NCBI RefSeq assembly: GCF_001083785.1
Contig: NZ_LAVL01000018.1
Location: 1 to 64,000 of the forward strand
Length of the DNA: 64,000 nucleotides
Source of the DNA: Nonomuraea sp. SBT364
Lineage (GTDB): Bacteria > Actinomycetota > Actinomycetes > Streptosporangiales > Streptosporangiaceae
Direction of reading: 5' to 3'
Shown here: piece by piece, positions 1 through 64,000 of the stretch
Layout: the number at the start of each line of letters is the position of its first letter
How positions within the stretch are numbered: the first letter of the stretch is position 1
Translations under genes and position numbers: made by a program
The notes under the pieces: model-generated
Told to the model about the DNA's origin: nothing
The model's database searches: none
What the model saw: the letters and a program-made list of their open reading frames with translations, nothing else

Positions 1-651
1 GGGGGACGCTGAGGTGGTCCAGGAGGGGCTGGGCGGTGGGCCGGTCGGCGGAGAGGGCCGCCAGGACCAGGTCAAGCGGCGGGCCCGGCGGCGGTGGCAG
101 CCGTGGCGGCTCATGGACGATGTGGAACAGGATCGCCGGGATCGACCCGGCGGCGAAAGCCACCACGCACCCCCAGGAGAACACGTCCGGCGCCGACCCG
201 ACGGACCCGCCCCGCACCTGCTCCGGCGACATGGACGCCGGCGAGCCCACGCTGGCGCTGCTCAGGTCGACGCCGCCCAGCCGGGCGATGCCGAAGTCCA
301 TGACCTTGCCGGGCGTGTTCGCGGAGGGTGTCGAGCCGCCGCCCGACAGCAGCGAGCCGAGCAGGTAGGTGGCGGCCCGGCCTGGGAAAGCAGCACGTCC
401 GACGGCGTGAGGTCGCGGTGCGCCACGCCCGCGCCGTGGATTGCGCGCAAGGCGGCCGCCATCGCCGCCGGCCCGTCGAGTGCCGATCTGCGCAACGGCC
501 CGGAGCGGCGCACCGCCTCGTCCAGGCTCGGCCCCTCCACGTACCCGGTCACCAGGTAGACGGTGCCCATGCCGCCCTCGCCCAGGCGGCCCAGCAGGGT
601 GTACGGCCAGACGCGCAACGGATCCCCGTCCCTCAGCGCAGCCAAGCTCAT
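1..651 (-). pseudogene. Decayed serine/threonine protein kinase (runs off left edge)
   Basis: A Hanks-type kinase can be read only piecewise. The N-terminus holds the glycine loop LGEGGMGTVYL, then jumps straight to VTGYVEGPSL, so about 45-50 residues carrying the VAIK lysine and the alpha-C glutamate are missing. HRDLTPSDVLLS follows, then the frame shifts near 370-400. In the new frame one reads KVMDFGIARL, GSPASMSPEQV, a DVFSWGCVV stretch and a C-lobe end (FHIVHEPPRLP), with roughly eight residues also missing before the last. Two deletions plus a frameshift remove catalysis, so I call it a pseudogene. The start is taken at ATG 651 (MSLAALR). The gene continues left of the window. Confidence 0.75.
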
Positions 652-662
652 GGATCGTCTGG

Positions 663-1637
663 CTAGACGTCGAGCCGCCAGTCGTTCCACTCGTCCAGCA
701 GCTCGAACCCCATGGCCTCGTTGATCGCCAGCATGTGCGCGTTGGACCGGGCGTTCCAGGTGATGATCCGCTCCACGCCGGGTTCGCTCTCGCGCAGCCA
801 GAGCAGGTTCGTCAGCTTGAGCAGCAGCCCGAGCCGGTGGCCGCGGTGCGCGGGCAGTACGGTCGTGTCGGCCTGGGAGGCCCAGCCGTCCGGTTCGTCG
901 CCCGTCAGGATGATCCGCGAGTAGCCCGCAGGTGCGCCGTCGGCGACGCGCCGCACCAGCACGCTGTACGTGGTCTCGCCCGTCAGCTCGATGCGCTCCT
1001 CGCCCTGGCGTACGCGGTCGAGCGAGAAGCTGGCGGCCTCGACGCCCTCGTCGCGAGGTGCGTCGTTCATGCCGTTCATGACGGTGGCGAGGTCGGGCAG
1101 CAGGTCCGGCCCCGCCGGGCCGAGCCAGCGCTCCACGCGATAGCCGTCGGGCTCCGGCAGCATGCGCCGCAGGCCGTCCCAGTCGGCCCGGCGCAGGTCG
1201 AGCACCCGGCGCGCCTCACCGAGCGAGAACGTGAAACCGCGCGCCTTGGCGAACCGCGCACCGGCGCCCTCGGCCGGCGTCTCGGTCAGCACCAGGCCCC
1301 GGCCGGCGGCACGTACGCGCTCGACGGCGTGCGCGAGCAACGCCGAGCCCACGCCGGCGCGCTGCCGCTCCGGACGGACCACCAGCGTCGCCAGGCGGCT
1401 CAGATGGGTGTTGTCGTCCACCGGGTGGGCCAGCCCGTAGCCGCCGAGAACCTCCCCGCCGTCGACCGCCACCCACGCCTCGGCGCGCGCTCCGGGAAAG
1501 CCCTCGGTCAACTCCACTTCGAGGCGTCTGCGGGACCACAGCGGCCCCGGCACGCCGGCGTACGCCGCGGCGAACGCGTCATGGAACGCGGTGAGCAGCC
1601 CGCCCGGCCGCTCGGGGTCGATCCGCTGGATCTGCAT
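663..1637 (-). CDS. GNAT family N-acetyltransferase (two-domain type)
   Basis: A 324-residue cytosolic acyl-CoA-dependent N-acetyltransferase of unknown substrate. The N-terminal half has the GNAT core: a beta-strand ending LATLVVRPERQRAGVGSALL (motif A, R/Q-x-x-G-x-G/A acetyl-CoA loop) around residues 90-110. The C-terminal half looks like a second degenerate GNAT fold (DTTVLPAHRGHRLGLLLK, then NARSNAHMLAINEAMGF near the end). This doubled architecture is common in actinomycetes. The start is ATG 1637 (MQIQRIDPERPG); longer readings lack GNAT-like sequence. It lies 12 bases from the degraded kinase on the same strand. The substrate cannot be inferred. Confidence 0.88.
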   Translation of the reverse strand: MQIQRIDPERPGGLLTAFHDAFAAAYAGVPGPLWSRRRLEVELTEGFPGARAEAWVAVDGGEVLGGYGLAHPVDDNTHLSRLATLVVRPERQRAGVGSALLAHAVERVRAAGRGLVLTETPAEGAGARFAKARGFTFSLGEARRVLDLRRADWDGLRRMLPEPDGYRVERWLGPAGPDLLPDLATVMNGMNDAPRDEGVEAASFSLDRVRQGEERIELTGETTYSVLVRRVADGAPAGYSRIILTGDEPDGWASQADTTVLPAHRGHRLGLLLKLTNLLWLRESEPGVERIITWNARSNAHMLAINEAMGFELLDEWNDWRLDV

Positions 1638-1681
1638 ACGACCAGCCAAACGTACCGGCGCCCCGGAGGCGACCGATTTTC

Positions 1682-1927
1682 TCACTGGCGGTAGTTCTCC
1701 ACCTCGCCGGCCGGCCGTACGGCGGCGTCGTCGGGGTTCTCGCCCGCGTTGCGGCGGGCGCGGCGCTGGCGCAGCAGGTCCCAGCACTGGTCGAGCGCCG
1801 TCTCCAGTTCCTTGACCCGGGCGCTCTCCTCGTCCGAGGCGACCTCGCCCGCCCGCAGCCTGTCGCGCAGGTCGCGCTCCTCGTCGACCAGCGCGCCGAT
1901 CCTGCTGAGAATCTCGTTGTCCCGCAT
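1682..1927 (-). CDS. DUF2630 family small protein
   Basis: An 81-residue acidic, highly charged helical protein. It begins MRDNEILSRIGALVDEERD and continues through a Leu/Glu/Arg-rich segment to a CWDLLRQRRA stretch, which matches the actinobacterial DUF2630 family in length and sequence. ATG 1927 is preferred over an in-frame TTG six bases upstream because an AGGA-like ribosome site sits about seven bases before it. It is the last gene on this strand before the divergent leuA leader. No function is known for the family; the sequence suggests a short helical coiled coil. Confidence 0.8.
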   Translation of the reverse strand: MRDNEILSRIGALVDEERDLRDRLRAGEVASDEESARVKELETALDQCWDLLRQRRARRNAGENPDDAAVRPAGEVENYRQ

Positions 1928-2128
1928 GCCCAAGATCCTACGTAACGTGTGCTAGAACACGCCCTATGCCGGGTATCGCGCTGGTAAGAAAGCCCCGCCC
2001 GCGACGTCGTCTCCCGCGCTGTCCTTGACCGGCCTGTAGCCGGGCTCGCTCCTGCGGGTTCTCACCATGCGAGAACAGGGGCGGTCCACGGCGAGACGTC
2101 TGGTAGCGTGAACGGCATGCTGCGCGGA

Positions 2129-4555
<2,427 letters not shown>

Positions 4556-4559
<4 letters not shown>

Positions 4560-6763
4560 TGTCCGCCTCCGGAGGATGATGGGATCCTGAGATTGAGATA
4601 GTCGTCAACCTCGGTAGTACGGTGGAAGGTGCCCTTGAAGCGATCGAGCAGGTCGTTGCTTCCTCCGGCTGTACGAGCCCACTTGAGGAATTCGCTATAC
4701 TCTTGCGGAGTCATCTCCGAGAAGGGTTTGATCGTCCGCGCGTTACCAGCAGCAAAAATCTGCTTTTCCAAGCCAAGTCCGTCGAGCATGCCCTTGTTCA
4801 ACATGGCTGTAGCCAGCATTTGCTCGGCCAGCCTCTCCACCCCCAGCCGATTGTCCGCTAGTTTCTGGTGGTTCTTATCGAGGTCTGGCCCTTTCTCAGC
4901 CATCCGCAGGGCGACTTGCCTGGCGATCTCGTCGTACCCAGCTCCCGAGAGCTTCTCGTACCCCGTGCTGATCAGGTGGCTGAACGCGCCCGTGGCTACC
5001 TCCCCTACCTGTCTGGCTCCCGGCATCGGGAGTAGCCCAACCGCGTTGCGCACCATGATTCTTAGCGTCTCGTCTGCCTTTTTGTCGTCCAGATTTTGAG
5101 CGATCAGTACCTGGCGACGAGTTTCCACGATGTGGTTGAAGGGGGAAGCTTCTGCCACGGTTTGGTCTGTCAGAAACTGCTTGACGTCGGCCTTACCGAC
5201 ACGCCCATCTCCGTCGAAGTCGAAGTGCTTGACGTCGGCCTTTGTGAAGCCGAGCCGTTCAGCGTTGGAGGCGTCGAGGCCGACCGGAGGAACGGTGTCG
5301 AGCGCCGCCTTCATATGCTCGGTCTGCGCACTCACCAGCGCCTCGAACCCGGCATCGTGGGAGGTAGCCAAGAGCAGCGCGTAGGACATGTCCTCCGGCG
5401 CGACTTTCCCGAAAGTAGCATGGTTCAGGTAGAGCCGAGACAGTTGGTCTACGTTTGCGGCAATCGCCCGGGCCAGGGGGTAACTCAGAGGCGCGTATCG
5501 ATCGAATACCTCTCTGTTGGTGATTTTCAAGTTGCCGTCGTCTGCCTTGCCGAAGGCGCCACGCACCTCGTCGGCGAGGATTTTCGTCATCTCGGCGGCC
5601 AGTTTCTGAGAGGTCGCATCCTGGCCGGTGGTAGCAGTGATCAGCATGTCGTTGAACGGCGCGTAGTCCCTTTGATAGGAGGAAGCCCCCCACCGGGTCG
5701 TCAGCAGGTAGTCCAGTACGGACTCCTTCCATCCGGTCGGTGTGTGGTTCAGCAGCGCATGGGATGCCTCCCGGTTGGACTTGGCCGCATGGAATAGGTC
5801 GTCCACCACCGAGGACGACCCCCTTCCGCCAGGAACGCCCGCATGCGTCCCCTGTCTCAGCAGAGTGCCGAGGCCGAGCGTGCCGGCCAGGTCCACGATG
5901 GGGACCTGCGCACCCCCCAAGGCGCGTCCCAGGAGGTCCTTGCTCGCCGCCCATTGATCCTTGCGCTGCTCGTGCTCGTAGGCGATCACGTCTCGCCCGA
6001 CGACCTCCATGAACTCCTTGGAGAAGGGCGTCCGCCCGTCATGGGCCCGCCAGATGAGCGCCTGGGCCTGGTAGCCCGAGTACGTGATGGCGCCGGACTT
6101 GTGCTCGGATCGGCCTTCCTGGGTCAGGTCCTTGAGGAAGCCGGCGCCCATGTACGAGGGGTCCTTGGGGTTCGTGCCTTTGGCCAGGACGGTGGCGAGC
6201 ATGCTGAGGATCTTGGGCCCGGAGGCGGAGAGCCGGTCGGCGCGGTCGGTGTCCTCGCGGTTCAGGGCGTCGCGCAACTGGGCGGCGAGTGAGCCGGGCA
6301 CCCGCGTCACGTCCTGGGCGCCCAGGGTGCCCAGGAACGTCTTGACGAACTCCGGGTCGCCGGCCCGTGCCGCGTACTTCTCCAGTTCGGCCAGCGCCTT
6401 GGCGTCGCCGTCGGCCGCCTTCAGCGCGGCGCGGCCGGCGAGGGTGCCGTGGAGCAGGCCCTTGGCGGTGTCCAGCTGGTCGGGCATCTCCACGAAGCTG
6501 CCGGCGGGGGTGCTCCTGCCGAAGGTGACCTTCTGCCGTTGCAGCTCGTGGACCAGCTGCTGCCGCCGCCGCAGGTCGTCGGCCTGCGTGGTGACCCGTA
6601 CGGCCAGCTCGCGCAGCCGCGCGGCCGGGGCGGTGTCGAGCCCGGCCCCGTGCAGCTCGCGATGCAGGGCCTGTGCCAGCTGCTCCAGTTGCCGGGCCGC
6701 CTCGGTGTGCTTGCCGGTCATCGCGTCGAACTCGGACGGCTTGACACCGGTGAAGCCGCTCAT
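4556..6763 (-). CDS. Large hypothetical protein with EF-hand, possible type VII-secretion substrate
   Basis: A 735-residue, largely helical protein without signal peptide or membrane span. The N-terminal ~110 residues are a helical hairpin-like region rich in Gln/Arg (LEQLAQALHREL, DDLRRRQQLVHELQ). Around residues 512-525 there is one EF-hand-like loop, DFDGDGRVGKAD, with Asp rather than Glu at position 12. The family was not recognised. It follows a WXG100-like gene with an ATGA overlap, an arrangement typical of ESX-secreted partner pairs and polymorphic toxins, but no toxin domain is evident at the C-terminus. The part at 4556-5900 is much lower in GC than the N-terminal coding part, so the gene looks mosaic. 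Confidence 0.75.
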
Positions 6764-7002
6764 GGGGTGTCCCGCAGCGAGGCGAGTTTCCGGTTCGCGC
6801 TGTGGACGGCTTCGGTGAGCATGGCCCACAGCTCGCGTTGGTCGGTGTGGATCTGGGTGCCGAACCGGGCGCCCGCCGGGCCCACCCACGCGTCGTCCTC
6901 CATGAGACGGCAGGAGGGGGTGAGCGCCCACCAGTGCTCGTCCGACAGCCGCTGGATCCGCTCCGCCGCGGCCCGCATCGCCTCGCGGTCGAGGTCAGCC
7001 AC
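6760..7002 (-). CDS. WXG100-like small helical protein
   Basis: An 80-residue protein that can be drawn as two helices around a central turn: residues 1-24 helix, DDAWVGPAGARF turn with Trp and Gly as in WxG motifs, then a second helix ending ANRKLASL. This resembles ESAT-6/WXG100 proteins exported by type VII secretion, although the tryptophan-x-glycine spacing is W-V-G. It is the first gene of a three-gene operon; its TGA overlaps the ATG of the EF-hand protein. A long AT-rich region precedes it. The ESX assignment is inference from size, motif and operon. Confidence 0.6.
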   Translation of the reverse strand: MADLDREAMRAAAERIQRLSDEHWWALTPSCRLMEDDAWVGPAGARFGTQIHTDQRELWAMLTEAVHSANRKLASLRDTP

Positions 7003-7173
7003 GATGATCCCCTCATACGGCTCGCTGCACAGGACAAGATCAGGAGGCGGCGTTCCTCCACTTCTCTCAGACGGTAATCAACATCACGTCAACAAAACAA
7101 GTTGAAGGTCAGTGAAAGTATGAGCGCGTTCGAGATTTGACCGGGATTGAAGGGGTTTGGCACACAAAAGAAT
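7003..7173. promoter_or_regulatory. AT-rich intergenic region upstream of the WXG100-like operon
   Basis: This stretch is far richer in A/T than its surroundings (7080-7130 especially) and must hold the promoter of the minus-strand operon starting at 7002. On the minus strand a TTGACG at about 7094-7089 resembles a -35 hexamer, but no convincing -10 at a good distance was found. No gene is seen here. Confidence 0.4.
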
Positions 7174-7201
7174 CGCCACTCCCCTTCAGTGGGGAGTGGC
7201 G
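7174..7201 (-). terminator. Intrinsic terminator of the XRE-DUF397 operon
   Basis: A perfect 11-bp stem (7174-7184 with 7191-7201) and a six-base loop. Read on the minus strand the hairpin is followed by GATTCTTTTG, a short U-rich tail. It sits 77 bases downstream of the DUF397 stop codon, so it most likely terminates that transcript. Confidence 0.8.
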
Positions 7202-7277
7202 TCTGTCAGTGGCTTATGGATCTCTTCTTCGCGCAAGAATGAAACCGGCGGCTTCGTTGAACGTCAAGGTGAAGGGA

Positions 7278-7490
7278 TCAGTCGAACTCGCCGTCCTTCA
7301 CGCCGCCGATGAAAGCGGCCCACTCCTCCGAGGTGAAGATCAGTGCCGGGCCGGTGGGGTTCTTGCTGTCACGGACGCCACGGCCGCCTCCGGGAAGTTC
7401 GGCGACCTCGACGCAGTTGCCGCCATCGGGTCCTGATCGGGTGGATTTGCGCCATGTGGCGGTGGCGACTTCTCGGGTCAGTTCGTCCAT
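7278..7490 (-). CDS. DUF397 domain protein
   Basis: A 70-residue protein typical of DUF397: TWRKSTRSGPDGGNCVEVAEL, then a VRDSKNPTGPAL segment and the ending FTSEEWAAFIGGVKDGEFD. DUF397 genes are abundant in actinomycetes and nearly always lie next to a Scr1-type XRE regulator; they are implicated in development and antibiotic control (the bldB/whiJ type of locus), with toxin-antitoxin-like behaviour proposed. Its ATG lies inside the 3' end of the XRE gene (13-base overlap), so it depends on translation of that gene. Confidence 0.9.
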   Translation of the reverse strand: MDELTREVATATWRKSTRSGPDGGNCVEVAELPGGGRGVRDSKNPTGPALIFTSEEWAAFIGGVKDGEFD

Positions 7491-8369
7491 CGCTGCAGCG
7501 TCTCCTTGATCACGTTCAGGGACTCGCGCTGGGGCAATGCTTCGGAGCGAATCCCCTCATATCTATATGTTAAGACGCTGACGTCTTCGGGTCGCTCTGT
7601 TACTCGGCTCATGATTCCGGCGGACTCGACATATGCTGTGTCGAAGACCCCTCGTGCTTGTGCGATGGCGAACCCGCCGGCCAGCCCCATGGTGGAGCAC
7701 GCCGAGAGAGGGAGGACCTGGATCGTGGTCCGGGGCGTACGCCCTGCTTCGAGGAGGCGGGTGAGCTGCGCCGACATCACGGCAGGGCTGCCGATCGGGC
7801 GATGCAGGACCGCCTCGTCGAGCACGACCCACAGCAACGGAGGCTTGGGGCCGCCGGAGGATGCTCTGGCGTTCCATCCGCGCGATGACATGCTCTTCGA
7901 CCTGCTCGGGCGTCACGCCGACGTCGCCGCTCAGCACGGCCCTGGCGTAGTCCTCGGTTTGGAGCAGGCCGGGGACGACCAGCGGCTCCCAGGTGCGGAT
8001 CGCCTCCGCGGTGGCCTCCACGTCGAGCCACGGCCGGAACCACGGCGGCGCCGAAGCGTGGCTGACCATCGGCCACAGCCGCATCAGCGCCCCCTCCGCC
8101 TCCAGCGCCTCGTCGCAGCGGCGGGCGAAATCCTCCGTCGGCGACCGCCTGGCCGTCTCGATCATGCTGATCGTGCCGACGGAGCACGACACCGCCTTCG
8201 ACAACCGGATCTGCGACCAGCTTCGAGCCTTGCGGTGTCGTCGCAGCTCGAAGCCGAAGAGTGCGGTGGGCGAGTCGGCGGGGCACAGCTCGCTTTCCCT
8301 TGGCACCTGACCTCCCGGGGGGACTGCCGCCAGTTTCAACGGGACTTTCATCGAAACAGTTGATGGCAT
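7478..8369 (-). pseudogene. Scr1-type XRE regulator (HTH + DUF5753) with single-base frameshift
   Basis: Residues ~36-95 form an HTH_31/XRE domain (FGFELRRHRKARSWSQIRLS, GTISMIETARRSPT). DUF5753 follows: PGLLQTEDYARAVL and VIARMERQSILRR. Immediately afterwards the frame breaks. The family sequence PKPPLLWVVLDEAVLHRPIG resumes in another frame and runs to QRWTN at 7478. Removing one C from the CCCC run (plus-strand G run 7847-7850) restores a continuous protein of about 296 residues. Either the gene is freshly inactivated or the run was miscounted; the rest, including the overlap with DUF397, looks intact. Start at ATG 8369; the divergent ATPase gene shares its promoter region. Confidence 0.8.
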
Positions 8370-8456
8370 GGCGAAGTCAATCAGCTACACATCGTAGTCA
8401 ACGCTTGGGATGGTTGAAAGGCCGATCGAGGCCGACTTCTTCAAGTGGGTGAAGTG
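8370..8456. promoter_or_regulatory. Divergent promoter region, XRE / ATPase genes
   Basis: An AT-richer 87-base gap separating the divergent XRE regulator and HATPase genes; it must contain both promoters. No perfect palindrome was found. An XRE operator here is expected from the family but not demonstrated. Confidence 0.35.
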
Positions 8457-8942
8457 ATGAAAGCAGCGAGCGCCGAGCCGAGGGTCATCGGCTCGATCCA
8501 GCTGGTGGGCATTCGTGAATCCGTCTCGCACGCCCGTTCAGAAGTACGCAGGTGGCTTGGGGACGATCACACCGCTGTCGATGACGCCGTGCTGGCGGCG
8601 TCCGAACTCGTGACGAACGCGCTCCGGCACTCGGACGCCAGGCCGTACGACTTCATCGGTCTCACCGTTCTGGCGGGAGACGGGATGGTGTATGTGGAAG
8701 TGCGTGATCCTGGTTCCGCGTTCTCCGGGCCGCATCTCCGGCAGGAGCCGGAGGCGGAGGACGGCCGTGGGCTGCTGATCGTCCGCGAGATCTCACAGGG
8801 CTGGGGAATTCGCGAGCACGGGCGCGGGCTGGGTCGAACCGTCTGGTGCGCCATCCGGGCCGATCTTCCTTCCCGTCCAACAGGTGTCCGGCCCGCTCCT
8901 GAGCGCGTCCTGCGGAGCGCGGGGGTACCGTCGAGCCCATGA
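8457..8942 (+). CDS. HATPase_c_2 ATP-binding protein (RsbW/anti-sigma-like)
   Basis: A 161-residue GHKL-fold ATP-binding protein. The N-box is AASELVTNALRHSDA (residues ~43-57), the G1 box is VEVRDPGSAF (~79-88), and EDGRGLLIVREISQGWGIRE forms the G2 region, followed by TVWCAI. These single-domain kinases resemble anti-sigma factors and are often placed beside DUF397/XRE pairs in actinomycetes, where they are thought to act in regulatory switching. An upstream in-frame GTG at 8445 is an alternative start. The stop overlaps the ATG of the next lipoprotein gene. Confidence 0.87.
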   Translation: MKAASAEPRVIGSIQLVGIRESVSHARSEVRRWLGDDHTAVDDAVLAASELVTNALRHSDARPYDFIGLTVLAGDGMVYVEVRDPGSAFSGPHLRQEPEAEDGRGLLIVREISQGWGIREHGRGLGRTVWCAIRADLPSRPTGVRPAPERVLRSAGVPSSP

Positions 8943-9310
8943 TGAAGATCACGACGACGATCGCCGGGGCTGGGCTGTTAACGTTCGTGGTGGCCGGGTG
9001 CGGCCTCAGTGCTGAGTCGGCGGCCGCCTGTGAGGCGGGCCGCAACGTCGCCAGGAAGATGGCGGACGACAGCTACAGGCTGGCGACGTTCTCCCTGAAG
9101 CAGGACATGACGGGGCCCCTGGCCAAGGAGCTGACCTCCAGGGCGGAGAAGGCCGGCAGCGACATCCGGGACGCCATCAACGCCCAGGCGGCGGCCATCG
9201 TCGAGCTCCGCGAGGTTCTGGGCAGTTCGCAGGGGCAGGACGCGGTCAAGGCGGCCAACGAGAAGCTCGACCGGGCCGGCGCGCGGGTGATGGAGGTCTG
9301 CCCCGAGTGA
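8939..9310 (+). CDS. Small lipoprotein of unknown function
   Basis: A 123-residue protein with a lipoprotein signal (MMKITTTIAGAGLLTFVVAGC, lipobox VAGC). The mature part is helical (KELTSRAEKAGSDIRDAINA, then AAIVELREVLG) with two further cysteines, SAAACEAGR and MEVCPE, that could pair. No family was recognised. ATG 8939 overlaps the ATPase stop (ATGA); a second ATG follows directly at 8942. Confidence 0.7.
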   Translation: MMKITTTIAGAGLLTFVVAGCGLSAESAAACEAGRNVARKMADDSYRLATFSLKQDMTGPLAKELTSRAEKAGSDIRDAINAQAAAIVELREVLGSSQGQDAVKAANEKLDRAGARVMEVCPE

Positions 9311-9326
9311 TGACACGCTGGCCGGC

Positions 9327-10175
9327 ATGGGACATGACGCGAGGATCGCGATCACCGGGGTGACCGGTTACGTGGGTAGCGGGGTGGCTCGCAGGCTGGC
9401 GGCCGAGGGGGTGTCGCTGCGGCTGGTGGCGCGCGACCCAGACCGGGTGCCCCGGCTGCCGGGTGCGGTCGTCGAGCGGGCGTCGTTCGGTGACGGGGAG
9501 GCGGTGCGGCGCGCGGTGGCCGGGGCCGAGGTGGTGCTCATGGTGTCGGCGTCGGAGGCGGCCGACCGGCTGGCCGACCATCGCGCGTTCGTCGAGGCGG
9601 CGGCCGGGGCCGGGGTCCGGCATCTGGTCTACACGTCCTTCTTCGGGGCCGCGCCGGAGGCTGCGTTCACGCTGGCGCGCGATCACTGGGCTACCGAGGA
9701 GTGCATCCGCGCGTCCGGGATGGCGTTCACGTTTCTGCGCGACAACCTGTATGCCGACTTCCTGCCCGCGATGGCGGGGGAGGACGGGGTGATCCGGGGG
9801 CCGGCGGGTGACGGCCGGGTGGCGGCGGTCGCCCGCGACGACGTGGCCGACGCCGCGGCGGCCGTGCTGTCCGGGCCGGGGCGGCACGAGAGGGCGACGT
9901 ACGACCTCACCGGGCCGCAGGCGCTCACCCTGGCCGAGGTGGCCGCCGTGCTGACCGGGGCGGGCGACCGCGAGATCACCTACCACGCCGAGACCGTCGA
10001 GGAGGCGTACCGCTCGCGGGCCTCGTACGGTGCGCCGCCTTGGCAGGTGGACGCCTGGGTGTCCACGTACACGGCGATCGCGAGCGGTGAGCTCGATGGA
10101 GTCAGCGGCGACGTCGCCCGGCTGACCGGCCACCCGGCCACCGCGCTGGCCGACCTGCTCCGCCGCCGGGCGTAG
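9327..10175 (+). CDS. NmrA/QorB-like NAD(P)-binding oxidoreductase
   Basis: A 282-residue atypical short-chain dehydrogenase. The Rossmann motif GVTGYVGSGVARRL is near residue 10, followed by LVARDPDR and then MVSASEA. LVYTSFFGA occupies the position of the SDR active-site strand, but without the usual YxxxK pair, as in NmrA and type-2 quinone oxidoreductases that sense or use NADPH. The C-terminal part (TYDLTGPQALTLAEVAAVL) is also typical. It starts 16 bases after the lipoprotein gene and may share its transcript. The substrate is unknown. Confidence 0.85.
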   Translation: MGHDARIAITGVTGYVGSGVARRLAAEGVSLRLVARDPDRVPRLPGAVVERASFGDGEAVRRAVAGAEVVLMVSASEAADRLADHRAFVEAAAGAGVRHLVYTSFFGAAPEAAFTLARDHWATEECIRASGMAFTFLRDNLYADFLPAMAGEDGVIRGPAGDGRVAAVARDDVADAAAAVLSGPGRHERATYDLTGPQALTLAEVAAVLTGAGDREITYHAETVEEAYRSRASYGAPPWQVDAWVSTYTAIASGELDGVSGDVARLTGHPATALADLLRRRA

Positions 10176-10453
10176 CACAGCGAAGGGCGCGCACAGACAG
10201 CGAAGGGTGCGGAAGCGCAGCGTAAGGTGCGGAAGCGTGCGACCCGCCCCGCCTGCCGTGGTGACGGTGATGGGCAGGGGGTGGGCGCCGGGTGCGTAGG
10301 TCTCAGTGGCGTGGACGGAGACGCCGAAGCGCCGGCACTCCCGCCTGGCTCGGTGGGCCCGGACGATGACCGCGACGGCGGTGCCGAACTGTGCCCGGCG
10401 GGAGACGGGTGCGGAGGCCGCGTGTCCCGTAGCAGGGGGACGGTGCGGCGACG
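10176..10453. other. Gene-poor stretch with short degenerate repeats
   Basis: No convincing gene. At 10178-10240 there are three imperfect tandem copies of a CAGCGAAGGGTGCGGAAGCG-like unit. A minus-strand frame through about 10180-10440 remains open but has no start codon or ribosome site and was not accepted as a gene; it might be a remnant. Confidence 0.4.
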
Positions 10454-10517
10454 TTAGTGAACGTTGCGTTTCTTAGGGATGACGGTCTACTCTCTTAGAG
10501 AACGATCCGTTCTCTAA
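10454..10517. promoter_or_regulatory. Tandem palindromic operators upstream of the MFS/phosphotransferase operon
   Basis: A perfect 23-bp palindrome at 10495-10517 has arms TTAGAGAACG and CGTTCTCTAA around a three-base centre. A degenerate copy at 10454-10476 (TTAGTGAACG...CGTTTCTTAG) matches it at 16 of 23 positions, in the same register 41 bases upstream, about four helical turns. The proximal copy touches the AAGGAG ribosome site, so binding would block transcription directly. The TetR gene at 14220, last in the same operon, is the likely binder. Confidence 0.75.
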
Positions 10518-10529
10518 GGAGTGGTCGGC

Positions 10530-11912
10530 GTGGGGCTCGTGCTGGCGGGACTGATGCTCGCGATGCTGCTCGGCGCGCTGGACCAGACGATCATGGCCCC
10601 CGCCCTGCCCGCCGTCGCCGGGAGCCTCGCGGGCCCCGGCGGGCTGGACCAGATGCCCGCCGTCGTGACCGCCTACCTGGTCGCCGCCACCGTGGTCATG
10701 CCCGTGTACGGCAAGCTGGGGGACCGGTTCGGGCGCAAGCTGATGATGCAGGTGGCGATCGTGGTGTTCGTGGCCGGGGCGGTGCTGTGCTCGCTGGCCG
10801 CGACGATGCCGCAGTTCATCGTCTTCCGGGCGATCCAGGGCGTCGGCGGCGGCGGGCTGATGATCGGCGCGCAGGCCGTCATCGGGGAGCTCGTCAGCCC
10901 CCGGGAGCGGGGCCGCTACCTGGGGCTGATCGGCGCGATGTACATCGTGGCGGCGGTCGGCGGGCCGCTGGTCGGCGGGTTCTTCATCGACAGCGTCGGC
11001 TGGCGGTGGATCTTCGCGATCTACCCGCCGCTGGGCGTGCTGGCGTTCGTGCTGCTGACCGCGTCGCTGCGGCTGCCGAGGCCGGTCTCGCGGGCGCCGG
11101 TCGACTACGCCGGGGCCGTCACGCTGGCCGTGGCCGTGCTCGGGGTGGTCATGCTGGGGCAGAGCGGCAACCCGTCGTACCTTGCGGTGACGGCCGCCGG
11201 GGTGGTGGCCTGGCTGGTGAGCGCCCGGCTCGCCACCGACCCGATCCTGCCGCTGCGGCTGTTCAGGGACCGGGCGTTCGCCGTCCCCGTCGCGATCAGC
11301 CTGCTCGTCGGGTTCGCGCTGTTCGGCACCATCACCTACATGCCCGCCTACCTGCAGATCGCGCTCGGCGCCGGCGCGACCCAGGCGGGGCTGCTGGTGA
11401 CCGCGCTGATGGGCGGCGTGCTGGCCACCACCGTCGTGTCCGGCAGGCTCATCACCAGGACCGGCCGCTACAAGGGTTACCCGATCGCCGGGACTGCGCT
11501 GGCCGCCGCGGGGCTGGCCGCGTTGCCGCTCGCCGGTCACGGGGCGGCGGCGCTGGCGGGCGTGCTGCTGGTCATCGGGCTCGGCGTCGGCCTGGTCATG
11601 CAGGTCATGGTCCTGGCCGCGCAGAACTCCGTGGACTACGCCGACCTCGGCACCGCCACGTCGGCGGTGACGTTCCTGCGCCAGATCGGCGCCTCCGCCG
11701 GGGTCGCGCTCGTGGGGGCGCTGATCACCGCCCAGGTGCCCGGGACGGCCGACCCGTCCCATGTGCCCGCCGCCGCCCGGGCCGCCTTCGCCGACGCCGT
11801 GCCGTCCGTGTTCGCCGCCATGGCGCCGCTGCTCGGGCTGGCCTTCCTGCTCGCGCTGGCCCTGCCCGCGCGTCCGCTCCGTACCACCGCGCATGCCGAG
11901 GAGAGAGCATGA
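10530..11912 (+). CDS. DHA2-type MFS drug transporter
   Basis: A 460-residue integral membrane exporter. Family marks are LDQTIMAPALPAVAG at the end of the first helix, GKLGDRFGRKLMM (motif A) at residues ~65-80, FRAIQGVGGGGLMIG (motif B) and GAMYIVAAVGGPLVGGFF (motif C of drug antiporters). GTG 10530 is preferred over GTG 10521 because AAGGAG at 10516-10521 leaves a proper eight-base spacing only for the former. The stop overlaps the ATG of the phosphotransferase-like gene. Probable role: proton-driven drug efflux, partnered with the next enzyme. Confidence 0.9.
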   Translation: MGLVLAGLMLAMLLGALDQTIMAPALPAVAGSLAGPGGLDQMPAVVTAYLVAATVVMPVYGKLGDRFGRKLMMQVAIVVFVAGAVLCSLAATMPQFIVFRAIQGVGGGGLMIGAQAVIGELVSPRERGRYLGLIGAMYIVAAVGGPLVGGFFIDSVGWRWIFAIYPPLGVLAFVLLTASLRLPRPVSRAPVDYAGAVTLAVAVLGVVMLGQSGNPSYLAVTAAGVVAWLVSARLATDPILPLRLFRDRAFAVPVAISLLVGFALFGTITYMPAYLQIALGAGATQAGLLVTALMGGVLATTVVSGRLITRTGRYKGYPIAGTALAAAGLAALPLAGHGAAALAGVLLVIGLGVGLVMQVMVLAAQNSVDYADLGTATSAVTFLRQIGASAGVALVGALITAQVPGTADPSHVPAAARAAFADAVPSVFAAMAPLLGLAFLLALALPARPLRTTAHAEERA

Positions 11913-14227
11913 AACTCGTCGCACCCCTGCGGTCCTTCGGCCGCGCCGACCTCGCCCTGGCGGGCGGCAAGGGGGCCAACCTGGGGGAGCTGATGGCGGG
12001 CGGGTTCCCCGTCCCCGACGGCTTCGTCGTCACCACCGACGCCTACGCCCTTGTTGCCGCCGGTCTCAGCACCCGGGAGGCCGTCGAGCGGGCCGAGGTC
12101 CCGGCCGAGCTGCGCCGGGCCGTCGCGGGGGCGTACGCGGAACTGGGCGGCGGGCCGGTGGCCGTGCGGTCCAGCGCCACCGCCGAGGACCTGCCGGGGG
12201 CCGCGTTCGCCGGCCAGCAGGACACCTACCTCAACGTGGTCGGCGAGGAGGCCCTCGTCGACGCCGTGCGCCGCTGCTGGGGCTCGCTGTGGACGGACCG
12301 GGCGGTCGCCTACCGCGACAAGCTCGGCATCGACCACGGCGAGGTGCGCATCGCGGTGGTGGTGCAGCGGATGGTCGAGGCGGAGGCGGCGGGCGTCATG
12401 TTCTCCGCCGACCCGGTCACCGGCGAGCGCGGGCACCTGGTGGTCGACGCCAGCACCGGTCTCGGCGAGGCGGTCGTGTCCGGGCTGGTCACCCCCGACC
12501 ACTACGTGCTCACCCCCGGGGGCGAGGTGAAGGACTTCCGGCCGGGCCGCCGCGAGGTGATCGTGCGGGGCACGGCGGGCGGCGGCGTCGTCCACGAGAG
12601 CGGCGACGGCACGCCGGGTGAGCGGCTGCCCGACGCCGCCCTGCGCGAGCTGGCCGGGCTCGGCACCCGGGTCGCCGCCCATTTCGGCCGCCCCCAGGAC
12701 ATGGAGTGGACGTACGCCGGCGGCCGGATCAGCCTCGTCCAGGCCCGCCCGATGACCGCGCTGCCGCCCCCGCCCGTCGGCCGGCTCAACCCGCTGCAGC
12801 GCAAACTTCTGACGGTCCTGCTGGAGTACGTGCCCGTGCGGCCCTACCCGATCGACATGACGACCTGGGCCCCGCACGGCCCCGCCGGGCTGATGGCGAA
12901 GATGACCGCGTACTTCGGCCTGCGCGGCGCCTTCGAGGGGTTCCTGGAGGAGCGCGACGGCGTCGTCTACCGGCTCAACCCGCCCAGGCCGCATCCCACC
13001 CTCCGCGTGCTCGGCACTCCGTACCGTTTCCTGGCCAAGGCCAGGCGGTACGATCCCGCGCGGTGGACCGAGGACCCGCGCTTCCACGCGTTCCTGCGCA
13101 CGAACCGGGAGCTGACCGAGCTCGACCTGGCCGCGCTGCCCTGGCAGGAGCTGGTCCGGGTGCCGAGACGGACGCTCGACGCCGTGCAGCCCATGGCCGA
13201 CCTGCGCATCGACTACCTGCCGGGCGCGGGCAGGGCGCTGCTGCGGCTGCTGTCGGCGCTCAAGCTGCGGCGCCGGGGCAAGCTGTTCGGCGCCCTGATC
13301 ACCGGGGCCCGCACCCGTACCTCCGATGCCAACGACGCTCTGGAGGAGCTGGCCGCCGAGGGGCCGGACGGCGCGCGGTTCGAGGAGATGTTCCGGGCGT
13401 TCCTCGCCGAGTACGGCCACCGCGAGACCGCGACCCCGCTCCTGGTCACCCCGCCCACCTGGGCCGACGCCCCGGATACCGTGCTCGGCCTGGTGAAGGT
13501 GCTGGCCGCCGGGCCGCCTCGCAAGGCGTCCGGCGACGACGCGCTCGACCGGCTGCTCGCCTCCCTGAAGTCGCCGCGTACCAAGGCGAGGCTCGACCGG
13601 CTGGTGCGGGCCGCCCGTGCGGGCGTCGCCTTCCGCGAGGACAGCCACTTCTATTTCACGAAGCCGCTGCCCGTCCTGCGCAGGTCGCTGCTGGAGCTGG
13701 GGCGCAGGCTGTTCGACGACCCGCAGGACGTCTTCCACCTGCGGCTGGAGGAGCTGGAGGCGATCACCGACCCCGACACGGCGGACCTGCGGGCGCTGCG
13801 GTCCGCGGTGACCGCCCGCGCCGCCAAGCGGGAGGAACTGGCCGGGGTGCGGCTCATCGACCCCCGGGCGATCTACCCCGCGCCGGCGACGGGTGACGCG
13901 CTCGTCGCCGGCGCACCCGCGAGCGCCGGCACCGCGACCGGCCCGGTCAAGGTCATCCGCGACCCGTCGGAGTTCGGCAAGCTCGACGGCGGCGACGTGC
14001 TCGTCTGCCCCTACACCAACCCGTCGTGGACGCCGCTGTTCCAGCGGGCCGCCGCCGTCGTGGTCGACGCCGGCGGCAGCGCCTCGCACGCCGCGATCGT
14101 GGCCAGGGAGTACGGCATCCCCGCGGTCATGGGCACCGGCGACGGCACCGCGGTCCTGGCCGACGGCCGCCTGGTGACGGTCGACGGCGACGCCGGGCTC
14201 GTCACGGCGGCTCCGCAGCATGGCTGA
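11909..14227 (+). CDS. Rifampicin phosphotransferase-like PEP-utilizing enzyme
   Basis: A 772-residue dikinase-like protein. The ATP-grasp domain has GGKGANLGELMAGGFPVPDGF (residues ~18-38), VAVRSSATAEDLPGAAFAGQ, GVMFSADPVTGE and QARPMTAL. A long variable middle region follows (~290-680). The phosphohistidine swivel domain, GGSASHAAIVAREYGIPAV (~721-739), is at the extreme C-terminus. Lack of the PEP/pyruvate TIM barrel excludes PEP synthase and PPDK and fits rifamycin phosphotransferases, which go ATP domain, substrate domain, His domain. The family inactivates the antibiotic by transferring the beta-phosphate of ATP. The operon with an MFS pump and TetR supports resistance; the substrate is inferred, and no rifamycin-associated element was seen. 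Confidence 0.8.
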   Translation: MKLVAPLRSFGRADLALAGGKGANLGELMAGGFPVPDGFVVTTDAYALVAAGLSTREAVERAEVPAELRRAVAGAYAELGGGPVAVRSSATAEDLPGAAFAGQQDTYLNVVGEEALVDAVRRCWGSLWTDRAVAYRDKLGIDHGEVRIAVVVQRMVEAEAAGVMFSADPVTGERGHLVVDASTGLGEAVVSGLVTPDHYVLTPGGEVKDFRPGRREVIVRGTAGGGVVHESGDGTPGERLPDAALRELAGLGTRVAAHFGRPQDMEWTYAGGRISLVQARPMTALPPPPVGRLNPLQRKLLTVLLEYVPVRPYPIDMTTWAPHGPAGLMAKMTAYFGLRGAFEGFLEERDGVVYRLNPPRPHPTLRVLGTPYRFLAKARRYDPARWTEDPRFHAFLRTNRELTELDLAALPWQELVRVPRRTLDAVQPMADLRIDYLPGAGRALLRLLSALKLRRRGKLFGALITGARTRTSDANDALEELAAEGPDGARFEEMFRAFLAEYGHRETATPLLVTPPTWADAPDTVLGLVKVLAAGPPRKASGDDALDRLLASLKSPRTKARLDRLVRAARAGVAFREDSHFYFTKPLPVLRRSLLELGRRLFDDPQDVFHLRLEELEAITDPDTADLRALRSAVTARAAKREELAGVRLIDPRAIYPAPATGDALVAGAPASAGTATGPVKVIRDPSEFGKLDGGDVLVCPYTNPSWTPLFQRAAAVVVDAGGSASHAAIVAREYGIPAVMGTGDGTAVLADGRLVTVDGDAGLVTAAPQHG

Positions 14228-14858
14228 CCCGATGCCTGACAGGATGGCTGACATGGTCACCGACCACCGCAAACTGCCCCGCCGCCGAGGCGAGGAGCTC
14301 AGCGCAGCCATCTACCGGGCGACGCTCGACGAGCTCGCCGAGTCCGGTTACGCCAAGCTGACCATGGAACGGGTCGCCGAGCGGGCCAGGGCGAGCAAGG
14401 CGTCGCTCTACCGCCGCTGGCCGACGAGGGTCGCGCTCGTCATGGAGGCCGTCTACCACTCGCTGCCCGACGTCGCCGACGTGCCCGACACCGGCAGCCT
14501 GCGCGAAGACCTGCTGGCGACGTTGCGGCGGATGGCGGCGGCGCTGTCGGGGCCGGCCGGCGAGGCCATGCGCGGGCTGCTCAGCGAGGCGCTGCGTGAC
14601 GAGTCCAGCGCCGCGGTCTTCCGGGCGAGCTCGCAGGGCACCGGCCGCAAGATGCTGACGGAGATCGTCCGGCGGGCGGTCGAGCGCGGTGAGGTCGACC
14701 CGGAGGCGGTGACGCCGCGCCGCCTCGACGCCGGGCAGGCGCTGCTCCGGCATCACTTCCTCTTCCAGGGACCGCCCATCCCCGACCAGCTCCTGATCGA
14801 CATCGTGGACGAGGTCGTCGTCCCGCTCCTCACCGCAGGCCGATCGTCTGGCCCATGA
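14220..14858 (+). CDS. TetR family regulator of the efflux/phosphotransferase operon
   Basis: A 212-residue TetR protein. The HTH lies at residues ~30-75 (GYAKLTMERVAERARASKASLYRRWPTR). The C-terminal ligand domain resembles the TetR_C_16/AcrR group (LLSEALRDESSAAVF). ATG 14220 overlaps the end of the phosphotransferase gene by eight bases, so it is co-transcribed and probably autoregulates through the 10495-10517 palindrome. Its 3' end overlaps the convergent second TetR gene by 29 bases. Confidence 0.9.
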   Translation: MADPMPDRMADMVTDHRKLPRRRGEELSAAIYRATLDELAESGYAKLTMERVAERARASKASLYRRWPTRVALVMEAVYHSLPDVADVPDTGSLREDLLATLRRMAAALSGPAGEAMRGLLSEALRDESSAAVFRASSQGTGRKMLTEIVRRAVERGEVDPEAVTPRRLDAGQALLRHHFLFQGPPIPDQLLIDIVDEVVVPLLTAGRSSGP

Positions 14859-15525
14859 GGCGCATCGCGTGGTCGAAGGCCGTGTGCCGGTCCTCGATCG
14901 TGTTCGCGAACTGGCCGAACAGCTCGAAGCTGACCCACCCGTACAGCGCCGTCCACGCCGTCAGGCAGCGGAACACCACGTCGTCGGGCACGCCCGGCAT
15001 GAGCCCGCGCACCCGCTCGGCGTCCTCGCGCAGCGGCGCCGGGGGAGCGGGCGCCAGGGCGGGCGGCGTCACGGCGCCGGCCGCGTGGGCCTGGGAGACG
15101 ATCAGCCCCAGCACCGTCACGTCGCGCAGCCGGGCCGCGACCGTGTCCTGCGGCGCCTGGTAGCCGGGCACCGGCGAGCCGTAGAGCAGCGCGTACTCGT
15201 GCGGGTGCGCCAGCGCCCACTCGCGCACCCCGTGGCAGACGGCCAGCCAGCGGCCCGGGTAGTCGCCGCTCGCGCAGGCGGCGTCGGCCTGCTCGACCGC
15301 CTCGCCGAGCGCGTTGTAGCCATCAATGATCAAGGTGGTCAGCAGGTCGTCGCGGCTCGGGAAATAGCGGTAGATGGCCGACGACACCATGCCCATCTCC
15401 CGCGCCACCGCGCGTAGCGACAGCCCGCCCGCGCCCTCGGTGGCGAGCTGGCGGCGGGCGATGTCGGCGATCTCTCGGGTGAGCTCGGCTCTGACACGTT
15501 CTCTGGCGGTACGGCTCGCTGTCAT
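14830..15525 (-). CDS. TetR family regulator with TetR_C_13-type ligand domain
   Basis: A 231-residue TetR regulator. HTH at ~20-65: GAGGLSLRAVAREMGMVSSA then IYRYFPSRDDLLTTLI. The C-terminal WHG-type domain contains ALAHPHEYALLYGSPVPGY, typical of a large actinobacterial group. ATG 15525 is the only good start; the reading frame upstream is not TetR-like. It is divergent from the DUF2568/epimerase operon, and two palindromes lie in the shared 114-base gap, so it probably represses that operon and itself. Confidence 0.92.
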   Translation of the reverse strand: MTASRTARERVRAELTREIADIARRQLATEGAGGLSLRAVAREMGMVSSAIYRYFPSRDDLLTTLIIDGYNALGEAVEQADAACASGDYPGRWLAVCHGVREWALAHPHEYALLYGSPVPGYQAPQDTVAARLRDVTVLGLIVSQAHAAGAVTPPALAPAPPAPLREDAERVRGLMPGVPDDVVFRCLTAWTALYGWVSFELFGQFANTIEDRHTAFDHAMRLMGQTIGLR

Positions 15526-15559
15526 GCCCGTCACGCTACCAGAGCACTGAGAGAAAACG

Positions 15560-15608
15560 AGAGCACTGCTCTTGACGAATGCCGCTCTTTTAGGAGAGCA
15601 TTGCTCTC
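15560..15608. promoter_or_regulatory. Two TetR-type palindromes in the divergent promoter
   Basis: AGAGCA-C-TGCTCT at 15560-15572 and GAGAGCA-T-TGCTCTC at 15594-15608 are two closely related perfect palindromes with single-base centres, 35 bases apart centre to centre. A half-like copy, AGAGCACTGAGAG, is at 15541. They lie between the TetR gene (start 15525) and the DUF2568 gene (start 15640). Confidence 0.8.
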
Positions 15609-15639
15609 GTAAGCGAACGGCAGTCACCGGAGGTAAGCA

Positions 15640-15987
15640 ATGATCGCCAAGGGCGCCAACATGGTCCTGATGTTCATCCTGGAGCTCGGCGTGCTCGCCT
15701 CGGCCGGCTACTGGGGTTTCACGCTCAACGCGCACTGGGCGGTCAAGGTGCTCGCCGGGCTCGGCGCTCCGGCGCTGTTCATCGCCGCCTGGGCGCTGTT
15801 CGGCGCGGGCGGCGGCGCGAACGCCACCTACCCGCTCACCGGCGCCGCCCGCGTCGTCCTGGAGATCCTCTGGTTCGGCGGCGGCGCGCTGGCGCTCTAC
15901 GCCGCGGGACAGGCCCGGGTGGCCGCCGTCTTCGCCGTCCTCTTCGTCGTCAACGCGGTCCTCCGCATCGTCTGGAAGCAGGTCTGA
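15640..15987 (+). CDS. DUF2568 (YrdB-type) small membrane protein
   Basis: A 115-residue protein with four predicted membrane helices. It contains the family pattern GFTLNAHWAVKVLAGLGAP and the FGAGGGANATYPLTG loop followed by LEILWFGGGALAL. DUF2568 function is unknown. An AGGTAA-like ribosome site precedes ATG 15640. The epimerase gene follows after two bases, forming a three-gene operon probably controlled by the divergent TetR. Confidence 0.85.
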   Translation: MIAKGANMVLMFILELGVLASAGYWGFTLNAHWAVKVLAGLGAPALFIAAWALFGAGGGANATYPLTGAARVVLEILWFGGGALALYAAGQARVAAVFAVLFVVNAVLRIVWKQV

Positions 15988-15989
15988 TC

Positions 15990-16901
15990 ATGGGTAAGCA
16001 CATCGTGGTGGGCTCCGGCCAGGTCGGCACGCATCTGGCCACCAAGCTCCTCGCCCAGGGGCACGAGGTCACCGTGGTGACCCGCTCGGGCCGCGGCCCG
16101 GCCGGAGCGGTCAAGGTCGCGGCCGACGTCGCAGACAGCGCCCGGCTCATCGAGGTCACCCGCGGCGCGGACGTCCTCTACAACTGCGTCAACCCGCAGT
16201 ATCACCGCTGGCTCACCGACTGGCCGCCGATGGCCGCCTCGTTCCTGGCCGCCGCCGAGGCGACGGGCGCCGCGTACGTCATGCTCGGCAACCTCTACCC
16301 GTACGGCCCCGTGACCGGCCCGATGACCGAGGACCTGCCGCTCGCCTCCACCAGCCCCAAGGCGCGGGTGCGGGCGAAGATGTGGGCCGACGCGCTGGCC
16401 GCGCACGAGGCCGGCCGGATCAGGGCGACCGAGGTGCGCCCCTCCGACTACTTCGGCCCGGGCGCCACCGACCAGTCCTACCTGGGCGACCGCTTCCTGC
16501 CGGCGCTGCGGGCCGGCAAGACCATCCAGCTCGTCTTCCCCGCCGACGTCCCGCACAGCTGGACGTACCTGCCCGACGTGGCCGACGCGCTGATCGTCGC
16601 GGGCGGCGACGAGCGCGCCTGGGGCCGGCCGTGGCACGTGCCCACCGCCGAACCCCAGACCTTCCGCCAGATCGGCGCGCGGATGGCGGCGCTGCTCGGC
16701 AGGCCCGAGCCCAGGATGTCGACGCTGCCGTGGCCGGTGGTGCGGACGGTCGGGCTCTTCACGCCCATGCTCGGCGAGCTCAGGCACACCCGCTACCAGT
16801 TCACCGCCCCGTACGAGCTCGACTCCTCGGCCTTCCAGCGGACGTTCGGCGTCACGCCCACGCCTCTGGACGAGGCGTTGAAGGCTACGCTCGACGCGTG
16901 A
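15990..16901 (+). CDS. NAD-dependent epimerase/dehydratase (extended SDR-like)
   Basis: A 303-residue Rossmann protein. The N-terminus has VVGSGQVGTHLATKLLAQGHEV, with GxGxxG rather than GxxGxxG, and VVTRSGRG. The central LGNLYPYGPVTGPMTED contains an NLYxYG motif of the active-site region, and RATEVRPSDYFGPGA is typical of extended SDRs. It is most like the NAD-dependent epimerases found next to DUF2568 or TetR genes. The substrate is not known. It is translationally coupled to the next gene by a GTGA overlap. Confidence 0.85.
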   Translation: MGKHIVVGSGQVGTHLATKLLAQGHEVTVVTRSGRGPAGAVKVAADVADSARLIEVTRGADVLYNCVNPQYHRWLTDWPPMAASFLAAAEATGAAYVMLGNLYPYGPVTGPMTEDLPLASTSPKARVRAKMWADALAAHEAGRIRATEVRPSDYFGPGATDQSYLGDRFLPALRAGKTIQLVFPADVPHSWTYLPDVADALIVAGGDERAWGRPWHVPTAEPQTFRQIGARMAALLGRPEPRMSTLPWPVVRTVGLFTPMLGELRHTRYQFTAPYELDSSAFQRTFGVTPTPLDEALKATLDA

Positions 16902-17782
16902 AGATTGCCATGATCGGCCTGGGCGACATCGCGGCGAAGGCCTACCTCCCGGTGCTGGCCGCCCAGCCCGGCCTCGACCTCCACCTGTGCACCCGTGACG
17001 GCGTGAAGCTGGACCGGCTCGGCGACGCCTACCGGATCGCCGGGCGGTCCACCTCCGTGGACGAGGTGATCAAGGCAGGGGTCGACGCGGCCTTCGTGCA
17101 CGCCGCCACCGCCGCGCATCCGGAGCTGGTCGAGCCGCTGCTCAGCGCCGGGGTGCACGTCTACGTGGACAAGCCGATCGCCGACAACCTGGCCGACTGC
17201 GAGCGGCTGGCCCGGCTGGCACGGGCGCAGGGCCGGTCGCTGATGACGGGCTTCAACCGGCGCCACGCCCCCGGCTACGCGGGGCTGGCCGAACTGCCGC
17301 GCCACCTCGTGCTGATGCAGAAGAACCGCGAGAACCACCCCGACGTCCCCCGCCGGGCGATCTTCGACGACTTCATCCACGTGGTCGACACGCTCAGGTT
17401 CCTCGCTCCCGGCCCGGTCACCGGCACCTCCGTCCGCACCCGGGTGGCCGGCGGCCTGCTGGAGCACGTCGTGCTGGAGCTGACCGGCGACGGCTTCACC
17501 GCCATCGGCCTGATGAACCGGGTGAGCGGGGCGAGCGAGGAGAGCTGCGAGGTCATGGGCGCCGGCGTCAAACGCCGCGTGGTCAACCTGGGCGACGTGA
17601 CCGACTACGCCGGCGGCGAGATGCTCACCCGCCGGCCCGACTGGGTGCCCGTGGCGCGGCAGCGCGGCATCGAGCAGGTCACCCTGGAGTTCCTGGCCGC
17701 CGTCCGCGACGGCCGCGTCATCACCGCCGACGACGCCCTGGCCACCCACGCCCTGTGCGAGGAGATCGTCACTTCTTCCTGA
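16898..17782 (+). CDS. Gfo/Idh/MocA family oxidoreductase
   Basis: A 294-residue NAD(P)-dependent oxidoreductase starting at GTG 16898 (VKIAMIGLGDIAAKAYLPVL, Rossmann GxGDI motif). VYVDKPIADNLADCERLARLA carries the EKP-like motif as DKP, with the lysine conserved, near residue 91. FDDFIHVVDTLRFLAPG holds the catalytic histidine of the family. Typical members act on sugars or inositols. It is the last gene of the TetR-controlled operon, and its 3' end overlaps the convergent protease gene by 14 bases. Confidence 0.88.
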   Translation: MKIAMIGLGDIAAKAYLPVLAAQPGLDLHLCTRDGVKLDRLGDAYRIAGRSTSVDEVIKAGVDAAFVHAATAAHPELVEPLLSAGVHVYVDKPIADNLADCERLARLARAQGRSLMTGFNRRHAPGYAGLAELPRHLVLMQKNRENHPDVPRRAIFDDFIHVVDTLRFLAPGPVTGTSVRTRVAGGLLEHVVLELTGDGFTAIGLMNRVSGASEESCEVMGAGVKRRVVNLGDVTDYAGGEMLTRRPDWVPVARQRGIEQVTLEFLAAVRDGRVITADDALATHALCEEIVTSS

Positions 17783-18605
17783 GCAGCATCGCCCGGTCGG
17801 CCTCGGCCAGCATGCGGGTGAACGTGCTGTCGCCCAGCCGGGTCAGCACGGTGAACCCCTTGCGGTCGCGCAACGGGCTGGAGGACGACACCACGCCCGC
17901 GATCGCCCCGCCGTGCAACGCCGGGCCGCCGCTGCCGCCCGCCGCCGCATGGCAGTTGCGCGTCACCAGCACCCCCGGCCCCCGCGCCGCGTCACCGGAC
18001 GTGCCCTCCACCGCGTCACCCAGGCAGTGGTACATCCGGGTCCCCGGATACCGCTTGCCCGCCGGGTAGCCGAGCAGCTCCAGCCCCTGCAGCGAGCTGC
18101 CCCTGCTGGTCGGCAGCGAGCGCAGGCCCGGCCCGGTCACCTCCTCCAGCGACTGCCGCTCCACCGTCGCCACCCCGACCAGCCCCACGTCGTACGGGAG
18201 CAGCTTGGGGGAGTACGGCCGGCCCTGATAGCGGGCCGGCACCCACGTCCGCACCGCCGGCCACACGCCCAGCGGCGGGCTGCCCCGGTCGTAGCCCGGC
18301 AGGAACGCGAGCTGCTTCAACGGCCTGCCGTGGTTGTAGAGGCAGTGCGCCGCCGTCAGCACCAGGCTCCGGCTCCGGCTCCCGATCACCGAGCCGCCGC
18401 ACATCAGGTGCGTGCCCGTGACGGGATCCCGTCCCACCAGCACCCCGGTCAGCCGCCGTGCCCCCGTGTACGGGCGCGGCACGGGAGCGAAGCCGAGCCG
18501 GTCACCGCCCGGTGTGAGCACCATGCGCACCGGGATGCTGCGCTGGGACACGTCAGCGGTGACGGCGGGGTCGAGCAGAGCCAGAGTAAGCACCAACCTG
18601 AGCAC
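17769..18605 (-). CDS. Secreted trypsin-like serine protease
   Basis: A 278-residue S1-type protease with a short hydrophobic export signal (MLRLVLTLALLDPAVTA). The catalytic triad is visible: His in LVLTAAHCLYN, Asp in LPYDVGLVGV, and Ser in AAGGSGGPALHGG, where GGSGGP replaces the usual GDSGGP. Cysteines MCGGSV/AAHC and YHCLG/RNCHA could make the conserved disulfides. No C-terminal anchor or sorting motif is seen. It is monocistronic, with its stop inside the convergent oxidoreductase gene. Confidence 0.88.
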   Translation of the reverse strand: MLRLVLTLALLDPAVTADVSQRSIPVRMVLTPGGDRLGFAPVPRPYTGARRLTGVLVGRDPVTGTHLMCGGSVIGSRSRSLVLTAAHCLYNHGRPLKQLAFLPGYDRGSPPLGVWPAVRTWVPARYQGRPYSPKLLPYDVGLVGVATVERQSLEEVTGPGLRSLPTSRGSSLQGLELLGYPAGKRYPGTRMYHCLGDAVEGTSGDAARGPGVLVTRNCHAAAGGSGGPALHGGAIAGVVSSSSPLRDRKGFTVLTRLGDSTFTRMLAEADRAMLLRKK

Positions 18606-18661
18606 CCACCTACTTCTAGCAGCAAACGATCAGCCCACTGACCTGCGACATCAAGGTTTAC

Positions 18662-19666
18662 CTAACTCAGGTACTGGGCTCCCAGCGCGCGGAGTCTGGT
18701 GTGGGCCGACTCGTACACCGCAGGGGTGCCGAGGTAGGTCTTGGGGAGTTTCGCGACCATCGTGTAGTTGGCGTCGCACACGTTCCCCACCGGCGCCTGA
18801 CCGGCCTGGCTGACGAGCTGGTAGGCGTCGAGCGTGTCGAGGCCGGTCAGCGAGGACGTCCAGGTGACCAGGTCGTGCTGGCTGATGCGGTAGGCGTCCT
18901 CCAGCGGCCGGGCCGAGCCGGTCGTCATCAGGTGCAGGTCGTCCTCCAGACGTGGCCAGGGCGTCGCCACGCCCTTGATCAGCTCGACGGCCACCACGGT
19001 GTTCATGGCGGCCTCGACGGCGGTGCCGCACACCTCGCCGTGCCCCTGCAGCCCGTGGCCGTCGCCGATGGAGAACAGCCCGCCTTCCACGTTGACGCCC
19101 AGGTAGACGGTGACGCCCGCGCGCAGCTCCGGCGTGTCCATGTTGCCGCCGTGCGCGTCGGGGACGATCGTCATGCGCGACTCGTTGGCGCCGGGCGCCA
19201 CGCCGACGGTGCCGTGCATCGGGTCGAGCGGCAGCTCCACCCGGAAGTCGCTGTTGCGCGCCCGGTAGACGGCGACGCCCTTGGCCACGTCCAGGTCGTA
19301 CCACCAGACCCGCTCCTCCAGGGGCGGCTGGAGCATGGCCGTGGTGTGCGTCCCGGTCAGCGCGCCGAAGTGCGGGAACGTGCTGGACACGGCCCAGTCC
19401 CTGGCCGGTGTGATGGAGACGAAGTGCAGCGCGAGCGTGTCGCCCGGCTCGGCCCCCTCGACGTGGAAGGGGCCGGTGACCGGGTTGAGGTAGGGGAACT
19501 CGCACACCCGCGACGGCAGGTCCTCGACGGAGCGGACGCGCCCGGCGAAGCAGTCCTCGGTGAACAGCTCCAGGATCGTGCCCGGCCGGATCTTCCCGAC
19601 GGCGGGCCGCCCGCCGAAGGTGTAGCTGTACTCCTCGGGGGAGGGGCGGTAAGAGATGACGTTCAA
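18662..19666 (-). CDS. Acetamidase/formamidase family protein
   Basis: A 334-residue amidohydrolase of the FmdA/AmdA family, which hydrolyses formamide or short amides to ammonia and the acid. Recognisable segments are VTGPFHVEGAEPGDTLALHF, then PHFGALTG, VPDAHGGNMDTPELRAG, the metal-site region FSIGDGHGLQGHGEVCGTAVE, and a C-terminal NVCDANYTMVAKLPKTYL. No ATG is available at the start; TTG 19666 overlaps the upstream permease stop as TTGA, with GGAGG just ahead, so translation is coupled. It shares an operon with an APC permease and an AmiC-like sensor: amide uptake and hydrolysis. Confidence 0.9.
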   Translation of the reverse strand: MNVISYRPSPEEYSYTFGGRPAVGKIRPGTILELFTEDCFAGRVRSVEDLPSRVCEFPYLNPVTGPFHVEGAEPGDTLALHFVSITPARDWAVSSTFPHFGALTGTHTTAMLQPPLEERVWWYDLDVAKGVAVYRARNSDFRVELPLDPMHGTVGVAPGANESRMTIVPDAHGGNMDTPELRAGVTVYLGVNVEGGLFSIGDGHGLQGHGEVCGTAVEAAMNTVVAVELIKGVATPWPRLEDDLHLMTTGSARPLEDAYRISQHDLVTWTSSLTGLDTLDAYQLVSQAGQAPVGNVCDANYTMVAKLPKTYLGTPAVYESAHTRLRALGAQYLS

Positions 19667-21030
19667 GAGACCTCCGAGGGCAGGACGGGACGGCGGCCCG
19701 TCGTGTAGAGAACCACTGCCACGATCAGCCCGAGCCCGAGCCAGATGAACCCGAGCACCTGGGCCGCGACCGAGGCGTTGATGACGACCAGCACCAGCAC
19801 GGCGAACCCGACCAGCGGGACGAGCAGGTGCGCGGCCCAGTTGCGGCTGCGCCGCCGCACGACATAGTGCACCACGACCGCGATGTGCAGCAGCAGGAAC
19901 GCGGTCATCGCGCCGAAGTTGACCATCGAGCTGAGCAGCGCGATCGCGTCGCTGTAGAAGCTCAGCCCGACACCCAGCACCAGCGAGATCAGCGCCACGG
20001 CGAAGGTGGCGTTCACGGGCACCTTGTGCTTGGGGTCGACGCGGGCCAGGAACGAGGGGAGCTGCCGGTCGCGGGCCATGGCGAACAGCAGCCGCGAGGT
20101 GGCCGCCTGGGCGACGAGCGAGTTGGCGAAGCCCCAGGCGATCGCCGTCGCCACCGCGCACAGCACGCCGAGCCAGGCGCCGCCCGCGTAGGTCGCGGTG
20201 TCGTAGAAGGCGTTGTCCAGGCCGGCGCCGGGCGCGAGCAGCGCGGCCCGGTCGGGCACGAGCAGCGCCGCCACCCAGGTCTGCACCACGAACAGCACGG
20301 CGGCCAGGGCGAGCGCGGCGATCATCGAGCGGCCCAGGCGCCTGGCGTCCTCCCGGTTCTCCTCGGCGAGGGTGGAGATGCCGTCGAAGCCGAGGAAGGA
20401 GAGCACCGCGACGGAGGCGGCGCCGAACACCAGCGTCCAGGAGAACGACGAGGAGTCGAAGATCGGCGTGAGCGCCCCGGCGGTGCCCTTGCCCTGGGCC
20501 AGCGCGATCCCGCCGATCACCAGGAAGATCGCCAGTACGACGAGCTCGGCGGCCAGCATGATGCGCGTGATGCGGGCCGTCATCTGGATGCCGAGCCGGT
20601 TGATCACGGTGTTGAGCAGGACGAAGACGATCAGCCAGGCCCACACCGGCACTGCCGGGATGAAGGAGTGCATGGCCGCGCTGGCCACCAGGTAGAGCAG
20701 GGTCGGCACGAGCAGGTAGTCGAGCAGGATCGCCCATCCGGCCATGAACCCGACGGGCGCGCCGATGCCGCGGCCGGCGTAGGTGTAGACCGAGCCGGCC
20801 ATCGGGAACGCCTTGGCCATCTGGGCGTACGACAGCGCGGTGAACGCCATCGCGACCAGGCCGATGACGTAGGCGAGGGCGACCATGCCGCCGGACGAGG
20901 CGAAGACGGTGCCGAAGATGCCGAACGGCGCGATCGGCACCATGAAGATCAAACCGTAGATCATCAGGTCGGCGAACCCGAGGGAGCGCTGAAGCTCCTG
21001 CCGGTAGCCGAACTGTTCGATGCTGCTCAT
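19663..21030 (-). CDS. APC superfamily amino acid/amide permease
   Basis: A 455-residue transporter with about 12 hydrophobic helices. The N-terminus is typical of the superfamily (LGFADLMIYGLIFMVPIAPF, then GGMVALAYVIGLVAM). FLGFDGISTLAEENR is the conserved APC loop, and a cytoplasmic MARDRQLPSFLARVDPKHKVP loop follows. ATG 21030 has AAGGAG six bases upstream. Being between the amide sensor and the amidase, it probably imports the amide or a related nitrogen source. Confidence 0.9.
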   Translation of the reverse strand: MSSIEQFGYRQELQRSLGFADLMIYGLIFMVPIAPFGIFGTVFASSGGMVALAYVIGLVAMAFTALSYAQMAKAFPMAGSVYTYAGRGIGAPVGFMAGWAILLDYLLVPTLLYLVASAAMHSFIPAVPVWAWLIVFVLLNTVINRLGIQMTARITRIMLAAELVVLAIFLVIGGIALAQGKGTAGALTPIFDSSSFSWTLVFGAASVAVLSFLGFDGISTLAEENREDARRLGRSMIAALALAAVLFVVQTWVAALLVPDRAALLAPGAGLDNAFYDTATYAGGAWLGVLCAVATAIAWGFANSLVAQAATSRLLFAMARDRQLPSFLARVDPKHKVPVNATFAVALISLVLGVGLSFYSDAIALLSSMVNFGAMTAFLLLHIAVVVHYVVRRRSRNWAAHLLVPLVGFAVLVLVVINASVAAQVLGFIWLGLGLIVAVVLYTTGRRPVLPSEVS

Positions 21031-21080
21031 GAACGGCTCCTTCAATGTGCTGGGGGTGATCAGCACATTAGAGGGTGAAG

Positions 21081-21109
21081 CTTTCTATTGAAAAGGTTTC
21101 TCTAGAAAG
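21081..21109 (-). other. Hairpin spanning the stop codon of the amide-sensor gene
   Basis: CTTTCTA at 21081-21087 is complementary to TAGAAAG at 21103-21109, a 7-bp stem with a 15-base loop. It covers the last codons and stop of the AmiC-like gene and lies 51 bases before the permease start. It could be a weak processing or antitermination element, or chance. Confidence 0.3.
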
Positions 21110-22164
21110 AAATCAAGGCCGTCGGCCCTGCCCAGATGCACCTGCCGGCGCACCTGCCGGTGCATCAGCGTGAGCGGCCCGCGCGCGCTGGTGATCGTGG
21201 TGCCGTCGGCGACGGCGTCGACCTCCGGCACCGCCAGCGAGCCCGCCCGCGCGGCCAGCGCGGCCAGCATCGCCACCGCCTCGTAGCAGCCCTGCCCGTG
21301 CGCGTTCAGCATGGGCGCGTCCGGGCCGAACCGGGCGGCGTAGCGCTCGGCGAAGTCGAGGCTGGCGTCGGTGCCGAGGCCGCGGAAGTAGCCCATCGAC
21401 GCGTACAGCTCGCCGGTGCCGTCGCCGCCGATGCCGAGCAGCCCGTGCTCCTCCAGCGCCCCGCACAGCCGGGCCGAACCGAGCCCGCTGGCCGCGTAGG
21501 CCCGGTTGAACGCCACCAGGTCGCTGCCGATCAGCGTGAGCAGGATCGCGTCCGGCCGGGAGTCGGCCACCCGGTCGAGCCACCGCGTGGCCTCGCCGTA
21601 ACGGACGAACCGCTCGCCCACGACGCTCGCGCCGCGCGCCCGCAACCGGGCCCGCGCGTCGGCGTGCACCAGCCGAGGCCACACGTAGTCGTTGCCCAGC
21701 AGGAACCAGCGCCGCGCGCCGCGCGCGCCCACCAGCCACTCGATCCCGGGCGCCAGCTGCCTGCCGGGGGTCTCGCCCAGGAAGAAGACGCCCGGCGCGT
21801 GCCCGATCCCCTCGTACGGCGGCGCGTAGACGAACGGGACCCGGCCGCCGATCGCCCGGACGACCGCCACCCGCACGTCGCTGGCGTGGGAGCCGGCCAC
21901 CGCCCCGACGGCGCGGGACCGTACGAGCTCGCCCACCTCGGCGGCGACGACCGGCGCCGCGCGGCCGCCGTCGACCAGCACCAGCTCCACCGGCCTGCCG
22001 AGCACCCCGCCCGCGCCGTTGACCTCGCCGGCCGCCAGCAGGGCGCAGTTGATCGCGCAGGGTCCCACCAGCCCGAGCACCCCGGACACGGGCACCACGA
22101 GCGCGACGCGCAACGCGCCGGAGGGGATGAGCCGGGCCTCGAGAGGATCGACGATCGCCGCCAC
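21085..22164 (-). CDS. AmiC/UrtA-like periplasmic-binding-fold amide sensor
   Basis: A 359-residue Peripla_BP_6-type protein. Ligand-domain landmarks are VALVVPVSGVLGLVGPCAINCALLAA, in short VSGVLGLVG, then VNGAGGVLGRPVELVLVDGG, PYEGIGHAPGVFFLGETPGRQLAP and LLGNDYVWPRLVHADARARL. It has no signal peptide or lipobox, so it is cytoplasmic like Pseudomonas AmiC, the amide sensor that controls AmiR. No ANTAR-type AmiR partner is present nearby; instead a MarR gene is divergent. GTG 22164 has AGGAGG 11 bases upstream. First gene of the amide operon. Confidence 0.8.
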   Translation of the reverse strand: MAAIVDPLEARLIPSGALRVALVVPVSGVLGLVGPCAINCALLAAGEVNGAGGVLGRPVELVLVDGGRAAPVVAAEVGELVRSRAVGAVAGSHASDVRVAVVRAIGGRVPFVYAPPYEGIGHAPGVFFLGETPGRQLAPGIEWLVGARGARRWFLLGNDYVWPRLVHADARARLRARGASVVGERFVRYGEATRWLDRVADSRPDAILLTLIGSDLVAFNRAYAASGLGSARLCGALEEHGLLGIGGDGTGELYASMGYFRGLGTDASLDFAERYAARFGPDAPMLNAHGQGCYEAVAMLAALAARAGSLAVPEVDAVADGTTITSARGPLTLMHRQVRRQVHLGRADGLDFFLEKPFQ

Positions 22165-22212
22165 CCGACGAGTATCCTCCTGGAAAGCTCCCGGGTGAAA
22201 GGACCTCGTTCT

Positions 22213-22662
22213 ATGACCGCCACCGGGCTCGGGTCCTCTCTCGCATACCTTCTCAGCAGCGCCGAGCGGAGCGTCAACCGCGGGCTGGCGGCCGCGCTCG
22301 CCGGCGAGGACGTGACCGTGGAGCAGTGGCGCATCCTGCGCGCGCTGGCCGACGGGCGCGGCCACTCGATGGGCGAGCTGGCGGCCGCCGTGCTCATGCC
22401 GCATCCGACGCTGACCAAGGCCGTCGACCGGCTGATCGACCGGGCCCTGGTCTACCGGGGCCCCTCGGCGGGCGACCGGCGCAGGGTGGCCGTGTTCGTC
22501 GCCGGCCGGGGGGCCGAGCTGCTCGCGCGGGTCGACGGGGCGGTGGCCGAGCACCACCGCCTGATCGCCGCCGCGTTCGGCCAGGACCGGACCGAGCGGC
22601 TCATGCGCGACCTGGAGTCGCTGGTCGCCGAGCTCCGCGAGCTCGCGGAGCCCGGTCGTTAG
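22213..22662 (+). CDS. MarR family transcriptional regulator
   Basis: A 149-residue winged-helix regulator. The recognition part is MGELAAAVLMPHPTLTKAVDRL at about residues 54-75, and the wing is VYRGPSAGDRRRVAVFV. A long C-terminal helix (MRDLESLVAELREL) mediates dimerisation. It is divergent from the amide operon with a 48-base gap, so it probably regulates that operon. Its stop is four bases from the stop of the convergent glutamate dehydrogenase gene. Confidence 0.9.
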   Translation: MTATGLGSSLAYLLSSAERSVNRGLAAALAGEDVTVEQWRILRALADGRGHSMGELAAAVLMPHPTLTKAVDRLIDRALVYRGPSAGDRRRVAVFVAGRGAELLARVDGAVAEHHRLIAAAFGQDRTERLMRDLESLVAELRELAEPGR

Positions 22663-22666
22663 CGGG

Positions 22667-23944
<1,278 letters not shown>

Positions 23945-24068
23945 GAAGAGGTCCTCCTGTTATGGACGCCCGATGTCTGGGTAAAGCGCCGTTGCCTAAC
24001 CCTTTTGGGCGTACTTGTCGTGATCAGCCTAGAGGGGGTGTTTGGTGTTGCCTAGTGCTCGAAATGCG

Positions 24069-24098
24069 ACACTCTGGCAGGCTTGTGGCCCAGAGTGT
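24069..24098. promoter_or_regulatory. Inverted repeat upstream of phoD
   Basis: Nine-base arms ACACTCTGG (24069-24077) and CCAGAGTGT (24090-24098) with a 12-base centre, 27 bases before the phoD start. It could be an operator or a 5'-UTR hairpin. The 180-base gap also carries GTTGCCTA twice, at 23991 and 24047. No gene is seen in the gap. Confidence 0.45.
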
Positions 24099-24125
24099 GC
24101 CGAACTGTCGAACCGGGGGGTGTGA

Positions 24126-25682
24126 ATGCCCGCACTGGTGGTCGGGCCGATGTTGCGATACGTCGATTCTGCCAGCGCTTCGATCTTCGTGGAGACCGAA
24201 GTGCCGTGTACGGTCACCGTGGAAGCCGGTGGCAGGCCCTACAAGTCACCCACTTTCACCGTCCACGGTCACCATTACGCGATCGTCGACATCACAGATA
24301 TTTCCCAGGATGTCGTCACGTATGCCGTGCGACTCGACGGGGAGCAGGTATGGCCGCTTGAAGGACGGCCGGAGAGCCGGATCCGGCGGCTGCCGGACAG
24401 CGGGCCGCGCGCGCTGGCGTTCGGGTCGTGCCGGACGAGCGTGCCGCACGACACCGCGCACGTCCTCACCCACGGCCACGACGTGCTGCGCGGCTACGGC
24501 TGCCACCTGGCCCAGGCCGGCGACGAGGAATGGCCCGACCTGCTGCTGCTCCTCGGCGACCAGGTCTACGCCGACAGCCCGTCGCCGGAGATGCTCGACT
24601 TCATCCACGCCCGCCGCGACACCGAGCCGCAGAACGAGATCGCCGACTTCGAGGAGTACGCCGAGCTCTACCGCCAGGCGTGGACCGACCCGGAGATCCG
24701 CTGGCTGCTGTCCACCGTGCCCACCGCGATGATCTTCGACGACCACGACCTGCGCGACGACTGGAACACCTCCAAGACGTGGCGCGAGGAGATGGCCGCG
24801 ACCAGTTGGTGGAAGCGCCGCGTGGTGGCCGGGCTCGGCGCGTACTGGGTCTACCAGCACCTGGGCAACCTGTCGCCCGCCGAACGCGCTGCAGACCCGC
24901 TGTATCGCGATTTGTCGGGCGCCGAGGGTGACGGGGGCGCCGAGCTCGACGCCTTCGCCGCCCTGGCCGACGCCGAGCCGTCCAGCAACCGGTGGAGCTA
25001 TGCCCGCGACCTGGGCCCGTCCCGGCTCATCATGATCGACACCCGGTGCGCCAGGCAGCTCACCCCCGGCGACCGGCGCATGCTCGACCCGGCTGAGCAG
25101 GCGTGGCTGGAGGAGCAGGTCGCCGCGCCCGCCGACCGGCTGATCATCGGCTCGTCGATCCCGTTCCTGCTGCCCGAGGGCGTCCACGGCGTGCAGAACT
25201 GGAACGAGGCGCTGTGCGACGGCGCGTGGGGCCGCCGGGTCGCGCGCCTGTCGGAACGCTTCCGGCAGGCGGTCGACCTGGAGCACTGGGCGGCGTTCCG
25301 GCGCTCGTTCGACGACCTGGCCAGGCTGTTCGCCGGGCTGGGCAAGCCGGTGCTCATCCTCTCCGGCGACGTGCACTACTCCTACGTGGCCAAGGCCAGT
25401 GCCGGGCAGGTCTACCAGATCGTCTGCTCGCCGATCCGCAACCCGCTCAGCCGGCTGCTGCGCTGGGCCAACATCTTCACCCAGTTCGGCATCGCCACGC
25501 TGGTCGGCGGCCTGCTCGCGCGCTCGGCCCGCATCCCCAGGCCGCCGTTCAGGTGGCGGGTGATCGCCGGGCCGTGGTTCCAGAACGCGCTGGCCACGCT
25601 CTCACTGCCCGACGCCCGCGCCACCTGGGTCCAGTCGACCGGCGACGCGGTCAAGGAGATGGGCACTGTGCAACTGGAGTGA
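24126..25682 (+). CDS. PhoD-like alkaline phosphatase/phosphodiesterase family protein
   Basis: A 518-residue metallophosphatase of the PhoD family. After a fibronectin-like N-terminal region (~1-90), the catalytic part has ALAFGSCRTS, LLLLGDQVYADSPSPEM (metal-binding GDQxYAD), MIFDDHDLRDDWNTSKTW, IMIDTRCARQL and the C-terminal LSGDVHYSYVAK. No signal peptide is visible, so it is probably cytoplasmic, unlike secreted PhoD. GGGGGGTG lies before ATG 24126. The substrate is unknown. Confidence 0.9.
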   Translation: MPALVVGPMLRYVDSASASIFVETEVPCTVTVEAGGRPYKSPTFTVHGHHYAIVDITDISQDVVTYAVRLDGEQVWPLEGRPESRIRRLPDSGPRALAFGSCRTSVPHDTAHVLTHGHDVLRGYGCHLAQAGDEEWPDLLLLLGDQVYADSPSPEMLDFIHARRDTEPQNEIADFEEYAELYRQAWTDPEIRWLLSTVPTAMIFDDHDLRDDWNTSKTWREEMAATSWWKRRVVAGLGAYWVYQHLGNLSPAERAADPLYRDLSGAEGDGGAELDAFAALADAEPSSNRWSYARDLGPSRLIMIDTRCARQLTPGDRRMLDPAEQAWLEEQVAAPADRLIIGSSIPFLLPEGVHGVQNWNEALCDGAWGRRVARLSERFRQAVDLEHWAAFRRSFDDLARLFAGLGKPVLILSGDVHYSYVAKASAGQVYQIVCSPIRNPLSRLLRWANIFTQFGIATLVGGLLARSARIPRPPFRWRVIAGPWFQNALATLSLPDARATWVQSTGDAVKEMGTVQLE

Positions 25683-25734
25683 CAGCGATCATCGTTCTGG
25701 CGCCCCCGGTTCTGAAGGCGGTGCCGGCCCGGTC

Positions 25735-25932
25735 ATGGAGATCGGCGCCGGCACCGGTCTGATCGCCGAGGTCTTCGCCGCCGCGGCCGAGGCCGAGCGT
25801 CCCGGCCGGCTCGAACGCGTCACCGTCCTGCCGTACGGGGCCCTCGACGTGGACGTCGGCGAGCCGGTCGCGGCCGGTCTCATACCCGGCGAGGGGCCCG
25901 GCGGTCCGGACGTGTGGCGCCTGGCGAAATAA
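25735..25932 (+). CDS. Possible small protein or gene remnant
   Basis: A 65-residue frame beginning MEIGAGTGLIAEVFAAAAEA and ending GGPDVWRLAK. EIGAGTGLIAE recalls methyltransferase motif I but the rest does not follow that fold. No clear ribosome site precedes it. The 312-base gap between phoD and the ECF sigma gene holds nothing else recognisable, so this may be a remnant or chance. Confidence 0.25.
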   Translation: MEIGAGTGLIAEVFAAAAEAERPGRLERVTVLPYGALDVDVGEPVAAGLIPGEGPGGPDVWRLAK

Positions 25933-25994
25933 GTGGAACCGAGGTCCCGCGTGCGGCCAAGAGCTGGGTGACCGCATGAGAGAGGACCGGCGAC

Positions 25995-26588
25995 GTGGTG
26001 GGTGTGCAGGAAGTGTCAGAGGCGCTGGACGATTCAGCGCTTATCGGGCGTTCGCTGGACGACCCGGAAAGCTTCGCGGCCCTGTTCGACCGGCACGCCG
26101 ACGAGATCCACCGCTACGCGGCCCGGCGGCTCGGCGTCGAGCTGGCCGAGGACGTGACCGGTGAGGTGTTCCTGGTGGCCTTCCGCCGCCGCGCCCGCTA
26201 CGACCGGGCCTGGCCCGATGCCAGGCCCTGGCTGTACGGCATCGCGACCCGGGTCGTCGCCCAGCACCGCAGGGCCGAGCGACGGCGCAACCACGCCATG
26301 TCCAAGGTGAGCGCGGAGCGGCCGGGCACGTTCGACGACCGCAGCGCCGACCGGGTCACCGCCGAGCAACTGCAGCCCCGGCTCGCCAAGGCCCTGACGG
26401 TGCTCAGCGCCGCCGAGCGTGACCTGCTGCTGCTCGTGGCCTGGGCCGACCTCACCTACGAGGAGGCGGCGCTCGCCCTTGGCGTGCCGGTCGGCACGGT
26501 GCGGTCCAGGCTGCACAGGCTCCGCGCCAAGGTGCGCAGGGCGCTCGGCGGCAACGATCCCTTCGCAGAGGAGCCCCGGCATGGATGA
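25995..26588 (+). CDS. ECF (sigma-70 family) RNA polymerase sigma factor
   Basis: A 197-residue ECF sigma factor. Region 2 reads FAALFDRHADEIHRYAARRL, then AEDVTGEVFLVAFRRR and ARPWLYGIATRVVAQHRR (2.4). Region 4 is LTYEEAALALGVPVGTVRSRLHRLRAKV. No anti-sigma with a zinc-binding HxxxCxxC motif is present; instead the next gene encodes a CU044_5270 membrane protein, the usual partner of this group, overlapping by eight bases. GAGAGGA precedes GTG 25995. Confidence 0.93.
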   Translation: MVGVQEVSEALDDSALIGRSLDDPESFAALFDRHADEIHRYAARRLGVELAEDVTGEVFLVAFRRRARYDRAWPDARPWLYGIATRVVAQHRRAERRRNHAMSKVSAERPGTFDDRSADRVTAEQLQPRLAKALTVLSAAERDLLLLVAWADLTYEEAALALGVPVGTVRSRLHRLRAKVRRALGGNDPFAEEPRHG

Positions 26589-27771
26589 CGAGTTCAAGGA
26601 GTTCGCGGACGGCCGCCCGGCGGTGCCGCCCTACCGGCCGGAGGCGCGCTTCCGGGCCCGCGAGGCACTCATGCGCGAGACGCGGCGGGGCGGCCTGCGG
26701 CTGCCCCGGCTGGGCTGGCAGGCCGTGGCCGCCTTCGGGGTGACGATCACCCTGGTCGGGGGCGTGGCCGTGGCCCTGTCCGGCCAGGGCGGGCAGACGT
26801 CGGCCGCCAGCGGCACCGTGACCAGGACGGCCGCGCAGTTCTTCCCCGAGCTGCGGCCCCGGCCCGGCCAGTTCATCCTGATCGAGTCCGACACCATGCA
26901 CGCGGCGTACGCGTACGGGAAGGACGGCGAGGAGAGCCGCCACCTCTACCGGACGTACCGGAAGTTCTACCAGTCGGTGGACGGGCGCGCGGACGGGCTG
27001 CTGTTCATCGAGGGACGCGCCCCCGTTCCGTGGCCGGGGCAGGAGCTGCCCGCCGAGGCGCGTGAGTGGGAGGGGGGCAGCTGGAACCGGCTGGCGTCCT
27101 GTCCCGACCGGATGGGAGAGCTTCGCGACGACTACGCGTACCTGAGCGGGCTGGACCCGGCGACCATGCGCGAGCGGTTCTACCGGGACGAGACGTCCGG
27201 CAAGGTGAGCGCCGACGAGCAGGCGTTCGGGGCGGCCGGCGAGCTCATCAGGGAGAGCTACCTGCCCAGGGCGCAGCGTGAAGGGCTGTTCGAGGCGGTC
27301 AAGGCGATCCCCGGGGTGCGGGTGGCCGAGGGGGTCGCCGACTCCTCGGGGCGCCGGGGGACCGCGCTCGGGCTGGCGAGCCGGGACGGGACGCTCCGGC
27401 AGCTCATCTTCGACCGGGACACGTACACCTTCCTCGGCGAGCGCGCCACGGTGGTCGACGCGCGGGTGGCCGGGGCGCCCGAGGGCAGCCTGCTCGCGCA
27501 CACGGCGCAGCTCAACGTGAGCGTGGTCGACCGGCTGCCGGAGGTGGACGTCGAGCACGAGGACTCCAGTTGCGCGGACGAGCACCCGGCCACGCCGTCC
27601 CCCGTGCCGGGTGAGGACTCCCCGGTGGACGAGCCGGCGGCCGTCCCCGAGGAGGCGCGCCCGGCCACGCCTACGCCGATCCCGGCGGAGGACTTCCCGG
27701 CGGAGGAGCCGTCCGCCGACGTCCCGGCCGAGGAGCCGGCCGCCCGTCCGGTGCCCACCCCGACCGGCTGA
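26581..27771 (+). CDS. CU044_5270 family membrane protein
   Basis: A 396-residue protein. A short cytoplasmic N-terminus (~45 residues) is followed by one membrane helix (AVAAFGVTITLVGGVAVAL) and an extracellular domain with PRPGQFILIESDTM, the ADGLLFIEGRAPVPW segment and a C-terminal VDARVAGAPEGSLLA. This matches the CU044_5270 family that accompanies ECF sigma genes and may sense envelope signals. The last ~60 residues are an unusual Pro/Glu-rich tail of imperfect repeats (TPSPVPGEDSPVDEP, TPTPIPAEDFPAEEP) that probably spans the cell wall. ATG 26581 overlaps the sigma gene. Confidence 0.88.
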   Translation: MDDEFKEFADGRPAVPPYRPEARFRAREALMRETRRGGLRLPRLGWQAVAAFGVTITLVGGVAVALSGQGGQTSAASGTVTRTAAQFFPELRPRPGQFILIESDTMHAAYAYGKDGEESRHLYRTYRKFYQSVDGRADGLLFIEGRAPVPWPGQELPAEAREWEGGSWNRLASCPDRMGELRDDYAYLSGLDPATMRERFYRDETSGKVSADEQAFGAAGELIRESYLPRAQREGLFEAVKAIPGVRVAEGVADSSGRRGTALGLASRDGTLRQLIFDRDTYTFLGERATVVDARVAGAPEGSLLAHTAQLNVSVVDRLPEVDVEHEDSSCADEHPATPSPVPGEDSPVDEPAAVPEEARPATPTPIPAEDFPAEEPSADVPAEEPAARPVPTPTG

Positions 27772-27794
27772 CCCCCGCCCTGAGGGGGCGGGGG
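27772..27794. terminator. Bidirectional terminator between sigma/CU044_5270 and rocD
   Basis: CCCCCGCCC (27772-27780) pairs perfectly with 27786-27794 around a five-base loop, starting directly after the CU044_5270 stop. It lies between convergent genes. There is no U-run on either strand. Confidence 0.7.
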
Positions 27795-27819
27795 CCGGGG
27801 GTACGGCCGGGCCGAACGG

Positions 27820-29027
<1,208 letters not shown>

Positions 29028-29028
<1 letters not shown>

Positions 29029-29825
29029 CAGTTCTCCCCCCTGATTTCCAGTGTGCAGCACTTGGGGCCGCCACCGGCTTTGCGCAGCTCCGACAGCTCG
29101 ACCGGATGCACCTCGTAGCCGCGCCGCTTCAGCTCGAGCTGGAGGTCGCCGGCCTCGGAGTTGATCACGATGTTGGTGCCGTCGCTGACCGCGTTGAGTC
29201 CCAGCACCTCGGCGTCGGCGGCCGAGGCGAGCACCGCCTCCGGGAACATCCGGCGCAGCACCTGGCGGCTGCCCTCGGAGAAGGCGGCCGGGTAGTAGGC
29301 GACGTTGCGCCCGTCGAGCGGGAACAGCGCCGTGTCGAGGTGGTAGAAGCGCGGGTCCACCAGCCGCAGCGTCACCACCGGCCGGCCCAGGAACTCCTGC
29401 GCCTCCTGGTGCGCGGCCGTGTCGGTGCGGAAGCCCGTACCGGCCAGGATGACCTCGTCCAGGGTGAGGAAGTCGCCCTCGCCCTCGTTGACGTGCGACG
29501 CCTCCAGCGACGGATATCCGCGCTCGGTGAACCAGCGCAGGTAGGCGGGACCCTCGGGGCCGCGCTCGGGGAAGGCGAAGCGGGCCCCGTAGACCCGGCC
29601 GCCGGCGACGAGCGCGCCGTTGGCGGCGAAGACCATGTCGGGCAGCCCCTCGACCGGTTCGATGAGGCTGACCTGGTGCCCGAGGCTCTCGTACACCGCT
29701 TTGAGGCCTTCCCACTGCCGGATCGCGACGTCGCGGTCGGCGCCCGCCTCGGGATCCATCCACGGGTTGATCGCGTACGCGACCGTGAAGTGGTCCGGGC
29801 GGCACATGAGGAAGTGTTTGGGCAT
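29028..29825 (-). CDS. ddaH: Dimethylarginine dimethylaminohydrolase-type amidinohydrolase
   Basis: A 265-residue amidinotransferase-superfamily enzyme. MCRPDHFTVAYAINPWMDP and DMVFAANGALV are the substrate-binding N-terminal motifs, EGEGDFLTL is a conserved acidic pair, RFYHLDTALFPL holds the catalytic histidine and GGPKCCTLEI the nucleophilic cysteine. It probably hydrolyses methylated arginine or arginine to citrulline-type products; pairing with ornithine aminotransferase supports arginine-related catabolism, although no ornithine-forming enzyme is in view. ATG 29825 is preferred because homology begins at MPKHFLM. Confidence 0.88.
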
Positions 29826-29922
29826 GCAGGTCTCCGTGTGTTCATGCTGAGATACGCGCTCACCTGGGAGGACGCAGTCACAGCCTAGGAATCCGGAGCC
29901 CTGCAAGGAAAGAGCGGACATT

Positions 29923-29934
29923 GCGCGTACGCGC
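29923..29934. promoter_or_regulatory. Palindrome in the ddaH upstream region
   Basis: A perfect 12-base palindrome GCGCGTACGCGC about 98 bases upstream of ddaH and 47 bases after the end of the Lrp gene. It may be a binding site for the adjacent Lrp regulator. In a high-GC genome such a palindrome could also be chance. Confidence 0.35.
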
Positions 29935-29980
29935 CTATGTGTTGCGTCTTACCGCCCACGGCCGGCGATCCGTTGCGCGA

Positions 29981-30436
29981 TCACGGCATGGCGCTGCCGG
30001 GAGGGGCGTCGACGAGTCTGGAGAGCACGATGACGCTCTTGGTCCGCACCACGAACGCCTGCGCCGCGATGCGCTCGATCACCCGCTCCACGTGCCTGAC
30101 GTCGGTCGCCCGGATGTGCAGCAGCGCGTCCGCCTCGCCGGTGATCGTCGCCGCCCCCACCACCTCCGGGAACCGGGAGACGGCCAGCGCGATGTCGGAC
30201 GGTTTCGTCTTGCCCTGGCAGAACAGCTCGACGTACGCCTCGGTCGTCCAGCCGAGCGCCTGCGGGGCCACCCGGGCGCTGAAACCGGTGATCGCGCCGC
30301 TCTCACGCAGCCGGTCCACCCGCCGCTTGACCGCCGACGCGCTCAGGCCCACCTGCTGGCCGATGTCGGCATAGGTCTGCCTGGCGTCGTCGACGAGCGC
30401 CGCGATGATGTCACGATCCAGCCGGTCCAGTTCCAC
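29981..30436 (-). CDS. Lrp/AsnC family transcriptional regulator
   Basis: A 151-residue Lrp protein. The N-terminal HTH reads LDRDIIAALVDDARQTYADIG then GLSASAVKRRVDRLRESGAI. The C-terminal RAM domain spans ~65-145 (AYVELFCQGKTKPSDIALAV, then TGEADALLHIRATDVRHVERV). It lies 156 bases upstream of ddaH-rocD on the same strand and is the obvious candidate regulator of that arginine-related operon. It starts at GTG 30436; the divergent GH1-LacI gene shares the 87-base promoter region. Confidence 0.92.
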   Translation of the reverse strand: MELDRLDRDIIAALVDDARQTYADIGQQVGLSASAVKRRVDRLRESGAITGFSARVAPQALGWTTEAYVELFCQGKTKPSDIALAVSRFPEVVGAATITGEADALLHIRATDVRHVERVIERIAAQAFVVRTKSVIVLSRLVDAPPGSAMP

Positions 30437-30523
30437 GCGCTCTGTATACCGCCTGGACCTGTGGCGCGCGACGATCGCCTCCCGGCAGACTGGGCGCCTC
30501 TAACCCGCTGGAAGGTCGCAGTC

Positions 30524-32860
30524 ATGAGCAGCACGCAGTTTCCTGAAAGTTTCGTCTGGGGCGTTTCCACGTCCGCGTACCAGATCGAGGGCGCCAACGC
30601 CGTCGACGGTCGCGGCCCGTCCATCTGGGACTCCTTTTCCGACTCCCGGGAGGCTTGCGACCACTATCACCGCTATCCCGAGGACGTGCGGCTGATGAAG
30701 GAGCTGGGGCTGGGCGCCTACCGGTTCTCGGTGAGCTGGCCCCGGGTGATGCCCGAGGGGGCCGGCCGGGTGAACCCCGCCGGGCTCGGCTTCTACGACA
30801 AGCTGGTCGACGAGCTGCTGGGCGCCGGGATCACCCCGTACGTGACCCTCTATCACTGGGACCTGCCCCAGGCGCTGGAGGATCGCGGCGGCTGGCCGGA
30901 GCGTGACACGGCGCTGCGGTTCGCCGACTACGCGCGGGTGGTGCACGAGCGGCTGGGCGACCGGGTGGAGACCTGGTTCACGCTCAACGAGCCGTGGGTG
31001 TCGGCGTTCCTCGGCTACGGCGCCGGCATCCACGCGCCCGGCAGGACGTCGGCCGCCGACGCCTTCAGGAGCGCCCACCACCAGTTGCTCGGCCACGGGC
31101 TGGCGTCGGCGGCGCTGCGCTCGGCGGGCGCCCGCGAGATCGGCGCCGTGCTCAACTTCGGCCCCGTGATGACTCCCGGCCAGGTCATCGGCTCCACCCG
31201 CGAGCTGGCCGAGGAGGACGCCGACGCGGTGGCCAGGATCGACGACCTCATGCACGGGCAGTTCCTGGAGCCGCTGCTGCACGGCCGCTACCCCGAGCGC
31301 GTGATGGAGCTCGCCGGGACGGAGCACGTGCGCGACGGCGACCTGGAGGTCATCTCCGGGCCGCTCGACCTGCTCGGCGTCAACTACTACGCGCCGACCG
31401 TCGTGCAGGCCCAGCCCAGCGAGCCCGCCGACCCCGCCTACCCGGGCAGCGACGGCATCCTGTTCTGCACCGTGCCCACCGCCGTGACCGCCATGGGCTG
31501 GCCGATCGTGCCCGGCGGCCTCACGCTGCTGCTCGACCGGCTGACCCGGGAGTACCCGGGCCTGGAGCTGATGATCACGGAGAACGGGGCCGACTTCGCC
31601 GACTCCGTCACCGGCGACGGCGTGCGCGACGTGGACCGCATCCACTTCATCGAGGAGCACCTGCGCGCCCTGCGCACCTCCATCGAGCGGGGCGCCAAGG
31701 TGCGCGGCTACCTCGTCTGGTCGCTGCTCGACAACCACGAATGGACCGACGGCTACCAGCGCAAGTTCGGCCTGGTGCACGTCGACTTCGCCACCCAGAA
31801 GCGGCGGATGAAGGACAGCGCGCTGTGGTACCGCGACGTGGTGCGCCGCAACGGCCTCGGCGGCGACCGGCCGCGCCGCCCCACGCTGGAGACCGTCGCC
31901 GCCCGCGCGGGCGTCTCCCGGGCGACGGTCTCCCGCGTCGTCAACGGCGAGGTGTCGGTCAGCCCGGAGGTCCGCGCCGAGGTGCTGCGCGCGGTCCGCG
32001 AACTCGGCTACGTGCCCAACGCCGCCGCGCGCAGCCTCGTCACCCGCCGCACCGACGCGATCGCGCTGATCCTGGCAGTGCCCCGGCACGGCGGCGACGC
32101 GCTCACCGCCGCCGTCGTCCAGTACGTCACCAGTGTCCTGGAAGGCGCCGGGAAGCAGGTCACGCTCATGCTCGCCGACACCGCCGAGAGCCACCGGCGC
32201 ATCCTGCAGCGGGTGGAGACTGGGCTGCTCGACGGCGTGGTGCTGCTCCCGTCCGACGGCCCGGACCCGCTGGCCGAACGGCTGACCCGTACCGGCACGC
32301 CCGTGGTGCTGCTCGGCAAACCCGCGGTGGCCTCGCTGGTGCCGTACGTGGACGTGGACAACGCCGGCGGCGCCGTGGCCGCCACCGAGCACCTGCTGCG
32401 CCAGGGCCGCCGCCGCATCGGCCTGATCTGCGGCCCCACGGACCTGGTCGCCGTCCAGGACCGGCTGGCCGGCCACCGCGAGGCCCTGGAACGCGCCGGG
32501 ATGCGCCCGCACCTCGCGCTGGCCGGCCTCACCCGCGAGTCGGGCGCGGCGGCGTTCACCCGCCTGCTCGCCGAGGACGACCGCCTCGACGCCGTCCTCG
32601 CCACCAGCGACCACCTGGCGATCGGCGCCCTGCAGGCCGCCGCCGCGGCCGGCCTGCGGGTGCCCGCCGACCTGGCCGTCGTCGGCTTCGACGACATCGA
32701 CGCCGCCTCCGCCACCACCCCGCCGCTCAGCACCGTACGGACCCCCGTGACGGAGCAGGCGATGGCGCTGGCCAGGCTGCTGCTGTCGAGGCTGGAGGGC
32801 AGGCACGCCGGGTCCGTGGTGCTCCCGGCACGCCTCGTGGTGCGCGCGTCCAGCGATTAG
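30524..32860 (+). CDS. GH1 beta-glucosidase fused to a LacI family regulator
   Basis: One 778-residue frame. Residues 1-~445 form a complete GH1 glycosidase: FVWGVSTSAYQIEGA, YRFSVSWPRVMPEG, the acid/base Glu in TLNEPWVSAF, the nucleophile Glu in LMITENGADF, and LVWSLLDNHEWTDGYQRKFG. The family end, WYRDVVRRNGL, is not followed by a stop. After about six residues a whole LacI begins: HTH TLETVAARAGVSRATVSRVV (~453-472), hinge RELGYVPNAAARSLV, and a Peripla_BP_3 core to residue ~775 (GLICGPTDL, VVGFDDIDAASATTPPLSTV). Internal GTG codons at 31838 and 31841 could also give LacI alone, but no ribosome site is evident. Cytoplasmic. ATG 30524 follows GGAAGG. Confidence 0.9.
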   Translation: MSSTQFPESFVWGVSTSAYQIEGANAVDGRGPSIWDSFSDSREACDHYHRYPEDVRLMKELGLGAYRFSVSWPRVMPEGAGRVNPAGLGFYDKLVDELLGAGITPYVTLYHWDLPQALEDRGGWPERDTALRFADYARVVHERLGDRVETWFTLNEPWVSAFLGYGAGIHAPGRTSAADAFRSAHHQLLGHGLASAALRSAGAREIGAVLNFGPVMTPGQVIGSTRELAEEDADAVARIDDLMHGQFLEPLLHGRYPERVMELAGTEHVRDGDLEVISGPLDLLGVNYYAPTVVQAQPSEPADPAYPGSDGILFCTVPTAVTAMGWPIVPGGLTLLLDRLTREYPGLELMITENGADFADSVTGDGVRDVDRIHFIEEHLRALRTSIERGAKVRGYLVWSLLDNHEWTDGYQRKFGLVHVDFATQKRRMKDSALWYRDVVRRNGLGGDRPRRPTLETVAARAGVSRATVSRVVNGEVSVSPEVRAEVLRAVRELGYVPNAAARSLVTRRTDAIALILAVPRHGGDALTAAVVQYVTSVLEGAGKQVTLMLADTAESHRRILQRVETGLLDGVVLLPSDGPDPLAERLTRTGTPVVLLGKPAVASLVPYVDVDNAGGAVAATEHLLRQGRRRIGLICGPTDLVAVQDRLAGHREALERAGMRPHLALAGLTRESGAAAFTRLLAEDDRLDAVLATSDHLAIGALQAAAAAGLRVPADLAVVGFDDIDAASATTPPLSTVRTPVTEQAMALARLLLSRLEGRHAGSVVLPARLVVRASSD

Positions 32861-32890
32861 CATCGAGGCAGGGCTCCCGCTGGAGGGCAC

Positions 32891-34078
32891 ATGCGCTTCT
32901 TCCGCCGGCACACGCACGAACCCCCCGACCCCGGGCAGGTCACCCGCATCACGCCCGCCGTCGCCTACGACGGCGACCTCTACCACCTGCCCGACTGGGC
33001 CCGTCGCCGGCAGGAGGAGCGCGACCTCGGCCGCCGCCACGCCACCGACGGCCAGATCGACACGCTCACGCTGCAGACCGGCAGCGTGCCGCGCTTCCAC
33101 GAGCTGGAGGACGAACGGCTCGGCGAGCTGGCCCGCGTCGAAGACCTCGGAGAGCGGGAGCTCCAGCAGGCCCGGGCCGCCTTCGAGGCCCAGCGGATCA
33201 AGCTGGCCGAGTCGCAGCGCGCCTTCGCCGACGCCCGCCGCGCGCTCGACGACACGCTGCCGCGCCTGGCCGACCTGGAGCAGCCCAGCCTCCGGCCCGG
33301 CGACGGCCGCCCCAGCTCGATCGCCCTGTCGGGCAGCCGCTGGCCCGTCGTGCGCCGCTGGCTGCCCGCCGCGCTGCTGCTTCTCCTGCTGCTCGTCGTC
33401 GAGGTGCCCATCCTCTACCAGGTGATCCTCAGCTGGGGCGACAGCGTCGCGATGACCGCCCTGCTCGCGGCCGGCGCGGCGCTCATCATGCTGGTCGCCC
33501 CGCACATGTACGGCAGGGCGTTCCGGTCCTGGCAGGAGCACGGCGGCTCGGCCAAGGGGCGCCGGCTGCTCGTCCTGACCGCGCTGATCTGGCTCGGCCT
33601 CATCGTCGCCGTCGCCGTGCTGCGCCGGGACGCGCTGGTCAAGCCGCTGGTCGTGGACGGGGAGGCGATCGGGCCGACCGCCGAGGGGGTCGGCGAGCTG
33701 CCCACCATGATCCTGCTGCTGGCGTTGCTGATCGCCACCGCGCTCATCGCCGCCGACCTCGGCCGCCGCATGCACAACCCCAACGACGGCCGCCTGCGCG
33801 ACCTGCGCGCCAAACGCGACGCCGAGGCCGCGGCCAGTGCCGCCGCCCAGGTCGTCTACCAGCAGGACGCCGGCTACGCCGAGAGCATCGCCCAGTACGC
33901 CCAGGCCGCCGACCGCCGCCGCGCCTCCCGCGTCCGCCAGCTCGACAGCGGCTACGACAGCCTGGCGACGGCGTACCTGGGCGGCGTCGTCGAGGGCCTG
34001 CGCGACCCGGAGGCGGCCAGCTGGGCCGAGCGCATCGTCGCCCGCCGTCGCAACGCCGGCGCCCCCGGCCCGAACTGA
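32891..34078 (+). CDS. Membrane protein with N-terminal coiled coil, unknown function
   Basis: A 395-residue protein. Residues ~35-140 are charged and helical, with a heptad-like stretch (ERELQQARAAFEAQRIKLAE). Two or three helices follow (AALLLLLLLVVEVPILYQVI; SVAMTALLAAGAALIMLV; LLVLTALIWLGLIVAVAVL; TMILLLALLIATALIAADLG), then a cytoplasmic C-terminal helical part ending with Arg-rich sequence. No family was recognised. It lies 30 bases after the GH1-LacI gene, probably in the same transcript. It may belong with the vWA and coiled-coil genes at 35676-37299, with which it shares style but not sequence. Confidence 0.75.
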   Translation: MRFFRRHTHEPPDPGQVTRITPAVAYDGDLYHLPDWARRRQEERDLGRRHATDGQIDTLTLQTGSVPRFHELEDERLGELARVEDLGERELQQARAAFEAQRIKLAESQRAFADARRALDDTLPRLADLEQPSLRPGDGRPSSIALSGSRWPVVRRWLPAALLLLLLLVVEVPILYQVILSWGDSVAMTALLAAGAALIMLVAPHMYGRAFRSWQEHGGSAKGRRLLVLTALIWLGLIVAVAVLRRDALVKPLVVDGEAIGPTAEGVGELPTMILLLALLIATALIAADLGRRMHNPNDGRLRDLRAKRDAEAAASAAAQVVYQQDAGYAESIAQYAQAADRRRASRVRQLDSGYDSLATAYLGGVVEGLRDPEAASWAERIVARRRNAGAPGPN

Positions 34079-34104
34079 CGGGCTCCCCGGCGGAGGGGAG
34101 CCCG
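34079..34104. terminator. Bidirectional terminator
   Basis: A perfect 10-bp stem (34079-34088 with 34095-34104) and a six-base loop, placed exactly between the convergent membrane-protein and GH16 genes. No U-run. Confidence 0.75.
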
Positions 34105-34114
34105 CCCGAGGGTG

Positions 34115-35524
34115 TCACGTGGTGGAGAAGGTGAACCAGTTGACGTTGACGAAGTCCGCCGGCTGGCCGCTGCTGAAGGTCAGGTAGACCGTGTGCGTCC
34201 CGGTGACCGGCGAGATGTTGGCCGGGATCGTGCGCCAGCTCTGCCAGCCGCCGGTGTTGCCGATCGCGAAGTCGCCGATCGGCGCGGCCGTCGGGCTGCC
34301 GAGGCGCACCTGGACGAGCCCGCTGACGCCGCCCCCCGCCCCCGACGCCACGCGCGCCTTGAACTGGTGGGCCGCCGTGGAGCCGAAGTTCACCCCGTCG
34401 AAGCGCAGCCAGTCGCCGTTGGCGATGGCGCCGACGTTCTGGCCGCCGCCGGAGTCGGTGGTGGTCTCGACCATCGTCCCGGACTGGGCCTGGTAGCGCT
34501 CGGCCTGGATGGTGGAGCGGGCGTCGACGCCGCCGGGCGAGGTGGGGGTGATCGTCGGCGAGGGCTGGGTGGTGCCGCTCTGCCACACCGCCACGTAGTC
34601 GACGACCATCGGCCGCCCCGGCACGGTGGCCGGGGTCGGCGTGCCGAAGCCGGCCACGCCGTTCGGGAAGCCGCCGCCCATCGCCACGTTGAGCAGCAGG
34701 AAGTAGCCCGCGTGACCGGTCATGTTGTTCCAGGTGCCGGCGTCGAACTGGGACTGGCTCAGGCTGTGGAACTGCTGGCCGTCCACGTACCACCGGAGCT
34801 GGTTGGGGCTGACGCTGCGGTCCCACTCGAAGCGGTAGGTGTGGAAGGACGACTGGCACGACGAGCCGGGGCAGGCGCGGCTGGCGCCCAGGCCGTTGGT
34901 CTCGTTGCACGGCCCGCCGGGGGTGACGCCGCAGTGCAGCACGGCCCACACGGAGTTGATGCCGTTGACGTTCTCCATGATGTCGAACTCGCCGATGCCC
35001 GGCCAGTTCCAGTAGTTGCCCCGGTACGGCGAGCCGAGCGCCCAGAACGCCGGCCAGTAGCCGAGTGCGGCGTCGCCGGTGACGTTCGGCATCTGGATGC
35101 GGCCCTCGATGCGCAGGACGCGTCCTTCGGCGGGCTTGAAGTCGGCCTTCCTGGTCTCGATGCGGGCCGACGTCCACTCGCCCGAGGAACTGCGCAGCGG
35201 GGTGATGCGCAGGTTGCCCGAGCCGTCGAGCGCCAGGTTGGACGGGCTGGAGGTGTAGTTCTGGATCTCACCGGTGCCCCAGTTGCCCGGCCCGCCGGGG
35301 TAGGCGTGCCCGGTGTCGATCTGCCAGTTGGCCGACGAGGGCGGTGAGCCGGAGGGGCCGTCGAAGTCGTCGGACCAGACCAGTGACCAGCCGGACGGGG
35401 TGGGCGGCACGGCGGCGGAGGCGCTCACCGCCACGTGCACGAGCAGGGCGCTGAGCACGGTCAGCGCGGCGGCGACCGCCGCGAGCCGGCGGCGGCCGGC
35501 GGTTCGTAGGGTACGTAACGTCAT
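34115..35524 (-). CDS. Secreted GH16 beta-glucanase with C-terminal CBM6
   Basis: A 469-residue secreted enzyme. The signal peptide runs from MTLRTLRTAGRRRLAAVAAA to SASA (residues ~1-36). The GH16 domain (~45-300) has WSDDFDGPSG, GYWPAFWALGS and the catalytic GEFDIMENVNG (nucleophile and acid/base Glu in ExDxxE), typical of laminarinases and endo-beta-1,3-glucanases. A Pro/Thr linker leads to a CBM6-type domain (~340-469: STIQAERYQAQSG, NGDWLRFDGVNFG). ATG 35524 has GGGAG six bases upstream. Two LacI-type operators precede it. Together with the GH1-LacI protein this suggests extracellular beta-glucan use. Confidence 0.93.
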   Translation of the reverse strand: MTLRTLRTAGRRRLAAVAAALTVLSALLVHVAVSASAAVPPTPSGWSLVWSDDFDGPSGSPPSSANWQIDTGHAYPGGPGNWGTGEIQNYTSSPSNLALDGSGNLRITPLRSSSGEWTSARIETRKADFKPAEGRVLRIEGRIQMPNVTGDAALGYWPAFWALGSPYRGNYWNWPGIGEFDIMENVNGINSVWAVLHCGVTPGGPCNETNGLGASRACPGSSCQSSFHTYRFEWDRSVSPNQLRWYVDGQQFHSLSQSQFDAGTWNNMTGHAGYFLLLNVAMGGGFPNGVAGFGTPTPATVPGRPMVVDYVAVWQSGTTQPSPTITPTSPGGVDARSTIQAERYQAQSGTMVETTTDSGGGQNVGAIANGDWLRFDGVNFGSTAAHQFKARVASGAGGGVSGLVQVRLGSPTAAPIGDFAIGNTGGWQSWRTIPANISPVTGTHTVYLTFSSGQPADFVNVNWFTFSTT

Positions 35525-35555
35525 CGCTGCTCCCGGGGGGTGCGGAGGCAAACCG

Positions 35556-35571
35556 GAGAGAGCGCTCTCTC
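35556..35571. promoter_or_regulatory. LacI-type operator, proximal site of GH16 gene
   Basis: A perfect 16-base palindrome GAGAGAGCGCTCTCTC, 32 bases before the GH16 start codon. The AGCGCT core matches LacI-family (CebR/BglR-like) operators of actinomycetes. Confidence 0.85.
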
Positions 35572-35657
35572 GCTCATGTGAACACATGGCTTAACCCGCT
35601 GTCAATAATCCGCCCGGACGGCTTGACGTGGGCCCGTCCGGACGCTATCTCTGATGA

Positions 35658-35669
35658 GAGAGCGCTCTC
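35658..35669. promoter_or_regulatory. LacI-type operator, distal site of GH16 gene
   Basis: A perfect palindrome GAGAGCGCTCTC whose centre lies exactly 100 bases from that of the proximal operator. Both sites are upstream of GH16, and this one is just downstream of the vWA gene's stop, so the pair could support looping by a tetrameric or dimeric LacI protein. Confidence 0.8.
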
Positions 35670-35675
35670 AGCTCA

Positions 35676-36437
35676 TCACAGCAGGTCCACCGTCACGGCG
35701 CCCGACTCCTCCAACGCCTCCCTCCAGAACCCTTCCAGCAACGGGAACCGGTCCGGGCTCGACGTCTTCTCCCGCAGGAACCCGTGCACCGTCACCGCGT
35801 AGCCGCTCAGATCGGGCAGCAGGCCGGCGTCCCGCAACTCCTTGACCTTCCGCTGCCTGGCGGCCTCGCTCAGGTCCAGCTCGTGGACGTTCAGCTCGCC
35901 CCGGTTGTTGATGAGGTCGCTGAAGACGACGAGCCGGTGCGCGCTGTCCGGCCGGCGGTGCGCGGTGAGCTGCTTGACCGCGTACCGCAGCGCGCCCAGC
36001 ACGTCGGAGCCCTCGCCCTCGGCCGGGCAGTCGAACAGCTTGACCGCGCGCGGCACCACCTCCGTGACGCGGTGCTTCCTGACGCGCTCCTCGACGACCG
36101 GGTTCTCGTTCGGGTTCTCCGCCGTGGTGGCGGCCAGCGGGACCGGGTCCTGGCGGCACGAGCTGCTCTCCGAGCTGCCGGTGACGGCCGCGAACGCCAT
36201 CCAGTCGCAACCCTCGGCGAACGGCGGCAGCTTGGAGGTCACGTCCGTCCGGGAGGTGGCGGGGTCGGCGTAGGAGGTGGAGTCGACCACCACCCCGCAC
36301 ACGGCCCTGGCCTCCGTCCCGCAGGCGGCCGGCCCGGCCGCCAGCGCCACCGCCGCCAGCACGGCCACCCGGCGCCGCGCCGCGGGCCGGGCTCTTCCGG
36401 TCGGCCTCGATAAGTGCGGGATCTCGTCAGGCGTCAT
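35676..36437 (-). CDS. vWA-like putative lipoprotein
   Basis: A 253-residue protein. A positively charged N-terminus and a hydrophobic stretch lead to a lipobox-like GPAACG near residue 36. The mature part resembles a von Willebrand A fold: VVVDSTSYA supplies a DxSTS MIDAS motif, and RLVVFSDLINNRGEL is the later MIDAS strand with its aspartate. Two cysteines in GCDWMA and SSSCRQD may pair. ATG 36437 has GGAG close upstream and overlaps the end of the previous gene by 11 bases. The function is unknown; it is probably a metal-dependent binding protein outside the membrane. Confidence 0.75.
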   Translation of the reverse strand: MTPDEIPHLSRPTGRARPAARRRVAVLAAVALAAGPAACGTEARAVCGVVVDSTSYADPATSRTDVTSKLPPFAEGCDWMAFAAVTGSSESSSCRQDPVPLAATTAENPNENPVVEERVRKHRVTEVVPRAVKLFDCPAEGEGSDVLGALRYAVKQLTAHRRPDSAHRLVVFSDLINNRGELNVHELDLSEAARQRKVKELRDAGLLPDLSGYAVTVHGFLREKTSSPDRFPLLEGFWREALEESGAVTVDLL

Positions 36438-37299
36438 CACGACTCCCTCCAAAAGGGCCACCCCCGGACGGGAACCCCGGCTCCGCCCGATCGTCGGGTG
36501 GCGGGTCGTGCGGCGGGTTCGGTCCCGGCTCCGGCTGGTCGGCTGGTCGAGTGCCCGGGGGCGGGAGTTGGGGGTGCCGGCCGCGGGGTGTCAGCTCGGG
36601 TGGGAGGACCACCGCGTGCCACTCCTCGACCCGCCCTTCGACCTCGCGCAGGATGCGGTTCATGCGCTCGCGGCCCGCGAGGGCGGCGGGGGTGCCGGCG
36701 GCAGGGTCCATGGCGGCGATCTCGCCCGGCCACAGCGGCGGGATCTCCTCCCGGCGCGGGTGCGTGCGCCTGGCCCCGCTCCGGTAGGCGGCGATCAGCT
36801 GGGCGGCCCTGGCGTACGCCGCCTCGACGTCGTGGTCTCGCTCGTCGACCGCGCTCTCCCACTCCTGCGCGCACCGCTCGGCGAGCGCGAGCGCCTCCCG
36901 CACCCGGCGGCGCGCCGCCTCCACCTCGCGCAGCCGCAGCGCCTCCGCCCGCCGCCGCCGCGACTCGGCGATGGAGATGAACTCCCCGGTCTCGCGCGCG
37001 GAATGCCCGTTGGTGTACGGCCCGGGCCGCAGGTCGAACCGGTCGAGCTCGCCCAGGATCGACGCCTTCGCCTCGTCCAGCCGCGCCAGCAACGCCAGCT
37101 GCCCGGCCGACAGCCGCTTGTCGATCGCCGCGATCTCCTCCCGCACCTGGGCGAGCACCTCGGCGACGAACGAGGGCTGGCTGCCCGGATCGGTGAACTC
37201 GCCCAGCGGACCCTGCCGGGCGTCGCGCATGCCCCGCCGGCGCGCCTGTTCGCGGTCGGACAGCGGATCGCCCTGCTTCCACCACGACAAGAACGCCAT
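36427..37299 (-). CDS. Soluble coiled-coil protein, unknown function
   Basis: A 290-residue protein without signal or membrane span. Residues ~45-170 are strongly helical and charged (EVLAQVREEIAAIDKRLSAG, RRRRAEALRLREVEAARRR), consistent with a long coiled coil. The C-terminal ~50 residues are Pro/Gly-rich and disordered. ATG 37299 (MAFLSWWKQG) follows GGGAG; an upstream ATG at 37329 is less likely. It is cotranscribed with the vWA lipoprotein. No family recognised. Confidence 0.72.
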   Translation of the reverse strand: MAFLSWWKQGDPLSDREQARRRGMRDARQGPLGEFTDPGSQPSFVAEVLAQVREEIAAIDKRLSAGQLALLARLDEAKASILGELDRFDLRPGPYTNGHSARETGEFISIAESRRRRAEALRLREVEAARRRVREALALAERCAQEWESAVDERDHDVEAAYARAAQLIAAYRSGARRTHPRREEIPPLWPGEIAAMDPAAGTPAALAGRERMNRILREVEGRVEEWHAVVLPPELTPRGRHPQLPPPGTRPADQPEPGPNPPHDPPPDDRAEPGFPSGGGPFGGSRDDA

Positions 37300-37355
37300 C
37301 CGCGTCTCCCGGTTCACCGGACGATGCATCCAGCCTAATCATCGGACACGGAAAA

Positions 37356-37385
37356 GGGGGCCGGTCGCGACGGCGACCGGCCCCC
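37356..37385 (-). terminator. Strong terminator of the CDP-alcohol phosphotransferase operon
   Basis: A perfect 13-bp stem (37356-37368 with 37373-37385) and a tetraloop. On the minus strand it is followed by TTTTCC, and it lies 17 bases after the DUF5941 stop, so it terminates that operon. Confidence 0.88.
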
Positions 37386-37401
37386 TCGGACGAGCGCGTG
37401 G

Positions 37402-38121
37402 CTAGGCCTTCTCGGCCTCGCCCGTGGCCTGCTCCATGGCCTCCTCGGGGGAAGCCTCCAGGTCCTGCTCGGCCTCGGCGCCCGCCTGGGCGGAGGCCTT
37501 GTCGAGGCGGACCCAGCTCGTCACGCTCTCCACGGCGAACAGCACGAACAGGTACGCGGTCAGCACCGCCAGCACCGGCGTCAGCCAGCCCAGCGCCGCG
37601 CCCGCGCCGATGATGAGCAGCCGCAGCTCCCAGCCCAGCCCGGCGTGGAACACCCAGGCGGGCGGCCAGATCGACTGCCGGGTCCGGTAGACGGTGTCGT
37701 AGGTGTGGTAGCCGACCACGTACACCAGCACGAACAGCAGCCACTTCGGCGCGTCGGCGGCCAGACCGATCACGATCATGGTGAGGAACTCGGCGCCGCG
37801 CAGCAGCGGCGGAGTCAGCCAGTCGAAGCGGCCCAGGTGGTGGCGCGGCGCGGTGGGCAGCACCAGCAGCACCACGATCAGAGGCGGGACCAGCAGCATC
37901 GGCCCCGGCTCCAGCAGCCCGCCGGCGGTGACGGCGATGACGGCCAGCAGCGCGGCGAGCGTGGCGGGGACCGGCGGCAGGCCCTTGCCGAGCTTGCCGG
38001 CCAGCGCGTGCACGAGGGGGCCGTCGTCGCGGTAGGCGAGCAGACGGGCGGTCTGGATCCGGCGGCGTTCCTCGTCCGGGTCCGGTGTGGGGGTGGCGGC
38101 GGCCTGCGGTTGGGTGATCAT
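37402..38121 (-). CDS. DUF5941-type membrane protein
   Basis: A 239-residue membrane protein with about five hydrophobic helices and the internal pattern RGAEFLTMIVIGLAAD then VVGYHTYDTVYRTRQS. DUF5941 is often fused to CDP-alcohol phosphatidyltransferases in actinomycetes; here it is a separate gene overlapping the transferase by four bases. The Ala/Glu-rich C-terminal tail is cytoplasmic. It probably assists lipid head-group transfer. Confidence 0.75.
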   Translation of the reverse strand: MITQPQAAATPTPDPDEERRRIQTARLLAYRDDGPLVHALAGKLGKGLPPVPATLAALLAVIAVTAGGLLEPGPMLLVPPLIVVLLVLPTAPRHHLGRFDWLTPPLLRGAEFLTMIVIGLAADAPKWLLFVLVYVVGYHTYDTVYRTRQSIWPPAWVFHAGLGWELRLLIIGAGAALGWLTPVLAVLTAYLFVLFAVESVTSWVRLDKASAQAGAEAEQDLEASPEEAMEQATGEAEKA

Positions 38122-39662
38122 GCGAGCGACCTCATGAGGCGTCCGGTGAGGGTGTAAGCGGCGGCGACGGTGCCCCAGATCACCAGCGTGAGGAAGGTAA
38201 TGCGGGCGTCGAAGAGAGCGGCGGTGATCGCGATGGCCGCGAACCGCTCGCCGATGGGGAACACGATCATCTTACGGGCCCAGTGCACGGCGCGATACTT
38301 GCCGGCCTTGGTCCACATCTTGAGCAGCCCGCGGACGCCCTGGCTGCGCTCGACCTTGCGGCGCTCCAGCGCCTTGCGCAGATCGCGGTCGTCGGGCGCG
38401 TCGAGCGGCAGCATCGGGAGCTGCGCGGGCGGCTTGCGGCGGTTGGAGATGCCGAAGGAGAAGTCGAGCAGGTGGCGTACCGACTGCAGGCCGATCGCCG
38501 CCAGCGCGAAGATCCAGATCGTGTCGTCGCCGTGGCCCGCGACCACCCAGCCGATGGCCAGGCCGGCGAAGACGACGTACTCCTTGAACCGGTCGAAGGT
38601 GGCGTCGAGCCACGCCCCGAGCACCCCGAACTTGCGGGCGTAGCGGGCGACCTGGCCGTCGACGCAGTCGAAGACGAACGCGAAGTAGATCAGGATGCCG
38701 CCCGCGACCATCCCCACCCGGTCACCGGTGGCGAAGCAGGCGGCGGCGGCCACGCCGAGCGCGATCGAGATGAGCGTGACCTGGTTGGGCGTCAGCCCCC
38801 GGCGCGCCGCCCAGCGGGCGATGAAGCGGGAGTAGGTGGAGACGAAGTAGGTGGTGAAGAAGCCGTCGGCGCCCTTGACGGCGTTGTCCAGCCTGGCCCG
38901 GTCCTCGTCCATGCCGGTGATCTCGGAGCCGGCCTCGTTGACCTCCTCCTGCGTGGTGACGCGGCGGTAGAACAGGTCGCGGCGGCCCCGGATGCCGACC
39001 GAGACGCCCTTGCGCACCAGGCCGAACGCGATGAGCTGCACCAGGTCGTCGTCGGCGCCGAACGTGTCGGCCATCTCGGCCAGCTCGCGGCACGTCTCGG
39101 CGAGCACCGGGGCGTTGCGCGCGCTGATGTGCATGGGGCCGAGCAGCACCGCGTTGGGCCGGGTCACCTTGTGGGTGGCGGTGCCGATCGACACCACCCG
39201 GGATTTGCCGATGCGGGAGCGAACCGGGAGCCCTTCGACCCGGTTCATGCCGATCTCGGGCTCTGCCTCGTCGATCGGCACGGTCTCGGTGACCGTCTCC
39301 TCCTGCCCCTCGCCGGACTCCTCGCCGGAATCCTCGCCGTTCGTCAGGCGTGGCTCCTTGGCGACGAGCACCAGCGCGCCGCGCTTGGTCTTGGTGATCT
39401 GGTAGATCAGCTCGTCGTGCACGACCGAGTTTTCCGGGATGATGAACAGGCTTTCCGTCGCCGACTCGGCGACCTCGGCCAGTGCGCGCAGGGCGGCGGC
39501 CACGTCGCCTGACGCGATCGTGGCGGGCCGCGGGTCCATGGTGCGAAGCTGGCTGTGCAGCCGCTCGGCGACGGCGGGATTGCCGGGTAGCGCGGCGAGC
39601 CTCAGGCCGGTCGGAACGGTGTCGGGGCCGGGCGAAGAGCCCAGCAGGACCACGCGGGTCAT
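38118..39662 (-). CDS. CDP-alcohol phosphatidyltransferase with N-terminal domain
   Basis: A 514-residue protein. The N-terminal ~290 residues are soluble and unassigned (VVLLGSSPGPDTVP, RGALVLVAKEPRLT). The C-terminal part is a CDP-alcohol phosphatidyltransferase: DCVDGQVARYARKFG followed by LGAWLDATFDR matches DGx2ARx8Gx3Dx3D, the metal and CDP-binding signature. Several membrane helices follow. It joins a CDP-activated lipid to an alcohol, perhaps inositol phosphate or another polyol; the acceptor is unknown. ATG 39662 has AAAGGGAG directly ahead. Confidence 0.85.
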   Translation of the reverse strand: MTRVVLLGSSPGPDTVPTGLRLAALPGNPAVAERLHSQLRTMDPRPATIASGDVAAALRALAEVAESATESLFIIPENSVVHDELIYQITKTKRGALVLVAKEPRLTNGEDSGEESGEGQEETVTETVPIDEAEPEIGMNRVEGLPVRSRIGKSRVVSIGTATHKVTRPNAVLLGPMHISARNAPVLAETCRELAEMADTFGADDDLVQLIAFGLVRKGVSVGIRGRRDLFYRRVTTQEEVNEAGSEITGMDEDRARLDNAVKGADGFFTTYFVSTYSRFIARWAARRGLTPNQVTLISIALGVAAAACFATGDRVGMVAGGILIYFAFVFDCVDGQVARYARKFGVLGAWLDATFDRFKEYVVFAGLAIGWVVAGHGDDTIWIFALAAIGLQSVRHLLDFSFGISNRRKPPAQLPMLPLDAPDDRDLRKALERRKVERSQGVRGLLKMWTKAGKYRAVHWARKMIVFPIGERFAAIAITAALFDARITFLTLVIWGTVAAAYTLTGRLMRSLA

Positions 39663-39809
39663 GACTCCCTTTCGAGGCGGTTTCGGGGGGTTGAACATCG
39701 GGCAATGCGGGACAGGCGTCAAAGTGTAGTAAGGGTTCCTGAGCAACGCGTCACCGCCGCACGCCTGGAGCACGAAGTACCGACGCTTTCCCGGCCATAA
39801 GATGAGCGA

Positions 39810-40544
39810 GTGAGTCTCTACCGTGACGAGGGCGTGGTCCTGCGCACGCAAAAGCTCGGCGAAGCCGACCGCATCGTCACAATCCTGGCCAAGCGCACGG
39901 GCAAGGTGCGGGCCGTGGCCAAGGGGGTGCGCCGCACCACTTCGCGCTTCGGCGCCAGGCTGGAGCCGTTCACCCACGTCGACCTGCAGCTCCACACCGG
40001 CCGCACGCTCGACGTGGTCACCCAGGCCGAGACCATCAGGCCCTACGGCGAGACGCTCGCGGCCGACTACCCTCGCTACACCGCAGGCACCGCGATGCTG
40101 GAGACCGCCGACCGGCTCACCCACGGCGAGAAGGAGCCGGCGCTGCGCCAGTTCCTGCTGCTGGTGGGCGGGCTGCGCACGCTGGCCGACGGCGAGCACG
40201 AGGCCAGGCTGGTGCTCGACGCCTATTTCCTGCGCTCGCTGGCCGTCGCCGGCTACGCGCCCGCGCTGGAGACGTGCGCCAAGTGCCGGGCCCCGGCCGT
40301 CCGGGCGTTCGCCATCGTGGCGGGCGGCGTGGTGTGCGGAGCCTGCCAGCAGGCGGGCGCCGCCGTGCCCGCCGGCGAGACGATCGGGCTCATGACGGCG
40401 CTGCTGCGGGGCGACTGGGTCTCCGCCGACGCCTCCGAGCCGCGCCATCGCAGCGAGTGCAGCGGCCTGGTGGCCGCCTACCTGCAATGGCATCTGGAGC
40501 ACGGTATCCGCTCGCTGCGCCACGTAGAAAGAGAGCCCGCGTGA
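39810..40544 (+). CDS. recO: DNA repair protein RecO
   Basis: A 244-residue RecO, which loads RecA at single-strand gaps in the RecF pathway. The N-terminal OB fold has [20 protein letters not shown] and [21 protein letters not shown] zinc site is formed by ETCAKCRAP and [11 protein letters not shown] (~155-185). GTG 39810 is the start. It overlaps uppS by four bases, the usual actinobacterial recO-uppS arrangement. Confidence 0.96.
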
Positions 40545-41314
40545 ATCCCCGCCCGCCGTCGCCGCATCCGTCCGGCGCGACGCCGCCGCCGATCCCGCGC
40601 GACCTGGTGCCCAGGCACGTCGCCATCGTCATGGACGGCAACGGCCGCTGGGCCAAGTCCCGCGGCCTGCCGCGCACGGAGGGGCACAAGGCGGGTGAGG
40701 CGTCGCTGTTCGACGTCATCGAGGGCGCCCTGGAGCTGGGCGTCCCCTACCTGAGCGCGTACGCCTTCTCCACGGAGAACTGGAAGCGCTCGCCCGAGGA
40801 GGTGCGCTTCCTCATGGGCTTCAACCGCGACGTGATCCGCCGCCGCCGCGACGAGCTCAACGCGATGGGCGTGCGGGTGCGCTGGGCCGGGCGGCCGGGC
40901 AGGCTGTGGAAGAGCGTGATCTCCGAGTTGCAGGCCGCCGAGGCGATGACCGAGCACAACCGCACGCTGACGCTGCAGTTCTGCGTCAACTACGGCGGCC
41001 AGGCCGAGATCGTCGAGGCGGCGGTCAAGCTGGCCGAGGACATCGCGGCCGGCCGGGTCAAGCCGTCGAAGGTCAACGAGAAGGTGTTCGCGCGCTACCT
41101 CGACGAGCCGGAGATCCCGGCGGTCGACCTGTTCGTGCGCTCGTCGGGGGAGCAGCGCTTCTCCAACTTCCTGCTGTGGCAGTCGGCCTATGCCGAGATG
41201 GTGTTCCTGGACCGGCTCTGGCCCGACTTCGACCGGCGCGACCTGTGGGAGGCGTGCGAGACCTACGCCAAGCGCGACCGCCGCTACGGCGGGGCGGTGC
41301 CCAACCAGGTCTGA
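40541..41314 (+). CDS. uppS: Isoprenyl transferase (undecaprenyl/decaprenyl diphosphate synthase)
   Basis: A 257-residue cis-prenyltransferase that builds the polyprenyl carrier lipid for cell-wall synthesis. [20 protein letters not shown] has the catalytic aspartate and the GNGRW motif. [19 protein letters not shown] and [20 protein letters not shown] (RSSGEQR) complete the signature. The GTG start overlaps the recO stop (GTGA). Ribosome coupling to recO is likely. Confidence 0.96.
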
Positions 41315-41343
41315 GCGGCCCCCGGCGCGGGCAACGTCAGAGC

Positions 41344-41835
41344 ATGTGGCGACTGATCTGGAACACCGGCCTGGTCATCGCGCTCTACTACCTCGTGCCG
41401 CTGGAGGCGGGCGTGCCCGTATGGCTGAGGTGGGCGCGCGCGGCGGTGTTCGCGGCCGGGGTGGCGCTCGTCGTGTGGAGCGTCGCCCGCGCGATCCGGC
41501 GGCAGGCGACGGCCGAGCCCGGCACCCTGCCCGCGACCGGTCTCGCGTCGGTGACCGTGGTAGGCGTGGTCCTGTTCGCCCTGGCCGACTACGGGGTGGC
41601 CGTCTGGGGTGAGGGCGAGTTCGCCGGGCTGCGGACGCGCACCGACGCCCTCTACTTCGCCGTCTCGACGCTGGCCACCGTCGGCTTCGGCGACGTCCAC
41701 GCGCAGGGGCAGGTGGCCAGGACGCTGGTGCTGGCGCAGATGGTGTTCAACCTGGTCGTCCTCGCCACCGCCGCGGGCCTGCTGACGCGCCGCGTCAGGG
41801 AGCGCACGGCGGGACGCGGGGGAGCGGGCCGGTAG
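41344..41835 (+). CDS. Two-helix ion channel (Ion_trans_2, potassium-type)
   Basis: A 163-residue membrane protein. Two N-terminal helices (NTGLVIALYYLVPL; AAVFAAGVALVVWSV) precede a channel domain: helix TGLASVTVVGVVLFALADYG, pore helix DALYFAVSTLATVGFGD with the selectivity filter TVGFGD, and a last helix VLAQMVFNLVVLATAAGLL. It is a simple K+ channel-like subunit. It lies 29 bases after uppS. Confidence 0.88.
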   Translation: MWRLIWNTGLVIALYYLVPLEAGVPVWLRWARAAVFAAGVALVVWSVARAIRRQATAEPGTLPATGLASVTVVGVVLFALADYGVAVWGEGEFAGLRTRTDALYFAVSTLATVGFGDVHAQGQVARTLVLAQMVFNLVVLATAAGLLTRRVRERTAGRGGAGR

Positions 41836-41842
41836 GACCGGG

Positions 41843-43222
41843 TCAGCCGATCGCCGTGGCGAGGCGGCGGACGGCTTCGGGGAGGTCGGCCGGGCTCGGG
41901 GCGGCGGCGAAGGCGAGGCGCAGGTACGGGCCCGGGGGTTCGGCCGGGAAGTAGCGGGTGCCGGCGTCCACCGCGACGCCGTGGGCGCGGGCGGCGTCGG
42001 CGAGCGTGGTGTCCTGGACGCCGTCGGGCAGGCGGACCCACAGGTGCAGGCCGCCGGCCGGGTGCCGGGTGACGGTCCAGTGGGGCAGGTCGCGGGCGAG
42101 CGCGGCGGTGAGCAGGGCGCAGCGCTCACGCAGGGCGGCCGACAGCGTCCGCAGGTGGCGGTCCCAGGCCGGGGTGGTGAGCAGCTCGACGGCGGCCTCC
42201 TGGAGCGGCCTGGCGGTGAAGAAGTCGTCGACGAAGCGCATCCCCCACAGCCGCCGCATGACGGGGCCGCGGGCGATCAGGGCGCCGATGCGCAGGCTGG
42301 GGGAGGCGGGCTTGGTCAGCGAGGTGAGGTGGATGACGGTGCCGTCGCGGTCGTCGGCGGCCAGGGGGCGCGGCAGCGGGCCGCCGTGGCCGAGGTGGCG
42401 GGCGAAGTCGTCCTCGACGAGGAAGGCGCCGGCCGCCCTGGCCACCTCCACCACCTGCTCACGCCTGCCCGGGGCGAGGACCGTACCGGTCGGGTTGTGG
42501 AAGGTGGGCTGGCAGTAGAGCAGGCGCGCGCCGGTCATGGCGAAGGCGTCGGCGAGCAGGTCGGGGCGGATGCCGTCGGCGTCCATCGGCACGGGCAGCG
42601 GGCGCAGGCCGGCGGCGCGGGCGGCGGCCAGCGCGCCCGGGTAGGTGGGCGACTCCATGAGGACCGGCCCGCCGGGCGCGACGATGGCCCTGAACAGCAT
42701 CGACAGCGCCCCCTGCCCGCCGCCGGTGACGAGCACGTCGTCGGGGCCCACCGAGCCGCCGGCCTGGCGGGCGAAGAGCGCGCGCAGCGGCGCGAGACCG
42801 GCCGTCGGGGCCCGGTGCCAGGCGCCGGGGCGGCGGGCGGCGCGGGCCAGCGCGGCGGCCAGCGCCCGGGTGGGCTGGAGCGACTCGTGCGGGTAGCCGC
42901 CCGACAGGGCGATCGCGCCGTCCGGCAGCGGGATCGGCGGCTCGGCCGAGGCGTCGCGCCCGGTGAGAGCCACCGCCTGCCAGGAGGTGTCGGCCGAGCC
43001 CCCGGGACCGGAGGGACGGGCGGCCACGAAGGTGCCGCTGCCCGGCCGGGTGATCACCGCGCCTTCGGCGGCGAGCCGGGCGATCGCGCGGGACACGGTG
43101 GCGGGCCCGACGCGGTGCCGGCCGGTCAGCTCGCGGCTGCTCGGCAGGCGGTCGCCGGGCGCGAGGCCGGCGATCAGCCTCCGGAGAGCCGAAACCATCT
43201 CAGAAGTGCTACTGTCGGACAT
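41843..43222 (-). CDS. MocR-type regulator (GntR HTH + aminotransferase-like domain)
   Basis: A 459-residue PLP-binding regulator. The GntR HTH (residues ~10-70) reads LAPGDRLPSSRELTGRHRVG and TVSRAIARLAAEGAVI. The class-I aminotransferase-like domain has VLVTGGGQGALSMLFRAIVA, YCQPTFHNPTGTVLAPGRRE, VEDDFARHLG and HLTSLTKPASPSLRIG with the putative PLP lysine. Such regulators usually sense PLP or amino compounds and control a divergent gene. Its ATG at 43222 overlaps the ATG of the divergent aminotransferase, so any transcript must be leaderless or the start lies downstream. Confidence 0.88.
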   Translation of the reverse strand: MSDSSTSEMVSALRRLIAGLAPGDRLPSSRELTGRHRVGPATVSRAIARLAAEGAVITRPGSGTFVAARPSGPGGSADTSWQAVALTGRDASAEPPIPLPDGAIALSGGYPHESLQPTRALAAALARAARRPGAWHRAPTAGLAPLRALFARQAGGSVGPDDVLVTGGGQGALSMLFRAIVAPGGPVLMESPTYPGALAAARAAGLRPLPVPMDADGIRPDLLADAFAMTGARLLYCQPTFHNPTGTVLAPGRREQVVEVARAAGAFLVEDDFARHLGHGGPLPRPLAADDRDGTVIHLTSLTKPASPSLRIGALIARGPVMRRLWGMRFVDDFFTARPLQEAAVELLTTPAWDRHLRTLSAALRERCALLTAALARDLPHWTVTRHPAGGLHLWVRLPDGVQDTTLADAARAHGVAVDAGTRYFPAEPPGPYLRLAFAAAPSPADLPEAVRRLATAIG

Positions 43223-43245
43223 GAAGGACAAGAGTAACGCTTCTG
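43201..43245. promoter_or_regulatory. Inverted repeat across the two divergent start codons
   Basis: CAGAAGTGCTACT (43201-43213) and AGTAACGCTTCTG (43233-43245) are complementary at 11 of 13 positions. The centre is at 43223, on the overlapping ATG codons. This is the likely MocR operator, embedded in the coding starts of both genes. Confidence 0.65.
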
Positions 43246-44438
43246 AGTTCAGCGAGGAAACGCTTCTGGCCCTGCGGGCCGACACACCGGGGTGCGAGCA
43301 GGTCACGCACTTCAACAACGCCGGATGCGGCCTGCTGGCCACGCCCGTGCTGACGGCCATGGTCGACCACCTGCGCCTGGAGGCGGGCATCGGCGGCTAC
43401 GAGGCCTCGGCCGCCCGCGCCGAGCAGGTGCGCGGCTTCTACACCGAGATCGCCGCGCTGATCAACTGCGCGCCCGGCAACGTCGCCTTCGCCACCAGCG
43501 CCACCCACGCCTACGCCACGGCGCTCTCGGCGATCCCGTTCGAGCCGGGCGACGTCATCCTGACCACCCGCAACGACTTCATCTCCAACCAGATCGCCTT
43601 CCTGTCCCTGCGCAAGCGGTACGGGGTCCGCGTCGTGCACGCGCCCGACACGCCGGAGGGCGGGGTGGACGTGCCGGCGATGGCCGCGCTCATGCGCGAG
43701 CTCCGGCCCCGGCTGGTCAGCGCCACCCACATCCCCACCAACTCCGGCCTGGTGCAGCCGGTCGCCGAGATCGGCGCGCACTGCCGCGAGCTGGACCTGC
43801 TCTACCTGGTCGACGCCTGCCAGTCCGTCGGCCAGTACCCGGTCGACGTGGCGGAGATCGGCTGCGACCTGCTCACCGCCACCTGCCGCAAGTTCCTGCG
43901 CGGCCCGCGCGGCTCGGGCTTCCTGTACGTGTCCGACCGCGTGCTGCGGGCCGGCTACGAGCCGCTGTTCATCGACATGTACGGCGCCCGCTGGGCCGCG
44001 CCGGACCGCTACGAGCCGGTCGGTACGGCGGCCAGGTTCGAGGACTGGGAGTTCCCGTACGCCACGGTCCTGGGCTCGGCGGCGGCCGTGGCCTACGCCC
44101 GCGAGGTCGGGATGGCGGCGATCGCCCGGCGCACCCCGGCCCTGGCGGCTCGGCTGCGCGACCGGCTGGCCGTGATCCCCGGCGTGCGCGTGCTCGACCG
44201 GGGCCCGCAGCTCGGGGGGCTGGTCACGTTCGGCATCAAGGGGTGGGAGGCGCAGCCGTTCAAGGCGGCGATGGACGCGCGCGGCATCAACTCGGCGCTC
44301 AGCTTCCGGGAGTTCGCCCAGTTCGACTTCACGGACAAGGACGTCGAGTGGTGCCTGCGGCTGTCGCCGCACTACTACAACACCGAGGAGGAGGTGGCCC
44401 GGGTGGCGGACGCCGTGGCCGAGCTCGCCCGCGCCTGA
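43221..44438 (+). CDS. Class-V aminotransferase-fold PLP enzyme
   Basis: A 405-residue PLP enzyme of the cysteine desulfurase/isopenicillin-epimerase type. THFNNAGCGLLATPVL near residue 31 is the typical start. VAFATSATHAYATAL is followed by THIPTNSGLVQPVAEIG, LVDACQSVGQYPVDV (PLP aspartate) and TATCRKFLRGPRGSGFLYV with the Schiff-base lysine. The reaction is uncertain; the divergent MocR suggests it acts on an amino acid. ATG 43221 overlaps the MocR ATG by two bases and no ribosome site lies before it. Confidence 0.88.
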   Translation: MKDKSNASEFSEETLLALRADTPGCEQVTHFNNAGCGLLATPVLTAMVDHLRLEAGIGGYEASAARAEQVRGFYTEIAALINCAPGNVAFATSATHAYATALSAIPFEPGDVILTTRNDFISNQIAFLSLRKRYGVRVVHAPDTPEGGVDVPAMAALMRELRPRLVSATHIPTNSGLVQPVAEIGAHCRELDLLYLVDACQSVGQYPVDVAEIGCDLLTATCRKFLRGPRGSGFLYVSDRVLRAGYEPLFIDMYGARWAAPDRYEPVGTAARFEDWEFPYATVLGSAAAVAYAREVGMAAIARRTPALAARLRDRLAVIPGVRVLDRGPQLGGLVTFGIKGWEAQPFKAAMDARGINSALSFREFAQFDFTDKDVEWCLRLSPHYYNTEEEVARVADAVAELARA

Positions 44439-44439
44439 G

Positions 44440-44464
44440 GGGGCCGAAAAGAGGTTGCGGCCCC
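44440..44464 (+). terminator. Weak terminator-like hairpin
   Basis: A 7-bp stem (GGGGCCG 44440-44446 with CGGCCCC 44458-44464) and an 11-base loop, directly after the aminotransferase stop. No U-run. Confidence 0.55.
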
Positions 44465-44497
44465 GGATTCGGGCGCGGGACGCTTCGCTGTGTGAAG

Positions 44498-45382
44498 ATG
44501 CACGCCGGCCAGCTGATGGTGACACCCGAGACGGTCCGCGCGCTGGTGGACGAGCAGTTCCCGGAGTGGCGGGGGCTGCCCGTCGAGAGCGTCGCCGGCC
44601 AGGGCACGGTCAACGCCATCTTCCGCGTCGGCGACCGGCTCGCCGCCCGTTTCCCGCTGCAGCCAGGCGACGTCGAGGCGACGCGGCGCGGGCTCCGGGC
44701 GGAAGCCCGCGCGGCCGGCGAGCTGGCCGGGCGCACGCGGTTCCGCACGCCCGAGCCGGTCGCGCTCGGCGAGCCGGGGGCGGGCTACCCGCTCCCGTGG
44801 TCGGTGCAGACGTGGCTGCCCGGTGTCGTGGCCACGGACGACGACCCGGGCGAATCGGTCGCGTTCGCGCACGACCTGGCCGCGCTCATCCACGACCTGC
44901 GCGCCGTCGGCACCCGGGGCCGCACCTTCACCGGCTCGGGCCGAGGCGGCGACCTGCGGGCCCATGACGAGTGGATGGAAACCTGCTTCGGGCACAGCGC
45001 GGGGCTCCTGGACGTCCCCCGGCTGCGCCGGCTGTGGGCCCGCCTGCGGACGCTGCCCCGGGGCGGCGCCGACGTCATGAACCACGGCGACCTGATCCCC
45101 GGCAACGTGCTCGTCTCCGGCGGGCGGCTGGCCGGGGTCCTCGACGTCGGCGGCTTCGGACCGGCCGACCCGGCGCTGGATCTCGTGAGCGCGTGGCACC
45201 TGCTGGAGGCGGGGCCGCGCAAGGCGTTCCGCGACGAGCTCGGCTGCGACGACCTCGAATGGGAGCGCGGCCGGGCGTGGGCCTTCCAGCAGGCCATGGG
45301 CCTGGTCTGGTACTACGCGGAGAGCAACCCGGCCATGAGCCGGATGGGCCGGCGCACCCTGGAGCGTGTCGTGGCCGGTTGA
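44498..45382 (+). CDS. Aminoglycoside phosphotransferase (APH) family kinase
   Basis: A 294-residue APH-fold kinase. VNAIFRVGDRLAARFPLQPG carries the ATP-binding strands, DVMNHGDLIPGNVLVSGGRL is the catalytic HGDxxPGN loop and GVLDVGGFGPADPALDLVSA the magnesium site (usually DFG/DWE). The substrate is not predictable; many such genes phosphorylate sugars or small metabolites rather than antibiotics. ATG 44498 or the GTG six bases upstream may be the start. Confidence 0.88.
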   Translation: MHAGQLMVTPETVRALVDEQFPEWRGLPVESVAGQGTVNAIFRVGDRLAARFPLQPGDVEATRRGLRAEARAAGELAGRTRFRTPEPVALGEPGAGYPLPWSVQTWLPGVVATDDDPGESVAFAHDLAALIHDLRAVGTRGRTFTGSGRGGDLRAHDEWMETCFGHSAGLLDVPRLRRLWARLRTLPRGGADVMNHGDLIPGNVLVSGGRLAGVLDVGGFGPADPALDLVSAWHLLEAGPRKAFRDELGCDDLEWERGRAWAFQQAMGLVWYYAESNPAMSRMGRRTLERVVAG

Positions 45383-45390
45383 CCGGCGCG

Positions 45391-46098
45391 CTAGCGGCGC
45401 ACCATCTCGGTGATCCAGATGGGCGCGAACGGGGACGTGCAGCCGGGGGAGGTCGGATAGTCCTTGAGCACCTCCAGGCGCTCACCGATGTCGATCGCGC
45501 GGGCGCGGTGCTCGGCGTGGTCGATCCCGATCTGGGCCAGGCAGTGGTTCATCGCCCACTGCAGGCGGTCCGGCGCGTCCTTCATCTCGGCCTCGATGAC
45601 GTCGAGCAGCCCCGGGAGGTCGAGGCCCGCGGGTTTCTTCGCCACGCGCTCGGTGGTCAGCGCCCAGCCGGCGGAGGCCACCACCGGGTCCGGATCGGCG
45701 AACCAGGCCAGGCGCAGCTCCTCGGCGTGCGGGCTCTTCTTCACCACGTAGTTCACCAGCCAGTCGTGCACCTTGGGGGTGCCCGCCTGGCGGATCATCA
45801 GGTCCAGCTCGTCACGGCCGAACGCCTTCGGGCGGCAGATCAGGAGCGCCAGCAGTTTCGCCGCGGTGTCGCCGGTCTCCCAGAGGCGGAGCGCGAGCTC
45901 GTGCTGCGTCTTCAGCCTTTTCGCGACCGCGCGCAGCTTGCCGAGATTGACGCCGTGGTCGTCGCCGTGCTTCTCGTTCACCTGGCGTGCCTTCGGGTCC
46001 TCGAGCGCGGCCAGCTCGGCCATCACCCCGGCCACCGTCTGGGCCATAGTCTGGGCCACGGTCTGGGCCACAGTCTCGGTCGGCGTCGTCGCGGTCAC
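45391..46098 (-). CDS. DNA alkylation repair protein (AlkD-like HEAT-repeat)
   Basis: A 235-residue helical repeat protein similar to AlkC/AlkD-type DNA glycosylases. It contains NLGKLRAVAKRLKTQHELAL, then LWETGDTAAKLLALLICRPK, LVNYVVKKSPHAEELRLAWF and VASAGWALTTERVAKK, and ends with MNHCLAQIGIDHAEH. AlkD proteins remove alkylated purines. The N-terminus carries a short repetitive segment (AQTVAQTMAQTVAG) encoded by 12-base repeats. Confidence 0.8.
   Translation of the reverse strand: MTATTPTETVAQTVAQTMAQTVAGVMAELAALEDPKARQVNEKHGDDHGVNLGKLRAVAKRLKTQHELALRLWETGDTAAKLLALLICRPKAFGRDELDLMIRQAGTPKVHDWLVNYVVKKSPHAEELRLAWFADPDPVVASAGWALTTERVAKKPAGLDLPGLLDVIEAEMKDAPDRLQWAMNHCLAQIGIDHAEHRARAIDIGERLEVLKDYPTSPGCTSPFAPIWITEMVRR
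46031..46078. repeat. Four 12-bp tandem repeats inside the AlkD-like gene
   Basis: Four consecutive units of GCCACNGTCTGG type at 46031, 46043, 46055 and 46067, with one or two changes each. They encode the AQT-V/M repeat near the protein N-terminus and do not change frame when copies vary. Confidence 0.9.
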
Positions 46099-46165
46099 CT
46101 CGGCCTCCTGTCTCCGGTCGCGTGCGGATTCAGCCTACGACGGAAGCGGGCGGCCCGGGACCTGC

Positions 46166-46714
46166 TCAGCCGCGGCGGCGGGCCCGGTAGGCGGCCACGT
46201 GCATGCGGTTACCGCAGGTCCGGCTGTCGCAGTAGACGCGCGACCGGTTGCGTGACTCGTCCACGAAGACGTGCTCGCAGTCGGGCGCCGAGCAGGTGCG
46301 CAACCGCTCGTGCTCGCCCTCGACGAGCAGGTGCGCCAGGGCCACCCCGCAGTCGGCCGCCAGGTGCTCGGCGAGGGTCGCGTCGGGCGCGAAGTAGTGC
46401 ACGTGCAGCGGATGCCCGTCGTGCTCGGTCAGCCGGGGCGTGATCCTGGTCTCGGACAGCAGCGAGTTGAGGGTGCGGACGGCCGACGGCTGGTCGGGGG
46501 CGACGAAGACGCGGTGGAACGCCTCCCGTACGATGCGTACCTGTCCGAGGTCGCGCGGGGTGAGGGTGCTGATGCCGCTGACCTCACGGGATTCGACGAA
46601 GGACTGCAGATCGGCCAGGGTCGCCAGACCGTCGTCCCCTCCGGTGGAGGGGGAGGTGTTGATCAGCTCGACGACGGTGGCCAGCGCATGCACCATGTCA
46701 TGGCCAAACGGCAT
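46166..46714 (-). CDS. CGNR zinc-finger (ABATE) protein
   Basis: A 182-residue protein. The N-terminal ABATE-type domain (LATVVELINTSPSTGG...DLQSFV) is followed by a C-terminal zinc finger with cysteines in RTCSAPDCEHVFVDE and VYCDSRTCGNRMHVAAYRAR, matching CGNR zinc-finger proteins thought to be transcriptional regulators, possibly stress-related. It is divergent from the EamA exporter, which it may control. Confidence 0.9.
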   Translation of the reverse strand: MPFGHDMVHALATVVELINTSPSTGGDDGLATLADLQSFVESREVSGISTLTPRDLGQVRIVREAFHRVFVAPDQPSAVRTLNSLLSETRITPRLTEHDGHPLHVHYFAPDATLAEHLAADCGVALAHLLVEGEHERLRTCSAPDCEHVFVDESRNRSRVYCDSRTCGNRMHVAAYRARRRG

Positions 46715-46785
46715 ATTGACTCCTGTCCGGACCGGGTTCTAGCGTGGTCGCAGCGTATCTCTCCCACGGGGGGTCGGGGGTTTCG

Positions 46786-47703
46786 GTGAGTGCACATCGT
46801 CGTTTCGTGCTGATCGCGATCGCCGGAGCCCTGATCATCTCGACCTCCGCCCCGCTCGTGCGCCTGGCCGAGGTCACGCCCGCGACGTCGGCGTTCTTCC
46901 GGTGCGCCTACGCGGTGCCGCCCATGCTCGTGCTGGCCTGGCTGGAGCGGCGCAGGCTGGGGCCGCTGACCGGCAGGCCGCGTCGTCTGGCCTGGGTGGC
47001 GGGGCTGACGTTCGCGTTCGACCTGCTGTTCTGGCACCACACCATCGACTACGTGGGCGCGGGGCTGGCGACCGTGCTGGGGAACCTTCAGGTGTTCATC
47101 GTGGCCTTCGCCGCGTGGGCGCTGTTCCGGGAGCGGCCGTCGACGCCGCTGATGATCGCCACACCGGTGGTGTTCGGCGGCGTGGTGCTGATCTCGGGGG
47201 TGTTCGACAGCGCGGCTTACGGCGCCGACCCGGCGCTCGGGGTGCTGACCGGCGTGGCGACGTCGATCTCGTACGCGGCGTTCCTGCTGCTGATGAAGGC
47301 CGGGTCGGGGCGCGCGGCCGGGCCGCTGGCGCACGCGACGGTGGTGGCGACGCTGGCGATCGCGGCACTGAGCCCGTTGTTCGGCGGGGCGAGCTTCGTG
47401 CCGCAGTGGCCCGCGCACGGCTGGCTGTTGCTGCTCGCGCTGGGCCCGCAGGTGCTCGGCTGGTTGCTGATCACCTATTCGCTGCCCCGGCAGCCGGCCG
47501 TGCTGACCGCGCTGCTCCTGCTGGTGCAGCCGGTGACGACGGTGGTGCTGTCGGCGGTGACGCTCGGCGAGCGGCCGTCGGCCCTCCAGCTCGCCGGGTG
47601 CGCGGTGGTGGTGCTGGGGGTGCTGTACGGGTCGCGCCGGGGTCAGGCCGGGCGCGCCACGCGCGAGCAGGACGAGCAGGTGCCGAACACCTCGACGGTG
47701 TGA
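46786..47703 (+). CDS. EamA/DMT family transporter
   Basis: A 305-residue protein with about ten membrane helices and two EamA repeats: ISTSAPLVRLAEVTPATSAF with FRCAYAVPP, and GVATSISYAAFLLLMKAGSG. YVGAGLATVLGNLQVFIVAF and the C-terminal PVTTVVLSAVTLGERPS are typical. GTG 46786 is the better start; an upstream GTG at 46744 would add non-membrane sequence. It probably exports a metabolite. Its 3' end overlaps the convergent zur gene by 61 bases. Confidence 0.88.
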   Translation: MSAHRRFVLIAIAGALIISTSAPLVRLAEVTPATSAFFRCAYAVPPMLVLAWLERRRLGPLTGRPRRLAWVAGLTFAFDLLFWHHTIDYVGAGLATVLGNLQVFIVAFAAWALFRERPSTPLMIATPVVFGGVVLISGVFDSAAYGADPALGVLTGVATSISYAAFLLLMKAGSGRAAGPLAHATVVATLAIAALSPLFGGASFVPQWPAHGWLLLLALGPQVLGWLLITYSLPRQPAVLTALLLLVQPVTTVVLSAVTLGERPSALQLAGCAVVVLGVLYGSRRGQAGRATREQDEQVPNTSTV

Positions 47704-48032
47704 GTGATCTCGGTGAACCCGTGCTCGGTGCCGACCGTCTCGGCCCAGCGCTCGACGGCGGGCCCGGCCACCTCGACGGTGCGTCCGCAGCGGCGGCACA
47801 CCAGGTGGTGGTGGTGCTCGCCGGTCTCGCACGCCCGGTAGACCGACTCGCCGTCGTCGGTGCGCAGCACGTCGACGTGGCCGCCGTCGGCCAGCGCCTG
47901 CAGGGCGCGGTAGACGGTGGTCAGGCCGATCTTGGCGCCGTGCTGACGCATCTCGGCGTAGACGTCCTGCGCGCTGCGGAAGCCTTCGCTCTGGCGGAGG
48001 GTGTCGTGCACGGCATCGCGTCTCGTGGTCAT
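47643..48032 (-). CDS. zur: Zinc uptake regulator Zur (Fur family)
   Basis: A 129-residue Fur-family repressor. GFRSAQDVYAEMRQHGAKIG and TTVYRALQALADGGHVDVL form the winged helix. The metal-sensing part is YRACETGEHHHHLVCRRCGRTVEV, written in two parts here as GEHHHHLVCRRCG and then TEITHTVEVFGTCSSC, with the CxxC pairs of structural zinc. It overlaps znuB by four bases and is the last gene of the znuACB-zur operon, so it probably autoregulates through the Zur box upstream of znuA. Confidence 0.94.
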   Translation of the reverse strand: MTTRRDAVHDTLRQSEGFRSAQDVYAEMRQHGAKIGLTTVYRALQALADGGHVDVLRTDDGESVYRACETGEHHHHLVCRRCGRTVEVAGPAVERWAETVGTEHGFTEITHTVEVFGTCSSCSRVARPA

Positions 48033-48898
48033 ACGACCTCCTCGGCGCGCGTGCTTGGCTCGGTCAATGTCGACTCCTGGGATCGGCCTCGGCGTACGAA
48101 TTTACCCACACCCAGGGCCAGGACGAAGCCGGCAAGAGCAAGAAGCACGATCGAGGCCCCCGGCGGCACCCGGGTGGAGGCGGTGGAGGCCAGCAGCCCG
48201 CCCACGGCGGCGATCACGCCGAACAGCATGGCCAGCAGCATCGTGGTGCGGAAACCCCGGGTGAGCTGCTGGCTGGTAGCGACCGGGATGACCATGAGCG
48301 CGCTGACGAGCAGCAGGCCGACCACGCGCATCGCGATGACCACGGTGAGCGCGGCGGTGACGGCGATGAGCAGGCTGAGGAAGCGCACCGGCAGCCCGCT
48401 GGCCCGGGCCATCTCCTCGTCCTGGCAGAGCACGAACAGCTCCCTGCCGAAGAACGCCACGACCGCGAGCACGGCGACGGCCAGGCCGCCGATGATCCAG
48501 ATGTCCTGCTCGGTGACGCTGGCGATGGCGCCGAACAGGTAGGAGTTGAGCTTGGCGTTGCTGCCGCCTGGCGCGATGCCCATGAGCAGCACGCCGCCCG
48601 CGATGCCGCCGTAGAACATCAGGGCCAGCGCCACGTCGCCGCTGGTGCGGCCGCGCGCCCTGACCAGCTCGATGGCGACGGCCCCCGCGACCGCCACCAG
48701 CACGGCGGTGAGCACCGGCGCGGTGCCCGTCAGGAACCCGAGCGCGACCCCGGTCAGCGCCACGTGCCCGATGCCGTCGCCGAGCAGCGCCAGCCTGCGC
48801 TGCACGATGAACGTGCCCACGGCGGGCGCGCAGAGGCCGACCAGCAACGCCGCGATCAGCGCGAACTGGAAGAACTGCCGGTCCAGCAAATCGATCAT
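48029..48898 (-). CDS. znuB: Zinc ABC transporter permease ZnuB
   Basis: A 289-residue ABC-3 family permease with about eight membrane helices. FVRRG at the end and GDGIGHVALTGVALGF (the conserved GD.ISH-like coupling segment) are visible, plus MRVVGLLLVSALMVIPVATS. It forms the channel with ZnuC and ZnuA. ATG 48898 overlaps the znuC stop. Confidence 0.94.
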   Translation of the reverse strand: MIDLLDRQFFQFALIAALLVGLCAPAVGTFIVQRRLALLGDGIGHVALTGVALGFLTGTAPVLTAVLVAVAGAVAIELVRARGRTSGDVALALMFYGGIAGGVLLMGIAPGGSNAKLNSYLFGAIASVTEQDIWIIGGLAVAVLAVVAFFGRELFVLCQDEEMARASGLPVRFLSLLIAVTAALTVVIAMRVVGLLLVSALMVIPVATSQQLTRGFRTTMLLAMLFGVIAAVGGLLASTASTRVPPGASIVLLALAGFVLALGVGKFVRRGRSQESTLTEPSTRAEEVV

Positions 48899-49680
48899 GC
48901 TTCTCCCTGCCAGCCCCGCAGCGGCCCGGCCGTGGCCTCGGCGGCGTGCGGGTGGACGTGCTCGTGCCCCGGCCTGGCGCAGTCGCCTTCGGGCCGGGGC
49001 GGCGGGCCGTCGTGCGCGACGAGGCCTTCGCGCACGACGACGCCGCGGGTGATGAGCGGCTCCAGCGGGCCGAGCTCGTGCGCCACGAGCACGATGGTCT
49101 TGCCGTCGGCCACCAGCCTGGCCAGGGTGTCGGCCAGGAGCTGCTGGGTGTCGGCGTCGACGCCCGCGGTGGGCTCGTCCATCACGTATGTGTCGGGCTC
49201 GCCGGCGAGGGCGCGGGCGATGAGCACCCGCTGCTGCTGCCCGCCGGAGAGCGCCTGCACGGGGTCGCGGACCCGGTCGGACAGGCCGACGGCCTCCAGG
49301 GCGCCTGCCACGGCGGCCCGGTCGGCGGCGCTGGTGCGGCGCAGCCGGCTCTGCCGGGCGATGCGGCCGGAGGTGACCACCTCGCCGACCGTCGCGGGCA
49401 CGCCGCCGCCCACCGAGAGCCGCTGCGGCACGTAGCCGATGCGCCACCAGTCGCGGAACCTGGCGGGCGGGCTCCCGTACATCAGGGTCCGGCCGCCGGA
49501 CAGCGGCGTGAGGCCGAGCAGGGCGCGGATCAGCGTGGACTTGCCGGAACCGTTGGCGCCCATGATGGCGACGACCTCGCCGGGGCGGACGGCCAGGTCG
49601 ATGCCGCGCAGGATGGGCCGCCGGTCGAGCGTGACCCGGCCGTCGCGCATCGCGAAGACGGTCTCTGTCAAGGTGTGCAT
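48895..49680 (-). CDS. znuC: Zinc ABC transporter ATP-binding protein ZnuC
   Basis: A 261-residue ABC ATPase. Walker A is MGANGSGKSTLIRALLG, Q-loop VPQRLS, signature LSGGQQQRVLIARALAGEP, Walker B TYVMDEPTAGVD, and the H-loop VAHE. A His/Glu-rich C-terminus (CARPGHEHVHPHAAEA) may bind zinc. It is coupled to znuA and znuB by overlapping genes (13 and 4 bases). Confidence 0.95.
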   Translation of the reverse strand: MHTLTETVFAMRDGRVTLDRRPILRGIDLAVRPGEVVAIMGANGSGKSTLIRALLGLTPLSGGRTLMYGSPPARFRDWWRIGYVPQRLSVGGGVPATVGEVVTSGRIARQSRLRRTSAADRAAVAGALEAVGLSDRVRDPVQALSGGQQQRVLIARALAGEPDTYVMDEPTAGVDADTQQLLADTLARLVADGKTIVLVAHELGPLEPLITRGVVVREGLVAHDGPPPRPEGDCARPGHEHVHPHAAEATAGPLRGWQGEA

Positions 49681-50615
49681 CCCAACGCCGACTGCAGGGT
49701 CTTGAGGTTGCCCCGCATGGCCGACAGGTAGTCGCCCGAGGGCTTGCTCTCCAGCGGGTCGAGCACGGCCGTCTTCGCGCCCACCTCGGCGGCGAGCACC
49801 TCGGCGACCTTGGGGCTGACCAGGGCCTCGGTGAAGATGGTCGTCACCTTCTCCGCCTTGGCGAGCTTGGCCACCTCGTCGATGCGGGCGGGCGAGGGCT
49901 CGGTCTCGGGGTCGAGGGTGATGCCGACCTGCTTGAGCTTATACCTGTCCGCCAGGTAGCCGAACGCCTCGTGCGCGGTCACCATCGTGCGCGTCGCGCA
50001 GGTCGTCAGGCCCGTGGAGAACTCCTGGTCCAGCGTGGTGAGCGAGGAGGCGGCGGTGGCGGCGCGGTCCTTGAAGCCCTGCGCGTGCGCCGGGTCGGCG
50101 GCGGCCATCCGCTCGCCCAGCTTGGTCGCGACGGTGGCCAGGCGGGCCGGGTCGAGCCAGAGGTGCGGGTCGTAGGCGACCTCGTGGTCGTGGCCCTCTT
50201 CCGCGTGGCCCTCCTCGGCGAGGCCTTCTTCCCCGTGCTCGTGCTCGTGCTCGCCGGCCGGGATCGTCGCCACGGCGGTGGCCGCGTCGAAGCTGCGCTC
50301 GGGGTCGACCGCCTCGTCGACGGCGGGCTGCACGCCCTTGATGTAGACGGTCAGCGTGGCGTCCTCGAGCTGGGCCATCTGCTGGGCGCCGAGCTCCAGG
50401 TCGTGCGGCTCGACGCCGGGCGCGGTCAGGACGGACACCTGGGCGTCGGGGCCCGCGATCTGCTCGCTGAGCCACTGCAGCGGATAGAACGCGGCGAGGA
50501 CCTGGGGCTTGCCCTCGGGCGTCGCGCCGGAATCGGCTCCGCAGGCGGTGGTGGTGAGCAGCATGGCGCCCGCGAGGAGCCCGGCGGCACGCAGGCGGGA
50601 ATGTCCTGACATCAT
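49668..50615 (-). CDS. znuA: Zinc ABC transporter substrate-binding lipoprotein ZnuA
   Basis: A 315-residue cluster A-I binding protein. The lipobox TTACG follows MMSGHSRLRAAGLLAGAM. PGVEPHDLELGAQQM carries the first zinc histidine, a His/Glu-rich loop (GEHEHEHGEEGLAEEGHAEE) is typical of zinc-specific members, and DPHLWLDP, MVTAHEAFGYLADRY and ETEPSPARIDE complete the site. A Zur box lies 22 bases upstream. Confidence 0.95.
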   Translation of the reverse strand: MMSGHSRLRAAGLLAGAMLLTTTACGADSGATPEGKPQVLAAFYPLQWLSEQIAGPDAQVSVLTAPGVEPHDLELGAQQMAQLEDATLTVYIKGVQPAVDEAVDPERSFDAATAVATIPAGEHEHEHGEEGLAEEGHAEEGHDHEVAYDPHLWLDPARLATVATKLGERMAAADPAHAQGFKDRAATAASSLTTLDQEFSTGLTTCATRTMVTAHEAFGYLADRYKLKQVGITLDPETEPSPARIDEVAKLAKAEKVTTIFTEALVSPKVAEVLAAEVGAKTAVLDPLESKPSGDYLSAMRGNLKTLQSALGCTP

Positions 50616-50636
50616 GTGAGTCAGTATGCTGCAAAA

Positions 50637-50651
50637 TGAAAATGGTTGTCA
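50637..50651. promoter_or_regulatory. Zur box upstream of znuA
   Basis: TGAAAATGGTTGTCA, a 7-1-7 inverted repeat close to the actinobacterial Zur consensus (TGAAAATNATTTTCA), 22 bases before the znuA start and reading toward the minus-strand operon. Confidence 0.85.
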
Positions 50652-50666
50652 AAATCGACCTTGGTA

Positions 50667-50714
50667 GGGATGCCGAACGGCGTGCTGGGGGCCAGGCTCC
50701 GCCGTCGGCATCCC
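50667..50714. terminator. Long hairpin between fdhD end and znuA promoter
   Basis: GGGATGCCGA (50667-50676) pairs with TCGGCATCCC (50705-50714), and after a one-base bulge CGGCG (50678-50682) pairs with CGCCG (50700-50704), giving about 15 pairs. It starts just after the fdhD stop (50720) on the minus strand. There is no U-run, so it is either a weak terminator or a transcript stabiliser. Confidence 0.6.
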
Positions 50715-50719
50715 CCTCA

Positions 50720-51580
50720 TCACCCCGGTGTTGGCGCGCCGGCAGAGCCGTTGCCGGCGCCCGGGGTGATGTCCAGCCGCCGCTCGCCCGCGTAGACGTT
50801 CATCGAGTCCCCGCGCAGGAACCCGATGAGCGTCAGCCCCTCCTCCGCGGCCAGCTCGACCGCGAGGGAGGAGGGCGCGGAGACCGCGGCGAGCACCGGG
50901 ATGCCCCCCATGACCGCCTTCTGCACCAGCTCGAAGGAGGCCCGGCCGGACACCATGAGCACGGTCGAGCGCAGCGGCAGCCGGCCCTCCCGCAGCGCCC
51001 AGCCGAGAAGTTTGTCCACCGCGTTGTGCCGGCCCACGTCCTCCCGCACGCACAGCGCCTCGCCGTCGGCCGTGAACAGGCCGGCCGCGTGCAGCCCGCC
51101 CGTCCGGTCGAAGACCCGCTGGGCCGTGCGCAGCCGGCCGGGCAGGGCCGCCACCGTCGCCTGGCCGAGCTGGACGGAGTCGTCACGCGCGGACCAGCGG
51201 GCGACCGTGCGCACCGCCTCCAGCGACGCCTTGCCGCAGACGCCGCAGGAGGAGGTGGTGTAGAAGTTGCGTGGCGCCGGCGCCTGGACGCCCGGCGCGA
51301 GCCGCACGTCCAGGACGTTGTAGGTGTTCTCGCCCTCGGCGGTGGCGCCCGCGCAGTAGCGGATGGTGGCGATGTCGCCGGCCGAGGCGACGGCGCCCTC
51401 GCTGACCAGGAACCCGGCGGCCAGGTCGAAGTCGTCGCCCGGGGTCCGCATGGTGACGGTCAGCGGCGTGCCGTCGAGCCGGATCTCCAGCGGCTCCTCG
51501 GCGGCCAGCGAGTCGATCCTGCGCGACGGGGCCGAGTCCCGGATGCGCAGGATGCGGCGCTTGACGGCGACCCTAGACAT
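50720..51580 (-). CDS. fdhD: Formate dehydrogenase accessory sulfurtransferase FdhD
   Basis: A 286-residue FdhD, which transfers sulfur to the Mo-bisPGD cofactor of formate dehydrogenase. The family signs are [31 protein letters not shown], the catalytic pair in [14 protein letters not shown], and [13 protein letters not shown] plus [18 protein letters not shown] 51580 overlaps the end of the iron-sulfur subunit gene by eight bases, so it is the last gene of the formate dehydrogenase operon. Confidence 0.95.
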
Positions 51581-52415
51581 ACCCGTACCCGAACCTGCCC
51601 TTGACGCAGAGGTTGCCCTTGGTGACCGGGTTGTCGTGCGGTGAGGTCACCTTCACGATCTTGTTGTCCTGCACGTGCAGGGTCAGGTTGCAGCCGACGC
51701 CGCAGTAACTGCAGATCGTGGTCGTCCGGGTCTGCTGCGACTCGTCCCAGGTGCCGGCGGCGCGCATGTCGAACTCCGACTTGAACGACAGCGCCCCGGT
51801 CGGGCACACCTCGACGCAGTTGCCGCAGTAGACGCAGGCCGAGTCGGTGAGCGGGGCGTCGAACTCGGTGGAGATGTGCGAGTCGAAGCCCCGGCCGGCC
51901 ACGGCGATGGCGAAGGAGTTCTGCCACTGGTCACCGCAGGCGTCCACGCACTTGTAGCACATGATGCACTTGCTGTAGTCGCGCACGTAGAGGTCGTTGT
52001 CGACCTTGGCGGGCTGCTCGACCGTGGCCGCGTCGTCGCCGAACCTGCCGGGCTCGGCGCCGTACTCCTCGATCCAGCCGGCCGCCTCGGGGGTCGTCGA
52101 CAGGTCCACCGACGAGCCGAGCAGCTCCAGCACCACCTTGCGGCTGTGCCGGGCGCGCTCGGTGTCGGTGCCGACGTTCATGCCCGCCTCGACCTTCCTG
52201 GAGCAGGCCGGGGCCAGCGTGCGCGACCCCTCGACCTCGACCACGCACACCCGGCAGGCGTTCTTGGGGGTGAGCGTGTCGCCGTAGCAGAGGGTCGGGA
52301 CGTCCTTGCCCGCCGCGTGGCAGGCGTCCAGGATCGTCGAGCCCTCCGGCACCCGTACGGTCTCGCCGTCGATCTGCACGTCGACGAGCCGCCGGGGCGG
52401 CTGGAGCGGGATCAC
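51573..52415 (-). CDS. Formate dehydrogenase alpha-subunit N-terminal half (2Fe-2S, ferredoxin, Fe4S4)
   Basis: A 280-residue iron-sulfur protein. It has a [2Fe-2S] domain ([20 protein letters not shown]), two ferredoxin-type [4Fe-4S] motifs ([13 protein letters not shown] and [12 protein letters not shown]), and ends with the molybdopterin-oxidoreductase Fe4S4 segment ([14 protein letters not shown]...[14 protein letters not shown]). In common NAD-linked formate dehydrogenases (FdsA type) this continues directly into the Mo domain; here the gene stops and that domain is a separate gene two places upstream. It probably wires electrons from the Mo subunit to the NuoEF-like subunit. The GTG start overlaps the latter's stop. 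Confidence 0.9.
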
Positions 52416-54214
52416 TTGTATACCCCCAAGCGGTCGATGGCCGATTCCACCGCGTTCCATGCGGTCTGTCCGAGGCCGCAGATCGAGGCGTCCCGCATCG
52501 TCCGGCCGACCTCGCGCAGCAGGAGCAGGTCGCTCTCGTCCACGCGCTCCGACAGCCGGTGCAGGGCCTCCTCCTGCCGTACGGTGCCCACGCGGCAGGG
52601 CGCGCACTGGCCGCACGACTCGTCCCTGAAGAACTCGGCGATGCGCAGCAGGATGTGCTTGAGATCGACGGTGTCGTCCAGCACGAGCACGACGCCGGAG
52701 CCGAGCGTGGCGCCCGCCGCCCGGGTGCCCTCGAACGTGAGCGGCACGTCCAGGTCCGTCACGAACGCCCCGGCCGCGCCGCCGAGCAGCACCGCCTTGA
52801 GCGTCCCGGCCGGCCCGGCCAGGTCGAGCAGCTCGCGCAGCGTCGCGCCGAACGGCAGCTCGTAGATGCCCGGCCTGTCCACGCTGCCCGACACGCAGAA
52901 CAGCTTGGTGCCGGTCGAGCCCTCGGTGCCGATCGACGCGTACGCCGGGGCGCCGTGCTCCAGGATCGGCAGCACGTTGACCAGCGTCTCCACGTTGTTG
53001 ACCACGGTCGGCTTGCCGAACAGGCCCTTCTCCACCGGGAACGGCGGCTTGCTGCGCGGCTCGCCGCGGAAGCCCTCGATCGAGTTGAAGATCGCGGTCT
53101 CCTCGCCGCAGATGTACGCGCCCGCGCCCCGCCTGAGCTCGATGTCGAAGGAGAAGCCCTGGCCCAGGATGTCCGCGCCGAGCAGGCCACGGGCCCGCGC
53201 CGTGGCCATCGCGTGCTCCAGCCGCCGGATCGCCCGGGGATACTCGCCCCTGATGTAGAGGTACCCCTTGGCGCATCCGGTGGCGTAGGCGGCGATCGTC
53301 ATGGCCTCGATGAGCGCGTACGGGTCGCCTTCCATGATCACGCGATCCTTGAAGGTGCCCGGCTCGCTCTCGTCGGCGTTGCACACCAGGTAGTGCGGGT
53401 GGTCGGGCTGGCGGGCGGTGGCGTCCCACTTCCGGCCCGTCGGGAAGGCCGCGCCACCCCTGCCGACCAGGCCGGACTCCAGCACCTCCCGGATCACCCC
53501 GGCCGGCCCGAGCTGGAAGGCCCGCCGCAGCGCCGCGTACCCGCCGGCGGCCCGGTAGCCGTCCAGGCTGGCCGGGTCGACGACGCCGATCCGCTTCAGC
53601 AGCACCAGGCCGTCCTGCCCGGCCTGCGGCACGGCGGCCTCGGCGGGCGGCTCCCAGCCGGTCGGGCCGGAGCCGTTCGTGCTCACCGGCGCGGTGACCT
53701 CGTCGCCCTGGAAGGGCCCGTACACCTGGGTCGCAGGCGGCAGGCCGGCCTCGATGGTGAGGGCGGCCGGGGCGCGTTCGCACAGCCCCAGGCACGGGCT
53801 GGCCTGCCAGGAGGAGCCCGCCGGCCCGAGCCGCTCCTCGACGCGCTTGCGCACGTCCTCGGCGCCCCGCGCCTGGCAGGCGAGGTCGGTGCAGACGTGC
53901 AGCACCCGCGCGGGACGCGGCTTCAGCGACAGCAGCGAGTAGAACGACGCCACCCCGTACGCCTCGGCGGGCGGGACGGTGAGGCGGCGGCAGATGTAGT
54001 CCAGCGCCCCCTCGCTGATCCACCCGACCCGGTCGTTGACCGCGTGCAGGGCGGGCAGCAGCAGGTCGCGGGCCGTTTCGGAGCGAGCCGCGTAACGCAG
54101 CTCGGCCTCCGTCCTGGCGCCGCCCTCCCAGCCGGTGGCCGGGGGGCCGAGCAGCGCGTCGACGGCGGCGCGCTCCTCGGCGGACGGCTCCACATCGCGA
54201 AATCTCAGATCCAT
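52412..54214 (-). CDS. NuoE-NuoF fusion diaphorase subunit of formate dehydrogenase
   Basis: A 600-residue protein. Residues ~30-175 are NuoE/FdsG-like with a [2Fe-2S] set: HVCTDLACQARG and SPCLGLCERAP. Residues ~205-600 are NuoF/FdsB-like: GLVGRGGAAFPTGRKWD (NADH and FMN loop), CNADESEPGTFKDR (FMN), GAYICGEETAIFNSIEGFRG, and the [4Fe-4S] motif ESCGQCAPCRVG with the distant SICGLGQTA. It reduces NAD+ with electrons from formate. The two parts are usually separate genes. It starts four bases after the Mo-subunit gene. Confidence 0.92.
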   Translation of the reverse strand: MDLRFRDVEPSAEERAAVDALLGPPATGWEGGARTEAELRYAARSETARDLLLPALHAVNDRVGWISEGALDYICRRLTVPPAEAYGVASFYSLLSLKPRPARVLHVCTDLACQARGAEDVRKRVEERLGPAGSSWQASPCLGLCERAPAALTIEAGLPPATQVYGPFQGDEVTAPVSTNGSGPTGWEPPAEAAVPQAGQDGLVLLKRIGVVDPASLDGYRAAGGYAALRRAFQLGPAGVIREVLESGLVGRGGAAFPTGRKWDATARQPDHPHYLVCNADESEPGTFKDRVIMEGDPYALIEAMTIAAYATGCAKGYLYIRGEYPRAIRRLEHAMATARARGLLGADILGQGFSFDIELRRGAGAYICGEETAIFNSIEGFRGEPRSKPPFPVEKGLFGKPTVVNNVETLVNVLPILEHGAPAYASIGTEGSTGTKLFCVSGSVDRPGIYELPFGATLRELLDLAGPAGTLKAVLLGGAAGAFVTDLDVPLTFEGTRAAGATLGSGVVLVLDDTVDLKHILLRIAEFFRDESCGQCAPCRVGTVRQEEALHRLSERVDESDLLLLREVGRTMRDASICGLGQTAWNAVESAIDRLGVYK

Positions 54215-54218
54215 CTGT

Positions 54219-56120
54219 TCACCCGGCCTTGACGAGCTTCTCGACGCGTACGGCTGCCGCCTTGAACTCGGCCGTGCCCGCGATGGGGCAGGTGGCCTCG
54301 ATGGTCAGGGCGTTGGTGTCCACCTCGTCCGGGAAGTGGAACGTCATGAACACCAGCCCGGGCCGCAGCCCGGGATCGATGAAGACGGGCGCGACCACCG
54401 AGCCGCGCCGTGAACTGATCCGCACCTCTTCACCGGCGACCAGCCCGAGCCGCTCGGCGTCCTCAGGGGACAGCTCGATCGTCTCGCCCCGCCGCAGCGG
54501 CGAGGCGAACCCGGACGACTGCACGCCGGTGTTGTAGGAGTCCAGCCGCCGCCCGGTCGTCAGCCGGAGCGGGTACTCCTCGTCCAGCAGGTCGACCGGC
54601 GGCGAGTGCCGCAGCACCGCGAACGGCGCGGGCGTGCCCCGCCTGACCGGGTCGCTCTCCCACAGCCGCCCGTGCAGGTAGGGCGGCTCGACGGAGTCCT
54701 CCGACGGGCACGGCCACTGGATGCCGTGCAGGTCCTCCAGCCGCCGGTAGGTCATCCCGGTGTGGTCGGGGGACAGGGCGCGCAGCTCGTTCCAGACCTC
54801 CTCGGCGCCGTCGTAGTGCCAGTCGTGGCCCAGGCGGCGGGCCAGCTCACACATGATCCAGATGTCGTCGCGCGCCTCGCCCGGCGGGTCGAGGGCCTTG
54901 CGCACCCGCTGCACCCGGCGCTCGCTGTTGGTGAAGGTGCCGTCGGCCTCGCACCACGCGGCGCTGGCCGGCAGCACCACGTCGGCCATCTGGGCGGTCT
55001 TGGTGAGGAAGATGTCCTGCACGACGAGGTGGTCGAGCATGGACAGGCGCTTGATGCAGGCCAGGGAGTCGGCCTCGGACTGCACCGGGTTCTCGCCGAT
55101 GAGGTAGCAGGTGGTGACCTCGCCCTCGGCCATCGCCTCCAGCATCTCGGTGAGGTTGTGGCCGTAGCGCGGCTGGATGCCGACCCCCCAGGCCGTCTCG
55201 AACTTCTGCCTGATCGACGGGTCGAGGATGTCCTGGAAGCCCGGCAGCCGGTTGGGGATGGCGCCCATGTCGCCGCCGCCCTGCACGTTGTTCTGGCCGC
55301 GCAGCGGCGACAGGCCGGAGCCGTAGCGGCCGACGTGGCCGGTCAGCAGGGAGAGGTTGATCAGCGCCCGGACGTTGTCGGTGGCGTTGTGGTGCTCGGT
55401 GATGCCTAGGGTCCAGCACATCTGGGCGCGGTCGGCGCGGGCGTAGGCGTGGGCCAGTTCGCGGATGGCGTGCGCGGGCACGCCGGTGACCTGCTCGGCG
55501 GCGCTGAGCGTCCACGGCTCGACGCACTCGCGGAACTCCTCGAAGCCGGTCGTGGCCCGCTCGATGAACTCCTGGTTGTGCAGCCCGGCATGGATGATCT
55601 CGCGGGCGATCGCGTGGGCGAGCGGGATGTCGGTGCCCACGTTCAGCCCTAACCACAGGTCGGCCCACTGGGCGGTGCCGGTGCGGCGCGGGTCCACGGC
55701 GAACATCCGCGCGCCGTTGTGTATGCCCTTCAGCACGTGCTGGAAGAAGATCGGATGGGCGTTCCGCGCCGCGGAGCCCCACATCACGATCACATCGGTG
55801 TCCTCGACCTCCTGATAGGAGGAGGTGCCGCCACCGCTGCCGAACACGGCCGAGAGCCCCGCCACGCTGGGCGCGTGGCAGGTGCGATTGCAGGAATCCA
55901 CGTTGTTGGTGCCGATCACCACGCGGGTGAACTTCTGCCCGACGTAGTTCATCTCGTTGGTGGAACGGGCGCACGACAGCATGGCGAAGCTGTCGGGGCC
56001 GTGTTTGTCGACGTTGCGCCGGAACCCCTCGGCGGCGCGGGTGAGCGCCTCTTCCCAGGTGGCCTCGCGCAGCACGCCGTCCTCGCGCACCAGTGGACGG
56101 GTCAGGCGGTCATAGCTCAT
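54219..56120 (-). CDS. Formate dehydrogenase molybdenum catalytic part (alpha-subunit C-terminal half)
   Basis: A 633-residue molybdopterin oxidoreductase. It begins MSYDRLTRPLVREDGVLREA, which is where FdsA-type subunits stand just after KGRFGYxYV; the Fe4S4 part is missing and supplied by the gene at 51573. It contains VDSCNRTCHAPSVAGL, with the Mo-ligand Cys and neighbouring His of formate dehydrogenases, and ITEHHNATDNVRALINLSLL. A C-terminal MGD-binding domain follows (RLTTGRRLDSYNTGVQ, RISSRRGSVVAPV). GGAGGG precedes ATG 56120, and a regulatory site lies 14 bases upstream. Confidence 0.9.
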   Translation of the reverse strand: MSYDRLTRPLVREDGVLREATWEEALTRAAEGFRRNVDKHGPDSFAMLSCARSTNEMNYVGQKFTRVVIGTNNVDSCNRTCHAPSVAGLSAVFGSGGGTSSYQEVEDTDVIVMWGSAARNAHPIFFQHVLKGIHNGARMFAVDPRRTGTAQWADLWLGLNVGTDIPLAHAIAREIIHAGLHNQEFIERATTGFEEFRECVEPWTLSAAEQVTGVPAHAIRELAHAYARADRAQMCWTLGITEHHNATDNVRALINLSLLTGHVGRYGSGLSPLRGQNNVQGGGDMGAIPNRLPGFQDILDPSIRQKFETAWGVGIQPRYGHNLTEMLEAMAEGEVTTCYLIGENPVQSEADSLACIKRLSMLDHLVVQDIFLTKTAQMADVVLPASAAWCEADGTFTNSERRVQRVRKALDPPGEARDDIWIMCELARRLGHDWHYDGAEEVWNELRALSPDHTGMTYRRLEDLHGIQWPCPSEDSVEPPYLHGRLWESDPVRRGTPAPFAVLRHSPPVDLLDEEYPLRLTTGRRLDSYNTGVQSSGFASPLRRGETIELSPEDAERLGLVAGEEVRISSRRGSVVAPVFIDPGLRPGLVFMTFHFPDEVDTNALTIEATCPIAGTAEFKAAAVRVEKLVKAG

Positions 56121-56127
56121 GATCCCT

Positions 56128-56145
56128 CCATTCTGTATACAATCT
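56128..56145. promoter_or_regulatory. Oxalate-island operator, site 1 (formate dehydrogenase operon)
   Basis: Around TGTATACA (56134-56141). Read on the minus strand, TTGTATACAGAATG matches the other two sites at 11 of 14 positions. It lies just upstream of the Mo-subunit start codon. A further half-like CGGTATGC is at 56147-56154. The spacing suits a repressor site. Confidence 0.7.
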
Positions 56146-56158
56146 ACGGTATGCCTAG

Positions 56159-57136
56159 CTAGACCGCTCGGACAAGGTTCTCGGCCAGGAGGTCGCTCAC
56201 CGCGTGGATCGCACGCAGCGTCGGCACCTCGGCGCCGGTCAGGTCGGCCAGCTCGACCACCGCCGCGAGCAGCACGTCCAGCTCCAGGGGCTTGCCCTTC
56301 TCCAGGTCCTGGAGGGTGGACGTCTTGTGCTCGCCGGCCTTCTCGGCCCCGCGCAGCCGGCGCTCGATGGAGATGCCGGGATCGCAGCCGACGTTCGCGG
56401 CCACCTCCAGCGTCTCGCGCATCATGGCCCGCACCAGCTCCCTGGCGCCGTCGTGGCGGCAGATCCCCGCCATGGTCGCCCTGGCCAGCGCGCTGATCGG
56501 GTTGAAGGCGATGTTGCCCATGAGTTTGATCCACACGTCGCGGCGCAGGTCCTGCTCGACGGGGCACTTGAGCCCGCCGGCCACCGCCGCGTCGCTGAAG
56601 CTCGCGCATCTGCGCGTCAGCGTGCCGTCCGGCTCGCCGATGGAGAACCGGGTGCCCTCCAGGTGCCGGATGACGCCCGGCTCCTCGATCTCGGTCGCGG
56701 CGTAGACGACGCAGCCGATGGCCCGTTCCAGGGGCAGCGCCGCGCTGACCGCCCCTCCCGGATCCACGCTCTGGATGCGGTAGCCCTCGTGGGGGCCCCT
56801 GAGCCCGTGGAAGTACCACCACGGGATGCCGTTCTGCGCGGCGATGATGCCCGTCGACTCGTGCAACAGCGGCTTGATCATGGGGCCCGCGGCGGCGTAG
56901 CTGTTCGCCTTGAGGCCCAGGAAGACGTGGTCCACCGGACCGACCTGGTGAGGGTCGTCGGTGGCGTGGGGACGGGCGACGAAATCGCCCCTCGGGCTGA
57001 GCACCCGCACACCGGATCTGCGTATGGCGTCCAGGTGCGCACCTCTGGCGATGAGGTGCACCTCGACTCCCGCCCTGTGGAGGGCGGCGCCCACGTACGC
57101 GCCGATGGCGCCGGCGCCAAGAACAGCGACTTTCAT
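56159..57136 (-). CDS. Ketopantoate reductase-like (2-dehydropantoate 2-reductase family) protein
   Basis: A 325-residue ApbA/PanE family reductase. VLGAGAIGAYVGAALHRAG is the NADP-binding loop and LIARGAHLDAIRRSG follows. FLGLKANSYAAAG has the conserved lysine and AQNGIPWWYF the usual QNG, the C-terminal DVWIKLMGNIAFNPISALA has the catalytic lysine. Typical PanE makes pantoate for CoA, but this paralogue sits in the oxalate island. Pantoate synthesis would feed CoA demand, or it may reduce another 2-oxo acid such as glyoxylate. ATG 57136 is divergent from moeA. Confidence 0.88.
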   Translation of the reverse strand: MKVAVLGAGAIGAYVGAALHRAGVEVHLIARGAHLDAIRRSGVRVLSPRGDFVARPHATDDPHQVGPVDHVFLGLKANSYAAAGPMIKPLLHESTGIIAAQNGIPWWYFHGLRGPHEGYRIQSVDPGGAVSAALPLERAIGCVVYAATEIEEPGVIRHLEGTRFSIGEPDGTLTRRCASFSDAAVAGGLKCPVEQDLRRDVWIKLMGNIAFNPISALARATMAGICRHDGARELVRAMMRETLEVAANVGCDPGISIERRLRGAEKAGEHKTSTLQDLEKGKPLELDVLLAAVVELADLTGAEVPTLRAIHAVSDLLAENLVRAV

Positions 57137-57213
57137 GCTGCGCTCCGTTCTCGCGTCGGATCATGTCCGGCCCCCCGGCCCACCGCCGGCCGATGGATGC
57201 GACCTGCAGTGCA

Positions 57214-57231
57214 TTCGGTATACAGTATGGA
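57214..57231. promoter_or_regulatory. Oxalate-island operator, site 2 (moeA / ketopantoate reductase divergent promoter)
   Basis: CGGTATACAGTATG at 57216-57229 lies in the divergent gap, 28 bases before moeA and about 80 before the reductase gene. It is nearly identical (13 of 14) to the site before the ThDP enzyme. Confidence 0.78.
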
Positions 57232-57257
57232 AAATTCGGGGTCAAGGGAGCCGCTTC

Positions 57258-58514
57258 ATGACCGTTCTTCGTGAGGAACCCGTGCTGGAAGCGCTGTCCT
57301 GGGGTGCCGCCAGGGAGCTCGCCGCAGGTTGCGCCCGCCTTCTCGAACCCGTCGCGGTGCCTCTCGCCGAGGCCGCCGGCTGCCGGCTCGCCGCCCCCTT
57401 ACGGGCCCTGGTGCCCGTGCCCGGGGTCGACGTGGCCGCCATGGACGGCTACGCGGTCGCCGGCCCGCCGCCCTGGCACGTGGTGGCCCACGTCCTGGCC
57501 GGCGGCACGCCGTACCCGGCCACGCTGCTGCCGGGCGAGGCGGTCGAGATCGCCACCGGCGCCCCGGTCCCGGCGGGCACGTCGGCGGTCCTCCCGTACG
57601 AGCAGGCCGGGCCCTCCGGCGACCGGCCGCCCGAGGGGGGCTCCTCCGGGACGCGGCCGCGACCGCCGGAAGGCGGCGGATCCGGGGGCGCGCTGTGGGT
57701 CGCCGGGCACGTCGAGGCGGGGCGGCACGTGCGGCGGCGGGGCGAGGACGTCGCCGAGGGCGCCGCCGTGCTCGGCGCGGGCGCGCTCGTCACGCCGGTG
57801 GTGCTCGGGCTGGCCGCCGCCCTGGGGCACGACACGCTCCCGGTACGGCCCAGGCCCCGGGTGCGCGTGCTGGTGACCGGCGACGAGGTGGTCGGCCACG
57901 GCCTCCCCGAGCCCGGCCGGGTGCGCGACGCCATCGGCCCGTTCCTGCCCGGCCTGGTCGCCTGGGCCGGTGGCCGCCTCGCGGAGACCGCCCGCCTCCC
58001 CGACGGCCCCGATCCGCTGCGCGCCGCACTCGCCCCGGGGGGATCGCCGGTCGAGGTGGTGGTCGTGTGCGGGGCCTCGTCGAAGGGGCCGGCCGATCAC
58101 CTGCGGGCGGTGCTCGCCGACCTCGGCGCCGAGGTGCTGGTCGACGGGGTCGCCGTACGCCCCGGGCACCCGCAGCTGCTGGCGCGGATGCCGTCCGGGA
58201 CGCTGGTGGTCGGGCTGCCCGGGAACCCGTTCGCGGCGCTGGCGGCGGCCGTCACGCTGCTGGCGCCGATGCTGCGCACGATGGCCGGCCGGGAGGCGCG
58301 GCGGGAGGTGAGCGCGCTGGCCGGGACGGTGCGGACGCACCCGAGGGACACCCGGCTGGTCCCGGTGCGGCGGTCGGGACGCGGGGCGGTGCCCGTCGGG
58401 CACGATCGGCCGGGATCTCTGTGGGGCGCCGCGATGGCGGATGCCCTGGCCGTGGTACCCGCGGGGTGGGCCGGAGAGCCGGTGGAGCTGATCGAGTTGC
58501 CCGAAGGGGGCTAG
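57258..58514 (+). CDS. moeA: Molybdopterin molybdotransferase MoeA
   Basis: A 418-residue MoeA that inserts molybdate into adenylylated molybdopterin. Family landmarks are VPVPGVDVAAMDGYAV, LPGEAVEIATGAPVPAGTSA, RPRVRVLVTGDEVV, CGASSKGPADHLRAVLADLG and LARMPSGTLVVGLPGNPFAA. The usual DSNS motif after the GDE region is replaced by RVRDAIGPFLPG, and a Pro/Gly-rich insertion lies at about residues 118-150. This diverged copy may be dedicated to the formate dehydrogenase cofactor. AAGGGAG precedes ATG 57258. Confidence 0.88.
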   Translation: MTVLREEPVLEALSWGAARELAAGCARLLEPVAVPLAEAAGCRLAAPLRALVPVPGVDVAAMDGYAVAGPPPWHVVAHVLAGGTPYPATLLPGEAVEIATGAPVPAGTSAVLPYEQAGPSGDRPPEGGSSGTRPRPPEGGGSGGALWVAGHVEAGRHVRRRGEDVAEGAAVLGAGALVTPVVLGLAAALGHDTLPVRPRPRVRVLVTGDEVVGHGLPEPGRVRDAIGPFLPGLVAWAGGRLAETARLPDGPDPLRAALAPGGSPVEVVVVCGASSKGPADHLRAVLADLGAEVLVDGVAVRPGHPQLLARMPSGTLVVGLPGNPFAALAAAVTLLAPMLRTMAGREARREVSALAGTVRTHPRDTRLVPVRRSGRGAVPVGHDRPGSLWGAAMADALAVVPAGWAGEPVELIELPEGG

Positions 58515-58548
58515 ACAGGCCGGTGACGGGAGGGTAACCATTGCGTTC

Positions 58549-58566
58549 ATACGGTATGCAGTATGC
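58549..58566. promoter_or_regulatory. Oxalate-island operator, site 3 (ThDP enzyme / frc operon)
   Basis: CGGTATGCAGTATG at 58552-58565, 32 bases before the ThDP-enzyme start; it differs from site 2 at one of 14 positions. Confidence 0.78.
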
Positions 58567-58597
58567 GGGAGACAGTCGCTTGGAAAGGGACGCATCG

Positions 58598-60262
58598 ATG
58601 TCGGAAACGATCTCTGGCGGTCATCTGGTAGCCAAGGCGCTCAAGGCCGAAGGCGTGGACGTGATCTACACGCTCTGCGGCGGCCACATCATCGACATCT
58701 ACGACGGCTGCGTCGATGAGGGCATCGAGGTCATCGACGTGCGCCACGAGCAGGTGGCCGCGCACGCGGCCGACGGCTACGCGCGCATCACCGGCAAGCC
58801 CGGCTGCGCGGTGGTCACCGCCGGGCCCGGCACGACGGACGCGGTCACCGGCGTGGCCAACGCGTTCCGGGCGGAGAGCCCGATGTTGCTGATCGGCGGG
58901 CAGGGGGCGCTGAGCCAGCACAAGATGGGCTCGCTGCAGGACCTCCCGCACGTCGACATGATGACGCCGATCACCAAGTTCGCCGCGACGGTGCCGAGCA
59001 CGGAACGGGTGGCCGACATCGTGTCGATGGCCTTCCGCGAGTGCTACCACGGCGCCCCGGGCCCGTCGTTCCTGGAGATCCCGCGCGACGTCCTGGACGC
59101 GAAGGTCCCGCTGGAGAAGGCGCGCATCCCGAAGAACTACCGGGCCTCCACCCGCCAGGCCGGCGACCCGGAGGCCATCGAGAAGCTGGCCGACCTGCTG
59201 GCCCACGCCGAGAAGCCGTGCATCCTGCTCGGCAGCCAGGTGTGGACCTGCCGGGCCACGGACTCGGCGATCGACTTCGTCCGCCAGCTCAACGTGCCCG
59301 CCTACATGAACGGCTCGGCGCGCGGCACGCTGCCGCCCGGCGACCCGCACCGCTTCCAGCTCAGCCGCCGCTACGCCTTCACCGAGGCCGACCTGATCAT
59401 CATCGTCGGCACCCCGTTCGACTTCCGGATGGGCTACGGCAAGCGGCTGTCACCGACGGCGACGGTGGTGCAGATCGACCTCGACTACCGCACCGTCGGC
59501 AAGAACCGGGACATCGACCTGGGGATCGTCGGCGACGCCGGCCTCATCCTGGCCGCCACCGCGCAGGCCGCCAGCGGGCGGATCACCGACTCGGCCGCCA
59601 GGCGCAAGGAGTGGATCGAGGAACTGCGCGCCGTCGAGCAGGCCGCCTACGACAAGCGCCTGCCCCGCCAGCTCTCCGACGCCCAGCCGATCGACCCCTA
59701 CCGGCTGGTCCACGAGATCAACGAGTTCCTCACCGAGGACAGCATCTACATCGGCGACGGCGGCGACATCGTCACCTTCTCCGGCCAGGTCGTCCAGCCC
59801 AAGTCGCCCGGCCACTGGATGGACCCGGGACCGCTCGGCACGCTCGGCGTCGGCATGGCCTTCGCGATGGCCGCCAAGCAGGCCCGGCGTGACAAGGAGG
59901 TGCTCTGCCTGTTCGGCGACGGCGCCTTCAGCCTCACCGGCTGGGACTTCGAGACGATGGTCCGCTTCGACCTGCCGTTCATCGGCGTCATCGGCAACAA
60001 CTCCTCGATGAACCAGATCCGCTACGGCCAGGCCGCCAAGTACGGCGAGGACCGCGCCCGCATCGGCAACACGCTGGGCGACATCCGCTACGGCGAGTTC
60101 GCCAAGCTGCTGGGCGGCTACGGCGAGGAGGTCCGCGACCCGGCCGAGATCCGACCCGCGCTGGAGCGGGCCCGCGAGTCCGGCAAGCCGTCGCTGATCA
60201 ACGTCTGGGTCGACCCCGACGTGTACGCGCCCGGCACCATGAACCAGACCATGTACAAGTAG
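58598..60262 (+). CDS. ThDP-dependent acyl-CoA lyase, probable oxalyl-CoA decarboxylase
   Basis: A 554-residue thiamine-diphosphate enzyme of the acetolactate synthase/2-hydroxyacyl-CoA lyase/oxalyl-CoA decarboxylase group. [20 protein letters not shown] holds the catalytic glutamate; [19 protein letters not shown] binds Th[22 protein letters not shown] then [14 protein letters not shown] is the Mg-ThDP motif (GDG...NN). Sequence alone does not distinguish oxalyl-CoA decarboxylase from 2-hydroxyacyl-CoA lyase; the following frc gene and the formate dehydrogenase make oxalyl-CoA the best guess. ATG 58598 has GGAAAGGGA upstream. Confidence 0.82.
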
Positions 60263-60275
60263 GGCAGGTCCTGAC

Positions 60276-61499
60276 ATGAAGGCACTCGAAGGTGTCCGCG
60301 TCCTCGACATGACCCACGTCCAGTCCGGCCCGTCCGCCACCCAGTTGCTCGCCTGGCTGGGCGCCGACGTGGTCAAGCTGGAGTCCCCGACCGGCGACAT
60401 CACCCGGCAGCAGCTCCGCGACCTGCCGGACGTCGACAGCCTCTACTTCACAATGCTCAACTGCAACAAGCGCAGCATCACGCTCAACATGAAGAGCGAG
60501 CGCGGCAAGGAGCTGTTCACCGAGCTGGTGAAGGGCGCCGACGTGCTGGTGGAGAACTTCGGCCCCGGCGCGGTCGACCGCATGGGTTTCACCTGGGACC
60601 GGCTCCAGGAGCTCAACCCGCGTCTCGTCTACGCCTCGATCAAGGGCTTCGGCGCCGGCCGTTACGCCAAGTTCAAGGCGTACGAGGTGATCGCCCAGGC
60701 GATGGGCGGCTCGATGTCGACCACCGGCTTCGAGGACGGCCCGCCGCTGGCCACCGGCGCGCAGATCGGCGACTCGGGCACCGGCATCCACGCGGTCGCC
60801 GGCATCCTGGCCGCCCTCTACCAGCGCGAGCGGTCCGGGCGCGGGCAGCGGGTGCAGGTCGCCATGCAGCACGCGGTGCTCAACCTGGCCCGCGTCAAGC
60901 TGCGTGACCAGCAGCGGCTCGCGCACGGCCCGCTGCGCGAGTACCCGAACAAGACGTTCGGCGACGAGGTGCCGCGCTCCGGCAACGCCAGCGGCGGCGG
61001 CCAGCCCGGCTGGGCGGTGCGCTGCGCGCCCGGCGGCCCGAACGACTACATCTACGTGATCGTCCAGCCGGTCGGCTGGAAGCCGCTGTCGGCCATCATC
61101 GGCCGCCCCGAGCTGGCCGAGGACCCCGAGTGGGCGACGCCGGAGGCCCGGCTGTCCAAGCTGGACAAGATGTTCCAGCTCATCGAGGAGTGGACGATCC
61201 GCCACGACAAGTGGACGGTGCTGGACCGGCTCAACGCCGAGAACATCCCGTGCGGCCCGATCCTGTCCACCAAGGAGCTGGTCGAGGACGAGAGCCTGCG
61301 CGAGGAGGGCATCGTCGTCGCGGTCGACCATCCGGAGCGCGGCGAGTTCGTGACCGTCGGCAGCCCGCTGCAGCTGTCGGACTCGCCGGTCGACGTGAAG
61401 ACGCCGCCGCTGCTGGGCGAGCACAACCAGGAGATCTACGGCCCGCTCGGCGTGAGCGCCGAGGAACTGGCCGAGCTGAAGACGAACGGAGTCATCTAG
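60276..61499 (+). CDS. frc: Formyl-CoA:oxalate CoA-transferase
   Basis: A 407-residue class-III CoA-transferase. [40 protein letters not shown] with [18 protein letters not shown], and [18 protein letters not shown] with the catalytic-type aspartate region are hallmark Frc sequence, as are [20 protein letters not shown] and [15 protein letters not shown]. It moves CoA from formyl-CoA to oxalate. It begins 13 bases after the ThDP gene and its stop shares a base with the next gene's GTG. Confidence 0.95.
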
Positions 61500-63616
61500 T
61501 GAGTGCAGTCAGGGACATCCTGGACAAGGCGCTCGCCGAAGGCCGCACGGCCCTGACCGCCCCGGAGGGGCGCGGGATCTGCGAGGCGTACGGCATCGCC
61601 ACCCCGGGTGAAGGGCTGGCCACCTCGGCGGCCGAGGCCGTCTCGATCGCGGAGGAGATCGGCCTCCCGGTGGTGCTGAAGATCGTCTCGCCGGACATCC
61701 TGCACAAGACCGACGCCGGTGGCGTGCTGGTCGGGCTGAAGTCGGCCGACGAGGTACGCGACGGCTTCGAGACCATCATGGCCAACGCCCTCGCCTACAA
61801 CGCCGGCGCCCGCATCGACGGTGTCCAGGTGCAGCAGCTCGTCGGCGGCGGGTTCGAGGTCATCGTGGGCGCGGTCACCGACCCCACGTTCGGCAAGGTG
61901 ATCGCGTTCGGGCTGGGCGGTGTCCTGGTTGAGGTGCTCAAGGATGTTACTTTCCGGCTTGCCCCGGTTTCGGGTGATGAAGCCCTGGGGATGCTCGACG
62001 ACATCAAAGCGGCGGAAGTGCTGAAAGGTGCCCGTGGTGCCGAGCCCGCGAACCGGGAGGCCCTGGCGGCGCTGATCGAGCGCGTCGGCAGGCTGGTCAG
62101 CGACTTCCCCGAGATCACCGAGATCGACCTCAACCCGGTCTTCGCCGACGCCCGCGGCGCCGTGGCCGCCGACGTGCGCATCCTCATCGGAGAGGCGCCC
62201 GCCGAGGTCAGCCGGCTGCCCCGCGAGCGCATCCTGGAGCAGATGACGCGGATCTTCAAGCCGCGCTCGGTCGCCGTCATCGGCGCCTCCGCCGAGACCG
62301 GCAAGATCGGCAACTCGGTCATGCGCAACCTCATCAACGGCGGCTACCGGGGCCAGATCTTCCCGATCAACCCCAAGGCCGACGACATCATGGGGCTGCC
62401 CGCGTACAAGAGCATCTCCGACGTGCCGCACGACGTGGACGTCGCCGTGTTCGCGATCCCCGCCAAGTTCGTGCCAGCCGCGCTGGAGGAGGCCGGGCGC
62501 AAGGGCGTCGGCGGCGCCATCATGATCCCCTCGGGGTTCGCCGAGACCGGCAACGTCGAGGGCCAGCGGGAGATCGTGGAGATCGCCCGCAAGCACGGCG
62601 TGCGCATGCTCGGACCCAACATCTACGGCTACTACTACACGCCGGAGAACCTCTGCGCGACCTTCTGCACCCCCTACGACGTGCGCGGCGGCGTCGCCCT
62701 CACCTCGCAGAGCGGCGGCATCGGCATGGCCATCCTGGGCTTCAGCCGCACCACCAAGATGGGCGTGTCGGCGATCGTCGGCGTCGGCAACAAGGCCGAC
62801 GTGGACGAGGACGACCTGCTCACCTTCTTCGAGCAGGACGACAACACCCGCGCCGTCGCCATGCACCTGGAGGACCTCAAGGACGGCCGGGGCTTCGTCG
62901 AGGCCGCCCGCCGGGTCGTCAAGGAGAAGCCCGTCATCGTGCTGAAGGCCGGGCGCACCGCCATGGGCGCGCGCGCCGCCGGCTCCCACACCGGCGCGCT
63001 GGCCGGCGACGACAAGGTCTACGACGACATCCTGCGGCAGGCCGGCGTGGTACGCGCCCCCGGGCTGAACGACATGCTGGAGTACGCCAGGTCGCTGCCG
63101 ATCATGCCGACGCCCCAGGGCGAGAACGTGGTCATCATCACCGGGGCGGGCGGCTCCGGCGTGCTGCTGTCGGACGCCTGCGTCGACGCCGGGCTGACGC
63201 TCATGGACATCCCGCCCGACCTGGACGAGGCCTTCCGCGCCTACATCCCCCCGTTCGGCGCGGCGGGCAACCCCATCGACATCACCGGCGGCGAGCCGCC
63301 CTCGACCTACGAGAACACGCTCCGGCTCGGCCTCGCCGACGACCGGATCCACGCTCTGGTCCTGGGCTACTGGCACACGATCGTCACGCCGCCGATGGTC
63401 TTCGCCGAACTCGTCGCCCGCGTGGTGGCCGAGGAACGGGCGAAGGGCAACGTCAAGCCGGTCGTCGCGTCGCTGGCCGGGGACACCGAGGTTGAGGAGG
63501 CCAGCGAGTACCTGTTCGAGCACGGAGTGGTCGCGTACCCGTACACGACCGAAAAGCCCGTAGCGGTCCTCGGCGCGAAGTACCGCTGGGCCAGGGCAGC
63601 CGGCCTGCTGGGCTAA
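61499..63616 (+). CDS. ADP-forming acyl-CoA synthetase (acetate--CoA ligase family), beta-alpha order
   Basis: A 705-residue protein. Residues ~1-225 are the ATP-grasp (beta) part: GLPVVLKIVSPDILHKTDAG, LVGGGFEVIVGAVTDPTFG and EITEIDLNPVFAD. Residues ~250-700 are the CoA-binding and succinyl-CoA-ligase-like (alpha) part: VAVIGASAETGKIGNSVMRN, RMLGPNIYGYYY, ALTSQSGGIGMAIL (phosphohistidine region nearby) and AGSHTGALAGDDKVYDD. It can make an acyl-CoA with ATP or run in reverse to make ATP. In this operon it might split formyl-CoA or activate oxalate. A short patch with unusual codons lies at about 61927-62043. Confidence 0.9.
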   Translation: MSAVRDILDKALAEGRTALTAPEGRGICEAYGIATPGEGLATSAAEAVSIAEEIGLPVVLKIVSPDILHKTDAGGVLVGLKSADEVRDGFETIMANALAYNAGARIDGVQVQQLVGGGFEVIVGAVTDPTFGKVIAFGLGGVLVEVLKDVTFRLAPVSGDEALGMLDDIKAAEVLKGARGAEPANREALAALIERVGRLVSDFPEITEIDLNPVFADARGAVAADVRILIGEAPAEVSRLPRERILEQMTRIFKPRSVAVIGASAETGKIGNSVMRNLINGGYRGQIFPINPKADDIMGLPAYKSISDVPHDVDVAVFAIPAKFVPAALEEAGRKGVGGAIMIPSGFAETGNVEGQREIVEIARKHGVRMLGPNIYGYYYTPENLCATFCTPYDVRGGVALTSQSGGIGMAILGFSRTTKMGVSAIVGVGNKADVDEDDLLTFFEQDDNTRAVAMHLEDLKDGRGFVEAARRVVKEKPVIVLKAGRTAMGARAAGSHTGALAGDDKVYDDILRQAGVVRAPGLNDMLEYARSLPIMPTPQGENVVIITGAGGSGVLLSDACVDAGLTLMDIPPDLDEAFRAYIPPFGAAGNPIDITGGEPPSTYENTLRLGLADDRIHALVLGYWHTIVTPPMVFAELVARVVAEERAKGNVKPVVASLAGDTEVEEASEYLFEHGVVAYPYTTEKPVAVLGAKYRWARAAGLLG

Positions 63617-63699
63617 GAGCCGAGCACAGCAGAGCCAGGCGAGGGGGCGCATTCGGGGCAGCGCAGGAGAACCAACAAATCCCCCCAGGAGGTCCGTAG

Positions 63700-64000
63700 G
63701 TGGACACATCAAAACCCCCGGCGACGTCTGCGCCGCCGGTCGAGGACGATCGAGTATGGAAAGCGGGCCGGCTGGAGCCGATGCCCATCAGGAAACTCCC
63801 CGACGCGCCTCCCTCGGTGCACATCCTCGGGCCCACCGTCTTCCTCGTGGCTCTGGGCGTGGGGATGGGCGAGTCGTACATGTGGCCCCGGCTCGTGCTG
63901 CTGTTCGGGCCGGAGATCAGATGGTTGTTCCTGATCGGCGTGACGCTCCAGGCCGTGGTCATGCTCGAGATGGCCCGCTACGCGATGGCGACGGGGGAGA
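63700..64000 (+). CDS. Nramp-like transporter, N-terminal part (runs off right edge)
   Basis: GTG 63700 has AGGAGG at 63687-63692, seven bases upstream. About 100 residues are present: a hydrophilic N-terminus, then VHILGPTVFLVALGVGMGES and YMWPRLVLLFGPEIRWLFLI, resembling the first helices of Nramp-family carriers (usually GPG...GSGxxxWP). The role is unknown; in an oxalate operon an organic-acid or metal import function is possible. The remainder lies outside the window. Confidence 0.65.
   Translation, partial: MDTSKPPATSAPPVEDDRVWKAGRLEPMPIRKLPDAPPSVHILGPTVFLVALGVGMGESYMWPRLVLLFGPEIRWLFLIGVTLQAVVMLEMARYAMATGE

Follow-up and report, generated by a model that had tools for sequence, protein, structure and literature searches.

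A type of regulon in which an operon of ABC transporter, GH1 and LacI genes shares its operator palindrome with GH16 genes has already been published (Anderson et al., 2012; PMC3377646). In the sections of that study drawn on here, Catenulispora has the site TGAGAGCGCTCTCA both at its ABC-GH1-LacI operon and at two GH16 genes whose predicted products are endo-1,3-beta-glucanases, while sites of the form AGAGAGCGCTCTCT and GGAGAGCGCTCTCC are given for Thermobispora and Streptosporangium, respectively; the palindrome at the ABC-GH1-LacI operons of these regulons is the one found in our locus. The same sections describe neither a spacing rule for paired sites nor a fusion of GH1 with LacI, and a literature search for GH1-LacI fusions or laminarin-related LacI proteins in actinobacteria returned nothing specific beyond this paper. 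The CelR/CebR regulons, known from Thermobifida fusca, likewise combine a LacI-family repressor, encoded together with an ABC transporter and a GH1 enzyme, with an AGCGCT-cored palindrome at the repressor's own operon and at secreted glucanase genes. Two operators around a single promoter are in turn familiar from Escherichia coli, as lac O1/O3 and gal OE/OI, and in lac the spacing is helically phased, the period being close to 11 bp in vivo (PMC1762422), as it is in the promoters described below.

The window analysed here, meaning the whole stretch of 64,000 nt, contains a gene for a secreted GH16-CBM6 protein, whose best PDB matches are the solved endo-1,3-beta-glucanases 7eo3 (E 6e-155) and 3dgt (E 3e-121), and a neighbouring gene in which GH1 and LacI are fused. 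The relevant features are:

30524..32860, plus strand: GH1-LacI fusion, conserved neighbour of GH16 (GH1, residues 4-444; LacI HTH, 454-499; sugar-binding domain to 777)
34115..35524, minus strand: secreted GH16-CBM6 endo-beta-1,3-glucanase (Pfam and PDB matches), the putatively regulated gene
35556..35571, no strand: downstream operator (Od), core GAGAGCGCTCTC at 35558-35569, perfect core in 48/48 orthologous promoters
about 35577..35582, minus strand: -10-like TTCACA within the conserved block TGTGTTCACATC, presumed position
35600..35605, minus strand: -35 element TTGACA of the GH16 promoter, (nearly) invariant across the genus
35658..35669, no strand: upstream operator (Ou); second site, one mismatch or none, in 44/48 orthologous promoters

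A sequence search of the 64,000 nt found exactly two copies of GAGAGCGCTCTC, at 35558-35569 and 35658-35669. Their centres, 35563.5 and 35663.5, are 100 bp apart, so that the pair of sites which a sequence-only reading had reported at this distance around the GH16 promoter holds to the base. The left site extends to a 16-bp palindrome, GAGAGAGCGCTCTCTC, whereas in the right one the palindrome is perfect over 12 bp. In dinucleotide-shuffled versions of the window 0.03 exact copies are expected by chance, and none of 100 such shuffles reached two or more. The genome-wide motif search that the same reading had proposed as a check returned 12 copies in the 9.98 Mb of genome G000, against none for the reversed control. 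Along the minus strand, Ou is followed in turn by TTGACA, the TGTGTTCACATC block, Od, the 5' leader and the GH16 start codon ATG at 35524. This core promoter is conserved throughout the genus, and a strict sigma-70 scan of it gave no match. Od covers approximately +1 to +12 of the predicted GH16 transcript, while Ou either abuts the -35 element or sits further upstream, immediately beyond the neighbouring gene's 3' end. The distance from the -35 element to Od is about 34-38 nt in nearly all orthologous promoters, and by this near-constancy Ou is the site that moves.

By their flanking sequences the G000 sites fall into two groups. Class A carries AGAGAGCGCTCTCT-like flanks and includes both window sites; class B comprises the GGAGAGCGCTCTCC sites. 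Outside the window the sites are distributed as follows:

C298, class A: before a second GH16 gene, with F5/8C domains
C50, class A: before a GH3-CBM11 gene
C316, class A: between genes for a GSDH-CBM6 protein and a GH92
C361, class A: before an operon of SBP, permease, permease, GH1 and LacI (L020)
C139, class B, three sites: adjoining genes for secreted F5/8C proteins and for a GH3
C159, class B: between a GH3 and a different LacI
C214, class B: probable stray
C353, flanks of neither class: an isolated site within a coding region

Class A would thus constitute a beta-glucan regulon with its own LacI encoded at C361. The GGAGAGCGCTCTCC sites appear as a second regulon that has a LacI and a GH3 of its own (L014, sites 9778, 9908 and 11338; L015, site 8577), where they adjoin secreted F5/8C and DUF1996 proteins. 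The earlier assignment of the window sites to AGCGCT-cored, LacI-type operators of a beta-glucan regulon was borne out by the motif itself, the content of the regulon, the dual layout, the conservation of the operator in 48 of 48 orthologous promoters and the published precedent.

The LacI gene of the C361 operon (L020:13062-14054, the latter part of a GH1|LacI pair at L020:11658-14054) carries TGAGAGAGCGCTCTCTCA at its own promoter, and a perfect operator was found in all 20 transporter-operon promoters examined. The best PDB match of this LacI is the LacI-family entry 5ysz, which we take to be T. fusca CelR. As in CelR/CebR-type systems, an AGCGCT-cored inverted repeat stands upstream of glucan genes and the regulator belongs to an operator-bearing ABC-GH1 operon; the CelR consensus TGGGAGCGCTCCCA, however, does not fit the sites here, which are AGAGAGCGCTCTCT-like, and CelR targets cellulases whereas the targets here are beta-1,3-glucanases. 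Judged by sequence, the regulator would be a CelR-related subtype rather than CelR. In other genera, namely Microbispora, Sphaerisporangium, Actinomadura, Microtetraspora, Streptomonospora and Nocardiopsis, the operon lineage is represented by a LacI near GH16 or directly adjoining it, with an operator upstream of GH16. The recognition helix of the G000 operon LacI has Ala where most of these GH16-adjacent homologues have Val.

Herbidospora and Acrocarpospora possess a GH1|LacI pair about 2 kb from GH16 (L249 4533-8901 and L231 4615-8879); the operators belonging to this pair are separated by 130-131 bp. A fusion was ruled out in these two genera, as GH1 and LacI are separate genes, and perhaps this unfused pair near GH16 represents the arrangement from which fusions arise. 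The fusion protein in the window is homologous over its full length to the C361 pair, at about 60% identity, and a single stop separates GH1 from LacI in that pair; the fusion therefore seems to have arisen when a duplicated gene pair lost its stop codon. It is present in most genomes of the genus. Its promoter contains a conserved TGGCCAGGCTGGCGCGCGACGAG-like block, and a conserved block, TGTATACCGCCTGGCCAGGCTGGCGCGCGACGAG, lies in the interval that separates the fusion from a divergent AsnC-type regulator upstream (30436-30524 of the window, and the corresponding promoters of orthologues). There is no LacI-type palindrome here, and no conserved AGCGCT-type palindrome that could serve autoregulation was found for the fusion.

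The nearness of the fusion to GH16 had led the sequence-only reading to suggest it as the repressor, and the distribution of genes and sites in 54 genomes of the genus Nonomuraea, 48 of which have GH16, bears directly on that choice. If the fusion were the sole or main GH16 repressor on these operators, coupling oligosaccharide cleavage to sensing, its position beside GH16 in 41 of the 48 genomes would be readily explained, as would its conserved hinge helix and a recognition helix, SRATVSRVVNG, identical to that of several LacI proteins adjoining the same operator in other genera. Yet none of the 49 copies examined has an operator at its own promoter, and operators persist in six GH16 genomes that lack the orthologous fusion (G001, G035, G038, G041, G015 and G051, the last three carrying divergent fused copies elsewhere). 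G001 and G035 have six sites each without the fusion; loss of the operon LacI from these two was ruled out, since the gene was found about 3.4 kb from the operon's GH1. Conversely, the fusion is retained without GH16 in G003, G004, G032 and G048. In G004 and G048, where the fusion remains and the operon LacI is lost, there is no well-formed site: G004 has none at all, and the single site of G048 has the non-matching flanks CTG...GCG and lies near or in an ORF, although the losses in these two genomes may be a single event. G027, which has lost both proteins, has no site; G003 and G032, which have both but no GH16, each retain a single site, located at the operon, and two sites were counted in G039. 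The operon LacI (at least 86% identity) occurs in 51 of the 54 genomes, including all 48 with GH16, and is missing only from G004, G027 and G048, which lack GH16 as well. Promoter footprint, co-occurrence and loss patterns thus speak against the fusion as sole regulator and do not support it as the main one; that it is either we consider very improbable. Given the operator at its own promoter, the co-occurrence, the natural losses and the placement beside GH16 in other genera, the likeliest regulator would be the stand-alone, CelR-like LacI of the C361 ABC-transporter/GH1 operon. A secondary role of the fusion is possible, and an arrangement in which both proteins share the operators, with the operon LacI as the main repressor and the fusion as a further one that competes with it or is tuned by ligand, would extend the preferred explanation rather than exclude it. 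The nearly identical recognition helices within near-identical DNA-binding domains, the common ancestry of the GH1-LacI pairs and the strong synteny of the fusion with GH16 lend this arrangement some credit, but the fusion persists in genomes without sites and we hold it to be somewhat doubtful. The retention of the fusion even without GH16 or operators indicates that it has a role of its own.

The distance of 100 bp, which the same reading had stressed as exact, is true of the window but not of the genus: a fixed distance was ruled out by spacings of 53 to 102 bp in other species. In the 44 promoters with both sites, only 53-57, 63-68, 77-79, 88-91 and 98-102 bp occur, and sister genomes may differ from one another by a class or more (G000 100 and G009 89; G014 102 and G025 91; G050 99 and G031 77). 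It is the phase that is conserved rather than the distance, the spacing moving in steps of about one helix turn. The Rayleigh vector of the 44 promoters peaks at 0.75 at a period of 11.5 bp, with clusters 3-6 bp wide, and none of 5000 random sets reached the phasing of the unique spacing values; the phasing had been noticed in the very data to which this test and those below were applied. This period of about 11.5 bp matches the 11.60 and 11.08 bp per turn obtained from in vivo lac looping fits (PMC1762422). In principle Od alone could matter, with Ou a passive decoy or relic and the phasing a coincidence of shared ancestry; the spacing itself is indeed not conserved, and 4 of the 48 orthologous GH16 promoters lack a second site at the cut-off of at most one mismatch. 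Nevertheless, 44 of the 48 have one, nearly always perfect, and a quick tree built from the GH16 and fusion proteins requires 16 parsimony changes among the five spacing classes. Fourteen independent pairs on non-overlapping tree paths gave p 0.003 when the period was allowed to vary from 9.5 to 12.5, and simulation of unphased jumps and small indels on the tree gave p 0.0025 with the jump rate at its lowest and 0/2000 at higher rates, so that the phase null is rejected and we regard Od acting alone as unlikely. In many species a second, weaker operator accompanies the main one at the transporter-operon promoter, at an almost constant distance of 77-78 bp (L137-L156); in G001 and G035 this distance is 70 bp, which is out of phase. 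Elsewhere in the family, the dual sites of other genera are in phase at 89 and 98-99 bp and out of phase at 74 and 95-96 bp.

Taken together, we think it probable that Od and Ou serve as proximal and auxiliary operators for the sugar-sensing, CelR-like repressor encoded at C361, acting by phased cooperation. As Od overlaps the predicted start, a repressor dimer bound there should block initiation; without beta-glucan oligosaccharide it would cover the transcription start and exclude RNA polymerase, and a further dimer bound at Ou, always on the same helical face, would strengthen repression through dimer-dimer looping or phased contact. The phased spacing suggests helically phased repression, and argues for a short loop or a face shared with polymerase. 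Like lac, these promoters have a phase-constrained operator pair, but the lac repressor is a tetramer whereas the operon LacI, to judge from its sequence, lacks the tetramerisation segment: its 331 aa align to residues 2-327 of the 360 in LacI and leave no room for the tetramerisation helix. Bridging would therefore need GalR-like dimer contacts or another factor. GalR acts at gal as dimers, which the operon LacI would resemble more than the lac tetramer. Basal GH16 would release oligosaccharide, presumably laminari- or cello-oligosaccharide, which the operon's transporter would import and which would free the repressor, so that the two GH16 genes, the GH3 gene and the transporter operon would be induced jointly. 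We further put forward, as a plausible but still tentative conjecture, that a dimeric CelR-like LacI relies on phased two-operator cooperation, that whole-turn shifts of the upstream operator have recurred within the genus, and that its promoters thereby record an in vivo helical repeat of about 11.5 bp in an actinobacterium.

What is new here is the phase rule for the paired sites, together with the evidence against the fusion as a required regulator. A conserved dual-operator promoter is assigned to a specific, testable regulator, and this candidate is separated from the nearby fusion protein that had seemed the obvious one. The species-specific spacings constitute a natural series for studying how a LacI-family repressor without a tetramerisation domain might loop DNA or cooperate in phase.
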